From positions 1-64,000 of the forward strand of contig JALGUJ010000007.1 of the NCBI GenBank assembly GCA_029820945.1: DNA of 64,000 bases, given 5' to 3'. A program made the translations under genes and the position numbers. Source of the DNA: Candidatus Zipacnadia bacterium (GTDB lineage: Bacteria > Armatimonadota > Zipacnadia > Zipacnadales > UBA5352). The notes under the pieces are model-generated. The model had not been told where the DNA came from, made no database searches, and saw only the letters and a program-made list of their open reading frames with translations. Below are positions 1 to 64,000 of the stretch, one piece after another (within the stretch, counting starts at the first letter, position 1; each line of letters starts with the position of its first letter).

Positions 1-17
1 GGCCCGAGGAGACTATC

Positions 18-200
18 ATGCTCACATCCGCCGATGTGAAGCGCGCCGCGACGTCCATGGGCGCCGACCTCGTCGGCATCTCGCCCATGGAGCGCTTCGA
101 GGGCGCGCCGCCGCAGACGGACCCGCGCTACATCTTCCCCGAGGCGAAGGCGCTGATCGGCCTCGCCTTCAGGATGCCGCGCGGGTACCTGCGCCGGATC
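18..200 (+). pseudogene. N-terminal fragment of an epoxyqueuosine reductase-like (QueG-type) Fe-S protein, truncated
   Basis: MLTSADVKRAATSMGADLVGISPMERFEGAPPQTDPRYIFPEAKALIGLAFRMPRGYLRRI resembles the QueG-family N-terminus; family-like sequence stops near nt 198 and the rest of the ORF reads antisense to another gene start. Confidence 0.55.
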
Positions 201-355
201 GCTCCAGTCCAGCGCCTCGAGGTCACTCACGAGCTGGTCTACGGCGTTCAACTCCTCGCCCCGTCCTGAGCCAGGGCAACTCCTGTGAAGATCACTACAC
301 CACACACCAGCAGCCCAACCGCCGCGATCACGCGCCTCGTTCCCGCCACCGGCAT
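198..355 (-). pseudogene. 5' fragment of a secreted protein (signal peptide), truncated and frame-disrupted
   Basis: Minus strand from 355: MPVAGTRRVIAAVGLLVCGVVIFTGVALAQDG..., then a frame change into EELNAVDQLVSDLEALDWSD, ending at the junction with the QueG-like fragment. Confidence 0.5.
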
Positions 356-711
356 TCCGTCGTACAGGGTCGGACCCTCCCTTCCGCATAGAGCAAATGT
401 ATGTTTACTTGGGTCATCATATATATAGAAGCCTGTGATGTAGTACGAAAGACGCAAAGCATCAGCCTTTGGTACTGCTTCTGGACTGGCCTCCACCTTC
501 TCGTCCCGCAATGCGGCACGCGAGGTCGCGCCTGCATGGTGCCTCTGGAGGAGCCCGGCGCCGTGACCAGCCAGTCCGAGGTCCCCTTGCGCGGGAGAAC
601 GGCGTGGCGGTCGGGGCAGGTCTCTCGCGGGCCTGCCGCGAACTGCCGTCCGGCGCGGTGCATGGAACGGACAGCTTTGCTCCCTGTCCGCCGCTGAGGG
701 AGAAGACTGAG

Positions 712-2397
712 ATGATCGTCCACGTTGTCTCGATCCTCGTCCTGACCGCAGCCATCGCATACGCCGAGCCGTGGCAGCCAGAGCGATTCCCCATCGGCTA
801 CTGGCACGGCCCGCCCGCGGAGGCCAACTCCCCGAAGACCTGGCAGACCGTGGCCGACTGCAACTTCACCTTCGCCGGTCCGCGGGGCGGCTACTCGGTG
901 GAGGAGAATCTGCGCATGCTCGACCTCTGCGAGCAGGCCGGGATCGAGGCCATGGTCGTGGACGGGCGCATCGACTGGACCATGACTGCGGCCGACGACT
1001 GGCGCGAGACCATCGGCGAGATCGTCGCCGACTACGGCGAGCACCCGGCGCTCTTCGGTTACTACATCCGCGACGAGCCGAACCACAGGCTATTCGAGCC
1101 GCTCGGGCAGATCCGCGACGAGCTGGAGCGGCGCGACCCCGAGCACCTGGCCTACATCAACCTGTTCCCGACCTACGCCAGCGTCGCGCAGCTCGGGACG
1201 CCCACCTACGGCGACCACGTCGAGCGCTACATGCAGATGGTGCGGCCGCGCGTGCTCAGCTACGACCACTACGCGCTGCGGCGCGACGGCTCCCTGCGAC
1301 CGGACTACTACGAGAACCTGCAGATCATCCGCGAGGCGGCGCTCCGCCACGGCGCGCAGCCGTGGCAGATCGTCCTGTCCATGGCGCACCTGGCCTACCG
1401 CGACCCGACCGAGGGCGAGATGCGCTGGCAGGTCTACACGTCGCTGGCCGCGGGCATGAAGGGGATCATGTACTTCACCTACTGGACGGAGCCGACGTGG
1501 CAGGAGTCCGGCCAGGTTGCCATCGTGGGGCCAGATGGGAGCCCGGCGCGGCTGTACCCGATCATCCGGAGCCTCAACGCCGAGGTTCTGGCGTTGGGCG
1601 ACACGCTGCTGGGCCTGACATCGACGGGAGTGTTCTTCACCGGCGAGGTCCCGGCCGGCGGGACGCGACTGGGCACCGACTGCATGGTGCAGCTTCCCGA
1701 CGACGCGCCGCTGATGCTGGGGCTGTTCGAGGATGCCGAGGGGACGCCGCACGCGATGGTGGTCAATCGCAACATGGCGGAGCCTGTGGCGGTCACCGCG
1801 CGGCTGCTGCCGCACGTGGTCGCGGTGCAAGAGGTCTCGCGCGAGACGGGGGAGCTGGAGCCGCTGGCGCTCGAGGAGCACGAGATGGCGCTGTCACTGC
1901 GGCCCGGTGGCGGGCGGCTGCTGCGGCTCGAGACGCGCTTCGACTACCCGCGGCCTCCTGAACCGGTGGAGCGCATCGACTTCCAGTTCGATCGCGAGGG
2001 CGACGCCGAGGACTGGGGCGCGACGCACTCGCTCGGGCCTCTGGCGGTGCAGGATGGCACGCTGAGCACGACCGTCACCGGGCGCGATCCGCACATGGCC
2101 CGCACCTTCCTGCGCGTGCCGCCCGACACGTACTCGGCGCTGCGCGTGCGCATGCGCATCACGGGCGGCGCCGCGACCGCGCAGGTCTTCTGGACCACCG
2201 CGGAGGAGCCGAGCTTCCGCGACGACAAGTACCTCAACTTCGCCATCGAGCCCGACGGCCAGTGGCACGAGTACACCGTGCCGGTCGGCGAGCACGAGAA
2301 GTGGCGCGGCCAGCAGATCACGGCGCTGCGCCTGGATCCCACCGTTGGTGAGGCGGAGGGGCAGGAGCTGGAGATCGACTGGATCGTGGGGGAGTAG
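712..2397 (+). CDS. Secreted glycoside hydrolase-like protein (beta-galactosidase/TIM-barrel type) with C-terminal beta-sandwich
   Basis: Signal peptide MIVHVVSILVLTAAIAYA; motifs YYIRDEPNH, LSYDHYAL, KGIMYFTYWTEPTW; ATG at 712 preferred over ORF start 469. Confidence 0.75.
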   Translation: MIVHVVSILVLTAAIAYAEPWQPERFPIGYWHGPPAEANSPKTWQTVADCNFTFAGPRGGYSVEENLRMLDLCEQAGIEAMVVDGRIDWTMTAADDWRETIGEIVADYGEHPALFGYYIRDEPNHRLFEPLGQIRDELERRDPEHLAYINLFPTYASVAQLGTPTYGDHVERYMQMVRPRVLSYDHYALRRDGSLRPDYYENLQIIREAALRHGAQPWQIVLSMAHLAYRDPTEGEMRWQVYTSLAAGMKGIMYFTYWTEPTWQESGQVAIVGPDGSPARLYPIIRSLNAEVLALGDTLLGLTSTGVFFTGEVPAGGTRLGTDCMVQLPDDAPLMLGLFEDAEGTPHAMVVNRNMAEPVAVTARLLPHVVAVQEVSRETGELEPLALEEHEMALSLRPGGGRLLRLETRFDYPRPPEPVERIDFQFDREGDAEDWGATHSLGPLAVQDGTLSTTVTGRDPHMARTFLRVPPDTYSALRVRMRITGGAATAQVFWTTAEEPSFRDDKYLNFAIEPDGQWHEYTVPVGEHEKWRGQQITALRLDPTVGEAEGQELEIDWIVGE

Positions 2398-2475
2398 GTC
2401 CACGCGGGCGAGCGCCCGCCGGGCGCGCCACGGCCACGCTGTGCAATTGATGCCAACGTCAGTGGGAGGAGTCTC

Positions 2476-3465
2476 ATGCAGACACGCAGACTGGGTAGGA
2501 GCGATCTCGAGGTGCCCGTCATCTGCTTCGGCTGCTGGGCCATCGCCGGCGGCGTGTGGTGGGGGGAGCAGGACGAGCAGGACGCCATCGACGCAATACA
2601 CGAGGCCATCGACCTGGGTCTGAACTTCTTCGACACCGCGGAGGGATACGGCGCCGGCGCTTCGGAGGAGCTGCTCGGGCGCGGGCTCAGGGGAGTGCGG
2701 GACCGCGCCATCGTCGCCACCAAGGCGTCACCGAACCACCATTCTCCCGAGGCGCTGAAGCAGGCCTGCGAGGACTCGCTGCGGAGGCTCGATACGGACT
2801 GGATCGACCTCTACCAGCTCCACTGGCCGAACCGGGAGGTGCCCTTCGAGGACACCTGGGCGGCCATGGAGGACCTGATCGAGGAGGGCAAGGTGCGGGT
2901 GGGCGGCGTCTCCAACTGGGGCCCCGGGGACCTCGACGAGATCCTGCGGGCCGGCCATCCGGACGTGGACCAGGTCTCTTACTCACTGCTGTTCCGGGCC
3001 ATCGAGTACGAGATCAAGCCCAAATGCATCGAGGAGGACGTCTCGGTGCTGTGCTACAGCCCGCTGATGCAGGGGTTGCTGGCCGGGAAGTTCGCCAGCC
3101 CCGACGACGTGCCCGAGGGCCGAGCGCGCAGCCGACACTTCTCCAAAGAGCGCCCGGGCACGCGCCACGGCGAGGAGGGCGCGGAGCGGGAGACCTTTGA
3201 TGCCATCAGCGCCATCGGGGAGATCGCGGACGAGATCGGCGAGGAGATGACCCGGGTGGCGATCGCCTGGCTCATCGCACAGCCGGGCGTGGGCAGCGTC
3301 ATCACCGGAATACGCAACCCGGACCAGGCCAGGGACAACGCCGCCGCAGCCGATCTGACGCTGCCGAGTGACGTGATCGACGAACTCCGGCAGGTCACCG
3401 AGCCCCTGAAGGCGAAGCTCGGCCCGAATGCCGACATGTGGGAGGGCGAGTCGCGCATACGGTAG
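2476..3465 (+). CDS. Aldo/keto reductase
   Basis: MQTRRLGRSDLEVPVICFGCWAIAGG; GLNFFDTAEGYG; DLYQLHWPN. Confidence 0.93.
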   Translation: MQTRRLGRSDLEVPVICFGCWAIAGGVWWGEQDEQDAIDAIHEAIDLGLNFFDTAEGYGAGASEELLGRGLRGVRDRAIVATKASPNHHSPEALKQACEDSLRRLDTDWIDLYQLHWPNREVPFEDTWAAMEDLIEEGKVRVGGVSNWGPGDLDEILRAGHPDVDQVSYSLLFRAIEYEIKPKCIEEDVSVLCYSPLMQGLLAGKFASPDDVPEGRARSRHFSKERPGTRHGEEGAERETFDAISAIGEIADEIGEEMTRVAIAWLIAQPGVGSVITGIRNPDQARDNAAAADLTLPSDVIDELRQVTEPLKAKLGPNADMWEGESRIR

Positions 3466-3592
3466 CTGCAGCCGCACCCGCGATAGGCCGCGCCGCCTTC
3501 ATCCACCGCAGGCCTGGCACGGCGCCCCTGGTGCGGCGGGGCCTCGGCGGCCATGCGGGGCCGGGAAGTCCCTCTCTTCGCGCGCGGCGCCC

Positions 3593-6500
3593 TCACTCCC
3601 CCAGCCGTTCGAGCGCCTCCAGCAGGGCTCGCCGATGCGCGTACATGGGCTGAGGATCGCGGCTGAACTCGCGAGGGTTGGTCAGCACCTCCTCCGGGAT
3701 CGTCAGCAGGGCGCGTGCCTGTGCGTCATCGCGACCCTGCAGGCGTTCTTCGAGGGCGTGGAAGTACTCCCAATCCTCCAGCCCCTCACGCAGCATCTCC
3801 CAGCGGATGGAGTCGACCGGTCCCGAGAGGATTGGCTCGTGGTCGGAGTTCGGGTCCACGTTCGGCGGGTAGAGGAAGCGCCCGTCGCCGTTGCCCCAGT
3901 AGCCACCGCCGGAGCTGTAGCTCATCGGGTCCTCCCACGGGTTCTGGTAGAAGCCGGTCTTGCGGCGGCGCGCCCAGGAGGTGTAGTAGTTGGTGGCCCA
4001 GATCAGGCAGCCCTGCACGTCGTACTTCCAGGTCATCCACTGCCAGATGCGCAGATCGACCGCGTTGTGGTCGATGAAGAGCCCGGCGTAGGGCGACCTG
4101 GGGCCGCAGCAGACGTACCACCAGATCTCGTCGCCGTCCTGCTGGCGCGCGTGGCAGCGCTTCTCGTCGTAGTTGTACAGCACCGGGCACCAAATGTCCA
4201 CGAAGCCGACCAGCTCCTCCTCGGGCTGTTCGGTTAGCATCCGGCGGATGTCGGGCGCCCACTCGTCCAGCAGGCGCATCCCGTAGCGCACGTTCTCGTA
4301 GTGCTCCGGAGCCGGCTCGTCCACCCAGTAGGCGTAGGCGATGTCGAGCCAGCCCTTCTCGCGCAGGTGCTCCTGCAGCGCATGGAGGTACTCGCCGACG
4401 ATGCGGTCGTAGTTCTCATCGCCCTGCTGGTAGGGCCCCACGTGGCCGGGCGCGTCCCGGCGGGGCATGTACCCGATGGGCAGCCGCACGCTCTGGAGGC
4501 CCAGGCCATCGACATACCGCTCCATCCAGGGGTCCCACTCGCTGAAATCCACCTCGATGTGCACGTCCCGGCCGCCGGCCTCGAAGCCGCCGTCGGCCAG
4601 CAGGTTCTCGGCACCCTCGGCGGCCTCCCCGAAGAAGACATCGTCAAACCAGGTGGTGCCCATGGTCGTGCCCGGCTCGCGCCACCGAGTCGGCCGCAGG
4701 TTCAGGCCCACGCTCTCGCAGCCCTCGGCCATGCGTCCGGCGGGAATGCTCACGTCGTAGCGGGTCCACCCGCCGGCGCCGATGTGAACGCTGTCGATGT
4801 TGCAGCCGGACATCCACTGTCCGTCCGCGTCGTGGCAGGTGAGCGTGGTCATGAACTCGTGGCCCTGGTCCGCGCGCGCCATGAAGCTGAGACGATGGTC
4901 CTTCTCGCGATCGACGGGCATCAGCACCGCGGTCACCGAGGACGGGTTGGCCGTGTCGGACTCGTCGGCGATCCGCATCGCGTGGCGACCCTCGGGGGCG
5001 TCGTCGATGGCCTCAATCGAGCCGCCGTTCCAGTGGATGCCGACGACCTCGGTCCGTGGTGACGCGAGCCAGGGGCTGTACGGGTCGATGCGGTGCTCTC
5101 TGAAGCTGCGCATGTAGGCGTCGAAGACCTGCTCGACCTGCTCGTCGGTCGCCAGGTGGTGGTAGTGGCGCATCGTCCCCGAGCTGAAGCCCATGGTCGC
5201 CACCATCCCGCGCCGATCGGGCATCTCGAAGTCGAAGACGCGCAGGCTCAGCGGCACCTCGCGCCGCCAGCCGTCGGCCTCGAGCGCCAGCGTTCCGCGG
5301 TAGCTGCCGGCCTGGGCGTCGCGGGGCACGTGCACGCGCAGCCATAGCGGCTGGTTCGTCCCGGCCGCCACGTCCACGGGCTCGTCGAGCGGCGGCAGCG
5401 GGTCGGGCCACCAGCCGACCGCGCCCTGGCTGTCGGTGGGCGTATGCACGAAGACGTAGGCGACGCGCAGGATGTCGATCTCGCCGGCGGCTATCGACGC
5501 GCCGCCGGGCCCCGCCAGGTCGCTCACTTGGGCCGTCAGACCGGTCAGGTCGGTCCTGGGCCTCACCACCACCTGCACCGGCTCGTACTCGCCGCGCGCG
5601 GCCTCGAGATGCACGGTCTCCCTCGCCCGGGAGGGGGCCGGACGGTCGCGGTTGACCTTGTAGGTGCCCTCGCACCACCACAGCTCCGCCGTATCGTCGC
5701 CGCCGATGGCGTAGCCGAAGTCGCTGCGATACAGCTCCGGCAGGCGGAAGCGGAAGGGCGCCAGGTACAGCTCCTCGCCATCCGCGTCAGCCACCCGCAA
5801 GTCCGCCTCATACTCGCCGACCGAGCCGGCCACATAGGGCACCGTAACCGTCGCCTCGCCGTTCGCCGGAACGGTGACCGTGGCGTCGAAGCTGCTCTCC
5901 TCGCCGCTCTCGGCCCGAAGCACCAGCGCGGCGGTGACGGTCAGCGCGCGATCGGCGGGGTTGCGCAGGGCCAGCACGGCCTCGTTGCTCGGGCCCGGCA
6001 GCAGGCCGCCGAGCGTGCGCACGACGACCTCGAGCCGCTCGCTTACGGTCTCGATCCGCAGGAAGGTGGTGGCGCCCCGCAGGGGCTCGACCTCCTCGGC
6101 AAGCTCGGCGCGCAGACCATAGTCGTAGACCTGGAACGCGCCCGGCGCGGAGTCGCCGCGCTTGCCCTCGCCCGGGGAGCGCAGCCTGACCCATATCTCC
6201 TGCGCCGGCAGCAGGTCCGCGGGCACGTCGAAGCTCGCGTTGCCGATACCCTCCATCTGGCCCACAGGCGTCCAGTCCAGGCCGTCGGCGCTGGCCTCGA
6301 CGATGCACACGCCGCGCGCGTACCAGCCGATGCTCGCCTCGATGGTGGCGGCGGTCATGGACAGCCCGCCGAGCTCGTGGCGATAGATCACCTCTGCGCC
6401 GGGGAAGAACACCCAGCGATTGGAGTTGAAGTGCGCGGTGTGCGACTGTAGCGGGCGGCTGTAGCTCCCCGTGTAGCCGCCCAGCGGCGCGGAGAAGATG

Positions 6501-7042
6501 TACTGGCTCCCGTTGACCATCTCGCCCTGGCCCAGCTCGAGGCCGTCCCGGCGCACCGAGATCGGGGTCACGGGCGCCAGCGACACGTCGTCGAAGTGGA
6601 TCGTGCCCTGGGCGTGCCACTGGCCGACGCGAAGATAGCTCTCGTCGAGCCGCGCGGGCACCACGAAGACGTGCCGGCTCTGGGTCCACTCCTCGCCTGG
6701 CCGCAGGTCGCGGTTGGCCCAGATCGGGCCGGTGATCGCCAGGCCGCCCGGCCCGTCGTCCCCGCGGCGCAGCCAGCAGCCGAACTCGTAGGCGGCGCCG
6801 GGCTGCAGCCCAGGGTCCTCCGCGCGCCAGTAGCTCGAGTCGCTGCCGACCCCGAAGACGGAGACCCCGCGGTCGCCCGAGTGCGCGACGTCAGTCCAGC
6901 GGCAGTGGTCGCCGACCGGTGTCCAGCCGTCGGGCGCCTCCGCGCCCTCCTCGAAGGACGGATTGGGCAGCAGGTTCTGCTGCGCGCGGGACGTCCCGCC
7001 GGCCAGCAGCAGTACCCCGATCAGCACCGCCATCCTCATCAT
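3593..7042 (-). CDS. DUF4091/GH123-like glycosidase with N-terminal carbohydrate-binding-like domains
   Basis: Signal peptide MMRMAVLIGVLLLAGGTSRAQ then NLLPNPSFEEG; C-terminal WVDEPAPEHYENVR, LIWATNYY, WEMLREGLEDWEYFHALEE typical of DUF4091; internal start chosen at 7042. Confidence 0.82.
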   Translation of the reverse strand: MMRMAVLIGVLLLAGGTSRAQQNLLPNPSFEEGAEAPDGWTPVGDHCRWTDVAHSGDRGVSVFGVGSDSSYWRAEDPGLQPGAAYEFGCWLRRGDDGPGGLAITGPIWANRDLRPGEEWTQSRHVFVVPARLDESYLRVGQWHAQGTIHFDDVSLAPVTPISVRRDGLELGQGEMVNGSQYIFSAPLGGYTGSYSRPLQSHTAHFNSNRWVFFPGAEVIYRHELGGLSMTAATIEASIGWYARGVCIVEASADGLDWTPVGQMEGIGNASFDVPADLLPAQEIWVRLRSPGEGKRGDSAPGAFQVYDYGLRAELAEEVEPLRGATTFLRIETVSERLEVVVRTLGGLLPGPSNEAVLALRNPADRALTVTAALVLRAESGEESSFDATVTVPANGEATVTVPYVAGSVGEYEADLRVADADGEELYLAPFRFRLPELYRSDFGYAIGGDDTAELWWCEGTYKVNRDRPAPSRARETVHLEAARGEYEPVQVVVRPRTDLTGLTAQVSDLAGPGGASIAAGEIDILRVAYVFVHTPTDSQGAVGWWPDPLPPLDEPVDVAAGTNQPLWLRVHVPRDAQAGSYRGTLALEADGWRREVPLSLRVFDFEMPDRRGMVATMGFSSGTMRHYHHLATDEQVEQVFDAYMRSFREHRIDPYSPWLASPRTEVVGIHWNGGSIEAIDDAPEGRHAMRIADESDTANPSSVTAVLMPVDREKDHRLSFMARADQGHEFMTTLTCHDADGQWMSGCNIDSVHIGAGGWTRYDVSIPAGRMAEGCESVGLNLRPTRWREPGTTMGTTWFDDVFFGEAAEGAENLLADGGFEAGGRDVHIEVDFSEWDPWMERYVDGLGLQSVRLPIGYMPRRDAPGHVGPYQQGDENYDRIVGEYLHALQEHLREKGWLDIAYAYWVDEPAPEHYENVRYGMRLLDEWAPDIRRMLTEQPEEELVGFVDIWCPVLYNYDEKRCHARQQDGDEIWWYVCCGPRSPYAGLFIDHNAVDLRIWQWMTWKYDVQGCLIWATNYYTSWARRRKTGFYQNPWEDPMSYSSGGGYWGNGDGRFLYPPNVDPNSDHEPILSGPVDSIRWEMLREGLEDWEYFHALEERLQGRDDAQARALLTIPEEVLTNPREFSRDPQPMYAHRRALLEALERLGE

Positions 7043-7073
7043 GATCACTCCCGTAGCCCCGAGAGCACAAGGG

Positions 7074-8504
7074 TCACAGTCTGAGCTCGTGCGCCTGCGT
7101 GTTCCGGAACTCGGCGGTGCCCTCCTCCACCACAAGCCTCACCGCCCCCACCCCACGCCCCTCCGCGAAGGCGGCCACCGCGAACTCATCGTCGATGAAG
7201 AGCTGCAGGACCTCGCCATCCGCGATCAGTCGCAGGGCAGTGCGCTGCACGGGCGTGACGTCCCACGGCACGAAGGCCAGCACCTCGCCCGTGCGCATCC
7301 GCACGAGGGCCGCCTCCTGCCGCGAGGCGTCGATCACGCCCGCGATCACGTCGTCGCCATCGGAGATGCCGATGCCCGCGCGCGAACTCGTCCCGGGTAC
7401 CAGCTCCGCGGCGAAGCTCAGATGCAGGGCCTCCCGCCCGCAGCCGGCGACGGCCGCCGGGCCGTGGGCCGCTGCCAGCAGCACCTCGCGCGCCTGCTGC
7501 CACTCGCCGCGCAGACTCTCGAAGCCCGGCTCGCACAGCGACTCGCGCGCACACCCGTCGAGGCCCGCCCAGTAGAGCGCGCGGAGGCTCCCGTCCGGCG
7601 CCGCCTCCAGCTTCAGGGGCGGGGCAAGCTCGCGCCGCGTGGGGCCCCACGCGTACAGCAGCAGGTCCCCACCGATGCGCTGGGCGCGCGCGGCGTAGAG
7701 GGGGTCGGACATGGCTCCCGCGACAACGTCCACCACCGGCGCCTCCCACGCCCCGAGCGGGTGGTGCGAGACCATGTAGTGCGTGCCCTCCCGGCACCAG
7801 CGGCTCGGCTTGCGCGCCCGGGCCCGCTCTGTGTAGCGCCACAGGCGCGTGGAGAAGAGCAGATACCAGTGCCCGCCGACCTCCAGCACCTGCGGGACCT
7901 CCATGTCGCGGTACAGCCCCGGCTCGGCGGCTGGCGGCAGCGCGTCCCACCTCACCATGTCCCGCGACCGCGCCAGGCCCACGCATCCCCGCTCCTCACG
8001 GGGCAGGTCGCCGCGCCTCGTCGCCGTAATCCAGGCATAACACGACTGCTCGTCCTCCCGCCACATGAGGTACGGATCGCGCCACGCCACCCACGTGTCG
8101 GGATCGACGTCCGCGAGGGTCTCGTACCAGCGCGGATCGGGCTCCAGCACCGGGTTGCCCTCGAAGCGCTCCCAGTGGTGCAGGTCCCCCGAGGTCAGCA
8201 GCCCGATGCGCTGGCAGCGGTCCGCGCGCGTCAGGCCCGTGTAGAGCATGAGGTAGCGCCCGTCGCGCTCGATGGCCGAGCCGGTGTAGATGGCCGCGTC
8301 ATCCCACGAGCCCGGCTCGCCGCGCCCGATCACCCGCTCCTGCTCGGCCCAGTGGATGCCGTCGGTGGAGATGGCATGGCCCATACCCACCTCCGGGTGG
8401 TCGTCGTGCGGCGGCTGCTCGAACTCCAGGTAGTACATGTGCAGGGCGTCCGGCCCCTCGAGGAACCAGAAGTCGCCCATGGCGACGTCGCGCGGTCGGT
8501 ACAT
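7074..8504 (-). CDS. GH32/GH43-like beta-propeller glycosidase
   Basis: DFWFLEGPDALHMYYLEF, GMGHAISTDGIHW, AWRDPYLMWRED motifs. Confidence 0.78.
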   Translation of the reverse strand: MYRPRDVAMGDFWFLEGPDALHMYYLEFEQPPHDDHPEVGMGHAISTDGIHWAEQERVIGRGEPGSWDDAAIYTGSAIERDGRYLMLYTGLTRADRCQRIGLLTSGDLHHWERFEGNPVLEPDPRWYETLADVDPDTWVAWRDPYLMWREDEQSCYAWITATRRGDLPREERGCVGLARSRDMVRWDALPPAAEPGLYRDMEVPQVLEVGGHWYLLFSTRLWRYTERARARKPSRWCREGTHYMVSHHPLGAWEAPVVDVVAGAMSDPLYAARAQRIGGDLLLYAWGPTRRELAPPLKLEAAPDGSLRALYWAGLDGCARESLCEPGFESLRGEWQQAREVLLAAAHGPAAVAGCGREALHLSFAAELVPGTSSRAGIGISDGDDVIAGVIDASRQEAALVRMRTGEVLAFVPWDVTPVQRTALRLIADGEVLQLFIDDEFAVAAFAEGRGVGAVRLVVEEGTAEFRNTQAHELRL

Positions 8505-8507
8505 GCC

Positions 8508-9443
8508 TCAGCCCTTTCCCGCCCTGCGCAGCGCGTCCTCACGCAGTTCCCGACAGCGCGCGTAGTAGGGCACGCGCCGGTCGAGGCCGAACTCCTCCGC
8601 GATCTGCGCGACGCTCAGGTCGTCGTCCTCGCCGGCGATGCTGAAGGTCCCCTGCGCGTGCATCAGCTCCATCGTGATGCGGTCGCCGTACTTCTCGCGG
8701 ATCTCGTGCCACTTCGCGCGCCCGGTGCAGCGCAGGAAGACGTCGCGCTCGAAGTTCACGTCCGCGCTGGCGATCGGATAGCCGTAGTTCGTGGCCGCCA
8801 GGGCGTACCCGTTCATGTCGATGATCTCGCAGACCTGCCCCGGCCACGAAGAGACCACGTAAGCGCCGAACAGATACGCCCACATGCGAAGCTGGAAGCC
8901 GCCCGCGTACATCGAAGGCCAGCAGATGAGCTGCACGCCCTGCTCGGCCATCGGCCAGCCGATCTCGCGCGGGAAGTGCAGGTCCCAGCAGATGGCGAAG
9001 CCCACGCGCCCGAAGTCGGTCTCGAAGACCGGGCTCTCGGTGCCGGGCACGATGCCGTCCTCCATCTCGCCCGGCGTCGGGAACATCTTGCGGTAGACGC
9101 CCACCACCTCGCCCTCGCGCCCGATCAGCACCGCGGCGTTGTGCACCTGCTCGCCATCGCGCTCGTACATCCCCGCAACCACGTAGCAGCCGTTGCGGCG
9201 CGCGGCCTCGCCGATGCGCTCGGTGATGGGCCCGGGGACGGGCTCGGCGCGCTCGAGCGCCTGGGGCTTGTCCAGGTGGCGGTGCGCGAAGGCCTCGGAC
9301 AGGCAGATGAGGTCGCCGCCATCCTGCGCGGCCATGTCGATGGTGTCGAGGGCCTGCGAAACGTTGCTCCCGACGGGGTCCTGGCCCTCAGCAGGCGCGC
9401 TTGGTCCCCATGACACGGTGGTCAGTCGGGCGTGGTGGGGCAT
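8508..9443 (-). CDS. Carbon-nitrogen hydrolase (nitrilase superfamily)
   Basis: Glu-Lys-Cys triad motifs: CLSEAF, YRKMFPTPGE, GFAICWDLHFPRE. Confidence 0.9.
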   Translation of the reverse strand: MPHHARLTTVSWGPSAPAEGQDPVGSNVSQALDTIDMAAQDGGDLICLSEAFAHRHLDKPQALERAEPVPGPITERIGEAARRNGCYVVAGMYERDGEQVHNAAVLIGREGEVVGVYRKMFPTPGEMEDGIVPGTESPVFETDFGRVGFAICWDLHFPREIGWPMAEQGVQLICWPSMYAGGFQLRMWAYLFGAYVVSSWPGQVCEIIDMNGYALAATNYGYPIASADVNFERDVFLRCTGRAKWHEIREKYGDRITMELMHAQGTFSIAGEDDDLSVAQIAEEFGLDRRVPYYARCRELREDALRRAGKG

Positions 9444-9503
9444 GGGCTCACTCCTGTGGATCAGATCAGTACCGCAGGCAGCCTGCCTGTACGCAGCTAT
9501 CCG

Positions 9504-10427
9504 TCACTCCTCCGGGGTCGCCGCCAGGATCTTGTCCAGCGCGTCGCGGCGATACTCCCGCCAGGTCTCCAGCTCGAACTCCTCCGCGATGTCCTCGATG
9601 CTCACGTCGTCCATCTCCGAGGCGAGCGTGAACTTGCCCTCCGGGTGCGTGATGTTCATGCTCACTCCGGGACCGTACTTCTCGCGGATCGCGTCCCACT
9701 GCTCGCGGTTCTTGTCCTGGTGGAAGCACTCGCGGTCGAAGTTCACCGTCGCGCTCACGATCGGATACTGATAGCCCGTCTGCGCCAGCGGCACGCCGGT
9801 CATGTCGATGATCGAGTTGACGTGCCCGCCCCACGAGGAGACCACGTAGAAGCCGAACTCCTCCGCCCAGAACTGAAGCTGCATGCCCGCCTCATACATC
9901 GACGGCCAGCAGACGCAGCGGGCGCCGTTCTCGTGCAGCCGCTGACCAACCTCGGGGAAGTTCATGTCGAAGCAGATGGCCATGCCCACGCGGCCGAAGT
10001 CCGTCTCGAAGGCGGGGGCGTCGCTGCCGGGGGTGATGCCGTGGTACAGCTCCCCGCGGGTGGGCCGCATCTTGTGGTAGACGCCCACCAAGTCTCCCTG
10101 GCGATCGACCAGCGCCGCGGAGTTGTAGAGTCGCCCGCCCGCCTCCTCGACGGTGGTGGCGATGGCGTAGCAGGCGTTCCGGCGGCAGGCCTCGCCGACG
10201 GCGTCGGTGGTGGGCCCGGGGATGGGCTCGGCCCAGCTCTCGCACTCCTCGAAGGGGAAATGGCGCTGGGCGAAGATCTCGGGCATGCAGATGAGGTCGG
10301 AGCCGTCCTGGGCGGCGCGGTCGATCATCTCGACGGCCTGGCGACGGTTCGAGGCGAGCTGCGCCTCGCCCTCGGCCTCCTTCTGGGGGCTCCAGGAGAC
10401 GGTGGTCAGTCGGGCATATCGGGCCAT
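9504..10427 (-). CDS. Carbon-nitrogen hydrolase (nitrilase superfamily), paralog of the preceding gene
   Basis: CMPEIF, YHKMRPTRGE, MAICFDMNFPEVG; near-colinear with 8508..9443. Confidence 0.9.
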   Translation of the reverse strand: MARYARLTTVSWSPQKEAEGEAQLASNRRQAVEMIDRAAQDGSDLICMPEIFAQRHFPFEECESWAEPIPGPTTDAVGEACRRNACYAIATTVEEAGGRLYNSAALVDRQGDLVGVYHKMRPTRGELYHGITPGSDAPAFETDFGRVGMAICFDMNFPEVGQRLHENGARCVCWPSMYEAGMQLQFWAEEFGFYVVSSWGGHVNSIIDMTGVPLAQTGYQYPIVSATVNFDRECFHQDKNREQWDAIREKYGPGVSMNITHPEGKFTLASEMDDVSIEDIAEEFELETWREYRRDALDKILAATPEE

Positions 10428-10581
10428 GGTCGGGGCACCTCCGGCGTCAGTGTCACGCTATGGGAGACAGTTCGCCCCGGGCAGCGGGGAGGCCTTCGCA
10501 CGCGAGAACCGCCGGGCCGGCTTCGGCCCGCCTGCCGGCGCAGTCGGCCCTCAGGCGGCCCCTCCGGCGGCACGCAGTGAC

Positions 10582-13074
10582 TTACTCCCTCTCCACCACA
10601 CCCCACCGGCCGTCCAGCGCGGGGATGGTGACCGGGGCCTGCAGGTCAACGGTTTCGCCGCTGAGGAGGGTGCGGGCAGCGGGGGCATTGCCATCGGCGG
10701 TGATCTGCACGGGGATGGGCCGCTGCGAGAGGTTCGTGACGGCGATGAGGAGGCGGTCATCGAGGGTCCAGGCGAAGGCGCGCAGCTCGCGAGAGGGCTC
10801 CGGGGCGATGGTCACCAGCGAATCGTCGCGCGTTCCGTGCCAGAGGAACTCGCCGGCCGCGGCCAGCAGGTTGTGCCATTTGACGAGCTTGTGCTGGTAG
10901 CGGCCGTCGAGCGCGCCGTCGAAGTGCCCGCCCCAGAAGGAGATGCCGCGCGCCCCCTGGGCGATGATGGTCTGGATCTGGGCGTCGAGGATCTGCGGAT
11001 CGCTCCAGCGGGTGCGGCTCGACGTGGGGTAGGTGATCGAGGAGCAGAAGATCACCGGGATCTCCACGACCTGCAGCGTGTCCTGGACGGTGTCGATACC
11101 CGACTGCACGGAGCCGATGCCGGCGTCCTCGAACCACATGTCCGCGTAGTCGGCCGGCAGCGTGTAGTGCGGCGTCTCGACCTCGGTCAGGAACTGCGCG
11201 GCCTTCGACACGTCGATGGTCGCGCTCTCGATGGTGTTGTTGTAATCGTAGCCCGCCACCCACGCCTGCATCGGGCAGCCCGGCAGCGCCGCCCACGCCG
11301 CGTCGCGGATCGCCTTCACGTAGCGCGCGCCCTGGTGGCAGCGGAAGCCGATCCACTGCTCGCGGTACCGACCGTCCGTCTGCACATCCTCCGGCCACTG
11401 CACGTCGCCGAGCCCGGTGTGCTCGACGAATGCCTCGCGGCAGCGGTCGTCGAAGCACAGGGGCATGGCGCACTCGTAGTCGAGCATGAAGCCCTCGCAG
11501 CCGGTCTCGCGCATCTTCTCGCTCACCGTCTGCAGAAACGCGCCGTAGGTGCCCGCCTGCGCGCCGATGATCTCGGGGCAGAAGCCAGACCCGCGGCGGG
11601 CCGGCTCGGTGGCGCGCTCGTCGTCGGTGGGCTGGAAGCTCGGCGGGCACTGGGTCGAGTAGTGCCACCAGGACATGAGGAGGGGCGAGATGCCGTGTGC
11701 CCGCGCGGCGCCGACCACGTCCGAGCGCCCGTGCGTGTGGATGCGCCTCACGCCGAGGCGCGCGATGGACGCCATGAGGTCGTCGAGGATGGTGGCGCGC
11801 TCGACCGAGCGGTGCACGATGCGCCCGCCCCACAGGCTCAGGCCGAGGTGCTCGTCGGGGCCCTCCATCAGCTCGGGCAGCGGGCCAAGCACGCGCACGG
11901 TCATCTCCCGCCACGGCCCCGCGCCGGAGTGCGCCACGGCACGGGCACGGACGGTGCGGCCGTCGGCCTTGGAGGAGGCGACGCAGTGCAGGTGGAGCGC
12001 GGGCGTGAGCGCGCTCAGCGGCCAGGCCCCCCAGCCGGGCGCGGCCGGATCGTCCAGCGAGGCGCCGCGGAAGTCCGGCGCGACGGTGAAGCCGCCCGTG
12101 GTGATGCCCAGCCGGGTGCCACCCTCGATCTTAGCGCGCGAGATCTCGACCGGGTGCGGACCGAAGCTGACCTGGCGCACCGAAACGCCCGCGGGCAGCT
12201 CGACCTCGAAGCGCAGATCGCGCGCCGGGTGCATCCGGTCCACGTTGTTGTAGAGCAGGGCCAGCCGCTGCCAGGCGCCGTCGGCGAACCAGAGCGTCTC
12301 CTCCGTGCCGGGATGCGTGGCGTTGGGCCAGAAGTGCACCTGAAGCAGCGACGGGTCATGCTCGCCCTGCGCCGCGCGGGCCGCCTCGCTCGCGGCGATG
12401 GCGTCGGCGACCGCCTCCGGATCGCCGATGACCACGTTGTCGTACTCGACCAGCGTGGCGCGATTGCTCTGGTGGTAGTTGTTGTCGAAGTCCGGATTGC
12501 CCCCGACCGGGTTCATCCAGCCCTTGCCCAGGATCAGCGTCGGCTGTCCGGCCCAGGCCTGCGGCCGGGGTACCGCGGCGATCTCCGCCAGCGCATCTCC
12601 CTCGGTGGCGACCATGACCGCGATGGCATCGTCGTCGAGCCGCATGGCGACCCGGTACCAGGTTCCCGGCTGTGGCCGGACGCCGCCCGGGGCAGTCTCG
12701 ATATCGCCGCCCTGCCGCCACTCCAGGCGCAGCGAGTAGGTCATGCTGACCATCAGGCGCAGCCAGTTCATCTCGTCCCAGTAGAGGATCACGCTCGGCG
12801 ACCATGAGGCCGAGGTGTCGTTGACGTTGTTGACGTCCACCTGCACGCGGTCGGCGCCCTCGGGAAGTGGCGTCTCGATGTGGTTGTAGCGGTTGTCCAG
12901 CGTCTGCAGCGCCAGCACCCGCCGCTCTGCATCGACGCCGACCATGGCCTCACGCGAGCTGTCCACGGTCCACCGCCCGTGCAGCGCGGTGGCGTCGAAG
13001 CTGTCGAAGACGAGCGGCCGGGCATGTGCAGCCCCTGCGAGTAACAGCGCGCAGGCGACCATTGAGGCCCTCAT
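10582..13074 (-). CDS. Secreted protein with N-terminal LamG-like domain and putative TIM-barrel region; function unknown
   Basis: MRASMVACALLLAGAAHARPLVFDSFDATALHGRW signal peptide and beta-sandwich; internal start at 13074. Confidence 0.65.
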   Translation of the reverse strand: MRASMVACALLLAGAAHARPLVFDSFDATALHGRWTVDSSREAMVGVDAERRVLALQTLDNRYNHIETPLPEGADRVQVDVNNVNDTSASWSPSVILYWDEMNWLRLMVSMTYSLRLEWRQGGDIETAPGGVRPQPGTWYRVAMRLDDDAIAVMVATEGDALAEIAAVPRPQAWAGQPTLILGKGWMNPVGGNPDFDNNYHQSNRATLVEYDNVVIGDPEAVADAIAASEAARAAQGEHDPSLLQVHFWPNATHPGTEETLWFADGAWQRLALLYNNVDRMHPARDLRFEVELPAGVSVRQVSFGPHPVEISRAKIEGGTRLGITTGGFTVAPDFRGASLDDPAAPGWGAWPLSALTPALHLHCVASSKADGRTVRARAVAHSGAGPWREMTVRVLGPLPELMEGPDEHLGLSLWGGRIVHRSVERATILDDLMASIARLGVRRIHTHGRSDVVGAARAHGISPLLMSWWHYSTQCPPSFQPTDDERATEPARRGSGFCPEIIGAQAGTYGAFLQTVSEKMRETGCEGFMLDYECAMPLCFDDRCREAFVEHTGLGDVQWPEDVQTDGRYREQWIGFRCHQGARYVKAIRDAAWAALPGCPMQAWVAGYDYNNTIESATIDVSKAAQFLTEVETPHYTLPADYADMWFEDAGIGSVQSGIDTVQDTLQVVEIPVIFCSSITYPTSSRTRWSDPQILDAQIQTIIAQGARGISFWGGHFDGALDGRYQHKLVKWHNLLAAAGEFLWHGTRDDSLVTIAPEPSRELRAFAWTLDDRLLIAVTNLSQRPIPVQITADGNAPAARTLLSGETVDLQAPVTIPALDGRWGVVERE

Positions 13075-13188
13075 GGCTGGTCCTCCGTCGGGAGACGGCA
13101 GCGCGATGGAATGGTCGCAGCAAGGATTCATCCTCGGCCGGGCCGAACCCTTCGCATACCATCACGCGTGCAAAGGGAGTGTTCGGTC

Positions 13189-16100
13189 ATGCGACGCCTC
13201 GCACTGATCGTGATCGCGCTGGTCCTGGCCGTCAGCGTCTCCGCCTCGCTGGAGACCATGATCCCGTCGCCGCAGGAGTACGAGCTGCTGGAACTGGCCG
13301 TGCCGGTCGAGGGCGGTCGCATCGAGCTGCTCACAGATGACCCGAAGGCGCAGATCGCCGCCGCCGAGATCAACGCGCGCATCGAGGAGCTGGGCGGCGA
13401 GCCCCTGCCCGTGGACGCGGAGGCCGAAGGGGCGTGCGTTCGGCTCTCCATCGGCGGGGCCGCCCCCGACAGGCCGCAGGGCTACGCGATCACGCACTCC
13501 GCCGAGGACGGGCGGCAGGTCTTTGCGCTGGAAGGGCAGGACGCCCAGGGGATGCTCTACGCGGCGGTGACCTTCCGGCACATGCTCGACGTGGAGGCCG
13601 GAGAGGTGGTCATCCGCGCGGCGAACGTGCGCGACTGGCCGGACTTCCGACTGCGCAACCTGGGGTCGCCGTTCATCGAGCCGCTGCGCAGATACTACTA
13701 CCAGATGCGCGATGCGGCCCGAAAGGGCGACCTCGACGCCGCGCGCGAGTTCGGCGAGCAGCACATCGCCCTGCTGCAGCCCTACGTGGACTGGCTGCTG
13801 CGCCACAAGATCAACATGATGGGCCAGCACTTCGCAAGCTGGTCGCTCGAGGGCATCACCGACTATGAGCTGGAGGTGTGCCGACGCGTCAACGACTACG
13901 CGCGCGAGCGGGGCATCGTCGCCCAGGTGAGCGCAAACATCTCCATCGGCAGCTATCCCCAGGACAAGGACAATCCGGACTTCGCCGACGTGGCCTATCA
14001 CAGCTCGCACAAGCGTTACTTCTGCTGGTCGCGGCTGCAGTACCATCGCGACAAGGCCGCACTGATCGCCCGCATAATGCGCGAGGGCGGCTTCGACGCG
14101 CTCTACCTGCACGACGTGGACGGCGGCGGCTGGCGCAACCCGGCGCTGTGGGATGACCGCTGCGCGCTCTGTCGCGAGACCTACGGCGACGACCACGCGC
14201 AGGCCGACGCAGTGGTCTTCGGCATCTACTACGACGCAATCCGCGAGGCCGTACCGGACGCGGTCTTCAACGCCGTCATCTACCCCTACAATCCCGACTC
14301 AATAGACCCGGACGCCATCGAAGGCGACCTGCGCGCGGAGATGGGCGATGTGCCGGGCGTGCGGGAGATCGCCGAGCAGTACGCCGAGCGCAACCGCGCG
14401 ATGCTGGAGCGCCTGAACTCGCTGGTGCCCGATGACTGGCACATCTGCATCCGTGAGAACGAACGCGAGCGCGTGGACCTATTCCGTCAGGTCTGGGACC
14501 CGAAGCCCTTCTACACCTACTTCGAGTACATGCGCTACCGGTCGGTCCAGCCCTGGTTCGCCACCTCGCCGCGCTGCACCGCCACCTTCCTGTACGAGGG
14601 CTACGACGACATCCTCTACGGGTCGATCCCCGGATGGGGCTTCCGCGAGCCGCTGCGGCTGTACGCGGCGCAGGCGGCATGGAACAGCGCCGGCGCCGAC
14701 CCCGCACCCTTTAGCAAGACCGCATGGCACGACTGGACGCAGACCCAGCAGCCGCCGGAGATCGCCGAGAAATGGGCGCTGCGCACCTCGGCCGACCTGT
14801 GGGGCGAGGACGTCGCGCCCTACGTGGTGCCCCTGCTCACGCGAGGCCTCTCGACCGTCTTCCTGTTCAATACCAGAGAGGTCGCCGACCGCGCGGGCAT
14901 GGCGGATGTCACCGCCGTGCTGGGCGAGCAGTTCGAGGTCGCGGGCGACTGCGTGGAATCGATGCATGAGCTATTCGACCGCATCCTGGCGGACGAGATC
15001 GAGCCTAAGCCCATGTGGTTCGGCGACCTGACGAACTACTATCGCTTCGTGGTGGCCGCCAGGGCGCTGGCGGGGTTCAAGTACAAGCGCGCTCTACTCG
15101 AGGAGGCGATCATCGGCGGCGATGTCGAGCGCGAGGCGGAGCTGCTGGCCGACCTGCGAGAGAGCATCGACGAGTGGGGAGCGGAGATCGATGCCGTCAT
15201 CGAGCGCACCCGCGACCTGCCCATCAGCCAGGCCGACTCGCGGCTGACCGTCGCCAAGGGCTACCTGCTGGCGCTGCGCGGCGAGACGCTGCGCGCGGAC
15301 CTCGACGCCTTCTTGCAGCGGCGCGAGGAGCTGGCGGCGGCCTACGCCATGCCTCAGTGGTTCCAGGATGCGGTGTCCAGCCGCGAGTACCACGCCACGC
15401 GGGCTAAGGCGCCGCCTGCCATCGACGGGCATCTCGACGAAGACCTCTGGGGCCGCGCCGAGCCGATTGAGCACTTCGTGGTCTACGACCAACTCCGGCT
15501 GGCGGCCTACGAGACCGTGGCGCGGCTGGGGTGGGACTCGGAGAACCTCTACGTGGCCTTCGAGTGTTTCGATCCGGCGCCCGAGGAGATCGAGATCGCC
15601 CCGCGCGACCGTGACCGCCACGAGCAGGTGGACAGCGTCGAGGTGCTGGTGGACGCGAATGACGATGACGAGACCTTCCGCCACTGGATTATCGACTTCG
15701 GCGGTAACGTCTTCGACGCCGCCAGGGTGAAGGTCGCCGACGGCACGCTCGACTACCAGACCGAGTGGGACGGCGGCGCCGAGATCGCTACCGAGCGGCA
15801 CGATGACCGCTTCGTGGTCGAGATCGCCATCCCGGCCGAGGACCTTGACCGCGCGCCCGGCCAGGGTACGTGGGGCGTCCACCTCGCGCGAAACATCCTG
15901 CACCGCCGGCCCGGCTACGAGTCCACCGCCGCGCGCTACCTCGACGGCGAGGGTTTCCACACGGTCGAGAAGTACGGCGCGCTGCACTTCGAGGGCCCCG
16001 AGGCGCGCGTCTCGCCGCCGAAGGTGACCGTCGAGACCACCGACCGCTCGCTGGCGACCAAGGTCCACGAGGAGGGGCAGGCGACCGAGGTGCGCTTCGG

Positions 16101-17082
16101 GCTGCGCATCGAGACCGACCGGTCGCTGCACGACGTGACGGCGACCGCACGGCTGCTCGGTCCGGAGGGTCGGGCGGCGCTGGAACAGATCGTGCTGGAA
16201 GAGCCCTGGATCGAGCTGCTCTACCGCACGCGGCGGCCGATCTTCCTGGAGGTCAAGCGCGCGTATGAGGGCCTGCTGCTGCAGGTCGAGGTCAACGCGC
16301 GAGAAGGCTCCTGGACGACGCGGGCGCCGGTGGGGCAGTACCGCAAGGCGCCGCCGGACGAGGCCGAGCTGTTCGCGCCGGGCAGGTACGGCCAGGCACT
16401 GGCGGCGACGATGGTGGCGCCGAGCTTCGTCCAGGCCGGGGGCGATGTGCGCCACCTCGTTCCCTCCGCGCAGGGGACCATCGAGTGCTGGCTCTGCCCC
16501 ACCGAGGACGTGGTCACACAGCGCGAGGCCGACCACCTGCAGCGCACCGTGCTGGACATCAGCCCGATCCGCTATGACCACCCGTACCTGACCAACTGGC
16601 GCAGCATCGCGCTGCACATCAGCAAGCGGGCACACCTCGTGTTCCAGATCACGAGCAGGCGCTACGACAGCCGGAGCGTGGAGACGCGGTTGGACGGATG
16701 GCGGGCCGGCGAGTGGCGGCACGTCGCATGCCAGTGGCGCCTCGATGAGCAGGGGCGGACGCGGATGGAGCTGTTCCTGGACGGCGACTTGGCCTCGGAC
16801 GAGGTGCGGGGCAAGTTCGAGGGCGAGCCGCCGCCGCTCGAGAAGAATGACGAGTTGCTCCCCATCCAGGTGGGAGCCATGAACACGGGGGCGGCCGAGG
16901 CGCAGATGCTCATTGACGAGCTGCGCTTCAGCCTCGAGCCACGCTACGAGGGGAGCTTCGAGCCCGGCCCGCTGGAGGCAGACGCGATGACGGCGCTGCT
17001 CTTCCGCTTCGATGGCGACCTGACGGCCGAGAGCGGGCTGGAGGGCGTCGAGGTCGAGGGCAGGCCCGGGACGGCCGGCTGA
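13189..17082 (+). CDS. Large secreted glycoside hydrolase-like protein: GH20/84-like N-domain, CBM9-like domain, C-terminal LamG-like domain
   Basis: MRRLALIVIALVLAVSVSAS; PSPQEYELLELAVPVEGG...GYAITHSAEDGRQVFALEGQDAQGMLYAAVTFRHML (hexosaminidase N-domain-like); ATRAKAPPAIDGHLDEDLWGRAEPIEHFVVYD (CBM9-like); TIECWLCP...GWRAGEWRHVACQW (LamG-like). Confidence 0.75.
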   Translation: MRRLALIVIALVLAVSVSASLETMIPSPQEYELLELAVPVEGGRIELLTDDPKAQIAAAEINARIEELGGEPLPVDAEAEGACVRLSIGGAAPDRPQGYAITHSAEDGRQVFALEGQDAQGMLYAAVTFRHMLDVEAGEVVIRAANVRDWPDFRLRNLGSPFIEPLRRYYYQMRDAARKGDLDAAREFGEQHIALLQPYVDWLLRHKINMMGQHFASWSLEGITDYELEVCRRVNDYARERGIVAQVSANISIGSYPQDKDNPDFADVAYHSSHKRYFCWSRLQYHRDKAALIARIMREGGFDALYLHDVDGGGWRNPALWDDRCALCRETYGDDHAQADAVVFGIYYDAIREAVPDAVFNAVIYPYNPDSIDPDAIEGDLRAEMGDVPGVREIAEQYAERNRAMLERLNSLVPDDWHICIRENERERVDLFRQVWDPKPFYTYFEYMRYRSVQPWFATSPRCTATFLYEGYDDILYGSIPGWGFREPLRLYAAQAAWNSAGADPAPFSKTAWHDWTQTQQPPEIAEKWALRTSADLWGEDVAPYVVPLLTRGLSTVFLFNTREVADRAGMADVTAVLGEQFEVAGDCVESMHELFDRILADEIEPKPMWFGDLTNYYRFVVAARALAGFKYKRALLEEAIIGGDVEREAELLADLRESIDEWGAEIDAVIERTRDLPISQADSRLTVAKGYLLALRGETLRADLDAFLQRREELAAAYAMPQWFQDAVSSREYHATRAKAPPAIDGHLDEDLWGRAEPIEHFVVYDQLRLAAYETVARLGWDSENLYVAFECFDPAPEEIEIAPRDRDRHEQVDSVEVLVDANDDDETFRHWIIDFGGNVFDAARVKVADGTLDYQTEWDGGAEIATERHDDRFVVEIAIPAEDLDRAPGQGTWGVHLARNILHRRPGYESTAARYLDGEGFHTVEKYGALHFEGPEARVSPPKVTVETTDRSLATKVHEEGQATEVRFGLRIETDRSLHDVTATARLLGPEGRAALEQIVLEEPWIELLYRTRRPIFLEVKRAYEGLLLQVEVNAREGSWTTRAPVGQYRKAPPDEAELFAPGRYGQALAATMVAPSFVQAGGDVRHLVPSAQGTIECWLCPTEDVVTQREADHLQRTVLDISPIRYDHPYLTNWRSIALHISKRAHLVFQITSRRYDSRSVETRLDGWRAGEWRHVACQWRLDEQGRTRMELFLDGDLASDEVRGKFEGEPPPLEKNDELLPIQVGAMNTGAAEAQMLIDELRFSLEPRYEGSFEPGPLEADAMTALLFRFDGDLTAESGLEGVEVEGRPGTAG

Positions 17083-17130
17083 GCGCCGACCCGCCGGCCG
17101 CAGGATCGTGGCACTGCGGCGGAGGGCGCC

Positions 17131-17184
17131 GAAACTGTGAGCTTCGCCCGCAGGAATGTTCCAGGCGGGCGGCGAAGTAGTTTC
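17131..17184 (+). promoter_or_regulatory. Imperfect hairpin in the leader of the pseudopilin gene
   Basis: GAAACTgtgagCTTCGCCCGC ... GCGGGCGGCGAAGtAGTTTC. Confidence 0.5.
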
Positions 17185-17228
17185 AGTGACAACTCTCGCA
17201 TTATCGTCACCACAGGAGGCCGAGGACG

Positions 17229-17840
17229 ATGAAGCGCACCGGCTTCACCCTTATTGAGCTGCTCGTGGTCATCGCCATCATCGCGATTCTGGCCGCGATC
17301 CTGTTCCCGGTCTTCGCGAGGGCCCGCGAGAAGGCTCGGCAGACGAACTGCCTCTCGAACCTCAAGCAGCTCGGAACCGCCGTGCAGATGTACGTGCAGG
17401 ACTACGACGAGATGACACCGCCGCACACCGACGATGAGCCGGTCCCGCCACCGCCCTACAACTGGCGCTGGGACACCTTCCAACTGCGCCTGCAGCCCTA
17501 CATCAAGAACGTCCAGATCTACGGCTGCCCCTCCGACAGCGGCTGGACGACGCCGGCGGAGACCGCCACGGGGCGCTGGGCCAGCTATGTGGTGAACTCG
17601 CTCACCACCAGCGCGGCAATGGCCGAGTTCGAGGTGCCTGCCGACACCTTCGTGCTGTTCGACGGCACCGAGAGCGACCTGGGCGTTGAGGGCAACGACG
17701 ACCGCCCCTATCAGGTCCCGACCGCCGCCGGCTACATCCGCCACAATGACGGCTTCAACGTGAACTACGGCGACGGCCACGCGAAGTGGCTGCAGCCTAC
17801 CGGCACCACGGCGGCGGACTTCACCCTGGCGGATGACTGA
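17229..17840 (+). CDS. Type II secretion-like pseudopilin, DUF1559 family (H-X9-DG)
   Basis: [33 protein letters not shown] prepilin signal; [16 protein letters not shown] (H-X9-DG). Confidence 0.95.
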
Positions 17841-17864
17841 TGCAGGCTCCCGAACAGCCGATCT

Positions 17865-17898
17865 CGGGCTCCGGCGACCGGGCCGGAGCCCGTTTCTT
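17865..17898 (+). terminator. Rho-independent terminator
   Basis: Perfect 11-bp stem CGGGCTCCGGC-gaccgg-GCCGGAGCCCG followed by TTTCTT. Confidence 0.8.
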
Positions 17899-17925
17899 GA
17901 CGCCGGCCAGCGGCGCGTGTATGCT
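17897..17925 (+). promoter_or_regulatory. Sigma-70-like promoter for the M16 peptidase operon
   Basis: TTGACG - 17 bp - TATGCT. Confidence 0.65.
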
Positions 17926-17976
17926 GGCGTGTAGCTTCGGCCGGGCATGCTCCGCCGGCCAGAGAGGAGATGCCGC

Positions 17977-19353
17977 GTGCGCAGATACCCCTTCCGCTCG
18001 GCCGTCATCGCACTCGCGCTCATTGTGTCCGCGACGGCCTTCGGCGCCCCAATCCTGGACCCGTCGAAGATCAGTGACACGACCTTCGGCAACGGCTTCC
18101 GGCTGATCGTGAAGGCCGAGAACCAGTGGGGCCTGGCCTCGGCGGCGCTGTTCGTCCGAGCCGGCTCCGCCTACGATCCCGAGGGCCAGGCGGGCGTGGC
18201 CCACCTGCTCGAGCACCTCCTGTTCGAGGCCATGGACCCGCACGACGACCGGCGCGTCGGGCCGGCCATCGAGTCCATGGGCGGCTACGTCAACGCGATG
18301 ACCACGCGGGATTCCACCCACATCGAGGTCACGGTCGCCAGCCAGTACCTGCCCAGGGCCCTCGAGCTGATGGCCCAGGCGGTCTTCGAGCCGAACATCA
18401 CGCCCATCGCGGTCGCGCGCGAGCGCGAGGTCGTGGCCCGCGAGCTGATCGATCGCACGGACTCAGCGGGCGGGGCCCTCGATGACCTCCTGTGGCGGAC
18501 CGCCTTCGAGGAGCACCCCTACGGGCGGCCCATCGGTGGTACGCCGGAGCACGTAACCGGCCTCTCCGTGGATGACGTCATGGGCTTCTACGAACGCTTC
18601 TACGTTCCGGCGAACATGGCACTGGTCGTCGTGGGCGACGTCAACGCCACCGAGTTGGCGGCGTTGGTCCGGGAGCTATTCGGCTCCCGCCCCGGCGCCC
18701 CGGTCGAGCTGCCCCACCCCCCTCACGAGGAGCCGCCGGACGACGTCCGGATCGTTGCCGAGACGCGCCAGAGCGACATGGTGGTTGTCAGCTATGCCTG
18801 GCATGCGCCCGAGGTGGAGGACTTCGACGAGGTCTGCGCCATGGACCTGATCTACACGGTGCTCGGCGAGGGGCGGCTGGGCAGGCTGCACGAGGCGCTC
18901 AACGAGCAGGGCTTGGCGCTGATGTCGAGCTGCGATTACCTGACCCAGCGGGACCCGGGGCTGCTGATTATCACCGCCATGACCACCCCCGACAAGGAGC
19001 CGGACGTGCGCACGGCCATCCTGAACGAGGTCAGGCGCCTTCGCGACGAGACACTCACGGAGGAGCAGCTCGAGGAGGCCAAGCGTGTGCTGCGCATCGG
19101 CTATGCCTTCACCAACGAGGCCTTCAGCGACCAGGCGGGGTCGCTTGGCTTCTACGAGGCGCTGGGCGACCACACGCTGGCCATCGAGTACATCGACCGG
19201 GTCAACGCGGTGACCGCCGAGCAGGTGCGCGAGGTGGCCGTGAAGTACCTCGACCCGGATGCCTACACGCTCGCCATCATCCGCCCCGAGCCGGCGCCGG
19301 GGGAGGCCGAGGAGGCATGCGCGCCATGCTCAAGCTCGCTCGCGCAGGGCTGA
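17977..19353 (+). CDS. M16 family zinc peptidase (catalytic)
   Basis: HLLEH (HXXEH) zinc motif in GVAHLLEHLLFEAMD; signal peptide; GTG start after AGAGAGGAGA. Confidence 0.92.
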   Translation: MRRYPFRSAVIALALIVSATAFGAPILDPSKISDTTFGNGFRLIVKAENQWGLASAALFVRAGSAYDPEGQAGVAHLLEHLLFEAMDPHDDRRVGPAIESMGGYVNAMTTRDSTHIEVTVASQYLPRALELMAQAVFEPNITPIAVAREREVVARELIDRTDSAGGALDDLLWRTAFEEHPYGRPIGGTPEHVTGLSVDDVMGFYERFYVPANMALVVVGDVNATELAALVRELFGSRPGAPVELPHPPHEEPPDDVRIVAETRQSDMVVVSYAWHAPEVEDFDEVCAMDLIYTVLGEGRLGRLHEALNEQGLALMSSCDYLTQRDPGLLIITAMTTPDKEPDVRTAILNEVRRLRDETLTEEQLEEAKRVLRIGYAFTNEAFSDQAGSLGFYEALGDHTLAIEYIDRVNAVTAEQVREVAVKYLDPDAYTLAIIRPEPAPGEAEEACAPCSSSLAQG

Positions 19354-20651
19354 TCGCCTTTGCGCTCTCCACGGCCATGATCGCCGGCGCCGACACCGCC
19401 AGGGCGGTGCTGGACAACGGCCTCACCGTGCTTGCGGTGCGGAGCGACCACGCGCAGATCGCGGGCGTGGGACTGGTGATCGACTGTTCGACCGCAGACG
19501 AGCCGGAGGGCCTGCACGGCGCTCGCGCGCTGCTTCAGCAGGCCCTTGCCATCGAGAGCCACGACCGCATCAGTGAGCAGCGGGCGCCCCTGTCCGCTCT
19601 CACCAGGCCCGGTTCGTCGGGGTTGCAGGTCAACACCGATTGGGACTTCGTCGAGGTCAGCTTCGGCAGCGTCATCGAGGAGCTCGACGACGGCCTTCAG
19701 CTCATGGCGGAGCAGGTGTACCAGGTCGAGCTGACCCAGGAGGGGCTGGACAGGGCGCGCGAGCTGGTGCAGCGGGGCTACGACACGTCGCACCGGTCCC
19801 CTGTGCAGACGACCTTCGACCTCTTCCGCAGCGCGCTCTACGGCGCGGACCCGATGGGGCAGGCTCTGCAGGGCGAGCCCGCCGAGATCGCCGAGATCGA
19901 GCTCGAGCCTCTCCAGGCCTTCCGGAACGAGCACTACGTCGCGAGCGGGTCCTTCCTGTGTGTGGTGGCGCCGCTGCCCGCCGACGGCATCATCGCGGCG
20001 GTCCGGCGCGCGTTCGAGCAGCTCCCGGCCCTTCCGGCTCCGTCGGAACCGGCTCTCCCTGAGGCGCCCGAAGGCTCCCGGGTAGAGGTCGGCGAGAGCG
20101 CCGACCTCGTGCAGGCGTCGATGGTCATCGGTACGAGGCTGCCCGGCTACGGCGACCCGCTCTTCCCCGCGGCGGAGATGCTCGCGGCACTCCTGGAGGG
20201 CCGCGGCGGGAGGCTGCGGCGCGATCTGGGCCTGCTCCAGGGACTGGCGCTGGCCGTGCCCACCAGATACCTGACCGAGCACTACCCGGTGGACACGCTG
20301 CCCGTGCCGATTGCGCGCCGGCCCTACCTGGCGATCCACGCGCTCTGTGCCCCGACGGCGATCGAGGTGACCCGCCAGGGCCTGATGCGGCATCTGCTCG
20401 CGCTGCGCACCGGCACGGTCACCGACGCGGAGCTCGAGCGGGCGCGCCGGCGCGTGATCAACGCGCACCACCTGCGCCAGGAGAGGCCGGACCAGGCGGC
20501 CCTGTACCTGGCGCGCCGCGCGCTTTTCGGGCTCCCCGACGACGCGGCGGCCGCGGACCTGGTCGCGGCCGTCACCAAGGAGGACCTGACGGCCGTCGCG
20601 ACGCAGTACCTCGATCGCCACGCGATCGGGATCCAGATGCCGGCGTCCTGA
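19317..20651 (+). CDS. M16 family peptidase-like protein lacking the zinc motif (non-catalytic partner)
   Basis: M16 fold-like sequence VLDNGLTVLAVRSDHAQIAGVGLVIDCS; EGLHGARALLQQ where HXXEH is expected; overlaps upstream M16 gene by 37 nt. Confidence 0.85.
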   Translation: MRAMLKLARAGLIAFALSTAMIAGADTARAVLDNGLTVLAVRSDHAQIAGVGLVIDCSTADEPEGLHGARALLQQALAIESHDRISEQRAPLSALTRPGSSGLQVNTDWDFVEVSFGSVIEELDDGLQLMAEQVYQVELTQEGLDRARELVQRGYDTSHRSPVQTTFDLFRSALYGADPMGQALQGEPAEIAEIELEPLQAFRNEHYVASGSFLCVVAPLPADGIIAAVRRAFEQLPALPAPSEPALPEAPEGSRVEVGESADLVQASMVIGTRLPGYGDPLFPAAEMLAALLEGRGGRLRRDLGLLQGLALAVPTRYLTEHYPVDTLPVPIARRPYLAIHALCAPTAIEVTRQGLMRHLLALRTGTVTDAELERARRRVINAHHLRQERPDQAALYLARRALFGLPDDAAAADLVAAVTKEDLTAVATQYLDRHAIGIQMPAS

Positions 20652-20814
20652 CGCGCGCTTCCGGGTTCCGACCCGATCCGGAGAGCCGGCCGTGCAGCGA
20701 CGACGGAGCACCGCAGCCCGCCTGCCCTTCAATTCACGTCGCTGAACACCCGTCCTCGCGCTCGTGCCGGGAGTGTCGATGAGCGATGCGGGCTCGCAGC
20801 AGGAGGAGCCACCC

Positions 20815-21270
20815 ATGATCGACGGTGTCCGCATCAAGAAGCTGGTCCGCCATGTCGATGACCGCGGCTGGCTGATGGAGATCCTGCGGGACGACGATGA
20901 CATCTTCATCGACTTCGGCCAGGTCTATGTCTCCGCGGCCTTTCCCGGCGTCGTCAAGGCCTGGCACTGCCATGAGATACAGACCGACAGCTTCTGCGTG
21001 CTGTTCGGCAATGCCAAGGTCGGCCTCTACGACGATCGCGAGGGCTCGCCAACCTGCGGCGAGACCCAGGCCGTGGTCGCGGGCGAGCTGAACCCGATCG
21101 TGGTGCAGATCCCGCCGCTGGTCTGGCACGGCTTCATGGCCCTGGGCGGCCGCACCGCTGTGGTGCTTAACGTGCCCACCGAGCACTACAACCGGGAGCG
21201 GCCCGACGAGCTGCGCCGCGACCCGTTCGACCCCGAGATCCCCTTCGAGTGGGGCGCCAGGAGCGGGTAG
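20815..21270 (+). CDS. Cupin / dTDP-4-dehydrorhamnose 3,5-epimerase-like protein
   Basis: DDRGWLMEILR, FPGVVKAWHCHEIQTDSFCV, PPLVWHGFMAL; AGGAGGAG before ATG 20815. Confidence 0.85.
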   Translation: MIDGVRIKKLVRHVDDRGWLMEILRDDDDIFIDFGQVYVSAAFPGVVKAWHCHEIQTDSFCVLFGNAKVGLYDDREGSPTCGETQAVVAGELNPIVVQIPPLVWHGFMALGGRTAVVLNVPTEHYNRERPDELRRDPFDPEIPFEWGARSG

Positions 21271-21362
21271 CCCCGGCGTCGCGCCGGCCGCTCCCGGCAC
21301 CCGGCCCCGGCCATCCCGGTGACGCGGGCTGCGTGCCACCACCGGCACGAGGTGAGCTGCTG

Positions 21363-21986
21363 ATGGATGAACGAGTGGCGGCAGCGCTGTGCGAGGCGGG
21401 AGTCGTCAGGTTCGGCGTCTTCACCTACGTCTCCGGCGCGAAGGGCCCCGTCTATGTTGACATGAGGGTGCTCCCGTCCACGGTCTCCGCCATGGACGCG
21501 GTTACCGACGCCATGGCAGAACTCGTCGGCCGCATCGGCCCCGACGTCCTGGCGGGCGCCGAGACCGCCGGCATCCCCCTCGCCGCCGTGCTGTCGATGA
21601 AGACGCGCATCCCCATGATCTACGTGCGTAAGCGGCCGAAGGCGCACGGGACGCACAGCCAGGTCGAGGGCCTCCTGGCGGACGGCCAGAGCGTCCTGCT
21701 GGTGGACGACATGATCACGGACGGCGGCTCGAAGCTCGCGTTCGTCCAGGGCATCCGCGACGCCGGCGGGACGGTGGACGACGCACTGGTGGTGCTGGAC
21801 CGGCTCCAGGGCGGGGTCGAGACCCTCTCCGGCGTCGGCGTCACACTTCACTCCCTCATTAACCTCCCCGAGCTCCTGGACTACATGCTTGCTGAGGGTC
21901 TACTCGACCGTGCCACGTACGACGAGGTGCTCTCATACCTGGCGGACCCCGATGCATGGCAGAGGAGCCTGGAGGAGAAGGGCTGA
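21363..21986 (+). CDS. pyrE: Orotate phosphoribosyltransferase
   Basis: VRFGVFTYVSGAKGPVYVDMR; MIYVRKRPKAHGT; VLLVDDMITDGGSK PRPP-binding motif. Confidence 0.9.
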   Translation: MDERVAAALCEAGVVRFGVFTYVSGAKGPVYVDMRVLPSTVSAMDAVTDAMAELVGRIGPDVLAGAETAGIPLAAVLSMKTRIPMIYVRKRPKAHGTHSQVEGLLADGQSVLLVDDMITDGGSKLAFVQGIRDAGGTVDDALVVLDRLQGGVETLSGVGVTLHSLINLPELLDYMLAEGLLDRATYDEVLSYLADPDAWQRSLEEKG

Positions 21987-22083
21987 GCCGGGGGCGCCGT
22001 GAGTCCCCGGGTGACCGCCGAGCGGTCGGCTCCGCCGGTTAGCCCAAGCCGTGCAGACCCCCATGACGCGGGAGGTGACCGAC

Positions 22084-25045
22084 GTGAGCATGCCGGGCCG
22101 GGACGCGCCGATTCGCGTGCTCATAGACCACTACCATGATTCAGGCTGGCGCGAGGCCCGGCAGGAGCTACACGGTGGGCCGCTGCAGGTGACGATCTGC
22201 CGTGAGACCCTCAAGTGGAGCGTGCTCAACCGCTACCACGTTGCCATCGTGGACGCGTCGGCACCGGCCACAGTCTCGGCCAACGAGCTGAAGGCCACGG
22301 AGCGCTTCGTCTCCGAGGGCGGGGGCCTGGTGATCGCCGGCTCTGCGCCCGCCTATGAGTTCGCGGCCGAGACTCCGGTCGAGGAGATGCCCGCCAACCG
22401 CGTTGCGCGGCGCCTCGGCTTCCGGTTCACATCCGCATCCGAGTGCGCCGGGGAGGCCCTGTACGATCGCGACTTCCGGCTCGGCTACCGCGGAGAGGAC
22501 GTCGAGGTCAGCGCGGGCGTCCTGGAGGGATTCGGCCCGAACCCGCCCGACGCGAGCACCTGGGCGCCTATCGAGGCCCCCAGGGCGCGCGCATCCTGAT
22601 GGCGCACCGCGAGACCGGCGAGCCCCTCGCGGCGCTGGCCGAGCATGGTCAGGGTCGCGTCTGCGTCTGCGCCACGCCGCCGCACGGCTTCAACCTCCTC
22701 TCGCACCTGCACCCGCTGTTGGGCTGGCTCTCAGACGGCGCCGCCGAGCGGCCAGGGCGCGACATCCCCGCGGAGATCGGCCCGCGTCCGAGGTCAATCA
22801 CCGTTCAGGGCCTGCGCATGATCTGTGACGAGCCGGTCGCACACCGCGCCGACCAGGTTGCCCGTCTCGCACGCCGCTTCGACGACTTCATGACCGAGGT
22901 CATGGGCGAGGGATGGCAGGCGCCGAAGGTCATCGAGCTGCTGCAGGCATGCACGCGGCACGATCCCTGGGATGACGGACTCTGTGTGTCGGGGGCGGGT
23001 GGGGACTGCGCGACGGCGTACTCGGTGGCGTACACCCTGGGGCTTGCCCGCCTCTGGCGCAGCTACGCCGGAGAGCTGCTCCTCTCGCCGCCGCCCGAGC
23101 GCACGCTCCCCCGGCACCTGGCGATCCGGTTCATCGAGCGCCTGGGTTATGAGGAGCAGCCGGCGCGGCTGCGCGAGATCGGGATGCAACTGGTCGATCG
23201 CGCGGACCCGTCACGCACCGAGGCCGACCTGGCGCGCGTCTACTCGGCGACACAGCGGTGGCACCCCAAGGGCATGTGGCTGCTGGCCGAATCGGAGCGC
23301 CGCTACGGCGACGACTTCCTCTCGCGCGTCTTCGAGGCCATGCCCAAGAAGCGCGACGAGGAGAGGCTGCCCGGGACATTCGCGTGGAACAGCGACAGGG
23401 CGGCGTATTACATGAGCCTGGCCGCTGGTGAGGACATCTCCGGGTGGCCGGCGGAGATCGGCACGACGGTCCACCCGCTGCCCCCGGTGCCGCCGGATGA
23501 CGAAGGCTTCGAGGAGGCGATGCGCTCGACGCTGATCGACGGCCTCATGGCCGCTCCGGCCGCCGGCTCGCCGAGCCGCCGCCTCGACGCCCTGACCGAC
23601 CTCGTCGCGCTCAAGCGTGAGGACCGCGGTCGGCTGCCGCGTGCCGCGCGCAAGCTGGTCGAGACCTTCGAGCGCGCCTGGCGGTCAGATCCCCGCGCTG
23701 AGGCGCCCCTTCGCGAGCTGGCGGAGGGCGAGGCCCCGCAGGCGGCGGTCGCGGCGATGCAGCTCGTGTCGTCGAGACATGCGGATGCCGCCGACCGGCT
23801 GATGGAGCTTCTCCCGGACCACGACGTGCGCTTCAAGCTCATGGCCGGACACGTGCTGCGCAAGATCGGCCGGGAGGTGCCGGAGCTGTCGCTCGGGGGC
23901 ATCGAGCGGGACCGTAAGCGCGTCGGCGAGCTCGACGTGGTGCATCGCGACCTGGTCGAGATCCACCCGAAGGTCGAGGGATACGAGGTCGCCAACGTGA
24001 TCTGCCACAGTGGCCTGGCGGGCTTCCCTCACGGCAACGTCGCCACGCGCTACTACGTTTACTGGGTGCACACCTCCCCGCAGTGGCGGCGCAGCGGGCT
24101 GTCGCGGCTTGCCTTCCGGGCGGCCATGGAGCACGAGGACGCGCAGCGGTGCTCGACCTTCGCCCTAGACACCGGGACGCGCAACAACGCGCACGCGCTC
24201 TACCGTGACTTCGGCTTCGTGGACATGGACCGCCGCGAGAGAGCCACGATGGCACTGCACCAGGGGATCCGCTGCACGCCGCCGGAAGGGGTGGCCGTCA
24301 GGCCCATGAAGGCCGAGGACTGCGAGTCCGTCCGGCGGCTACTGCTGGACTGCCACGCTGGCTCGTTCAGCATCTCCCCCCTGCCCGTGCCGATGCTGTG
24401 CGAGGGGACGTGGGCGACGCTCGCGGAGAAGGACGGGGAGATGATCGGTGCGGCGCTGGCCGGGCACACCGAGGGCGACGAGGCGCGGGTCATCGACGTG
24501 GCCGTGAAGGAAGGGACGGACGCGGGCCCGGAGATCGGCGTGGCCATGATGGCGCGCCTGCACGCGCTCCCGGCGCAGGACGGCGCGAAGACCGCCCGTA
24601 TCGAGTTCTGCTCCGATCCCGGCCTGCTCACCGATGTCCTCTGCCGCTGCGGCTATGCCCGACAGGCCAGCGGGGGCGTGAACATGTTCGGCATCCGCGA
24701 CCTCTCCCAGCTCTTCGGCGAGATCGCACCGCTCTACGAGCGGCGGCTGGCCGACAGCGAGATGGACTGGTCCGGGCGCGTGATCCTGCTCGGGCAGCGG
24801 CTCCGCTCGAGCCCGGAGATCGAGGCGGGCGAGGTGCACGTCATCGAGCCCGAGCCAGGCGCGACGGATATCGTCCTGCGGACCACCGACGAGGTCATTA
24901 CGCGCGTGGTCACCGGCCGCGACACGCCGCTGGAGGGCTACCTGCAGCGTGTCACCGACACCTCCCCCAGGTCAACGCCGCGGTCATGGGCCGGCTCGAG
25001 ACGCTCTTCCCCAGGTGCCCGTTCGTGAGCCGCTGGGGCTGGTAG
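22084..25045 (+). CDS. Large multidomain protein with tandem GNAT acetyltransferase domains; reading frame interrupted twice in this sequence
   Basis: ORF 22051..22599 continues in frame 22443..25028 (IEAP|QGARILMAHRETGEPLAALAEHGQGRV), then in the frame of 24398..25045 (RVTDTSP|QVNAAVMGRLETLFPRCPFVSRWGW). GNAT-like motifs SPQWRRSGLSRLAFRAAM and ARNNAHALYRDFGF-type. Confidence 0.75.
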
Positions 25046-25126
25046 GTGTCCGGAGCGGATGCGCGATTGACGGTGGCCGCCACGCGGAGTCTGGGTGGCC
25101 TCGCGTCAAGGGCGCCCGCGGGGCCG

Positions 25127-26002
25127 TCAGGCGCCGAACAGGCGCAACACCTGGTCCTGCCACCAGTCGTAGTAGAGGAACTGCACGCGGCCGATCAGCA
25201 GCGACACGCGCGCCATGACGGTCTGTCCGAACGTCGCACCGAAGGCGACCATGAGGAAAAAGATGCCGACCTTCGACGCCACGCCCAGCGTGCCGGCGTG
25301 CTCGCGGGAGAAGTAGAAGTAGGCGAGGGTGCAGAGCACCCCGGCGATGAGGAGCAGGCTGCTGAAGGCCTCCCACATATGTGGGTCCATGAGGAAGGGC
25401 ACACCGACGACGACCACTCCCCCACCGATCGCTACAAGCGCCCACCCGTCCAGCGCCCTGTCGCGGACGAACGCGACCGCAAGCAGTACGATGCCAACGC
25501 CGCCAATGACGCCACCGGCCAGCGCCCACCACAGGAGGTTGGGCGGCATCGCCACGCCTTCGGAAGGCCACACAGGCAGCAGAGTGGCCTTGAACTGCGG
25601 CAGCATGTAGCCGTAAACGCTGTAGGGGATGTTCAGCCCCGAATACAGACCCATCACGAAGGCGATCGGCCATCGCGACAGCCAGTCGTAGCGGGGGAAG
25701 AAGCGGCTGAACATCAGCAGCCCCAGCAGCCCGGGGATGATGACCACGTAGTTTGGGCTCTCCAGGTCGACGGCCTCGGGCCGGAACAGGGGATCGATCA
25801 GCAGCGGGATGACGGCCTCGTGGTAGGTGATGACGACGCCATACCCGGCGGATACTCCCACGAAGATATGCTCGGCCAGCTTGTAGATAGGGTTGTCGCG
25901 GTACAGGAAGCTGTAGATCGCCAGCGTTAAGAAGGCGGCCAGCCAGACGCCGATGACCTCGGTCGAGAGGCCCCAGATTTCAGGTGCGGCTGCTTCAGGC
26001 AT
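25127..26002 (-). CDS. Polytopic membrane protein of unknown function
   Basis: Multiple hydrophobic helices: VWLAAFLTLAIYSFLYRDNPIYKLAEHIFVGVSAGYGVVITY... Confidence 0.8.
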   Translation of the reverse strand: MPEAAAPEIWGLSTEVIGVWLAAFLTLAIYSFLYRDNPIYKLAEHIFVGVSAGYGVVITYHEAVIPLLIDPLFRPEAVDLESPNYVVIIPGLLGLLMFSRFFPRYDWLSRWPIAFVMGLYSGLNIPYSVYGYMLPQFKATLLPVWPSEGVAMPPNLLWWALAGGVIGGVGIVLLAVAFVRDRALDGWALVAIGGGVVVVGVPFLMDPHMWEAFSSLLLIAGVLCTLAYFYFSREHAGTLGVASKVGIFFLMVAFGATFGQTVMARVSLLIGRVQFLYYDWWQDQVLRLFGA

Positions 26003-26153
26003 CTGTCAGCTCTCAGTCTTCAGTCGTCATCGGCCGGGCAACAGCAGATGACGGCCGTCACGGTCTACAGCCCGGGAGCCTGCACTGCAGGCGTGCGTGG
26101 CGTCGTTGTGCTCGCGGCTGCGACTTGTGGCTCATCACTTGCGACCGCCGCTC

Positions 26154-27479
26154 TCAATGGTGCCCGGCTTCGACCAGCTCGTCCAGCCTCGCGCCCAGCT
26201 CCGCCGTCAGATCCGGCATCTCCCCCGACAGGTCGGTCGTCTGGTCCTTGTCCTGCCACGCGTCGAACAGCTCCTCAGTGCCCTCTTCGTCATCCCGCAC
26301 CAGCACAAAGTCGTCCTGCCACACGCAGTGGACCTCGGAGTAGCCGCAGACCGCGTAGTCGTGCAGCCTCTCCACGTCCCCGGTCATGATGGGAAGGAAG
26401 CTCCGACCGTCCATCTGCGGCAGCGGCTCCTCGCCGAGCGCGTCCAGGGCGGTCGCGGTCACGTCGATATCGTAGACCCACTGGTCGAAGCGCCGGCCGA
26501 CGCCGATGCCGTCGGGATGGCGTACCATAAGCGGCACGTCATAGAGGTGCCGGCTGGTGTCCTTGTTCGACATGCCGAAGTTGCTGCGGTCACCCACGAT
26601 CTTGCCGTGGTCGCTGAGCAGGACCACCAGGGAGTTCTCGAACAGCCCAAGCTCCTCGATCGTGTCAATGAGGTGGCCGAACCATCGATCCACGAGCGTG
26701 ACCTCGGCCTTGTAGCAGGCCTTGGCGTGCTCGATCTCGGGCTCAGTCATATCCTCGTAGCGTATGACGTTGGGATAGATCCAGCGCTTGCCCTCGTAGC
26801 CGGGGGCGTACATGTCGATGTACTCGGGCGGCACGTCCCAGGGCTCGTGCGGGTCGAAGCTGTCCACCCACAGATAGAAGTCGCCGGCTCCGGCCATGCC
26901 CTCGAGCCAGTTGGCGGCGGCGGTCATCACGCGGGCGACCTGGTGGCCGATCTCCCCCTCCGGCCGTCCCTGCTGGTTCTGCATGTACTGGGTGAAGACG
27001 CGCAGCCGCCGCTCGGGGCAGCCGTCGGGCACGTAGCGGTCGAGCGCGCCCTCTGGCAGCGGCGCCGCCTTCCACTGGTCGTTCTCCTGTCCGCGGATGA
27101 ACTCGAAGGACTTCATGCCCCGATGGAAGTTCATGCTCGGCTTCATCAGGTGGTAGACGTCGATGACCATCCCGGTCACATACCCGCGCTCGGCCAGGTG
27201 CTCGGCCAGCGTCGTCTGGCGCTGCGGGATCGGGCACCAGCCGGCGTGGCGGTTGTAGATGCCCTTCGGCTTGGGGATGTCCTCCCACGGGAAGGTGCGG
27301 ATGCCCGTTTGCAGCGCGCGCCGCACCGGCACCGTGGGCAGCGCTTCCGAGCGCGCTCTGGTGAAAACCGCCGACTGTTCGGCGCAGCGGTCGAGGTTGG
27401 GCGTGCGGCACTCCGTCGCGCCGTAAGCGCCGATGTGGTCCTGCTTGAGGCTGTCGAGGCAGATCATGATGTAGTTCAT
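26154..27479 (-). CDS. Alkaline phosphatase/sulfatase superfamily hydrolase with Thr at the nucleophile position
   Basis: MNYIMICLDSLKQDHIGAYG; LPTVPVRRALQTG in place of C/S-X-P-X-R; VLLSDHGKIVGD. Confidence 0.88.
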   Translation of the reverse strand: MNYIMICLDSLKQDHIGAYGATECRTPNLDRCAEQSAVFTRARSEALPTVPVRRALQTGIRTFPWEDIPKPKGIYNRHAGWCPIPQRQTTLAEHLAERGYVTGMVIDVYHLMKPSMNFHRGMKSFEFIRGQENDQWKAAPLPEGALDRYVPDGCPERRLRVFTQYMQNQQGRPEGEIGHQVARVMTAAANWLEGMAGAGDFYLWVDSFDPHEPWDVPPEYIDMYAPGYEGKRWIYPNVIRYEDMTEPEIEHAKACYKAEVTLVDRWFGHLIDTIEELGLFENSLVVLLSDHGKIVGDRSNFGMSNKDTSRHLYDVPLMVRHPDGIGVGRRFDQWVYDIDVTATALDALGEEPLPQMDGRSFLPIMTGDVERLHDYAVCGYSEVHCVWQDDFVLVRDDEEGTEELFDAWQDKDQTTDLSGEMPDLTAELGARLDELVEAGHH

Positions 27480-27537
27480 GCTCGGGCCGTCCTATCCGCT
27501 TGTCGCTCTCCTCAAGCCTTCTCCGGCTTCCCGACGG

Positions 27538-28374
27538 CTACCGCCGGCGGTGTCGTCCGGACGCGAAGTAAGCGATGTTCCCGGCGATCACGAGTACGAT
27601 GATGAGCAGGTGAGCGATGGACTGGGCGGACATGCCGAGCATGCCCGTTGCCTCCTTGCCCTTCATGCCGATGAGCTGCTCGTACTCGGCGGCGCCCTTG
27701 AGCCCGTTGATGAGGCCAATAAGCTGCTTGGACTGCAGGTACGGGTAGAGGTCTGTTGCCATCACCGCGGTGATGCCCACCGCCAGGTCCTGGTCGAAGC
27801 GCTCCCCGGCCATGGCGATCCACGAGAACGGCAGGTTGCCGGCGGCGAAGTCGATGAGCAGCGTGACGTCGTCGTACGTCTCAACGCCCTCCATGACCGG
27901 GACCTGGCTGATCGGCCTGCCGTCGGCGGTCTGGGGATAGACTGTGGGGATATCCTCGCCCATCCCCAGGATCACCTGCGAGACGCCGGGCTTGAAGCCA
28001 AGATTGACGTAGTCCACCCCCTCCTCAGCCTCCAGCTCGGCACCGATCTGGGCCAGCAGGTCGCGGGCGAGGGCGGTGCCCTGCGGGTTGAGGCTCATGG
28101 TGATTACGCGAAGATCGCGCTGCAGGCAGTGGCGCACGACGGCCATCGCCTGCGGGTGCAGCTCAGGCATCGAGGACGGGCTGTAGTCGATGGAGATGAG
28201 GACGACCTCCCCCGGCTGCATCCCCTCCACGTAGTCATGGACCGCCACGGTTGGGGGAGCCGGCTTGCCCAGCGGCAGCGTGTAGCCGGTGACGATGGGG
28301 ATGATGACCGCCAGGGCGATGCCCATGAAGATCCAGCGGCGGTCGAAGTCCTGCATCCAGTCCCAGATTCTCAT
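27538..28374 (-). CDS. Membrane-anchored protein with a TM helix at each end; unknown function
   Basis: N-term IFMGIALAVIIPIVTGY, C-term IAHLLIIVLVIAGNIAYFASG; soluble alpha/beta-like middle; 4-nt overlap with upstream gene. Confidence 0.75.
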   Translation of the reverse strand: MRIWDWMQDFDRRWIFMGIALAVIIPIVTGYTLPLGKPAPPTVAVHDYVEGMQPGEVVLISIDYSPSSMPELHPQAMAVVRHCLQRDLRVITMSLNPQGTALARDLLAQIGAELEAEEGVDYVNLGFKPGVSQVILGMGEDIPTVYPQTADGRPISQVPVMEGVETYDDVTLLIDFAAGNLPFSWIAMAGERFDQDLAVGITAVMATDLYPYLQSKQLIGLINGLKGAAEYEQLIGMKGKEATGMLGMSAQSIAHLLIIVLVIAGNIAYFASGRHRRR

Positions 28375-29099
28375 GATCCGCCGCCCCCTCCGCCCAGGTG
28401 CGAGCGCTCAATCCCGGCGATGATACGCAGGGCGGTGGCGATCATGCCCAGGGTGACGCCGAAGATTATCCCTCTCTTGCCCGCTACCGTGGGGACGTTC
28501 ATGATCCACTCGGAGATATCGGGCATGATGCTGTGCAGATGCTGCCCGATGCCCGTTCTCCCCAGGATCACAATCAGGGTGCTGGGCACGCGGCCCAGCA
28601 TGACCACGACCGCGGCGATCAACAGCAGCGTGGCCTCAGCGCTTCGCGCCCGGAAGGTGCGGAAGGCCGCCGACGCGATGAAGAAGGCCAGCAGCGAGAA
28701 CATCGTCGCATCCAGCGGAACCTGGATGTGGCGGAAGACCCAGTCGAAGCCCGTGCCGCGCCGGTGGCCCCAGCCGATGCCGATCACGCACATCACCACG
28801 AAGGAGGCGATGGCGGCGACGCTGTAGGGCCAGTCGCGGCGACGCCGGCGGATCTTGTCCCAGTGCGTGCGCAGCAGGCTCTGAATCCCCAGCACCAGCG
28901 CAAAGGCGGCCACGATCCGTCCCCACTCCAGGAGGCGCTCGTACGGCGTCTGGACCAGCGCGTGGGGGATGAAGAACTGCACCGCCATGAAGACGCCGAC
29001 CACGAATGTGATGACGAGCGGAATCTGTAGCCTCACGGATTCCCTCCGCGACAGGGTTACCTGCTGGCTGCAACCTACGGCCCATCGGCGAACGGCCAA
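28371..29099 (-). CDS. Polytopic membrane protein of unknown function
   Basis: Several TM segments (IPLVITFVVGVFMAVQFFI, SVAAIASFVVMCVIGIGWG, ATLLLIAAVVVMLG), Gly-rich C-terminus. Confidence 0.75.
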   Translation of the reverse strand: MAVRRWAVGCSQQVTLSRRESVRLQIPLVITFVVGVFMAVQFFIPHALVQTPYERLLEWGRIVAAFALVLGIQSLLRTHWDKIRRRRRDWPYSVAAIASFVVMCVIGIGWGHRRGTGFDWVFRHIQVPLDATMFSLLAFFIASAAFRTFRARSAEATLLLIAAVVVMLGRVPSTLIVILGRTGIGQHLHSIMPDISEWIMNVPTVAGKRGIIFGVTLGMIATALRIIAGIERSHLGGGGGGS

Positions 29100-29130
29100 C
29101 CGCTAACGGGTCCTGCGATTGCCGCATGCC

Positions 29131-30378
29131 CTACTGCCTGAACCACTGCACGAAGCTCTGAGCCAACTGAGCGATCTCACCACTGCCCAGGGCCGCCACC
29201 GTCGCCGCCACCACGCCGACCAACACCGCGGCGCCGATGATGACCTTCGCGATATCCTGGCCGCGGAGTTGCGCCACCAGCAGGGGCTGGCGCGACAGGT
29301 AGGCGCTGGCCGCGTACAGCTCCTCGCCCATCAGCGTATAGTCGCAGGCGGTGATGAAGAACGGGAGCTGCGTGTCGGCGTCGGTGCCCGCAATCTGGAT
29401 GGCACCGGCGGCGTTGCCCGTTTCAGCAAGGATCAGCGCCTCGGCGTAGAAGTAGCCCATGTAGAAGTTCGCCGCCGGCTTCTCGCGCATCATGATGCCG
29501 TCCACCGCCGCCACATACCCGAACTGGCTGTCAGTCAGGAAGTATATGTTCTCGGGCCGGTAGGCATCGGGCCTGCCGGCCTCGGTATAAGCCTGGCGCA
29601 CGATCTCGCGCTCGGTGGCCATCACCAGCGGATCGTTGCAGGGCACGATGATATCGCTCTCATAGGCCGCCGCGCGCCGCGACAGATGCCCGAGAATGAG
29701 CATGGAGGCGATGGTCGAGATACTGCTAACGCCGCCGAGGCCGGAGACATAGAGCATCGGCCGGCCCATCTCAGTGGCGCGGCCGATGGCGTCATTGACG
29801 GCCTCCAGGCCGGCTATCGGCCGGATGTAGACCTCCTCCGCCCGACCTCGAATGGCCCACAACGTCACCAGGACGATGGCGCAAATGAGCACCGACCAGA
29901 CGAGTGTCGGCGTGTACTTCTGGTCATACCAGACGCCGACGGGCCACGTCGGGGGGGCGACGTCGGATCGGAGCATGCGCCGAACCGGGGGAACCCAGGG
30001 AACCGCGTCCATGACTGCAGCGAGCGAGGGCGGTGGGGCGTAGACGGTGGCGACCGCCACCTCCCACTTCGGCCACGGCCACGGCTTGAGGTTGCCCAGC
30101 GCCGCGGACGTCTCGTCCAGTGGCACCAGCGGCCCCTCGCGGAACTCAGCGCCGGGCCTCTGCTGGCGGTAGAGCACCTGATAGCCGATGGGCTGCAGAG
30201 GAGGCAGGACGCGGAATGCCGGCGGCGGCTCCCAGGACACGAGGAGCACCTCGCCCCTGAGGTCTTCCGGATCGTCTGCCACCTGAAGGTGCCCGGGCGC
30301 CCCCGGGTCGGCGGCGTGCGCCGGGCCCACCGCCAGCACAGCCGCCAGACCCATTGCCGCCAGGCGGATGGGCGTCAT
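29131..30378 (-). CDS. DUF6754-like membrane protein with N-terminal signal and FnIII-like region
   Basis: MGLAAVLAVGPAHAADPGAPGHLQVADDPEDLRGEVLLVSWEPP; GLGGVSSISTIASMLILGHLSRRAAAYESDIIVPCNDPLVMATEREIVRQAY. Confidence 0.65.
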   Translation of the reverse strand: MTPIRLAAMGLAAVLAVGPAHAADPGAPGHLQVADDPEDLRGEVLLVSWEPPPAFRVLPPLQPIGYQVLYRQQRPGAEFREGPLVPLDETSAALGNLKPWPWPKWEVAVATVYAPPPSLAAVMDAVPWVPPVRRMLRSDVAPPTWPVGVWYDQKYTPTLVWSVLICAIVLVTLWAIRGRAEEVYIRPIAGLEAVNDAIGRATEMGRPMLYVSGLGGVSSISTIASMLILGHLSRRAAAYESDIIVPCNDPLVMATEREIVRQAYTEAGRPDAYRPENIYFLTDSQFGYVAAVDGIMMREKPAANFYMGYFYAEALILAETGNAAGAIQIAGTDADTQLPFFITACDYTLMGEELYAASAYLSRQPLLVAQLRGQDIAKVIIGAAVLVGVVAATVAALGSGEIAQLAQSFVQWFRQ

Positions 30379-31514
30379 TCCTCGATGACCTCCAGGTTCG
30401 CCCGCGGGACGGTCACGACCTCATCGTCATCCAGGAGCCGCACGCGCGCCACGCGCACCCGCGCCTCGGTCGGAATCTCCTCCAACTCCTCGGGCAGTTC
30501 GGTGACCCGCGCCAGGCGCCCGAACCACGGCTGGCGGATCAGCCGCACCGGGCTTCCCACGGTGAGCCCGGCGGCCGCGCTCTGCTCCTCGGCCTCCCAC
30601 ATCGCCTCGGGATCGGGGACGATGACCTCCGGGCGGATGACGCCGGCGCGGATCTGGGTCGCGCCGTTGACCGACGCGCGCTGACCATCGCGCTCCGCCA
30701 GCAGCTCGAAGGTGCGCCGCCGCATGGGCGTGTCGCCAAAGCCCTCGGTCAGCACCAGCGAGGTGCCGAGCCTCTCCTGGCCCGTGATCGCCACGCCGAG
30801 CGGCTCGCCCAGGAAGGCGTCGAGGTCCACGTCGTCGATGGAGCCGGTCACCACCGCCGCGGCACCGGCCTCGCGGGCCGCCTGCAGCGCCTCCAGCGTC
30901 ACGCGCCCGCCGCCCACCAGGATGCAGCCAGCGCAGTCGCCCTCGACCAGTTCGGCGCTGCAGAGCTGCTCGGGGCCGCCGCAGAGGACCTTCAGCGTCC
31001 CGTGTGCCTCTCCTCCCACGCCCAGGATCCCCTGTGCCAGCGTCCCGCGCGTCTCGACGACCACGGCCTCGTCTCCCCGCACCTCGACCACGATGCCGTC
31101 GATGTAGGCGTCGAGCTCCACCTGGATCGGTTCGCCGCGCACCAGGACCTGCCCGGTCACGGGGCTGATGGTCTCGATGCTGCCCCGGATCGGCGCGCGC
31201 GCGATGGCGTGGAAGAGCCCCCACAACGACTTACTCTCGGCGATGATCTGCCGGGCCTCGACCGGCTCGCCCTCTTCGACGGTGAGGAACTGCATCACGT
31301 CGTTGGGGGTCACTGCCAGCTCGTGGGCGACGTTGACATTGACCACGTTCCCGGGAAGCTCGGTGGAGGCGACGAGCTGCTCGCCGCGGACCTCGTCGCC
31401 GACCGCCACGTGGATGCGGCCCGGCAGCGGGAGCCGGCGGAGCCGGCGGATCAGGGCCCGGTCGGAGATGCGCAGCCCGGGCGTGTAGGCGTGGGTGGTC
31501 ACGCGCTCACTCAC
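30375..31514 (-). CDS. Beta-rich soluble protein of unknown function, same operon
   Basis: Barrel-sandwich/KOW-like stretches (TVEEGEPVEARQIIAESK; SPVTGQVLVRGEPIQVELDAYIDGIVVEVRGDEAVVV); 4-nt overlaps on both sides. Confidence 0.65.
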   Translation of the reverse strand: MSERVTTHAYTPGLRISDRALIRRLRRLPLPGRIHVAVGDEVRGEQLVASTELPGNVVNVNVAHELAVTPNDVMQFLTVEEGEPVEARQIIAESKSLWGLFHAIARAPIRGSIETISPVTGQVLVRGEPIQVELDAYIDGIVVEVRGDEAVVVETRGTLAQGILGVGGEAHGTLKVLCGGPEQLCSAELVEGDCAGCILVGGGRVTLEALQAAREAGAAAVVTGSIDDVDLDAFLGEPLGVAITGQERLGTSLVLTEGFGDTPMRRRTFELLAERDGQRASVNGATQIRAGVIRPEVIVPDPEAMWEAEEQSAAAGLTVGSPVRLIRQPWFGRLARVTELPEELEEIPTEARVRVARVRLLDDDEVVTVPRANLEVIEE

Positions 31515-33334
31515 TGTGCCGCCACCTCCGCCTCGCGGTCCGCTGCCTGAGGGTAGACCGCCAGCGCTCCGTGCCAGCGGCGGATGGCGTCCACCCGCTC
31601 ATCGTCATCGCCGGGAAGCTGCAGCGGCCTGCCGCGCGCATCCACGATCAGCCCAACCACCCCGCCGCTGACCTCGGTTTCGAGCGCGCGGCCGCGCCCG
31701 GCCCCGGCGTCAAAGCCACGAGCGGGCTCGACCCTCACCCGCGCCGTCCCGCCCTCGCCCAGGGGCAGCAGCGCCATCTCGCCGCCCACGACCTCGACCG
31801 GCTCGCCGCCCGGCGGGTGCATGGTGACCCTCACGCAGGGCCGGCCTGCACGCGCGCGGCCCGCGGGCGCGATGCACGTGCCCAGCGGGATCAGGCAGTC
31901 GCGGTAGAAGACCTCGGTGGCCGCCTGCTCGTTGATGGTGGAGAGCACGCCGAGCTGCGGCATCATGAAGATGCTGTCCACCGCCAGGCGGGTGATCCCC
32001 TCGGGCTCGAAGGCGTCGATCATCATCAGCGCGGCCTGGCTGCGCCGCGGCGCGTGGGACAGCACGCCGCCCGAGCCAACGATCAGGTCCAGCGCCATCA
32101 TGTCCACGAGGGTCTCCGCGCCCGCCGCACCGAAGGCGTCGGCTATGTCTCGCTGGCGCTGCACGCCCTTGAGCTCGGTGGCCAGCATCTTGTGCTGCTC
32201 GAAGGCGAGGCGCAGCGCCTCGCGGGCCGCCGCGTGCTCGATGGTCAGGTCGTACAGCGTCTGCGGGATGGTCGTGGGCCGGATCATCTTATTGCGGATG
32301 TCGTTGCCCAGCCGGCGCGGGTCCGGATGTGCCGCCACCCATCGCAGCACGTTGTCCAGCCCCGCCTCGGCCAGCACGTTCGAGATGGAGTAGCTCATCC
32401 CCAGGTTGGCGCTGACCGTGCGGTTGAAGGTCCCCTGGAAGACGGAGAAGACGTCCGTGGTGGCGCCGCCGATGTCCACGCCCAGGACGTTGATGCCCTC
32501 GCGGGCGGCGATGGCCTCGATCAGCGAGCCCACCGCCGCCGGCGTGGGCATGATCTCCGCGTCGGTCCAGCCCATCAGCATCGGGTAGCCCGGCGCCTGG
32601 GCCATGACGTGCTGCAGGAACAGCTCCTGTATCTCCCCGCGCGCCGGTGCCAGGTTCTCGCGCTCCATGGTGGGCCGCAGGTTCTCCACGACCGTGAGCT
32701 GCGCGCTGCGCTCCAGGGCCTGTCGCACCGGGTCGCGCGCGTCCTCGTTCCCGGCGAAGATGACGGGCAGCTCGTACTCCGCGCCAAGGCGCGCCCGGGG
32801 GTTAGCCGCGGCCACCAGCTCCGCCATCTCGACGACCTTGCGCACCTCCCCGCCGTCCACCCCTCCGGAGATCAGGATCATATCTGGCCGCAGCTCGCGC
32901 ATGCGCTCGATGCGGTCGAAGTCACGCCGGCCGTCGTCGAGCGCGAGCACGTCCATCACGATGGCGCCCGCGCCCAGCGCGGCGCGCTCAGCGCTCTCCG
33001 CGGTCATCGACCGCACCAGCCCGACCACCATCACCTGCAGGCCGCCGCCGGCCGACGAGGTGGAGACGTAGGCGTCCACACCCTCCTCGCCCCGCTGGGG
33101 CCGAAGAATGCGCCCCTCCCGCACGAGCCTGCGCCCGGACAGCTCCTCGACCTCACGCACCGCGTTCAGCACCCCACGCGTCACGTCCTCGTAGGGCGCC
33201 TCGACAGTGGTCGGCGCCTCGCCACGCACCCGCAGCCGGTACTCCCCATCCACCAGTTCGATGAGGATGGCCTTGGTGGTGGTGGAGCCGCAGTCGGTGG
33301 CCAGAACTGAGCGCAGCGGTTCCTGCTCTGACAC
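31511..33334 (-). CDS. GlmL/MutL-type ASKHA-fold ATPase (glutamate mutase L-like), orphan
   Basis: VLATDCGSTTTKAILIE phosphate-1 motif; VLGVDIGGATTDVFSVF phosphate-2-like motif; GTG start at 33334 proposed. Confidence 0.8.
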   Translation of the reverse strand: MSEQEPLRSVLATDCGSTTTKAILIELVDGEYRLRVRGEAPTTVEAPYEDVTRGVLNAVREVEELSGRRLVREGRILRPQRGEEGVDAYVSTSSAGGGLQVMVVGLVRSMTAESAERAALGAGAIVMDVLALDDGRRDFDRIERMRELRPDMILISGGVDGGEVRKVVEMAELVAAANPRARLGAEYELPVIFAGNEDARDPVRQALERSAQLTVVENLRPTMERENLAPARGEIQELFLQHVMAQAPGYPMLMGWTDAEIMPTPAAVGSLIEAIAAREGINVLGVDIGGATTDVFSVFQGTFNRTVSANLGMSYSISNVLAEAGLDNVLRWVAAHPDPRRLGNDIRNKMIRPTTIPQTLYDLTIEHAAAREALRLAFEQHKMLATELKGVQRQRDIADAFGAAGAETLVDMMALDLIVGSGGVLSHAPRRSQAALMMIDAFEPEGITRLAVDSIFMMPQLGVLSTINEQAATEVFYRDCLIPLGTCIAPAGRARAGRPCVRVTMHPPGGEPVEVVGGEMALLPLGEGGTARVRVEPARGFDAGAGRGRALETEVSGGVVGLIVDARGRPLQLPGDDDERVDAIRRWHGALAVYPQAADREAEVAAQ

Positions 33335-33444
33335 GGGCCTATGCGGTCCTTCCCGAGGGAGTTCGCATCGTGAGCGCACGTATTCGCGTTGCGGAGGGCG
33401 GATACCTTCACGGCGCGCCGCGCGAGGGCCTGGCACGGTCGCCG

Positions 33445-33732
33445 TCAGCCGTCGTCGCCGGCGAGGCGCTCCTCCTCCAGCTCCTCGAGACGGTCAACCA
33501 GCCAGCGCACGTTCTCGCGGTCTTCGATGGCCTCGCGGAAGACCTCGTAGTCGGGGGCATCGAGCATGACGGTCAACAGCGGCTGGATGAATGCGAGGGC
33601 CTGGCCGGCAACGAAGGAGAGGGGCTGGATGGACTCGAAGAGGAAGATCGCCGGCGAGCACATGCCCCGCCTGGCAACCTCGCGCGCGACCCGCTCCAGC
33701 ACCTCGCGCTGGCGCACGCGCTCGGCGTCCAT
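33445..33732 (-). CDS. Small (95 aa) protein of unknown function in the GlmL-like operon
   Basis: AIFLFESIQPLSFVAGQALAFIQPLLTVML hydrophobic core; tight spacing to both neighbours. Confidence 0.65.
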   Translation of the reverse strand: MDAERVRQREVLERVAREVARRGMCSPAIFLFESIQPLSFVAGQALAFIQPLLTVMLDAPDYEVFREAIEDRENVRWLVDRLEELEEERLAGDDG

Positions 33733-33734
33733 GG

Positions 33735-34187
33735 CTACAGCCGCCGATCCTCAAGCTTGTCGGAGGGCAGGTAGCGTTGGACGAACTGCAGGGCCTGATC
33801 CATGTCGTGGGGGGCGTAGAGCACCAGGACGGAGGGCCGGTGGGGCTGCTTGAAGACCAGCCGCAGCTCGCCCTCGCTGAGCCGCCAGCTCTCGAACTCG
33901 GTCCATCGATACTCGACGTAGTAGAACGGCCCGTGGACCTGAAGCACCTCCGGCTCCAGCACGTAGGTGTACGATGCGTAGAAGGGGATCAGCGCTAGAG
34001 TCACGAAGCCGACGGCCAGCGCGGCGTAGCTGGGCCCGTAGTACATGTTGACCGCGACGGCGAGCACGAACTCGAAGATCACCAGCAGCGCGCAGAGGAG
34101 GGGCGCTTCCGCGGCTCGCCGCGACGACCAAACCAGCTTCGCTCGCCCCGCGGGCTGGTCACGGGGCTCGGCACGGTCATCGTTCAC
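33735..34187 (-). CDS. Two-TM membrane protein with PH-like C-terminal domain
   Basis: PLLCALLVIFEFVLAVAVNMYYGPSYAALAVGFVTLALIPFYASYTYVLEPEVLQVHGPFYYVEYRW. Confidence 0.7.
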   Translation of the reverse strand: MNDDRAEPRDQPAGRAKLVWSSRRAAEAPLLCALLVIFEFVLAVAVNMYYGPSYAALAVGFVTLALIPFYASYTYVLEPEVLQVHGPFYYVEYRWTEFESWRLSEGELRLVFKQPHRPSVLVLYAPHDMDQALQFVQRYLPSDKLEDRRL

Positions 34188-35149
34188 CCCACGGTGACCA
34201 TCTCCCCGTCGCTCGCAACCACGAGTTCGGCCAGCCGCATAGCCTCCACGGCGTCGGCCATGGTCGCAGCGGGCTCGGCCTCCCCCAGGACCGATCTTGC
34301 GAACTGTCCGATCTCCGGCAGGTAGCCGCGGAGATGCCCCATCGTGCTCTCCACGCCGCCAGGACAGGCGCCAGGCCGCCAGGTCATCGTCTCGTCCGTG
34401 TCGCGCCGGCGCAGCGTCAGCGCCAGCCGGTCCTCCACCGTCGCGACTGCATCCCGACTGGCGACCGTGAGGCGCTCCCGCGGGCAGGCGGACGGGGCCG
34501 AGAAGCTGAGACTGCCCAACGCGCCTGATGCAAAACGCAGCACCACCGACGCCGAGGCCTGGCGGTCATCCTGCCGCACCGTGCCGAGCTGCGTCACGTC
34601 GCCGCCGAGGTGCCGCAGCAGGTCGAGCATGTGCGGCAAATCATGGATCAGCGGCTCCTCGTGCCCGGACCTCTCGGGCGGCCACCACACCGCCTCAAGC
34701 GAGACCGGCTGCCCGAAGTCCTGCGCACCCACGACCTCCGCGAGCCGCCGGTAGGCAGGAGCGAAGCGCATCATAAGCCCGACCTGGGCGAGGACGCCCC
34801 GTTCCGCCGCCAGGTCGGCGATGCGCCGGGCCTCCGCCGCCGTTGGAGCGGGTGGCGCCTCGACCCACACATGGCGGCCAAGCTCGATCGCGATCGACGC
34901 GGCCTCGGCATGCATCTCGGGAGGGCCGCAGACCAAGACCGCATCCACGTCCATCTCCTCGATCATCCTGCGCAGGTCCTGATAGGACCTGTAAGCGCCG
35001 AAGCGCCGCGTCATCCGCTGTGCCAGCCGCTTGTCGAGATCGCAGACGGCCGCCAGGTCCAGTCCCGCCCGCCGCACCGCCGGCAACAGCACCTCCGTCG
35101 CGTGCACGCCACAGCCGATAAAGCCGACTCTCACGTCGTTGAGGTCCAT
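34184..35149 (-). CDS. Gfo/Idh/MocA family oxidoreductase
   Basis: VRVGFIGCGVHATEVLLPAVRRAGLDLAAVCDLD; start at 35149; 4-nt overlap with downstream gene. Confidence 0.88.
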   Translation of the reverse strand: MDLNDVRVGFIGCGVHATEVLLPAVRRAGLDLAAVCDLDKRLAQRMTRRFGAYRSYQDLRRMIEEMDVDAVLVCGPPEMHAEAASIAIELGRHVWVEAPPAPTAAEARRIADLAAERGVLAQVGLMMRFAPAYRRLAEVVGAQDFGQPVSLEAVWWPPERSGHEEPLIHDLPHMLDLLRHLGGDVTQLGTVRQDDRQASASVVLRFASGALGSLSFSAPSACPRERLTVASRDAVATVEDRLALTLRRRDTDETMTWRPGACPGGVESTMGHLRGYLPEIGQFARSVLGEAEPAATMADAVEAMRLAELVVASDGEMVTVG

Positions 35150-35759
35150 CCGCGTCTCGTGTCCCCCGATGGTCCGAATGGTCGCTCCATCGGCGTATTC
35201 GGCGCCGGGCAACCCGCTCCCTTCGCCTTCGGCGAACCACCTTCGGACTCCGGCGTCGGCCACAGGTATCTTACCCCGCTGGCGGGTCGAGCTACTCCGC
35301 TATGTCACGACTCCTCTGCATCCTGCCGTACGTGGCGTTCTTGCCGCTGCGTCCTGGGCGCTCCGCGCGGTCGTCGAGCTGCGAGCCGGACCTACGCGGG
35401 GTCGGCGGCCGTTTGCCGTTCTCGTTTGTCGTTGCGGTCCTTGCCGTGGTCGCCCTCGTTGCCGTCGTCGCCGCCGTTCGCCGTGTTGTAGGGCGCGGAC
35501 CCGCGCCGCGCCTGGCGTTGCCGTTGATGCCGCTCACCACCGCGACCCTCCGGGACAGCCTGGGTGGGTCCGTGCCACGGGCGCCTCGCCCGTAGGCCGT
35601 TTGCTCGCACGCGCCGAACGGGCACCCAACGGATGACGTCTATCAGTACGAGCCTGACGAGGCGACGAGCATACCCTTCGGAGGCTCCTCATGTGACGCC
35701 ATCCCTCGGAGCATCGATGGCGGCGGCACCCGAAGCGGACTTCCGCGATCGCTGCGGTT

Positions 35760-35776
35760 TACTATTGACACTAGTA
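35760..35776 (+). promoter_or_regulatory. Operator-like half-palindrome O1a overlapping the -35 box
   Basis: TACTAT-TGACA-CTAGTA (10/12 to TACTAC-N5-GTAGTA). Confidence 0.5.
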
Positions 35777-35793
35777 GTGAGATCGTGTATACT
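35765..35793 (+). promoter_or_regulatory. Consensus sigma-70 promoter
   Basis: TTGACA - 17 bp - TATACT. Confidence 0.8.
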
Positions 35794-35806
35794 ACAGGCC
35801 GTAGTA
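35790..35806 (+). promoter_or_regulatory. Operator-like palindrome O1b
   Basis: TACTAC-AGGCC-GTAGTA, perfect 6-bp arms, overlaps the -10 box end. Confidence 0.75.
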
Positions 35807-35821
35807 GGAGACTGGCGCGCC

Positions 35822-36265
35822 ATGGAGCGAGTGAGGATGGATCGAATCGCGATCGCAGTCCTTGTCATCGGGGCTATCGCCGGTGGCACCGCCGCCCTCG
35901 CGCAGGGGACGACGACAATGTGGTACATCGGGCCCTTCGAGGGTGAGGTCACGGTCAAGGACGGACAGACCCCGGGAACGCCCGGCTACTACTACCACCC
36001 TGAGCCCACACCGACGCCGACCTTCGCCGAGCGCTACGAGCACCCCGTGCGCTGCCAGCACTGCGGGCACTGGCGGGAGCTGGGCGAGGCGTGCCCGTGG
36101 TGCGGCTGCCAGCCCGCTCCGTACGAGCAGGCGCAGGCGCGCAGGGGCGCCGTCTACTCCCCGTACCCCATTCCCGGGCAGTACTGGTACGACAGGCCGA
36201 TGCGCAGCACCACCGGCCCCAAGCACGGGATGGGTTGGCCCTACCTGGGAGCCAGGTACCAGTGA
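35822..36265 (+). CDS. Small secreted protein with zinc-ribbon-like Cys motif
   Basis: MERVRMDRIAIAVLVIGAIAGGTAALAQG signal peptide; CQHCGHWRELGEACPWCGC. Confidence 0.75.
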   Translation: MERVRMDRIAIAVLVIGAIAGGTAALAQGTTTMWYIGPFEGEVTVKDGQTPGTPGYYYHPEPTPTPTFAERYEHPVRCQHCGHWRELGEACPWCGCQPAPYEQAQARRGAVYSPYPIPGQYWYDRPMRSTTGPKHGMGWPYLGARYQ

Positions 36266-36308
36266 TGCCGGGGGACGCCCGATCCAGCGACATGGAGGAG
36301 AGCGCGCC

Positions 36309-36722
36309 ATGAGACGGGTGGTCTGCACCATCGCAATTGGGTGCGCGCTGGCGCTCGGCCTGACGCTGCACGCAGAGGCCCAGCAGCGGCCTGAACAGGC
36401 GCCCCGGGACATCATAGGGCGCCGCATCCAGGGATGGACGGGGAGCGACAGGCCGTACTTCCAGCCGACCCACAGGCCCTTCCAGAGCAGCTACGCGCGC
36501 CGCGTCCGGCGGCAGATGCAGGAGATGTGGCGCGACACGCCGGCCGGGGCGGGCGCGCGCCGCTGGCAGATGCGGTTCGACTCGGAGCGCTCGGCCTGCG
36601 ATTCGGGGCTGGTGCACGCATGGGGCCCGCAGGTTCGCTGCACGCGCATCGTCAAGCGCCACCTCTGGTGCCCGGGCGAGAGCCGGCAGTGGCGGTACGG
36701 CCGGGCCCGGCGTGGCCGGTAG
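36309..36722 (+). CDS. Small secreted basic protein, unknown function
   Basis: MRRVVCTIAIGCALALGLTLHAEAQ signal peptide; ATG 36309. Confidence 0.7.
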   Translation: MRRVVCTIAIGCALALGLTLHAEAQQRPEQAPRDIIGRRIQGWTGSDRPYFQPTHRPFQSSYARRVRRQMQEMWRDTPAGAGARRWQMRFDSERSACDSGLVHAWGPQVRCTRIVKRHLWCPGESRQWRYGRARRGR

Positions 36723-36816
36723 ACCCCGGTGACACGCCGGCGGGCGAAGATTCGGAGCAAGCGCGCAGGCCCTGTAACCTTGGTATCCCGACAGTCGAAT
36801 GAACACCGGACGTAGC

Positions 36817-36833
36817 TACTACGTCCAATAGTA
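36817..36833 (+). promoter_or_regulatory. Operator-like palindrome O2
   Basis: TACTAC-GTCCA-ATAGTA (11/12 to TACTAC-N5-GTAGTA). Confidence 0.65.
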
Positions 36834-36880
36834 GTGAAGGGACGCGAAGCTACGGCAGTCCCCTGAAAGGAGAGGCTGAG

Positions 36881-37357
36881 ATGGTGACCAGAGGCATGAT
36901 CCTGACCCTTGCATTCGTGGTGGCCTCGACCCTCACGCTGGGCGGGGTAGCCCCCCAGCCGGCCGAGGCGGACGACACCGGACGGATCCTTGCCGGCCTC
37001 GCCGCAGGCGCGCTCGTCTACGGCTTGCTCGGCGACCACGACAACGACCATTACCGCTCCCGCGGATACTACGACGGGAACCGGCAGAGCTGGACCCAAC
37101 ATCACGAGAACATCCGCAGGTACGGACATAGCGGCAGTCAACGCTCGTACCACCGTCAAGGCTCGTCGCAGCGCCGTGCCTACGAGCACGGCTGGCACAA
37201 CGGCTACGATCGCGGCTTCGATCACGGCCATGACGTCGGCTACCATCGCGGCTGGAACAATGGCTTCGACTACGGGTACGACCGTGGCTACGATCACGGC
37301 TTCGACGATGGCTACGACCGCGGGCGCCGGTCGAGTTGGGGCTGCTGGGGCTACTAG
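36881..37357 (+). CDS. Secreted protein with 12 tandem [aromatic/His]-x-x-Gly tetrapeptide repeats
   Basis: Signal/hydrophobic N-terminus, then YEHG WHNG YDRG FDHG HDVG YHRG WNNG FDYG YDRG YDHG FDDG YDRG. Confidence 0.8.
   Translation: MVTRGMILTLAFVVASTLTLGGVAPQPAEADDTGRILAGLAAGALVYGLLGDHDNDHYRSRGYYDGNRQSWTQHHENIRRYGHSGSQRSYHRQGSSQRRAYEHGWHNGYDRGFDHGHDVGYHRGWNNGFDYGYDRGYDHGFDDGYDRGRRSSWGCWGY
37181..37324 (+). repeat. 12 x 12-bp coding repeat encoding aromatic-x-x-Gly units
   Basis: Residues 101-148 of the 36881..37357 product. Confidence 0.85.
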
Positions 37358-37369
37358 CGACGCATCCCA

Positions 37370-37398
37370 GGCCTCGCAGACACGCGAGGCCGCTTTTT
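37370..37398 (+). terminator. Rho-independent terminator
   Basis: GGCCTCGC-agacac-GCGAGGCC then GCTTTTT. Confidence 0.9.
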
Positions 37399-37408
37399 CG
37401 GCCCAAAC

Positions 37409-37425
37409 TACTACCGGCGGTAGTA
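37409..37425 (+). promoter_or_regulatory. Operator-like palindrome O3
   Basis: TACTAC-CGGCG-GTAGTA; arms extend to TACTACCG-g-CGGTAGTA. Confidence 0.75.
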
Positions 37426-37506
37426 ACAACGGGGAGGCAAGGACGAACCACCGGGCGTGATGACAACAAGCAAGCGCACGCATGCGCGGAGAGGCGGGTG
37501 AGTTCG

Positions 37507-38034
37507 ATGATCAGGACATTGCTGACTTCGCTCGCGGTGACAACTCTGGTGGTGGTCCCGGCCCTTGCGGGCCTGGGCATGGACGCGGTGTCGGCCAACC
37601 CCGACTTCGGCGACCCGCAGTTCGTGTGGCACCTGCAGCAGGACGTGGGCCTGGCTGATCGTCCAGCACAGGGCAAGCGGCCCTGCCCCACGGTGCGCGG
37701 CGTGCCCATCCCGACCTCGTGGGGCCACCAGTGGCGGCCGCAGAACGAGTGGATGCGCTACGTGGACCGCCACGGCTACCCGCCCAAGTGCAAGCGCTGC
37801 GACGCCACCGAGACGCCGGATCAGAAGTGGCAGAGCCACGTGCAGCGCTACCGGGCGTTCCTGATCAACCATCCGTATGACGGCGGCCGCAACTGGCACA
37901 GGATACACAGCCACTTCGTCCAGTACATGGAGCAGAACTGGTACAACTACTGGCACCGGCTGCGCTACGGCAGTAACCCGGACAACCACACGAGCCACTA
38001 CTATGGATGGGGATGGGGGCGCGAGGGATGGTGA
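37507..38034 (+). CDS. Secreted protein with CxxC motif, aromatic/His-rich C-terminus; unknown function
   Basis: MIRTLLTSLAVTTLVVVPALAGLGMDAVSA signal; CKRCDATETP; HSHFVQYMEQNWYNYWHRLRYG. Confidence 0.75.
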   Translation: MIRTLLTSLAVTTLVVVPALAGLGMDAVSANPDFGDPQFVWHLQQDVGLADRPAQGKRPCPTVRGVPIPTSWGHQWRPQNEWMRYVDRHGYPPKCKRCDATETPDQKWQSHVQRYRAFLINHPYDGGRNWHRIHSHFVQYMEQNWYNYWHRLRYGSNPDNHTSHYYGWGWGREGW

Positions 38035-38074
38035 TACCTGCCAACCCCGGCTGAGCCGGGACGATCTCCAGCCA

Positions 38075-38104
38075 GCGGGCCCGTCTCGTGAGAGGCGGGC
38101 CCGC
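38075..38104 (+). terminator. Strong hairpin, probable terminator (no U tract)
   Basis: GCGGGCCCGTCTC-GTGA-GAGGCGGGCCCGC: 13-bp stem (one G-T), GNRA loop. Confidence 0.65.
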
Positions 38105-38209
38105 CCACGTGCCCCCGCAGGAATCCCCGCTGCGCTCGCGAACCTGCCTACCAGCCGCCTTCCACTCAAAGGCGACCCGTCACTGCCGGCGATGCGAGGT
38201 GATCGTCTC

Positions 38210-40699
38210 ATGCTCAGAGCCACTGCCCTCCCGGCCCTGACCTGCGCCCTGCTGGCGGCAGGTGTCGCCGCGCCGCAGGAAGGCCTGATCCTCCACGTCT
38301 CCATGGACGGCAACGATGCGTGGTCGGGGCGACCGGCCGTCCCCAACGATGCCGGCGACGACGGCCCCTTCGCGACTATCGCCCGCGCACGCGACGCCAT
38401 CCGCGAGCTTCGCGCCGAAGATGGCCTGGACGGGCCGGTCACCGTGCAAATCCGCGGCGGCATATACCTCATCGACGAGACGATTCGCTTCGAGCCCGAG
38501 GACTCCGGCACGGAGGACGCGCCCATCTCCTACGTGGCCTTCCCCGGCGAGCGGCCCGAGCTGGTGGGCGGCAGGCGGATCGCCGGCCTCACCCCGGGCG
38601 AGGACGGGGTGCTTCGCGTCGAGCTGCCGGAGGTCCGCGAGGCTGACTGGTACTTCCGCCAGCTCTTCGTGGACGGCGTGCGGCAGGTCCGCGCGCGCCA
38701 CCCGAACTTCGACCCCGAGCGCCCCTACCGCGGCGGCTTCCTCTACGTGCACCGCGCCCTGGGCGGCTTCGGATCCGGCGTCGGCAACATCCACAACCGT
38801 GGCGACCGCCTCGACTACATTGTGGACATCCCCGCGGACGGCGAATACGCCGTGTGGGTCCGCTACGGCGCGCATAACGAGCCGTTCGGCCGCACGAAGA
38901 TGGATGGGCGCACCGCGCTGACGGTGGATGACGACGAGCCGGTGCCACTGATGAACCTGCCGGACACAGGACGCTGGACGGCCGACACCTGGAGCAAGAC
39001 CGCGACGCTGAACGTCACTGCGGGCGAGCACCGCATCCGCTGGCAGAACCTGCAGGGCGGTGGGCTGGACCTCGACGCCTTCGCGCTCAGCGATGACCCC
39101 GACTGGACGCCCGAGGGCACGTCGCTGGCCGAGCCTGCCGAGGGCCGCCACGTGGTGGTCTTCCACGCGGAGGACTTCGTCGAGTGTGAGGGGCCGCAGA
39201 TCTCGACCAGTGGCGGCGGCAGCAAGACGCAGTTCCGCTACGCGCCGGGCGAGTTCAAGCCCTCATGGGCCGACGCGCCCGGCGCCGAGCTGCACATCTT
39301 CCAGTCGGGCTCGTGCCGCGCCTTCAAGGAGATCGTGGCCATCGAGAGCGTGGACGAGCGCCTCCGGACGGTCACGCTCTCCGGGACCGAGTGCGTTGCG
39401 GGGCTCGGGACCGGCGACCGCTACTTCGTCGAGAACATCCGCGAGGAGCTGGACGCTCCCGGCGAGTGGTACCTCGACCGCGAGGCGGGAGTGCTGTCGC
39501 TCATCCCCCCGGAGGGCTTCGGCGACGAGTCAGAGGTCATCGCGCCGGCGGTCGGGCGGCTGATCGAGTTCGCAGGCAGGGAGGATGCCCCGGTCGAGCA
39601 CATCAGGCTCTCCGGTCTGACCGTCCGCTGCACCGACTACTCTCCCGAGGACGGCTGCGGAGGCTACGGCATGGGGACTGAGGGCGTGCTGCACCTCGCC
39701 CATGCGGCCAACTGCGCGGTCGAGCACTGTACCTTCACGAACATCGGCCGCTACGCCGTCTGCCTGGCGGGCGGCGAGGGCAATCGCGTCGAGGGCTGCG
39801 ACATCTCCGAGAGCGCCGAGGGCGGCGTGCTGATCATCGGCTCGGCCCGCAACACCGTCCGCGACAACCACATCCACCACTGCGGGGCGGTCTACAAGCA
39901 CATCGGCGGAGTCGTCATCACGCAGCCGGGCAGCGACGAGAACCTCATCGCGCACAACCTCATCCATCACATGTCGCGCTACGGCATCACGATCAAGAAC
40001 GGCGGCCTGCGCAATACCATCGAGTTCAACCACGTGCACCACACGAACCTGGAGACCTACGACACCGGCGCCATCGAGGTCACTCAGCACGACCCCGAGC
40101 TTCGCTCGGGCAGCGTCATCCGCAACAACATCGTCGGCGACACGGTCGGCTGGTACGCGCAGGGACCCGACAGGTCGGTGCACCTGTCCTGGGCCATCTA
40201 CCTCGACTCCTACGCCGGCGGCTACACGGTGACCCACAACATCACCTACCGCAACTCCCACGGCGGCATCATGCTCCAGGGCGGCAAGGACAACGTGGTG
40301 ACCAACAACATCTTCGTGGAGTCGACCGTGAGCCAGATGCTGATCGCGAACTTCCGCGGCAACTCGACCGGCGAGGTGCTGGAGCGCAACGTCGTCTACT
40401 GGACGGACCCGGAGGCCGCGGCGGTGCGCACCGGGACGCTTGAGCCCGACACGATCAGCGTGGACCACAACCTCTACTGGTGCCCGGACGTGGAGGAGCT
40501 GCCCATGGCCGCACGCGGCGTGGCCTCCTTCGCCGAGTGGCAGGAGCGCGGCTACGACGTGCACTCCGTGATCGCCGACCCGCGCTTCGTCGCCCCTGAG
40601 CGCGACGACTACAGGCTACAGGCCGACTCGCCCGCCTTCACGCTCGGCTTCCGCCAGATCGACACCGGCACGGTCGGCCTGCTCACGCCCCGGCAGTGA
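38210..40699 (+). CDS. Secreted right-handed parallel beta-helix protein (pectate-lyase-like fold)
   Basis: LILHVSMDGNDAWSGRPA...DGPFATIARARDAIRELR; repeated beta-helix segments (NRVEGCDISESAEGGVLIIGSARNTVRDNHIHHCG). Confidence 0.87.
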   Translation: MLRATALPALTCALLAAGVAAPQEGLILHVSMDGNDAWSGRPAVPNDAGDDGPFATIARARDAIRELRAEDGLDGPVTVQIRGGIYLIDETIRFEPEDSGTEDAPISYVAFPGERPELVGGRRIAGLTPGEDGVLRVELPEVREADWYFRQLFVDGVRQVRARHPNFDPERPYRGGFLYVHRALGGFGSGVGNIHNRGDRLDYIVDIPADGEYAVWVRYGAHNEPFGRTKMDGRTALTVDDDEPVPLMNLPDTGRWTADTWSKTATLNVTAGEHRIRWQNLQGGGLDLDAFALSDDPDWTPEGTSLAEPAEGRHVVVFHAEDFVECEGPQISTSGGGSKTQFRYAPGEFKPSWADAPGAELHIFQSGSCRAFKEIVAIESVDERLRTVTLSGTECVAGLGTGDRYFVENIREELDAPGEWYLDREAGVLSLIPPEGFGDESEVIAPAVGRLIEFAGREDAPVEHIRLSGLTVRCTDYSPEDGCGGYGMGTEGVLHLAHAANCAVEHCTFTNIGRYAVCLAGGEGNRVEGCDISESAEGGVLIIGSARNTVRDNHIHHCGAVYKHIGGVVITQPGSDENLIAHNLIHHMSRYGITIKNGGLRNTIEFNHVHHTNLETYDTGAIEVTQHDPELRSGSVIRNNIVGDTVGWYAQGPDRSVHLSWAIYLDSYAGGYTVTHNITYRNSHGGIMLQGGKDNVVTNNIFVESTVSQMLIANFRGNSTGEVLERNVVYWTDPEAAAVRTGTLEPDTISVDHNLYWCPDVEELPMAARGVASFAEWQERGYDVHSVIADPRFVAPERDDYRLQADSPAFTLGFRQIDTGTVGLLTPRQ

Positions 40700-40750
40700 A
40701 CGCGCGGGGCGGGCATTGAACCGTCTCGTACACCCAAAGGAGGACTTCTG

Positions 40751-41839
40751 ATGGCTCTGCGTATCGGCGTTGTGGGCCTGCACCGCGGCATGGGCTTCGT
40801 GCGCGTCTTCAGCCAGCACCCGGACTGCGAGCTTGCGGCCGTCTGCGACATCCAGCCCGGACGCGCCGGAGACGTGGCCGAGGAGTTCGGCGTACCGATG
40901 CACTTCGAGGACTACTCGGAGCTGTGCCGGGCCGACATTGACGCGATCGTGGTCGCCACGCCCGCGCCGGTGCACGTGCCGCACGCGCTGGAGGCCCTGT
41001 CGGAGGGCAAGCACGTGCTCAGCGAGGTTCCGGCCGCCTACGACCTCAATCAGGCCGAGCAGCTCGCGCGCGGCGTCGAGCGCAGCGGGCTCAAGTACAT
41101 GTTCGCCGAGAACATGTGCTACTTCGCCTACATCCAGACCTACCGGCAGATGGTGCATCGCGGCGACATCGGCCGCCCCATCTACGCCGAGGGCGAGTAC
41201 GTGCACGACTGCCGCTCCCTGATGCACGGCCGCTTCGATGGGGTGACGCCGGGCTCCGAGAGCGGCCCCAACTGGCGCGCCTCCATGCCACCGATTCACT
41301 ACTGCACGCACGACCTGGGGCCCGTCCTCGAGATCCTCGACACTCGCTGCATCTCGGCCGTAGGCATGCACACGGGCAGCCACATCGCCGCCGAATGGGG
41401 CACCATCGACGCCGAGGTCGGCCTGTTCAGGTGCGAGTCGGGCGCGGTGGTGAAGATCCTGTGCGCGTTCTCGATCGCTCGCCGGCCGGCCATGCACTGG
41501 ATGGTCGTATACGGCACCGAGGGCTACCTCGAAGGCCCGCGCGGAGGCACCGGCAACCGGCACATGCTCTACACGGAGCGCACGCAGAACCTGCAGGGCC
41601 CCATGGAGCTTGCACTATCGACCTCTCACACCGGCGCGCCGCCGGAGGCCACCGCCGGCGGTCACGGGACATCCGAGTACTACATGTGCAACGACTTCGC
41701 GCGCTGCATCCTCGACGACACCCAGCCGCCCATCGACGTCTACCGTGGGCTGGACTACTCCGTCCCCGGCATCTGCGCGCACATCTCGGCCGAGAGCGGC
41801 GGCAAGCCGGTCGAGGTCCCCGACTTCAGACGGGATTGA
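40751..41839 (+). CDS. Gfo/Idh/MocA family oxidoreductase
   Basis: LRIGVVGLHRGMGFVRVFSQHPDCELAAVCDIQ; VVATPAPVHVPHALEALSEGKHVLSEVPAA. Confidence 0.92.
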   Translation: MALRIGVVGLHRGMGFVRVFSQHPDCELAAVCDIQPGRAGDVAEEFGVPMHFEDYSELCRADIDAIVVATPAPVHVPHALEALSEGKHVLSEVPAAYDLNQAEQLARGVERSGLKYMFAENMCYFAYIQTYRQMVHRGDIGRPIYAEGEYVHDCRSLMHGRFDGVTPGSESGPNWRASMPPIHYCTHDLGPVLEILDTRCISAVGMHTGSHIAAEWGTIDAEVGLFRCESGAVVKILCAFSIARRPAMHWMVVYGTEGYLEGPRGGTGNRHMLYTERTQNLQGPMELALSTSHTGAPPEATAGGHGTSEYYMCNDFARCILDDTQPPIDVYRGLDYSVPGICAHISAESGGKPVEVPDFRRD

Positions 41840-41942
41840 CACACAACCTTAACTTTCGCGAGCAGGATACTCACGGCGCCCGAATGAATCTCAACAAGGA
41901 CGTCGTTGATTCGTGTTCGCACTCTCGCAAGGAGGCGATGTG

Positions 41943-42551
41943 ATGTTCCATCGCGACCGTGGCTTCACCCTCATCGAGCTTCTCGTTGTCATCGCGATCA
42001 TCGCGATACTGGCCGCGATCCTGTTCCCCGTCTTCGCACGCGCCCGCGAGAAGGCGCGACAGTCCAGTTGTCTGAGTAACCTCAAACAGATCGGCGTCGC
42101 GACGTTGATGTACGCCCAGGACTATGACGAGACGCTGCCGCGGTACTACCATTCTGGCGGCGTCAACTACACCGCGCAGGTCTCGATCCAACCGTACATG
42201 AAGAACGAGCAGATCTGGGTCTGCCCCTCGGGCTGGGATAATTTCCATTACTACTGGGACGCCGGTTACCCCGGCGCCCCGGCGGAGATCCCGGGATCTT
42301 ATGGCTACAACCACCGCCTGAACTCGCGACTGCTGGCGGAGCTTACGAGAGCCCCGGAGACGGGGGTTTGGGCCGACGCCAGAAAGCGATACACGATCCT
42401 CCACGAGAACGGCCGGTACCGCACCATCGACCGGCACAATGGTGGCGGGAACATGACGTACGCCGACGGTCACGCCAAGTGGCAGAACGCGGACTACCTG
42501 ATGTGCGGCGCCCAGGTCCCACAGGGCACCGCGCCCTGGGACATCCTCTGA
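41943..42551 (+). CDS. Type II secretion-like pseudopilin, DUF1559 family (H-X9-DG)
   Basis: [59 protein letters not shown]. Confidence 0.95.
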
Positions 42552-42972
42552 CCTGCGTCTGCGTGACTCTGCCGGACGCGCGCACGTAGAGTACGCGTAG
42601 TGCTGGCCGTCCTCCGCACGCCCCGTCAATGAAGCCCAGCGGCGAGGGCGCGAGGCAGGGGGTGCAGCAGACAGCACAAATGCACGCAGTGTACTCTGCG
42701 CCGCCGCCCCGCCTTCCGGCAGCGTGGTCGCCCGTCTCGGCACCGGGCTGGCCACTCTGGGCCTTCACCTCGGCGTAGGTCAGACGGCCTCGCTCCTCCC
42801 ATGGCCCGTCGGGGAAGGAGTATGGCTGGGGCCGGAAGGCGTTACCGATCTCGAGTTCCTGACCGAGAGCGGCAAGCTGCAGAAGCGCCGGCTCGCGAGG
42901 AAGAAGCCGATGACGTAGTGGCCCGGCCGCACGCGAGCAAGCCGGCTTCGTGGTCGCGAATCGTGCCCTCTT

Positions 42973-43959
42973 TCATGGCCCTTCCATGGGCATCTCCACC
43001 CACTCCCCCTGATCCGCGGACCGGTACGCCGCCCGGAGGATCTCCACCGACTTCCGGCCCTCCGCCGCCGGACAGGCGGGCTCGCGCTCACCGCGAATGC
43101 AGCCCACTATGTCCTCGACGATGTTCGAGGGCCAGTCGGGCAGCGGTTCCTCATCCTCATCAAGCGTCCAGTCGGCCAGCTTCTCGTTCTCGAGCAGCGC
43201 CGCGCCGCCGGTTCCGTGGAAGCCGACGCGAGTGATCTGTGCGCTGCCCGAGTACGTCGTGGTGGTCACGATGGAGCCGCGCGCGCCGCTGTCGAACTCC
43301 AGCATCGCCATGGCCAGGTCCTCGGTGGCGCAGTTGTCATGCGCGAGCACCCCGTAGTGGCCGCAGACGCGCTTCACGCCGCCCATGACCCACTGCACGA
43401 GATCGACCTGGTGGATGCCCTGGTTCGCCATGGAGCCGCCGCCGTCGAGCTCCCAGGTGCCGCGCCAGCCGGCGTAGTACTCCTCGGTGCGGTACCACTT
43501 CATCTCGATGGTCGCCAGCAGCGGCCTCCCGAACCGGCCCTGCGCCATGGCGCGCTGGATGCGCCGCGGCTCGTCCTCGTAGCGCCTGCCGAAGTCCACG
43601 GCGTAGATCAGCCCCGTCTCCTTGGCGACGGCCACCGCCTCGTCGATGACGTCCAGGCGCACGTCCATGGGCTTGGTGGTCACGGCGTGCTTGCCCCGCC
43701 TCATGCACTCGGCGGCCATCTCCGCGTGCATGCCGCTGGGGGTCATCACCAGAACACAGTCAATGTCCTCCCGCTCGGCCATCTCCAGGTAATCGGTGTG
43801 CGCGTCGCAGCCCATCTCCTCGGCGAATGGGCCGAGGCGGTCCTCATCCACGTCACAGACCGCAACGAGCTCCGCGTCGGGGCACTCCGCCGCCATCTTC
43901 GCCCGGCTGCGGCCCACGCCGAGGCCGATCACTCCGAAGCCGACTGGGCCGTCACTCAT
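42973..43959 (-). CDS. Gfo/Idh/MocA family oxidoreductase
   Basis: VGFGVIGLGVGRSRAKMAAECPDAELVAVCDVDEDR; start at 43959. Confidence 0.92.
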   Translation of the reverse strand: MSDGPVGFGVIGLGVGRSRAKMAAECPDAELVAVCDVDEDRLGPFAEEMGCDAHTDYLEMAEREDIDCVLVMTPSGMHAEMAAECMRRGKHAVTTKPMDVRLDVIDEAVAVAKETGLIYAVDFGRRYEDEPRRIQRAMAQGRFGRPLLATIEMKWYRTEEYYAGWRGTWELDGGGSMANQGIHQVDLVQWVMGGVKRVCGHYGVLAHDNCATEDLAMAMLEFDSGARGSIVTTTTYSGSAQITRVGFHGTGGAALLENEKLADWTLDEDEEPLPDWPSNIVEDIVGCIRGEREPACPAAEGRKSVEILRAAYRSADQGEWVEMPMEGP

Positions 43960-44179
43960 GGTAGATCGCTCCCTCCGGTGCGCTGCTTGCGGCGCCCCCT
44001 TCGCCACCGCCCTACCGCACACCTTGCGGGGCGCAAGCGCGCGTGGGGCCCCGTACCGCCGGCGACCTGCCCGCCGGGCGCCACGCTGGAACGCCCGGGA
44101 CGTCGGCGTCACCAAGGGATTGCCGACGGCGGCGGTGAAGAGTTCCCGCCACAGTGCTGCCGGGTAGGAGGCGTCGCCG

Positions 44180-45010
44180 ATGGAGACGCGGCTGAGCCGA
44201 CGGGAGTTCCTGCGCATCGCCGGGGCTGGTGCCGCCGGGCTGGCGTTCGCGGCCTCGGCGGGGGCGGACGCGTGGTCACGCGCGCCCGAGTACGTCTTCG
44301 CGGTGATCGCCGACCCGCACCTGCGCGAGGACCGCGAGGGCGAGCCAACGGGCGTGGACAAGTTCCGCGCCGTGCTGGCGCGCCTGGACGCCACCGGGGC
44401 CGATCCGGAGTTCGCTCTGGTACCGGGCGACATCCATCCGGAAAAGCTCGAGCCGCTGCTGCCGGAGATCGCGTTGCCGCTGCACGCGATCGCCGGCAAC
44501 CACGAGACCGTGGCGCACCGGGCGCAACTGCGCGCCATGTTCCCGGCCGACTTCGGCGAGCGCGACTTCTACGCCTTCGAGCGCGGCGACGACCTGTTCA
44601 TCGCCCTGTGCACCGCGATCCCTGGCGACCACGTGGGCCACTTCCAGTCGCAGTTCATCACCCCGCACCTCGAGCAGCTCACGTGGCTGCAGGAGTTGCT
44701 CTCGCGTCGCGGGGAGTTCCGGCACGTGTTCGTCTACGGCCACGTCCCCCCCGGGCCTGGCGCCGTCGCGGGCACCATGTTCCTCGCGCGCAACGACGCC
44801 CTGTGGCTCGAGGCGCTGGTGCGGCGGACCGGCCCGACGGCGCTCTTCTTCGGCCACCGACATGTGCAGGCCGACTTCCAGTTCGGTGGTGCGCCGCTGT
44901 TCGGGGTGCGCTCGTGCAACTGGAACTCGCGTGGACAGCCGATCGGCGCGCTGCTGGTCGCGGTGTTCACGGACGGCTTCGAGGCGCAGTTCGTGCCGAC
45001 TGAGGAATGA
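44180..45010 (+). CDS. Tat-exported calcineurin-like metallophosphoesterase
   Basis: Twin-arginine LSRREFLRIAGAGAAGLAFAASAGADA; FAVIADPHLRED, GDIHPEKL, AIAGNHE, GHVPPGP, FGHRHVQ. Confidence 0.9.
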   Translation: METRLSRREFLRIAGAGAAGLAFAASAGADAWSRAPEYVFAVIADPHLREDREGEPTGVDKFRAVLARLDATGADPEFALVPGDIHPEKLEPLLPEIALPLHAIAGNHETVAHRAQLRAMFPADFGERDFYAFERGDDLFIALCTAIPGDHVGHFQSQFITPHLEQLTWLQELLSRRGEFRHVFVYGHVPPGPGAVAGTMFLARNDALWLEALVRRTGPTALFFGHRHVQADFQFGGAPLFGVRSCNWNSRGQPIGALLVAVFTDGFEAQFVPTEE

Positions 45011-45039
45011 CCGCGCGGCGCGCCCGGCGCGCCACCACC

Positions 45040-45541
45040 CGCGCGGCCCCAGCAGGCGGGCGTTGATCACCACGATCGTCGTCCTCGTGGACGTGAGGAT
45101 GACGCGCACGGTCGGGCCGAGGACCACCCCGTGCCCGCCGGTGCGCCCGCGGCCAGCGGGATCGCGAAGACGCTGTGGCCGGTCGCGCACGCGAGGTCCT
45201 GCACCATCTTGCTCCAGGTAGCCTGGAGCAGGTCCAGCATGTCCGTCACGGTCCGCGGATCATTGCTGACCAGCACGGGGTGCGCGAACTTGATGGGCAC
45301 GTCGAGGTGCGCCCCGATGGCGATGCCGGCCTCCTCCTGACCCGCGCCAGCGCATCGCCGCCGCCATCCACCATGCCCAGCATCAGCCGGCGGCCCTGGA
45401 GCTCCCTGATCCGGGCCGGCTTCTCGTCTGGCAGCACCTCAGCGAAGTGCTCGTCCGGCCCCAGCTCCTACGCGAGCCACTGCGCGGCCTCCTGGTTCCG
45501 GCCGGTGAGCGCTACGCCGGCAACAGCGACTGTAGTCGAGT
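45040..45541 (-). pseudogene. Decayed C-terminal fragment of a P1B-type (heavy-metal) P-type ATPase
   Basis: Across three frame segments: TVAVAGVALTGRNQEAAQWLA*ELGPDEHFAEVLPDEKPARIRELQGRRLMLGMVDGGGDALARV / QEEAGIAIGAHLDVPIKFAHPVLVSNDPRTVTDMLDLLQATWSKMVQDLACATGHSVFAIPLAAGAPAGTG / VVLGPTVRVILTSTRTTIVVINARLLGP; colinear with the P1B HAD/C-terminal region. Confidence 0.8.
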
Positions 45542-45618
45542 TGACCGAAGCGAACGCACGACCAACCTGATCTGGGGATCAACTCATGAGCCTGCTGCAG
45601 GAGGCGCCAGCTGGCTGC

Positions 45619-46032
45619 TCAGTGCGTCCGGCCGGTAAGCTGGCGCTTCAGCCTGCGGTAGCGCTTCTTGCCCGGGTCAAGCTCGATGGCGCGCTCCACG
45701 GCGGACAGCGCTCGCTCGGGCCGGCCGAGCCGCGCGAGGCAGACGCCGAGGTTGGCATGCGCGTCGGCGAACTCGGGCGCCATCTCGATGACCCTCTGGA
45801 ACTGCTCGGCCGCGGCGCCCCACTTCCGCTCGTACATGCGCGCCAGCCCGAGGTCGTAGCGGGCGGAGGCATCCTCGGGGTGCTCGAGCACCTGGCTCTC
45901 GTACTCTCGCGCCATCTCGTGGATCGCCGCTGAGGTGGCCGCTTCGTGTTCCTCCGCCAGGCTGGCGCCGCACTCCGGGCAGAACTTAGCGTGCGCCGCC
46001 GCTTCCGTCCCGCAGATCGGGCAGAGAGGCAT
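45619..46032 (-). CDS. Zinc-ribbon plus TPR protein
   Basis: MPLCPICGTEAAAHAKFCPECGASL; ASARYDLGLARMYERKWGAAAEQFQRVIEMAPEFADAHANLGVCLARLG. Confidence 0.85.
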   Translation of the reverse strand: MPLCPICGTEAAAHAKFCPECGASLAEEHEAATSAAIHEMAREYESQVLEHPEDASARYDLGLARMYERKWGAAAEQFQRVIEMAPEFADAHANLGVCLARLGRPERALSAVERAIELDPGKKRYRRLKRQLTGRTH

Positions 46033-46180
46033 GTCGGGCCTCCACACGTGAGCCGTGATCCGCTGGTGGCACTGCGCCGCCACGGGTGTCTTCGACGAGC
46101 ACAGGCGCGTCTCCTGCGGCTGCCCGTGTTGCGGGAAGGCGCGCTGAGCGTCGGCGGCGAACCCTTGGCGTGAGGGTACC

Positions 46181-47878
46181 ATGGCTGACCAGACAGAGGA
46201 CGAGCAGGTCGTTCGCATCGGTCCGTACCTGGTCCAGGACGTCGTCGGCTCGGGGCCGCACGGCACGGTGTACGCGGTGTTGCACGAGGAGAAGCGCCAC
46301 CGGCTGACCCTCAAGCGGCTCCATGAGCCCGCGCGCAAGGGACTGGGCAGGACGTTCAACCGCATCGCCAGCGTCGTGGTCGCGCTCAGCCACCCGGCCA
46401 TCGCGGACGTCGGCCACATCGTCATGCACGGCGACCACGTCGCCATCATCGGCGACCTGGTGGATGGCAGACCGCTGTCGCAGGTGCTGGCCGAGGACGG
46501 GCCCCTCACCCCCCTTGACACGGTCGGCCTCGCCAAGCAGATCTGCGCGGGACTCATGTACGCCCACCAGCGCTGTGTCTATCACACCAGCCTGCGGCCT
46601 GAGAACGTGTTCCTGCTCCCCGACGGCGGGGTGCGCATCACGGACTTCGCGATCGCCGCGCTCTACGGCCAGTCGGTGCGGCGGCGCCCGCACTACACCG
46701 CCCATCACGAGGTCTACTTCGCCCCCGAGTTCCGCGAGAGCGGGGTCATCCACGCCCTCTCGGACGTCTACAGCCTCGGGGTGCTGCTCTACGCCATGCT
46801 CCTGGGTGGGCTGCCGGTGGCCCGCCGTAGCGCGCGCGGTGGCCGCTTCTCCTACCTGGAGATCGGCGACCAGGCGGCCGTGGACATCGACGACCTGGTG
46901 CTGAGCGCCGATGCCCTCCCAGAGGCCACGCCGCCGACGCTGAGAGGCCTGATCGCCGCGTCAATGGCGCCCGAGGTGTCGCGCCGGCCGGGCAGCGTCA
47001 ACGAGTTCGCCGACGCGCTGCGCGAGGTGCGGAGCCCCCTCGTGCGATCGCGGCCAGAGGCCCGGGAGCAGCGTCGGGAAGGTCGAACTCTGCCCCGCGC
47101 GCCGGGCCCGAGAGTCCGGGTCTGCAGCGCCTGCGGCCGGCCCGTGTCCCCGGCGGGCCGCGTCTGTCTCGCCTGCGGACTCGTCCTGCGCGAGGCCACG
47201 GAGGAGAGCGGGGCGGTGGACTACTTCCACCGGCACGCGCGGCGCCTGCTGGCCAAGCACGACCTCGGCGGTGCAGAGAAGGCCTACCGGCGGGCGCTCG
47301 AGCGACACCCTCGCGAGGCCGCCCTGCACAATGAGCTGGGCGACGTGCTCGCGGTAGGCAACCGCTTCGACGAGGCGGTCGAGGAGTACCGCCAGGCCGT
47401 CCGACTCGATGCGCGCGATGACGATGCCTGGCATGATCTCGGCGTGTCGCTGGCCGCGCTGAACCGGCGGGGCGAGGCCCGTGAGGCGCTTGAGCGCGCG
47501 GCCAAGCTGACGAACCGTGACGAGGTGCGGCTCTCCGCAATGCTGCACCTGGGCACCATCGCCGCCGATGAGGGCCGGCTGCGCGAGGCGGCCCAGGTCT
47601 GGGAGGACGTGCTGCAGGAGGACCCGGGCCTCATCCCCGTCAGGATGGCGCTGGCCTCATCCTACGCCTCGCTGAGCCAGTACGAGCGCGCGGAGGAGCA
47701 TCTGCGCGCGGTGCTGTCCATCGAGCCCGGGCGGCGCGAGGCCCAGAACCTGCTCGCCCGGGTGCAGGAGCGGGCGCAGCTCGAACGCGAGGACGTGGAC
47801 ACCGGCTTCGGCCTCATCGACGACATGCGTGGGGGGACGACCTACATCGGCCCCGGCTTCAACTGGACCCGGCTCTGA
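46181..47878 (+). CDS. Ser/Thr kinase-like protein (predicted pseudokinase) with zinc ribbon and TPRs
   Basis: GSGPHGTVY, LTLKRLH, HTSLRPENV (HRD altered), ITDFAIA (DFG altered), YFAPEF; CSACGRPVSPAGRVCLACGL; TPR region. Confidence 0.88.
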   Translation: MADQTEDEQVVRIGPYLVQDVVGSGPHGTVYAVLHEEKRHRLTLKRLHEPARKGLGRTFNRIASVVVALSHPAIADVGHIVMHGDHVAIIGDLVDGRPLSQVLAEDGPLTPLDTVGLAKQICAGLMYAHQRCVYHTSLRPENVFLLPDGGVRITDFAIAALYGQSVRRRPHYTAHHEVYFAPEFRESGVIHALSDVYSLGVLLYAMLLGGLPVARRSARGGRFSYLEIGDQAAVDIDDLVLSADALPEATPPTLRGLIAASMAPEVSRRPGSVNEFADALREVRSPLVRSRPEAREQRREGRTLPRAPGPRVRVCSACGRPVSPAGRVCLACGLVLREATEESGAVDYFHRHARRLLAKHDLGGAEKAYRRALERHPREAALHNELGDVLAVGNRFDEAVEEYRQAVRLDARDDDAWHDLGVSLAALNRRGEAREALERAAKLTNRDEVRLSAMLHLGTIAADEGRLREAAQVWEDVLQEDPGLIPVRMALASSYASLSQYERAEEHLRAVLSIEPGRREAQNLLARVQERAQLEREDVDTGFGLIDDMRGGTTYIGPGFNWTRL

Positions 47879-47996
47879 GCGCCGGGTCCTCCCTCCTCGG
47901 CTGAACACCAGCCCGGTTCGGAGCGTCGAGTGGAGCATTCACCTGCGCATCCCCCCGGGCCTCTGTGCGGCCGAGCTTCGGGGTCAGCCGGCCATC

Positions 47997-48025
47997 TTGC
48001 CACCGGCCGCGCCACGGCCTATAAT
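47997..48025 (+). promoter_or_regulatory. Sigma-70-like promoter for the ABC transporter
   Basis: TTGCCA - 17 bp - TATAAT. Confidence 0.75.
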
Positions 48026-48141
48026 CCCGGTGCGATACCGCTGGGGACGGGGGGCCACGGACGGACTCCTCACCATCGGGCCATCGCCCTGATCCACACC
48101 GTAGGCCCAAGCGGCCCCGCACGAGGCAGGAGAGGCACCGA

Positions 48142-50016
48142 ATGCTCGGACATGGACGCGGACACGGGCGCGGGCGCGGGGGACACCACCGCGAGGCCGA
48201 CCCCTATGAAGAGAAGGTGGAGCCGCTCTCGATCACCGACCGGCGGATGCTCGCGTGGTTCGCGCGCTACCTCGGGCCCCACTGGCCGAAGCTGCTGCTG
48301 GGCCTGGTCGGGATGCTCGGCGGTACGGCCGCGGCCCTGTACTACCCGCTGCTGCTGAAGCCGATCTGGGACGACGTCATCGGGCAGGGGTACATGGACC
48401 GGCTGCCGCGCCTCGGCGGGCTGCTGCTGGCGACCTTCTTCGCTCAGCACTTCTTCGGCGCGCTGCGCATGAACGTCATGCACCAGCTCGGGCAGCGCTT
48501 CGTGCTCGACGTGCGCCTGCGCACCTACCAGCACCTTCTGCGCCAGTCGCTGTCTTTCTTCGAGGCCCGGCGCACCGGCGACATCATGTCCCGCGTGTCC
48601 AACGACGTGAACGCCGTTGAGGACATGGTCGTGCACGGCGTGGACACGCTGATCTCCGACTCGCTCTTGGTCATCGGCACCATGGTGATGGTCTTCCATC
48701 TCAACTGGCGCCTGGCGCTGGTGGGCCTGGCGCCGCTGCCGATCTTCCTGCTGGGCATCGTCATCTTCGGCCGCATCATCCGCCCGCTGTATGAGCGCAT
48801 TCGCGAGCAGCTGGGTGAGATCAACTCCAGGCTCCAGGAGGGCCTCGAGGGCATACAGGTCGTCAAGGCCTTCAACCGCGAGAGCCATGAGTTCGGGCGC
48901 TTTGAGACCGACAGCACGGACTACTACCGGGCCAACATCAAGGGCATCTGGCTGTGGTCCACCTTCTTCCCGCTGATGGGCTTCGTGACGTCCGTCGGCC
49001 TGCTGCTGGTAATCTGGTTCGGCGCCGTCCAGGCGAATGCCGGCCTGGCAACGGGCGGGATGGTCGTCTCCTTCCTGGCCTACATGCAGCGCTTCTACCA
49101 CCCCGTGGGCAGTCTGGTGCGCGTGCACAACACGTTCAACCGCGCGCTGGCCTCGCTGGCCCGCATCTTCCAGGTCCTCGACGCGGAGCCGACGATCGAG
49201 CAGAAGCCCGACGCCATTGAGCTGCCCCGCGTGGCAGGCCGGGTCGCCATCGAGGACGTCACCTTCCGCTACCAGACGGGGGAGATGGTGTTGCAGGACG
49301 TATCCGTCACCGCGGAGCCGGGTGAAACGGTGGCGATCGTGGGGCGCAGCGGCGCGGGCAAGACCAGCCTGGTCAGCCTGATTCCCCGCTTCTATGACCC
49401 GCTGCAGGGTCGGGTGGTCGTTGACGGCGTTGATGTGCGCGACGTGACGCTCGACAGCCTGCGCTCGCAGATCGGCATCGTGCTGCAGGATACCTTCCTG
49501 TTCAACGACACGGTGCGTAACAACATCCGCTACGGCCGGCTCGACGCGACCGACGAGGAGATCGAGGATGTCGCGCGCCGCGCCTATGCCGACGAGTTCA
49601 TCGAGGAGCTGCCGGAGAAGTACGAGACGGTTATCGGTGAGCGCGGCGCGAAGCTGTCCGGCGGCCAGAAGCAGCGCATCGCCATCGCCAGGGCCCTGCT
49701 GGCCGATCCGCGCATTCTCATCCTGGATGAGGCCACCTCGCTGGTGGACACCGAGGCCGAGCAGCTCATCCAGCGCGCGCTCGATAACCTGCGGCACAAC
49801 CGCACCACCTTCGTGATCGCCCACCGCCTCTCGACCGTCCGCGAGGCCGACAAGATCGTGGTCATCGAGGGCGGGCAGATCGTGGAGGAGGACAGCCATG
49901 AGGAGCTGATGGCGCGCAACGGCGTGTACGCGGAGATGTACAACCGCCAGTTCCGCATGGAGGACGTCTGGTACGGCGAGCGGAACGCCCTGGGCGAGGC
50001 CGGGCCGCCCCGCTGA
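48142..50016 (+). CDS. ABC exporter, fused permease and ATPase
   Basis: Walker A GRSGAGKTS, signature LSGGQKQR, Walker B ILILDEATS; N-terminal TM domain; His/Gly/Arg-rich N-terminus. Confidence 0.95.
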   Translation: MLGHGRGHGRGRGGHHREADPYEEKVEPLSITDRRMLAWFARYLGPHWPKLLLGLVGMLGGTAAALYYPLLLKPIWDDVIGQGYMDRLPRLGGLLLATFFAQHFFGALRMNVMHQLGQRFVLDVRLRTYQHLLRQSLSFFEARRTGDIMSRVSNDVNAVEDMVVHGVDTLISDSLLVIGTMVMVFHLNWRLALVGLAPLPIFLLGIVIFGRIIRPLYERIREQLGEINSRLQEGLEGIQVVKAFNRESHEFGRFETDSTDYYRANIKGIWLWSTFFPLMGFVTSVGLLLVIWFGAVQANAGLATGGMVVSFLAYMQRFYHPVGSLVRVHNTFNRALASLARIFQVLDAEPTIEQKPDAIELPRVAGRVAIEDVTFRYQTGEMVLQDVSVTAEPGETVAIVGRSGAGKTSLVSLIPRFYDPLQGRVVVDGVDVRDVTLDSLRSQIGIVLQDTFLFNDTVRNNIRYGRLDATDEEIEDVARRAYADEFIEELPEKYETVIGERGAKLSGGQKQRIAIARALLADPRILILDEATSLVDTEAEQLIQRALDNLRHNRTTFVIAHRLSTVREADKIVVIEGGQIVEEDSHEELMARNGVYAEMYNRQFRMEDVWYGERNALGEAGPPR

Positions 50017-50051
50017 GCCGCTGACCACGCACGACGCTGGAGGACGCGCGC

Positions 50052-53000
50052 GTGACGTCTGCGAAAGCCGGGCTGCTGGCCGCTCTGCGGCCTTACATCG
50101 TGCGTTGCCGTCTCCTGCGCACTGCGGTGGGGCTGCTGCAGGGGACGGCGCTGGCGGGCCTCCTGGCGGCCGCCATCATCGCCGCAGCCGGGCCGCAGGC
50201 GCTCCGGTCGCCCGGTGTTGCCGGGGGGCTGGCCGCCCTGGCCCTGCTCCCCGCGCTCGCGCGCCTGGCCCGGCCCCCCGACCCTCGCGACGCCGCCCTG
50301 GCCATCGAGCGCGCCTTCCCCTTCCTGCAGGACCTGGTCGCCACGGCGATTGACCTGACCGTCCGTCATCCGGGCCGCGTGCGGCGTTCGGAGCGCATCG
50401 AAGTACAGATTGCGCGCGAGGCCACGGCGGCCCTCCGGGACTTGCCGCTGCAGCGGGCGCTCCCCACCTCGACCGTGCGGCTGCCCGCGCTCGTGGCGGG
50501 GCTGGGGCTGGGCATGGCCGCCCTGGCCTGGGCCGCCGTGCCCGAGCGCGTGCCTGCGAGCCCAGCGATCCGGCCGCCCGCCGTCGCGCCCGAAGCTCCC
50601 CACATCCCCACGCCGCACCCCCCCCGCCTGTTCGACATCTCGCTCGCAATCGAGCCGCCCGGCTACTCCGGCAGGCCGCCCCGCACCGTCACCGAGGGCC
50701 TGGAGTCCGTCAGTGCGCCGGCCGGCAGCCGCATCACCATCGCCGCCCGCTGCGACGGGACGAGCGCGGTGGCGACGGCGCGGCTGGAGCCCGGCGGCGC
50801 CCGCCGGATGGCACGCGCGGACGGCGACCGCCTCTCGCACTCCTTCACCCTCTCGCGCACGATCCGCTGGCGGCTCGGCGCCCGGGACGCCGCGGGCGGC
50901 AGCGAGACGCCGTGGCATGCGCTCAAGCTCATCCCAGACGCGCCGCCGTCCGTGCGCCTGGTGCGCCCCGAGGGTGACCTGAGCCTGGCAGCCGCGGAGC
51001 CGGTTGAGGTCGCGGCCCGCGCCAGCGATGACTTCGGCATCACCGCCCTGGGCCTTCGCTACCGGCTCGCGGGCGAGGAGGCCTGGCACTCTTTGCCCCT
51101 GGATGCCTCGCGCGGAGCGGTCGCCTCCGCGAGCGCGCGGCTGAATCCGGCGGGCGTCGGCCTGCGACCGGGCGGTGAGCTGATCCTGCGCGCCTGGGCC
51201 ACCGACAACGACGCGGTCTCAGGCCCGAAGACCTCCGTCAGCGCGCCCGTGCGCATACGCCTGCAGGCCGCGGAGGACGAGCAGCCGCAGCCGCAGAGCC
51301 CGGTGGAGCAGGCCCACCAGGAGGAGGCCGACGCGCTGGAGCATCTCCGGCGCGCGGCCGAGGACCTCGAGCGCGAGCTGACCGAGGCGCTGGAGCGGGC
51401 CGCCGGCGCGGGCGGTGAGGGCCGGGAGACGCCGGCGAGGCCTGGCCTGGAGCTGCCGGAGGCGGCGCGCCGGCTGCGCGACCAGGCGGGCCGCCTGGAG
51501 CAGGCCATGCGGCAGGCCGAGCAGGAGCTGCAGGCCACGGAGCTGCTCACGCCCGACCTCGTCGAGAAGGTGCGGGAGCTGCACGAGCTGATGCGCCAGG
51601 TGCTGGACGAGGAGATGCGCCGGGCGCTCGAGGAGCTGCAGCGCGCCCTGGAGAGCCAGGACGTGGAGCAGCTTCGCATGAGCCTGGAGGAGGCGCGCGA
51701 GGCGCAGCAGCGCTTCATGCAGCGGCTGGACCAGACGCTCTCGCTGCTCAAGCGCGCGCGGCTGGAGATGGCACTCGCGAGGCTCCGCCGGCAGGCCGAG
51801 GACCTCCTGCGACGCCAGGAGGAGCTGACCGAGCGCACCGCCGAGCTGCCCGCCGGACGCACCTCCGAGGCCCGGGGCGCCGAGCGCGAGCAGCGCGTGC
51901 TTGCGCGCGACACGCAGCCCCTGGCGGCCGAGGTGGAGCGGGCGGCGGAGCAGGCGCGCGAGGTCTCGGGCGAGCCGGCGGCAAGGCTCGGGGCGCTGTC
52001 CGACCGGCTGATGCGCGAGGATCCGGCGGGGCAGATGCGCCAGGCCGCCAGCGCCCTGCAGCGCGGCAGCCCGTCAAGCGCAGCCGAACCGCAGGGGAGT
52101 GCGGAGCGCAGCCTTCGCTCGGCGGCCTCGTCCCTCCGCGAGCTGGAGGAGGCGCTCGCGAAGGACTTCACGGCCGACGCCAGGCGCGCGCTCGCACACC
52201 TGTTGCGTGACGCCCTCTCGCTGTCCCGATCCCAGGAGGAGCTGGACGGGGACGTGCTGGAGCTGGGCGATGAGCGGGCCGCCGACCTCTTCCGCGACAA
52301 GAGCTACACCGAGCCGCTGCGCCGGCGCCAGAACACCCTCGCGGAGGCCACGCGCGGGCTCTCGGAGCGGCTGTTGGAGCTGGCGGAGCAGACACCGGTG
52401 GTCGATCCGATGCTGCCGCCCCTGGCGCGTCAGATCGCCGAACAGATGGCGCAGAGCTCGCGCGAGATCGAGGGCGCCGACCTGGCTCTCGCCGCCGGGC
52501 GCGGGCGGCAGACGGTCATGGCGCTCAACGAGGTCGCCCGGCGTCTGCTGGAGCTGGACGACCGCCTCGCGAAGGCCTCCGCGCAGATGACGCTTTCGGA
52601 GTACATGAAGCAGTTGCAGACCCTGGCGCAGCGCCAGCAGGGCCTCAACCGGCGGACGGGGCAGGCGCAGGCCGGCCGCAGGCAGGGACAGACGCCGGGC
52701 ATGAGCCTGTCGCAGATGGCATACGAGCAGGCACTGATCCGCAAGGCCCTCGAGGAGATGCTCCGGCGCGGCGGCGAGGCCACGAAGCCCGTCGCCGACC
52801 AGCTCGGCGGCGTGCCCGGGGAGATGGAGAAGGTCGAGGACGAGCTCCGCTCGGGCCGCATCGAGCGAGAGACCGTCGAGCGCCAGGAGCGGATCCTCGA
52901 GAAGATGCTGGAGGCGCAGCGCTCGCTCTACACCAGGGAGCAGGAGCGGTCGGAGCGCAAGGCCGAACGGCCGCAGGCCTGGGAGCCGCCACCATCGCCA

Positions 53001-53138
53001 CCACCCCTGTCGCCGAGCCTGCTGCGCGCGCCGACGGTGAGCGTGGAGCCGGGCGCGGGCACGGAGCGCCTGCCGCGCGGCTACGAGGACCTGGTCCGCG
53101 AGTACTTCCGGGTGCTGGGAGAGGGGGAGCGGCCATGA
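50052..53138 (+). CDS. DUF4175-like membrane-anchored coiled-coil protein
   Basis: N-terminal TM pair, then long Glu/Arg/Gln-rich coiled coil; GTG start. Confidence 0.7.
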   Translation: MTSAKAGLLAALRPYIVRCRLLRTAVGLLQGTALAGLLAAAIIAAAGPQALRSPGVAGGLAALALLPALARLARPPDPRDAALAIERAFPFLQDLVATAIDLTVRHPGRVRRSERIEVQIAREATAALRDLPLQRALPTSTVRLPALVAGLGLGMAALAWAAVPERVPASPAIRPPAVAPEAPHIPTPHPPRLFDISLAIEPPGYSGRPPRTVTEGLESVSAPAGSRITIAARCDGTSAVATARLEPGGARRMARADGDRLSHSFTLSRTIRWRLGARDAAGGSETPWHALKLIPDAPPSVRLVRPEGDLSLAAAEPVEVAARASDDFGITALGLRYRLAGEEAWHSLPLDASRGAVASASARLNPAGVGLRPGGELILRAWATDNDAVSGPKTSVSAPVRIRLQAAEDEQPQPQSPVEQAHQEEADALEHLRRAAEDLERELTEALERAAGAGGEGRETPARPGLELPEAARRLRDQAGRLEQAMRQAEQELQATELLTPDLVEKVRELHELMRQVLDEEMRRALEELQRALESQDVEQLRMSLEEAREAQQRFMQRLDQTLSLLKRARLEMALARLRRQAEDLLRRQEELTERTAELPAGRTSEARGAEREQRVLARDTQPLAAEVERAAEQAREVSGEPAARLGALSDRLMREDPAGQMRQAASALQRGSPSSAAEPQGSAERSLRSAASSLRELEEALAKDFTADARRALAHLLRDALSLSRSQEELDGDVLELGDERAADLFRDKSYTEPLRRRQNTLAEATRGLSERLLELAEQTPVVDPMLPPLARQIAEQMAQSSREIEGADLALAAGRGRQTVMALNEVARRLLELDDRLAKASAQMTLSEYMKQLQTLAQRQQGLNRRTGQAQAGRRQGQTPGMSLSQMAYEQALIRKALEEMLRRGGEATKPVADQLGGVPGEMEKVEDELRSGRIERETVERQERILEKMLEAQRSLYTREQERSERKAERPQAWEPPPSPPPLSPSLLRAPTVSVEPGAGTERLPRGYEDLVREYFRVLGEGERP

Positions 53139-55795
53139 CGCCGCCCACGCGCGGGTTATGCCCTGGCACGACTCTCCGGCGGGGCTGCCTGGCCGCCGTC
53201 GCCCTGCTCGTGGCGGGCGCGCTGGCCGTGGCGCAGGAGGCGTCGGCGGACTTCGAGGGCCTGCTCTCACGGGCGCAGGCGGAGGCACGCGCTCTGGGCG
53301 CCGCGGAGGCCGATCAGTCCTTCAAGCGGGCCTTGGCGGCCGCGCGGACGGACGCCGAGCGGGCGCGTGCTCTGTGGGTCTGGGCCCGAGCGAGGGAGGC
53401 GCGAGGCGACCGCCGCGCCGCCGTCGAGACGCTCACCGAGGCCCTTGAGCTGACGGGGGGGAACGAGTGGACCGTCCGCTGCCTGCAGCACATGGCGATC
53501 CTCGCCGACCGGGAGGCGAGGCCCGACCTGGCGCGGCGCGCCAACCTGCGGCTGCTCGAGCTTCTGAGCGAGGATCTGCCGCAGGCCGCGGCGGCTCTGC
53601 TGTGGCTGGCCAGGGACGACCGCCGCCGTGGCGACGCGCAGGCAGCCGCCGACCGTCTGCGCAGACTCCTGGCGAGCGAGCCGCCGGACTTCCTCGCGCA
53701 CCAGGCGCGGGACCTGCTCGTTCAGGTGCTGGCGCAGGCCGGCGACCACGAGGCGGCGCTGCGGGCCGCCCGCGAGGTCCCCGAGCCCGCCCTGCGTGCC
53801 CGCGTGCTGCTGCGCGTCGGCCATTCGCTCCTCGATGCCGGTAATCCGCAGCGAGCCATGGCGGTCGCTCGCGAAGTGCTCGATGAGCTCCCGGGCGACC
53901 TGCAGGCGATGCAGCTTGCGTATCAGGCCGCGCAGGAGATGGATGCGCTGGACGGGCTGCGTGCGGACCTGCAGCGTCAAGCGGCCGGCGAGGACGCCGA
54001 GTCGGCACTGCGGCTCCTGGCCCAGATCGCGGCGTGGGAGGACCAGCCGCAGGTCGCGGTGAGCTGGCTGGAGCGCCTGGTGGCCCTCGTCCCCGATGAT
54101 CCGGAACTGCGCGTGGAGCTGGGGGAGAGAGCGCGGGAGGCCGGGGACATGGAGCGGGCCGAGCGGGCGCTGCGCCGCGCGCTGGCGCTGAGCCCGAACC
54201 ACCGCGGAGCCTGCATCGGCCTCGCCGAGGTGCTGGTGCACCGAGGCCGGACCGACGAGGCCGTCGAGCTGCTCAAGCGCGCCGTGGACTACTCACCGGA
54301 CAATCCGGCGTCGGTGCTCCAGCTCGGGCATCTGCTCAGCGCGCAGTCGCTGCCTCACGCCGCGCTGGCGGCCTACGAGGAGGCCCGGCAGGCGACCGGC
54401 GAGGACGGGCTGTTCGCCTACGAGGCCGCGCAGGCGGCCATCGACATGCTGGACTACGAGCGGGCGGCCGAGGAGCTGCTGGTGGCCCTCACGCGCGACG
54501 AGGCGTCGGTGCGCGTGGTCGCCAACTCGCTCGAGCGGCTGGCGACGGACGAGATCGCCGGGCCGGACGTGCTGGCGATCCTCGATCGACGCGTCGCCGA
54601 GGGCGACCTCTCCGACCGCGAGCGAGGCGGCCTGGCGCAGGTGTACATTGCCGCGGGGAGCCGCGACACGGCCTTCGAGCTGCTTGCTGGGCTGCAGGCG
54701 GCGGGCGCCGAGGTCGCCCGCCTCGCCCGCCTGGCCGAGGTGCGCGGCGACCGCGAGCTGGCGGCGGACCTCTACGCCATGGTCCTCGACCAGGAGCTTC
54801 CCGCCGGCGAGGCGGCCGACGTTGCGCTGCGGCTGGCGCGCGTGCGCGCCCGGCAGGGCCGCTGGCGGGACGCGCTCGATGCGCTCGACGCCGTCCCCGA
54901 GACCGCGGCGCTGCCGGAGGCGCTCTTGCTGCGCGCAGACCTGCTGATGAACAAGGCCCGCCGGCTCGACGAGGCCCGCGAGGCCTGGGAGCGCCTGGCG
55001 TCGGTGGCGGATGGCGATGCCATGCACGCCGCGGCCGCGCGCTGGGGCATGGCCGACTGGCTCTTCGCCGCCGGCCGCCTGGACGAGGCCGAGCAGGCCT
55101 ACGCCGAGCTGCTCGGCGGGGAGAGTGTTACCGCCCAGGACTGGGTGCCGCCGCTGCCGCCGGCGTTCGGCGGCTTGCCGGGACTCGTGGGCATCCCCTT
55201 CGAGGACGCCTGGATGGAGCCGGGACCGGCCTACGTGGCGCTGCAGATGGCGGAGATCGCCCTCCGGCGTGGGGAGATCGAGCAGGCCACCGACCGCTTC
55301 CGGCTCCTCGTGCGCGAGCACGCCGACAGCGACTACGCCAACGACGCGCTTGAGCGGCTCGTGTTCATCCGAGAGAATCTTGACGGGGAGGGACGGTCCG
55401 AGGGCGCGTACATCGAGGCCCTGTCCCTGCGCGATCGCGGGGAGTACGACCGCGCCGAGACGCTGCTCGTCGAGCTGGCCGGCACGCGCGGCGAGCCGCT
55501 CGCCGACGACGCGCTGATGCTGCTGGCCGAGATGCAGGCCGAGCGCGGCAATGCCCGAGACGCGGCGGAGACCTGGCTGTCCGTCGCGGAGCGCTTTCCC
55601 GAGAGCCTACTGGCGCCGCGGGCGCTGCTGAGCGCGGCGCGACTGCTCGGGGATGATGTCGGCGACGCCGCGGCCGCGGCCCAGGCGCTGCGCCAGGTGC
55701 TCGACGAGCACCCGGAGTCCGCGGCGGCGCACGAGGCGCGGGCGGAGCTGGAGCTGCTGCCCGAGGGCCGGCTCCCGGCCGGGCGCATGCCATGA
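53135..55795 (+). CDS. Large secreted/periplasmic TPR protein
   Basis: Signal-like CLAAVALLVAGALAVAQEA; many TPR-like repeats; 4-nt overlap with upstream gene. Confidence 0.87.
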   Translation: MTPPTRGLCPGTTLRRGCLAAVALLVAGALAVAQEASADFEGLLSRAQAEARALGAAEADQSFKRALAAARTDAERARALWVWARAREARGDRRAAVETLTEALELTGGNEWTVRCLQHMAILADREARPDLARRANLRLLELLSEDLPQAAAALLWLARDDRRRGDAQAAADRLRRLLASEPPDFLAHQARDLLVQVLAQAGDHEAALRAAREVPEPALRARVLLRVGHSLLDAGNPQRAMAVAREVLDELPGDLQAMQLAYQAAQEMDALDGLRADLQRQAAGEDAESALRLLAQIAAWEDQPQVAVSWLERLVALVPDDPELRVELGERAREAGDMERAERALRRALALSPNHRGACIGLAEVLVHRGRTDEAVELLKRAVDYSPDNPASVLQLGHLLSAQSLPHAALAAYEEARQATGEDGLFAYEAAQAAIDMLDYERAAEELLVALTRDEASVRVVANSLERLATDEIAGPDVLAILDRRVAEGDLSDRERGGLAQVYIAAGSRDTAFELLAGLQAAGAEVARLARLAEVRGDRELAADLYAMVLDQELPAGEAADVALRLARVRARQGRWRDALDALDAVPETAALPEALLLRADLLMNKARRLDEAREAWERLASVADGDAMHAAAARWGMADWLFAAGRLDEAEQAYAELLGGESVTAQDWVPPLPPAFGGLPGLVGIPFEDAWMEPGPAYVALQMAEIALRRGEIEQATDRFRLLVREHADSDYANDALERLVFIRENLDGEGRSEGAYIEALSLRDRGEYDRAETLLVELAGTRGEPLADDALMLLAEMQAERGNARDAAETWLSVAERFPESLLAPRALLSAARLLGDDVGDAAAAAQALRQVLDEHPESAAAHEARAELELLPEGRLPAGRMP

Positions 55796-56748
55796 TGACC
55801 GAGCGCACCCGGGGGCTGTTGCTCGGGCTGGTCGCCAGCGCGTTGTGGGCGAGCGTCTTCGTAGCCGCGCGCTACGCCACCACCACCCGCGGCGTTGACC
55901 CCGTGCTGACCGCCGCCCTCCGCTTCTCCGTCGGCGCGGGCGTGGCCGTGCTCTACATGGCCATTGCCGGCCGATGGCGGCGCATGGCGCGCGCGACCGA
56001 GGAGATCGGCGGCCTCGCGGCGCTGGGCGCCGTCGGCATCTTCGGCATGGGCCTGCTCGTCTTCGTCTCCGCCAGCCTGACCACGTCCATCAACGGCGCG
56101 CTCATCCTCAACGCCAACGCGATCTTCATCGCCGTATTCGCGCTCTTTGTGGGCGAGCGGGTGCCACTCGTCCGCTTCCTCGGGCTGTTCATTGGTCTGG
56201 CGGGCTGCGCGATCATCGTCCTGGGACGCACTCCTCCCCAGGAGCTGCCGGTCGCGAGCAACCTGCTCGGGTCGCTGGCGGCGGTCGGCGGCGCCATCTG
56301 CTGGGCGGCCTACACGGTGGCGGGGAAGCGCTACGTGCGCCGCTGGGGCGGCGTGGAGACCTCGACCATCACCCTCGTCATGGGCGCGGTGATGCTCATC
56401 GCCATGGCGCTCGCGCGCCGCCCGAACCTCTCGCTGCAGCTTCCCGAGGCCCTGGCCGTCATCTACCTCGGCGTGTTCCCCACCGCCATCGCGATGCTGA
56501 TGTGGTACCGGGCGCTGGAGCTGGTGGATGCCAGCGTGCTGGGGCCCACGCAGTACATCGCCCCGATCGGCTCAACGCTGCTGGGCTGGGCGCTGCTTGG
56601 CGAGCCGGTGAGCGCGTCATTCGTGGCCGGCGCCATCGTCATCGTCGCCGGCGTCTACCTCGCGACGCGCGCAACTCCGGACGAGGCCGCCGACCGTGCA
56701 GGTGGCGAGCCGCCGTCCACCGAACCTCCGCCAGGTCCCAGCCCGTAG
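55792..56748 (+). CDS. EamA/DMT family transporter
   Basis: Ten-TM-like pattern with two EamA halves; 4-nt overlap with upstream gene. Confidence 0.9.
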   Translation: MMTERTRGLLLGLVASALWASVFVAARYATTTRGVDPVLTAALRFSVGAGVAVLYMAIAGRWRRMARATEEIGGLAALGAVGIFGMGLLVFVSASLTTSINGALILNANAIFIAVFALFVGERVPLVRFLGLFIGLAGCAIIVLGRTPPQELPVASNLLGSLAAVGGAICWAAYTVAGKRYVRRWGGVETSTITLVMGAVMLIAMALARRPNLSLQLPEALAVIYLGVFPTAIAMLMWYRALELVDASVLGPTQYIAPIGSTLLGWALLGEPVSASFVAGAIVIVAGVYLATRATPDEAADRAGGEPPSTEPPPGPSP

Positions 56749-56765
56749 TCCTGGAGGCGCATTCC

Positions 56766-57908
56766 ATGCAACGCGATGCTCTGCAGCCCGCGGTCGAGTT
56801 CGTCCCTCGCGAGACCGATCCGCGCTCCGGATCGCAGGTGATTCAGCTCACCAGTGGAAGCAAGATCGGCTGCAACCTCTACTGCGAGGTCCGATACATG
56901 GATGCCGACTCGCGCTACGTGATGTTCACGCGCGGCGAGACGCCAACCGGCCCGTTCGCGTTGTGGCGAGCCGACCTGCAGCGCCGGTGGTCGCAGCCGG
57001 TCGCCGAGCGCGTGGAGGGCCTGCGCGGCGCCGCCGTCAGCCCCGATCAGCGCTTCTTCTGCATCGCGAAGCGGAGGCCGGAGCAGGAGCCCAGCGTCGT
57101 GCGCGTGGAGATCGCGACGCTCGAGCGCGAGGTGATCGTGCTCAAGGGCGCGCCGCGCATCCGCAGCCTGGGCTCGCTGGGGCCCGATTGCCGCACTTAC
57201 ATCTACGGCTGCCGCCTGGCGATCCGGCGCTTTGGGATCGTCAAGGCCGACCTCGAGGAGGGCACCTGGGAGGTCATCCACGAGGACCCGGAGATCTGCA
57301 ACTCGCACCCGCAGATCGAGCCGGCCCAGGGAGAGATGTACCTGATTCAGCACAACCGCGGGTGCCGGTTCGACGGGCGGGGGTGGATGACAGCCCTTAC
57401 CGGCGGCCCCGGCGCGACCCTCTACGTGATCGACCCCGAGGGCAACAAGAGCGAGCTGCCCGTCGGTGAGCCGCATACGCTGCGGGTGCAGGGCCACCAG
57501 TGCTGGGCCGGCGACACCGGCGAGGTGCTGCTGACTATCAGCGCCCCGGCCGATTACGCCCGCAAGCGGGGGAACCTGCTGGCCGTCCGCCCCGGCGAGC
57601 AGGCCGCGCGCGTGGTCTCCGGCGGCTGGACCTACTGCCACCCGAACTGCTCCAGGGATGGCCGCTTCTTCGTCTCCGATACCCGCGAGCCGGGCCATCC
57701 CATCGTGGTCGGCTCGATGCGCACGGGCCGCTCGCGCCTGCTCTGCGACTCGCGCGCGTCCATCGGTCGGCCGCAGTACACGCATCCGCACCCGTATTTC
57801 AGCCCGGACTGCCGCTGGGTGATCTTCAACTCCGACCGCGACGGCATCCCCCGCCCCTACGCCGCCAGCGTGCCCGACGGCCTGCTGGACGAGCTGGACG
57901 TACAGTAG
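56766..57908 (+). CDS. Beta-propeller protein, oligogalacturonate lyase (PL22)-like
   Basis: VIQLTSGSKIGCNLYCEVRYMDADSRYVMFTR; LIQHNRGCRFD; YTHPHPYFSPDCRWVIFNSDRDG. Confidence 0.7.
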   Translation: MQRDALQPAVEFVPRETDPRSGSQVIQLTSGSKIGCNLYCEVRYMDADSRYVMFTRGETPTGPFALWRADLQRRWSQPVAERVEGLRGAAVSPDQRFFCIAKRRPEQEPSVVRVEIATLEREVIVLKGAPRIRSLGSLGPDCRTYIYGCRLAIRRFGIVKADLEEGTWEVIHEDPEICNSHPQIEPAQGEMYLIQHNRGCRFDGRGWMTALTGGPGATLYVIDPEGNKSELPVGEPHTLRVQGHQCWAGDTGEVLLTISAPADYARKRGNLLAVRPGEQAARVVSGGWTYCHPNCSRDGRFFVSDTREPGHPIVVGSMRTGRSRLLCDSRASIGRPQYTHPHPYFSPDCRWVIFNSDRDGIPRPYAASVPDGLLDELDVQ

Positions 57909-57927
57909 CGCTTGCGACCGCGAGAGC

Positions 57928-57957
57928 GGGAAGCCGCCCCGGCCGGGGCGGCTTCCC
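57928..57957. terminator. Bidirectional terminator between convergent genes
   Basis: Perfect 30-bp palindrome GGGAAGCCGCCCCGG|CCGGGGCGGCTTCCC. Confidence 0.75.
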
Positions 57958-57975
57958 TGCACGCGGCGATGAGCG

Positions 57976-58908
57976 TCAGAGGCTGCGGAAGTAGCTCTCC
58001 AGCCCCGCCTTCAGCGCCTGCACCATCTTCCGCTGCCCGGACTCGCCGGTGATGAACGCCTCGTCCTCCGCGTTGGTGAGCACCACCATCTCGATGGTCA
58101 GGACCGGGACCCGCGAGAAGATCGATCCGGTCAGCGCGCCCTGCTTCGAGCCGATGTACGTGGCCGAGTCGCCGTGCACGCCCCGGCCGGGGACACTGCC
58201 CGAGAGCACGGACCTCATGCCCTCGTAGAACGGGCCGGCCGCCGCCTGGCTGGCCTCGATCACCGAGCGGCTCGGCCCGGTGACGCCGTACTTCGTCCCC
58301 TGGCGGTCCGGGTAGTAGATCGAGAAGCCCCGGCTGGGGGCGGCGTCGCAGTGCAGCCGGATCATGATGTCCGCGCCCGCCTCGTTGGCGATCTCCGCCC
58401 GGCGGCGGTTCGTCACCATCTCGTCCTCGGCGCTCTTGGTCATGACCACCGTCGCCCCGGCCGCCTCGAGTTCGCTCTGAAGCTGCAGCGCGATGACCCA
58501 GTTCATGTGGTTCTCGGTCACGCCGCTCGGCCCGCTCGTGCCGGCGCTGGTCTCCGATGGGTGCCCGGGGTCGATGCAGACGGTCCGCCCCTGCAGCGGC
58601 GCGGGCAGCCTCTCCAGTGCCGCGTAGAGCGCCTTGTGCTGCCCGGCGGCCAGGTCCACGCCCATCCGCCAGGTCTTGAAGCCCGGCAGCATCAGCGTGA
58701 CGGTGTACGGGTGTGGATTTGAGGTCGCCGACGTCACGGTCACCGTCGTCGGCGAGCGGCCCTTGAAGTAGCCGTTGACGTAGATCTTCGCACCCGACGG
58801 GTGCGAGCTGACCGCCACGGTCGCCTCCTCGGCGGTGGAGACCGGCGTGACCCCGAAGACGAGGACCGCCATCAGTACTGCGAGCGGCAATGCGCTCCAC
58901 ATGCGCAC
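57976..58908 (-). CDS. N-acetylmuramoyl-L-alanine amidase (Amidase_3) with N-terminal PEGA domain
   Basis: TVAVSSHPSGAKIYVNGYFKGRSPTTV (PEGA); VCIDPGHPSETSAG, MIRLHCDAAPSRG. Confidence 0.88.
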   Translation of the reverse strand: MRMWSALPLAVLMAVLVFGVTPVSTAEEATVAVSSHPSGAKIYVNGYFKGRSPTTVTVTSATSNPHPYTVTLMLPGFKTWRMGVDLAAGQHKALYAALERLPAPLQGRTVCIDPGHPSETSAGTSGPSGVTENHMNWVIALQLQSELEAAGATVVMTKSAEDEMVTNRRRAEIANEAGADIMIRLHCDAAPSRGFSIYYPDRQGTKYGVTGPSRSVIEASQAAAGPFYEGMRSVLSGSVPGRGVHGDSATYIGSKQGALTGSIFSRVPVLTIEMVVLTNAEDEAFITGESGQRKMVQALKAGLESYFRSL

Positions 58909-58941
58909 GGTGCTTCCCCTCCGTGAGGCATCGGCGAGTGC

Positions 58942-59670
58942 TTACGGGCCGGTCGCCGGCCTGCCGAACACCTGCTCCTGGTACTCGCGGATGAACACCG
59001 CGTTGTGGGCCTCCAGCTTGGAGAGCCACGACTCCTGGAAGCTCGGGTTCGGCGTGTACCAGCCGGTTGACTGGAAGTAGGCGCGGATGTTCGCGCTCTG
59101 GAACGGCCGCCCGTGCCGCGCGTAGATCTCGTTGCGCGCCAGGGTGAGCTGCCAGTTGGTGAGGCCCGCCAGGTCGCCTGCCGTCAGGTGGCGGTCGTTG
59201 CTCTGCGGCAGCAGCTCGTTGGCGTAGGTGGGGGGCGGAGGTGGGGGAGGCGGCTGCGCGCTACCGCCCAGCATGATGATCAGGTCTACCCCGCCCATCG
59301 AGGAGATGACCACGCGGTCGCCCAGGTACTCGACGTCGGAGCCGAGAGCCTCGCCCACGAAGCGAAGTGGGATGTAGACCCGCGCGCCGCCTATCATCTG
59401 CGCGGGCACGTCAAGCTGCACCTCGTAGCCATTGACCATCGCCAGCGAGCTGCCCACCCACATGGCGATGAAGGTGGTGCCGTCGTTGATCGTCACCGCC
59501 TCCTCGGCGGGGTTCCACTCCACCACGGCTCCCAGTGACTCGAAGACCCCCCTGACCGGGACCAGCAGACGGCCGTTGATCTCCACGCGCGCCGTCCAGA
59601 TGACCGGCGTCGCGTAGCTGGTCACCGCGCACATCACGATCAGCAGCACGCACACCCACGGCCTCCTCAC
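58942..59670 (-). CDS. Secreted protein: copper amine oxidase N-terminal-like domain plus YARHG domain
   Basis: INGRLLVPVRGVFESLGAVVEWNPAEEAVTI; VYIPLRFVGEALG; LARNEIYARHGRPF; GTG start at 59670. Confidence 0.85.
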   Translation of the reverse strand: MRRPWVCVLLIVMCAVTSYATPVIWTARVEINGRLLVPVRGVFESLGAVVEWNPAEEAVTINDGTTFIAMWVGSSLAMVNGYEVQLDVPAQMIGGARVYIPLRFVGEALGSDVEYLGDRVVISSMGGVDLIIMLGGSAQPPPPPPPPTYANELLPQSNDRHLTAGDLAGLTNWQLTLARNEIYARHGRPFQSANIRAYFQSTGWYTPNPSFQESWLSKLEAHNAVFIREYQEQVFGRPATGP

Positions 59671-59922
59671 GTCAGGCACCTCCTCGACGCGACAGGCCCT
59701 GCCTGCATTCCGCCCGCGGCGGCGGCATAACGCCCAGATGATAGCACAAGCCACCGTGCGCCGCCAGGGGGTCCAGGGCGCGTCCTCCAATTGCCGGTGG
59801 CGGGCGAGGGCGCCCGCCACCCATCTCTTCCCTCCGGTTCTGGAGCCGCCGGCGCCCCCGCCCGCGCGCCGTTGAGCGAACTCAACGGACAACCAAGATC
59901 CACAGCCGCGGTCCACCATCGT

Positions 59923-59951
59923 TTGACCGGCCGCCCCCGCAGCGTTACACT
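59923..59951 (+). promoter_or_regulatory. Sigma-70-like promoter for alanine dehydrogenase
   Basis: TTGACC - 17 bp - TACACT. Confidence 0.7.
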
Positions 59952-59988
59952 CAGGTGGACCGACGAGGACGGCTGGAGGTGATGTCCG

Positions 59989-61116
59989 GTGAGGATTGCA
60001 GTCCCGGCGGAGGTCCAGGATAGTGAGATGCGCGTGGCAATCACCCCCGAGGGCGCGTGCCGACTGGTAGAGATCGGGCACGAGGTACTGGTCCAGGCGG
60101 GCGCCGGGGTCGGCGCGGGCTTCGAGGACGATGACTACCTGGCCGCGTGTGTGCAGGTCCTGCCGGATGCCGCGTCCACCTGGGCGGCGGGCAACCTCAT
60201 CGTCAAGGTCAAGCAGCCCACCGAGGAGGAGTGCGCGCTGTTCGCGCGCGGCTCGGCCCTGTTCGGCTACACGCACACCGAGACCCGGCCGTGGCTGGTC
60301 GAGGCCTTCCTCGAGCGCGCCATGACCGTCATCTCCTTCGAGCGGGTCCGGCTCCCCGACGGCCGCATGCCGCTGCTCGAGCCGATGAGCCGCATCGCCG
60401 GGCACATGTCCGTCATCATCGGGGCGCAGCTCCTGCAGACGGTGCACGGCGGCCCGGGGGTGATGCTGGGGGAGATGCCCGGCGCCGGGCGCTGCGGCGT
60501 CACCGTTGTCGGTGGCGGGACCGTCGGCGAGTGGGCGGCCCGCGCGGCGCTGGCGCTGGGCGCGCACGTCACCGTGTTCGAGCTGCGCGAGCAGCGCCGC
60601 CGCCAGATCGAGCAGGCGCTGCCCGAGGCGAGCATTCAGCCGCCGGACGAGGAGCTCGTCGCCTCGGCGGTCGCCGACTCGTGGCTGGTGGTCAACGGTG
60701 CGACGGTGCCGGAGAACTCCGACGTGCACGTCGTCACGCGGGAGATGGTGCGAGCCATGCACGACGGCGCGGTCATCGTCGATGTCACCGCAGACCTGCG
60801 CGGGGCGATCGAGACCTCGGTGCGCAAGACCACGCACTCCGCTCCGGTCTATGTCGAAGAGGGCGTGGTGCACTACGTGGTGCAGAACATCCCGGGGGTC
60901 GTGCCGCGGACCTCGACGCTCGCGCTGGAGGCCGCAACGCTGCCTTACACGCTCAAGCTCGCCGACCTGGGCATCGAGGAGGCGCTGGCCGCGGACCCGG
61001 CGCTGGCCGCCGGTCTGCTGTGCCGCGGCGGCGAGCCGGTGGCGGAGGACATCGCCGGGAGCGCCTCGGACCGGCTGCCGGGCGCAAGTGGTAACCCGCG
61101 GTTCAGGAGGACCTGA
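59989..61116 (+). CDS. ald: Alanine dehydrogenase
   Basis: MRIAVPAEVQDSEMRVAITPEGACRLVEIGHEVLVQAGAG; GVTVVGGGTVGEWAARAALALGAHVTVFE; NIPGVVPRTSTLAL. Confidence 0.93.
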   Translation: MRIAVPAEVQDSEMRVAITPEGACRLVEIGHEVLVQAGAGVGAGFEDDDYLAACVQVLPDAASTWAAGNLIVKVKQPTEEECALFARGSALFGYTHTETRPWLVEAFLERAMTVISFERVRLPDGRMPLLEPMSRIAGHMSVIIGAQLLQTVHGGPGVMLGEMPGAGRCGVTVVGGGTVGEWAARAALALGAHVTVFELREQRRRQIEQALPEASIQPPDEELVASAVADSWLVVNGATVPENSDVHVVTREMVRAMHDGAVIVDVTADLRGAIETSVRKTTHSAPVYVEEGVVHYVVQNIPGVVPRTSTLALEAATLPYTLKLADLGIEEALAADPALAAGLLCRGGEPVAEDIAGSASDRLPGASGNPRFRRT

Positions 61117-61117
61117 G

Positions 61118-63553
61118 ATGAATGAACTCGTCGCCGCTGCCCTGGTGGTGGGCGCGTTCTCGGGCGTGGACATCGACCACCTGCTGGACACGCCGATCCT
61201 GGGCGCAGAGCCCGTCTTCGAGGTCGTGGGCGAGGACCTGTTGGCGTACGGTGAGGGAATGGCGCTCGATGAACGGGACGGCCGGGCCGTCGTCCTGACC
61301 ACCGACAAGAGCTTCTACCTGGAGCTCACGCGCGAGTTGGTGCCGGGCAGGTACATGCTGGAGATTGAGGCCGCCGCGCCGAACCGCGGCAGCGACTCCT
61401 ACTGGCTGGTCACCGACGGAGAGCAGCTCAGCCGGCCCATCACGCCGCCGGTGGACACCATGGGCAAGCGGAGCGCCGGCTTCGAGATCGTGGAGGGTGG
61501 CGGGCACACCATCCGCGTGATCCTGCGCGAGTCACCCGGCAGCGTCATCGCCGGACTCTGGCTGCGGCGCGTCGTGCTTGACGTCCCGCGCGAGCCGATG
61601 CTGCCGGAGATGGCCGCCGCGCATCCACGCATGTTCTTCACCGCCGATGACATCGACGGAATGCGCGCCCGGCTGGCGGACGAGACGGTGCAGGCCTTCT
61701 ACCAGCCCGCCGGGGTGCTGACGCGCGAGCCGCCGGAGTTCCAGCCCGGGCGGCGCAACGGCGGTCGCTTCCGCGGCCTTCCCGGCTACGCGCTCTCGCA
61801 CGTGCTGGAGCCCGATCCCGAGAAGCTCGCGGCGATCGTCAAGTGGCTCGAGGTGGCCACCACCTACCCGCACTGCGGCGTGGACCTCGACGCGGAGTAC
61901 TTCATGGAGGGCGTGGCGCTCAGCTACGACTGGCTCTACCACGACCTGCCGGAGGAGCTGCGCGCGCGCGTCCGCGACCTGATCTGCCGCCAGACCCGCA
62001 CGGTCTACGAGGCGTCGCTCGCCGGCCACACCGGCGGCGGCCTGAACTTCCAGCAGAACCACTACTGGTACGCGCACCTGGCCATGATCCTGGGCGCCTC
62101 CGCGGTCTACGGTGAGGTGCCCGAGGCGCGCGACTGGCTCGCCTGGGGCTGGGACCGCGCGGAGCGCACCTTCATCACCTTCAGCCCCGACGGAGGCTTC
62201 CACGAGGGCCCCGCGTACTGGGACTTCTCCATGCCCACGCTCTACATGCTCGTGGACCTCTACGAGCAGCTCACCGGCCTGCGCGTTCCGGGCGCCGACA
62301 CGGGCCTGCAGGGGCAGGCGGTCTTCCGCCTTCACCATATGTACCCCGGCATGGAGCTCAGCGCGCCGCTGGAGGACACGTCCCTGCCCAAGCGCCGGCC
62401 GCCGACCAGGGCGCTGCTATGGGAGGCGAAGCGCTACCGCGACGCCGTGGCCATGGGCATCGCACAGACCCTCAACTGGGGCAGCATCTCGCACGCCTTC
62501 AACCTGCTGTGGCTGGACGAGACGGTGGAGCCGGAGGACCCGCGCGAGGCGGTTCCCACGGCGCAGTACTACCCTGACATCGAGACGGCCTTCGCACGCA
62601 CCTCATGGGATGACGGGGCGACGTACGTGGCGGTGGTCAGCCGGCCGCTGGGCGGGCACCTGTGGGCCGAGTTATGCGACCGCTACGGGATTAGCGGCAC
62701 CGGCCACAACCACCCCGAGCAGGGGCACTTCGTCCTCTTCGGTGCCGGTGACGTGCTCGCCCACGATCCGGGCTACACCTACGAGAAGCTGACCCGCAAT
62801 CACAACACGATCCTGGTGGACGGCCAGGGCCAGTTCGGCGACGGTGAGATGTGGCCCGGCCCCAAGCCCGGGCGCGCGCGCATCACGGGCTTCGCCAGCG
62901 AGGGCGGCGTCACCATCATCGCCGCCGACCCCTCCTCGGCCTATCCGGAGGAGCTGAGCCTGACGCGCTTCGACCGCATCGTGGCGCTGGCGGACGAGGG
63001 GCTGGTGGTGGTCTGCGACCGGCTCGCCAGCCGCGAGCCGCGGAGCTTCAGTTGGCTCCTGCACCACATCGGCCAGGTCGAGGAGGCGGATGGCCTCTGG
63101 CGCATCCTCCGGGGCGACGCGCGCCTCGCCGTCGCCCCCCTTGCGCCCACGGAGCTTGTGGTAGAGAGCAGTCGCTACCTACCGCAGTACGTGCACCCGA
63201 CCCGGGACCTGACACCGAAGGAGAACGCGGAGGTGGGCCTAATCGAGCTCAGGACGGCACCGGTGCGGGAGACCACCTTCGTGGTGCCGCTGCTTGTCGG
63301 TTCCGCGGGCGAGCCGACCCCCGAGGTCCAGGCGCTCGGAGCGGACGGCCTCGATGGTGTGCACGTCCGGGACATCGTGGTCGCCTTCAACCGGGGCGAC
63401 GGCGAGATGAGCGTGTCGCTGCCCTGGGACGAGACGCTGACGACAGATGCCCGGGCCGTCGTGGCGACCGTGCGCGGCGGCGAGCGCGTGGTCGTCGAGC
63501 TGCCGGCCATGGCCGCCCAGCAGATGGGGGAGGAGCCACGGGAGGCCGACTGA
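61118..63553 (+). CDS. Heparinase II/III-like polysaccharide lyase
   Basis: ALSYDWLYHDLPEELRARVRD; NFQQNHYWYAHLAM; GGFHEGPAYWDFSM; PEQGHFVLFGAGDVLAHDPGYTYEK. Confidence 0.87.
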   Translation: MNELVAAALVVGAFSGVDIDHLLDTPILGAEPVFEVVGEDLLAYGEGMALDERDGRAVVLTTDKSFYLELTRELVPGRYMLEIEAAAPNRGSDSYWLVTDGEQLSRPITPPVDTMGKRSAGFEIVEGGGHTIRVILRESPGSVIAGLWLRRVVLDVPREPMLPEMAAAHPRMFFTADDIDGMRARLADETVQAFYQPAGVLTREPPEFQPGRRNGGRFRGLPGYALSHVLEPDPEKLAAIVKWLEVATTYPHCGVDLDAEYFMEGVALSYDWLYHDLPEELRARVRDLICRQTRTVYEASLAGHTGGGLNFQQNHYWYAHLAMILGASAVYGEVPEARDWLAWGWDRAERTFITFSPDGGFHEGPAYWDFSMPTLYMLVDLYEQLTGLRVPGADTGLQGQAVFRLHHMYPGMELSAPLEDTSLPKRRPPTRALLWEAKRYRDAVAMGIAQTLNWGSISHAFNLLWLDETVEPEDPREAVPTAQYYPDIETAFARTSWDDGATYVAVVSRPLGGHLWAELCDRYGISGTGHNHPEQGHFVLFGAGDVLAHDPGYTYEKLTRNHNTILVDGQGQFGDGEMWPGPKPGRARITGFASEGGVTIIAADPSSAYPEELSLTRFDRIVALADEGLVVVCDRLASREPRSFSWLLHHIGQVEEADGLWRILRGDARLAVAPLAPTELVVESSRYLPQYVHPTRDLTPKENAEVGLIELRTAPVRETTFVVPLLVGSAGEPTPEVQALGADGLDGVHVRDIVVAFNRGDGEMSVSLPWDETLTTDARAVVATVRGGERVVVELPAMAAQQMGEEPREAD

Positions 63554-63670
63554 GCCTGTGACCGGCAGTTGGATGACGCTACATCGCCGACTTGTGGGCA
63601 CGGCCGGCCTGTGATAGGCTCGCAGTGGTGGGCGCACAGCCTCCTGCGGTGGTCAAGGCGGCACTAACCG

Positions 63671-64000
63671 ATGAGGATCATCCTCTTCACGAACACCTAC
63701 CCGCCGACCCTTAACGGCGTGGCCAACGCCACGCACCTGTACCGGCGTGGCCTGAGTGAGCGCGGGCACGAGGTGCGGGTCTTCGCCCCCGCGCCTGTGG
63801 GCGAGGACCCCTTCGCCGACGACCCGTTCGTGTACCGCTACCGGGCGATGCTGGTGCCGGGCGAGGTGGACTATACGCTCGCGCTGCCGCGGCCCTTCTC
63901 GCTGAGAACGCACCGGCAGATGCAGGCGCTGGAGGCCGACATCGTGCACACCCAGCACCCCGCCTGGGTGGGCGAATGGGGCCTCAAGTGGGCGCGGCGG
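63671..64000 (+). CDS. Glycosyltransferase family 4 N-terminus, truncated by window end
   Basis: MRIILFTNTYPPTLNGVANATHLYRRGLSERGHEVRVFAP. Confidence 0.85.
   Translation, partial: MRIILFTNTYPPTLNGVANATHLYRRGLSERGHEVRVFAPAPVGEDPFADDPFVYRYRAMLVPGEVDYTLALPRPFSLRTHRQMQALEADIVHTQHPAWVGEWGLKWARR

Follow-up and report, generated by a model that had tools for sequence, protein, structure and literature searches.

Four TACTA-N7-TAGTA dyads before secreted-protein genes as probable operators of a BlaI-type repressor in Candidatus Zipacnadia

We analysed a window of 64 kb out of a 78-kb contig (C135) in a MAG of Candidatus Zipacnadia. The window carries four dyads of the form TACTA-N7-TAGTA, and with a probability of about 0.88 we read them as operators of the genome's single BlaI-family repressor, which would be releasable via an M56 peptidase. 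The TACTA-N7-TAGTA set as a whole very probably constitutes the regulon of this BlaI-type repressor, because the same sites recur across the order before the gene for one BlaI-type repressor. Zipacnadia is the GTDB class UBA5377, known from anoxic sediments (PMC10290634). The assembly has 5.35 Mb in 203 contigs and is 90.7% complete and 7.4% contaminated.

BlaI-BlaR1 is the textbook system of beta-lactam resistance; most BlaI-M56 pairs found in nature, however, belong to uncultured bacteria and have no resistance genes nearby. For one such pair, a regulon has now been delimited from sequence alone. Its make-up suggests that it serves envelope composition or stress. It holds about six conserved target families with functions unassigned and, under the same predicted control, a new structured RNA. 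The kind of control is already known; what is new is the motif, the set of targets, the short M56 protein, the overlap with ECF-type promoters and the RNA.

Operators and genes in the window

An earlier note on this DNA had described four sites of identical geometry, TACTAC-N5-GTAGTA, each upstream of a signal-peptide gene. All four were found at the claimed coordinates (Table 1). The site at 35760 departs by two bases from TACTAC/GTAGTA, yet it fits the refined TACTA-N7-TAGTA exactly, as do the other three. The core motif is TACTA...TAGTA, with Y/R free at positions 6 and 12. The promoter that the note had called perfect at the first two sites is exact. The A1/A2-type pair, 30-31 bp apart, is kept in G004, G006, G007, G008, G017 and G022. 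A1 and A2 lie on this sigma-70 promoter, but the sites at 36817 and 37409 overlap no recognisable sigma-70 promoter.

Table 1. Operators, promoter elements, genes and terminator in the window
Feature	Position	Strand	Description
Operator A1	35760..35776	.	TACTATTGACACTAGTA; gene A -35 box lies inside
Gene A -35 box	35765..35770	+	TTGACA; best promoter in sigma-70 scoring, 17-bp spacer
Gene A -10 box	35788..35793	+	TATACT; overlaps operator A2
Operator A2	35790..35806	.	TACTACAGGCCGTAGTA; 30 bp from A1
Gene A	35822..36265	+	Secreted, 147 aa; CxxC...CxxC zinc-ribbon-like pattern; alternative start 35837
Gene 2	36309..36722	+	Secreted, 137 aa; without a site of its own
Gene B -35 element	36801..36804	+	GAAC, ECF-type
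Operator B	36817..36833	.	TACTACGTCCAATAGTA; ECF-type -10 CGTC inside, 36822-36825
Gene B	36881..37357	+	Secreted, 158 aa; glycine-zipper-like segment, then Tyr/Asp/Gly repeats
Gene B intrinsic terminator	37370..37398	+	GGCCTCGC...GCGAGGCC, then T-run; operator C directly next
Operator C	37409..37425	.	TACTACCGGCGGTAGTA; without recognised promoter
Gene C	37507..38034	+	Secreted, 175 aa

Assigning gene starts and signal peptides by simple rules, we find that every product downstream of a site begins with a hydrophobic signal-peptide-like segment, as claimed. No window protein scored above a Pfam or NCBIfam cut-off. Gene A matched only a zinc ribbon in Pfam, below threshold, and searches of Pfam and NCBIfam gave no match for gene 2 or gene C. 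Gene 2 is probably co-transcribed with gene A. For gene B, FliH and Yae1 were rejected as repeat-composition matches far under the cut-offs.

The motif across the genome and its BlaI repressor

The TACTA-N7-TAGTA motif has seven exact sites in the genome, all before genes: the four in the window together with C79:3517, C125:20447 and C179:26243. An any-gap search from N2 to N14 gave the same seven, so none of the twelve other spacings yields a single site genome-wide. The motif is not at background frequency: its seven sites are all gene-upstream, and none has another spacing.

Four sites inside 1.7 kb might still be chance dyads or copies of a repeat element spread through the genome. We regard this as next to negligible, since the window holds five matches to TACTACNNNNNGTAGTA at up to two mismatches (the fifth, at 25158, inside coding DNA) against 0.06 expected from shuffles, the flanks are unrelated, the spacing is single, positions 6 and 12 are 92% pyrimidine and purine, respectively, although they were not fixed in the search, and the motif is found across the order.

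The site at C79:3517 has a one-mismatch partner at C79:3498, and the pair, 19 bp apart, lies between a lipoprotein gene and dtd. This spacing (L012:3498-3533) is unlike that of the 30-bp pair of gene A; another 19-bp pair was seen at G026:C561. Beyond the exact list, ten one-mismatch sites were inspected, and seven of them lie inside coding frames. The site at C114:39782 (L218:1283-1299; TACGATAGGCGATAGTA) stands after GAAC-N17-CGTC and 35 nt before a gene for a CsgG-like secreted protein, a context in which it probably marks a further target. For the site at C182:8378, which lies between genes, we recognised no gene downstream, and C188:28754 is ambiguous.

The earlier note had proposed a repressor of the BlaI/MecI/CopY type and had seen no such regulator in the window. 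No BlaI gene is present there; searching for regulators of the family, we found one elsewhere in the genome, on contig C125, with an operator before its own gene. This is the single PF03965 gene of the genome (C125:20600; 157 aa; 87.7 bits against a cut-off of 22.6). Next to it, with a start/stop overlap of TGATG, lies the single PF05569 gene (M56, BlaR1-type peptidase; C125:21442; 42.7 bits against 31), whose product carries HERAH (HExxH). The site at C125:20447 encloses the -10 box of the blaI promoter, TGGACA-17-TATAAT: the operator reads TAC[TATAAT]AGGTAGTA and begins its -10 box 17 bp after TGGACA, likewise in relatives. Contig C125 could be mis-binned in a MAG with this level of contamination, but the same arrangement recurs in many other genomes.

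Of the proposed family, the BlaI side is supported by the sole PF03965 gene and by the motif over its own promoter; the CopY side is not. The protein has no cysteine and hence no CxC metal site, and for this reason we class it as BlaI-like and not CopY-like. Against the CopY_TcrY model it reached 39.8 bits, under the cut-off of 122. CopY-type copper control was rejected on the missing CxC and on a different operator. The closest solved structure is 2g9w (M. tuberculosis), and the profile also reaches staphylococcal BlaI and MecI. In the cleavage-bond region the Phe is conserved, with Tyr before it at P1 (Asn in S. aureus), a difference that weighs against the main reading.

The M56 protein has 338 aa, with a C-terminal hydrophobic segment near its end. 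Its match to the BlaR1 model (585 positions) is confined to positions 172-251, in the peptidase part, and no transpeptidase or penicillin-binding sensor domain was found; the M56 partners in relatives likewise have ~330-360 aa. Because the M56 partner has no penicillin-binding domain, the signal is probably not sensed through one. Direct sensing of beta-lactams is unlikely, and a response to cell-wall damage remains compatible.

We then compared relatives. The repressor's named relatives come from Candidatus Zipacnadia and candidate division WS1, in Armatimonadota. A search of the literature available to us gave no paper that treats BlaI in this phylum. Per genome we counted 4-9 exact sites within the family, 0-11 within the order and 0-2 in the rest of the phylum, where G042 (same class, outside the order; 7 exact sites) is the exception. 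Full-length BlaI is encoded in 32 of the order's 41 genomes; at least three sites were present in 31 of these 32 and in none of the nine genomes lacking BlaI (Fisher p = 3e-8, a value that overstates independence, the genomes being related). Every blaI gene examined that encodes the YTT(I/V)MTT helix has a site 200-330 bp upstream of the helix codon, with one mismatch in G016 and G042. Eight BlaI loci of other subtypes showed no site. Within family f3, sites vanish where blaI does. Against the main reading stands G021 (L080), which has a full-length BlaI, of another subtype by regex, and no TACTA-N7-TAGTA sites.

When the best gene downstream of every exact site was clustered, we recovered blaI in 18 genomes, gene A in 15, the lipoprotein next to dtd in 13 and gene C in 4 by similarity and 7 by position, plus a tail of other exported proteins. 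Gene A has orthologues in 15 genomes with a site before each, gene B homologues follow a site at 15 loci (14 genomes), and gene C orthologues do so in G005, G006 and G007. The window's secreted-protein genes keep their sites across genera. Neither background frequency nor a lack of conservation before orthologues, the two outcomes that the note had named as refuting it, was observed. The claimed control of small secreted proteins is supported, but it was too narrow, as a lipoprotein and a structured RNA also fall in the regulon. The targets gave no match to beta-lactamase, and no beta-lactamase, PBP or other antibiotic-resistance gene was recognised among them.

A different dimeric regulator might read the motif, with blaI merely one of its targets; an unrelated protein could have the same distribution, and BlaI binding is a prediction. 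We consider this quite improbable, because the sites disappear with blaI inside f3 and are absent with other BlaI subtypes, and the spacing and core agree with a mapped BlaI (C. thermocellum). An operator over its own promoter is, moreover, usual for the BlaI family (PMC8457756).

Promoters under the operators, a structured RNA and the proposed circuit

Using a simple sigma-70 score (12 positions, threshold at least 9), we found near-consensus promoters at 64% of sites versus 0.2% of control windows; the operator itself contributes to this score, in which TACTAT-like letters count, but the TTGACA half lies mostly outside the operator. The registers differ between targets. For blaI the -10 box is at operator +3; for gene A the -35 box is at operator 1 +5 (likewise in other genomes) and the -10 box at operator 2 -2; for the lipoprotein the -10 box is mostly at operator +10 or +5. 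The system illustrates how promoter boxes can themselves make up a repressor site, each target keeping its own fixed register.

A sigma-70 promoter was sought at the gene B, gene C and C179:26243 sites and not found. The sequence GAAC stands exactly 16 bp before the operator at seven gene B sites and at five sites of the RNA described below in the family, and CGTC occupies operator positions 6-9 in all but one of these 12 sites, giving GAAC-N17-CGTC at two unrelated targets. This is the usual shape of ECF-sigma promoters, and the promoters of gene B and the RNA appear to be ECF-type, a sigma assignment made from the short consensus alone. Operators overlap either sigma-70 promoters or ECF-type ones; operator C shows neither, a point against the main reading. 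Of the 14 sigma region-4 genes only one, an ECF sigma gene at C179:2325-2480 (minus strand; L204), has GAAC-N16-CGTC directly upstream. It lies ~24 kb from the RNA and might supply the sigma factor that serves gene B and the RNA, which is a lead only.

Operators B and C could instead be roadblocks or internal elements in one operon running from A to C, not covering promoters of their own. Neither has a sigma-70 promoter, and operator C directly follows a terminator also in G001, G003, G005, G007 and G009. This arrangement seems unlikely to us, given the ECF-type promoter at site B and the same layout at gene B and the RNA, which are on separate contigs. The terminator before site C also implies that gene C needs its own start.

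Behind the C179:26243 operator we find a conserved element of ~100 nt (G000:C179:26260-26366; L013:4261-4367). It replaced gene E as the target of this site, because G002 and G003 keep the RNA but not the reading frame. The element has the shape of a three-way junction with a C-rich loop, CCCUCCCUCC, and its fold is better than those of shuffled sequences (z -4.1 to -6.7). Rfam 15 at gathering score gave no match in five RNA loci, nor in window positions 34000-39500. Covariance-model searches recovered it from 8 of the family's 10 genomes and, in another family of the order, from 10 genomes. In the closing helix of 19 sequences, 11/11 pairs have changes on both sides and 95% of cells pair. The covariation score was 0.40 versus 0.14 for shuffles and at most 0.15 for slid structures, with an alignment fitted to the model and so favouring the structure, and with the f3 sequences outside the seed.

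In f3 the element comes after GGAAC-N17-CGTCTATA with no operator, including in genomes without BlaI; both G008 copies likewise have this promoter and no operator. An ECF promoter has therefore either gained the operator or lost it. Several f3 elements have T-rich stretches after the closing stem, in keeping with a small RNA that carries its own terminator. The loop CCCUCCCUCC might pair with ribosome-binding sites.

These promoters raise the question of whether part of the set is really induced by an ECF sigma factor, so that gene B and the RNA need both the active sigma factor and BlaI removal, with the motif acting as a gate over an older ECF regulon. We think this rather probable. The CGTC of GAAC-N17-CGTC lies inside the operator at gene B and the RNA, the RNA keeps its ECF-type promoter where BlaI and operator are absent, and the C179:2325 sigma gene carries a similar element before itself, but the consensus behind the sigma assignment is short. 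Since gene A, blaI and the lipoprotein have sigma-70-like promoters, an ECF gate adds to BlaI repression as the best explanation and does not replace it.

In the circuit that we propose, a BlaI dimer would bind each TACTA-N7-TAGTA dyad, with a pair of dimers at gene A. Bound BlaI would block RNA polymerase, because the dyads physically contain -35 or -10 boxes, and would also repress its own blaI-M56 operon. By analogy with BlaR1, an envelope signal would activate the membrane M56 peptidase and BlaI would be inactivated, presumably by proteolysis, leading to joint derepression of the secreted proteins, the lipoprotein and the structured RNA. More tentatively, BlaI with its sensor-less M56 may be superimposed on an ECF-sigma regulon, such that several exported proteins and the three-way-junction RNA would be produced only if two independent envelope signals coincide; this RNA, through its C-rich loop complementary to ribosome-binding sites, might regulate translation of envelope genes like the enterobacterial sigma-E small RNAs.

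Comparison with known systems

The BlaI-BlaR1 and MecI-MecR1 systems of Staphylococcus and Bacillus share with this one a PF03965 winged-helix repressor (homologous to 1sd4, 1okr and 1p6r), an adjacent M56 protein with HExxH, operators over -35 and -10 boxes, and the expected autoregulation. The classic operator is described as TACA/TGTA (PMC7253601), in contrast to TACTA-N7-TAGTA here. Our system also differs in its M56 protein of 338 aa without a penicillin-binding domain, in having Tyr and not Asn ahead of the conserved Phe at the cleavage bond, and in targets among which no beta-lactamase or PBP was recognised.

The repressor closest in solved structure is M. tuberculosis BlaI (Rv1846c, PDB 2g9w). 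That protein, too, controls a broader regulon and has an M56 partner of short length. Among its targets are blaC and ATP synthase genes (PMC12565901); secreted proteins of the kind seen here are not known to be among them. CopY/CopR belongs to the same protein superfamily and has paired operators, distal and proximal, across -35 and -10 boxes (PMC7253601). Its operator is RNYKACANNTGTMRNY (PMC7253601) and not TACTA-N7-TAGTA, and its C-terminal CxC metal sites are absent here.

The mapped repressor most like ours is Clostridium thermocellum BlaI_0696; by DAP-seq and EMSA it binds GTCTAT inverted repeats five nucleotides apart, with two dyads per target (PMC8457756). The likeness is close: half-sites with a CTAT core five nucleotides apart in the same geometry, a site over the repressor's own operon, two dyads per target (here at gene A) and BlaR1-type partner genes. 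The C. thermocellum regulons, however, comprise one to three operons and are read as a beta-lactam response, whereas the present regulon has six or more targets, secreted proteins for the most part, and single dyads also stand before conserved targets.

For the RNA, the nearest parallels are RybB and MicA of E. coli, which are ECF-sigma-dependent regulatory RNAs. Like them, it has an envelope-stress-type promoter before a short structured RNA, and its C-rich loop could pair with ribosome-binding sites. Unlike them, it is unrelated in sequence to any Rfam family and has the operator of a second regulator over its -10 element.
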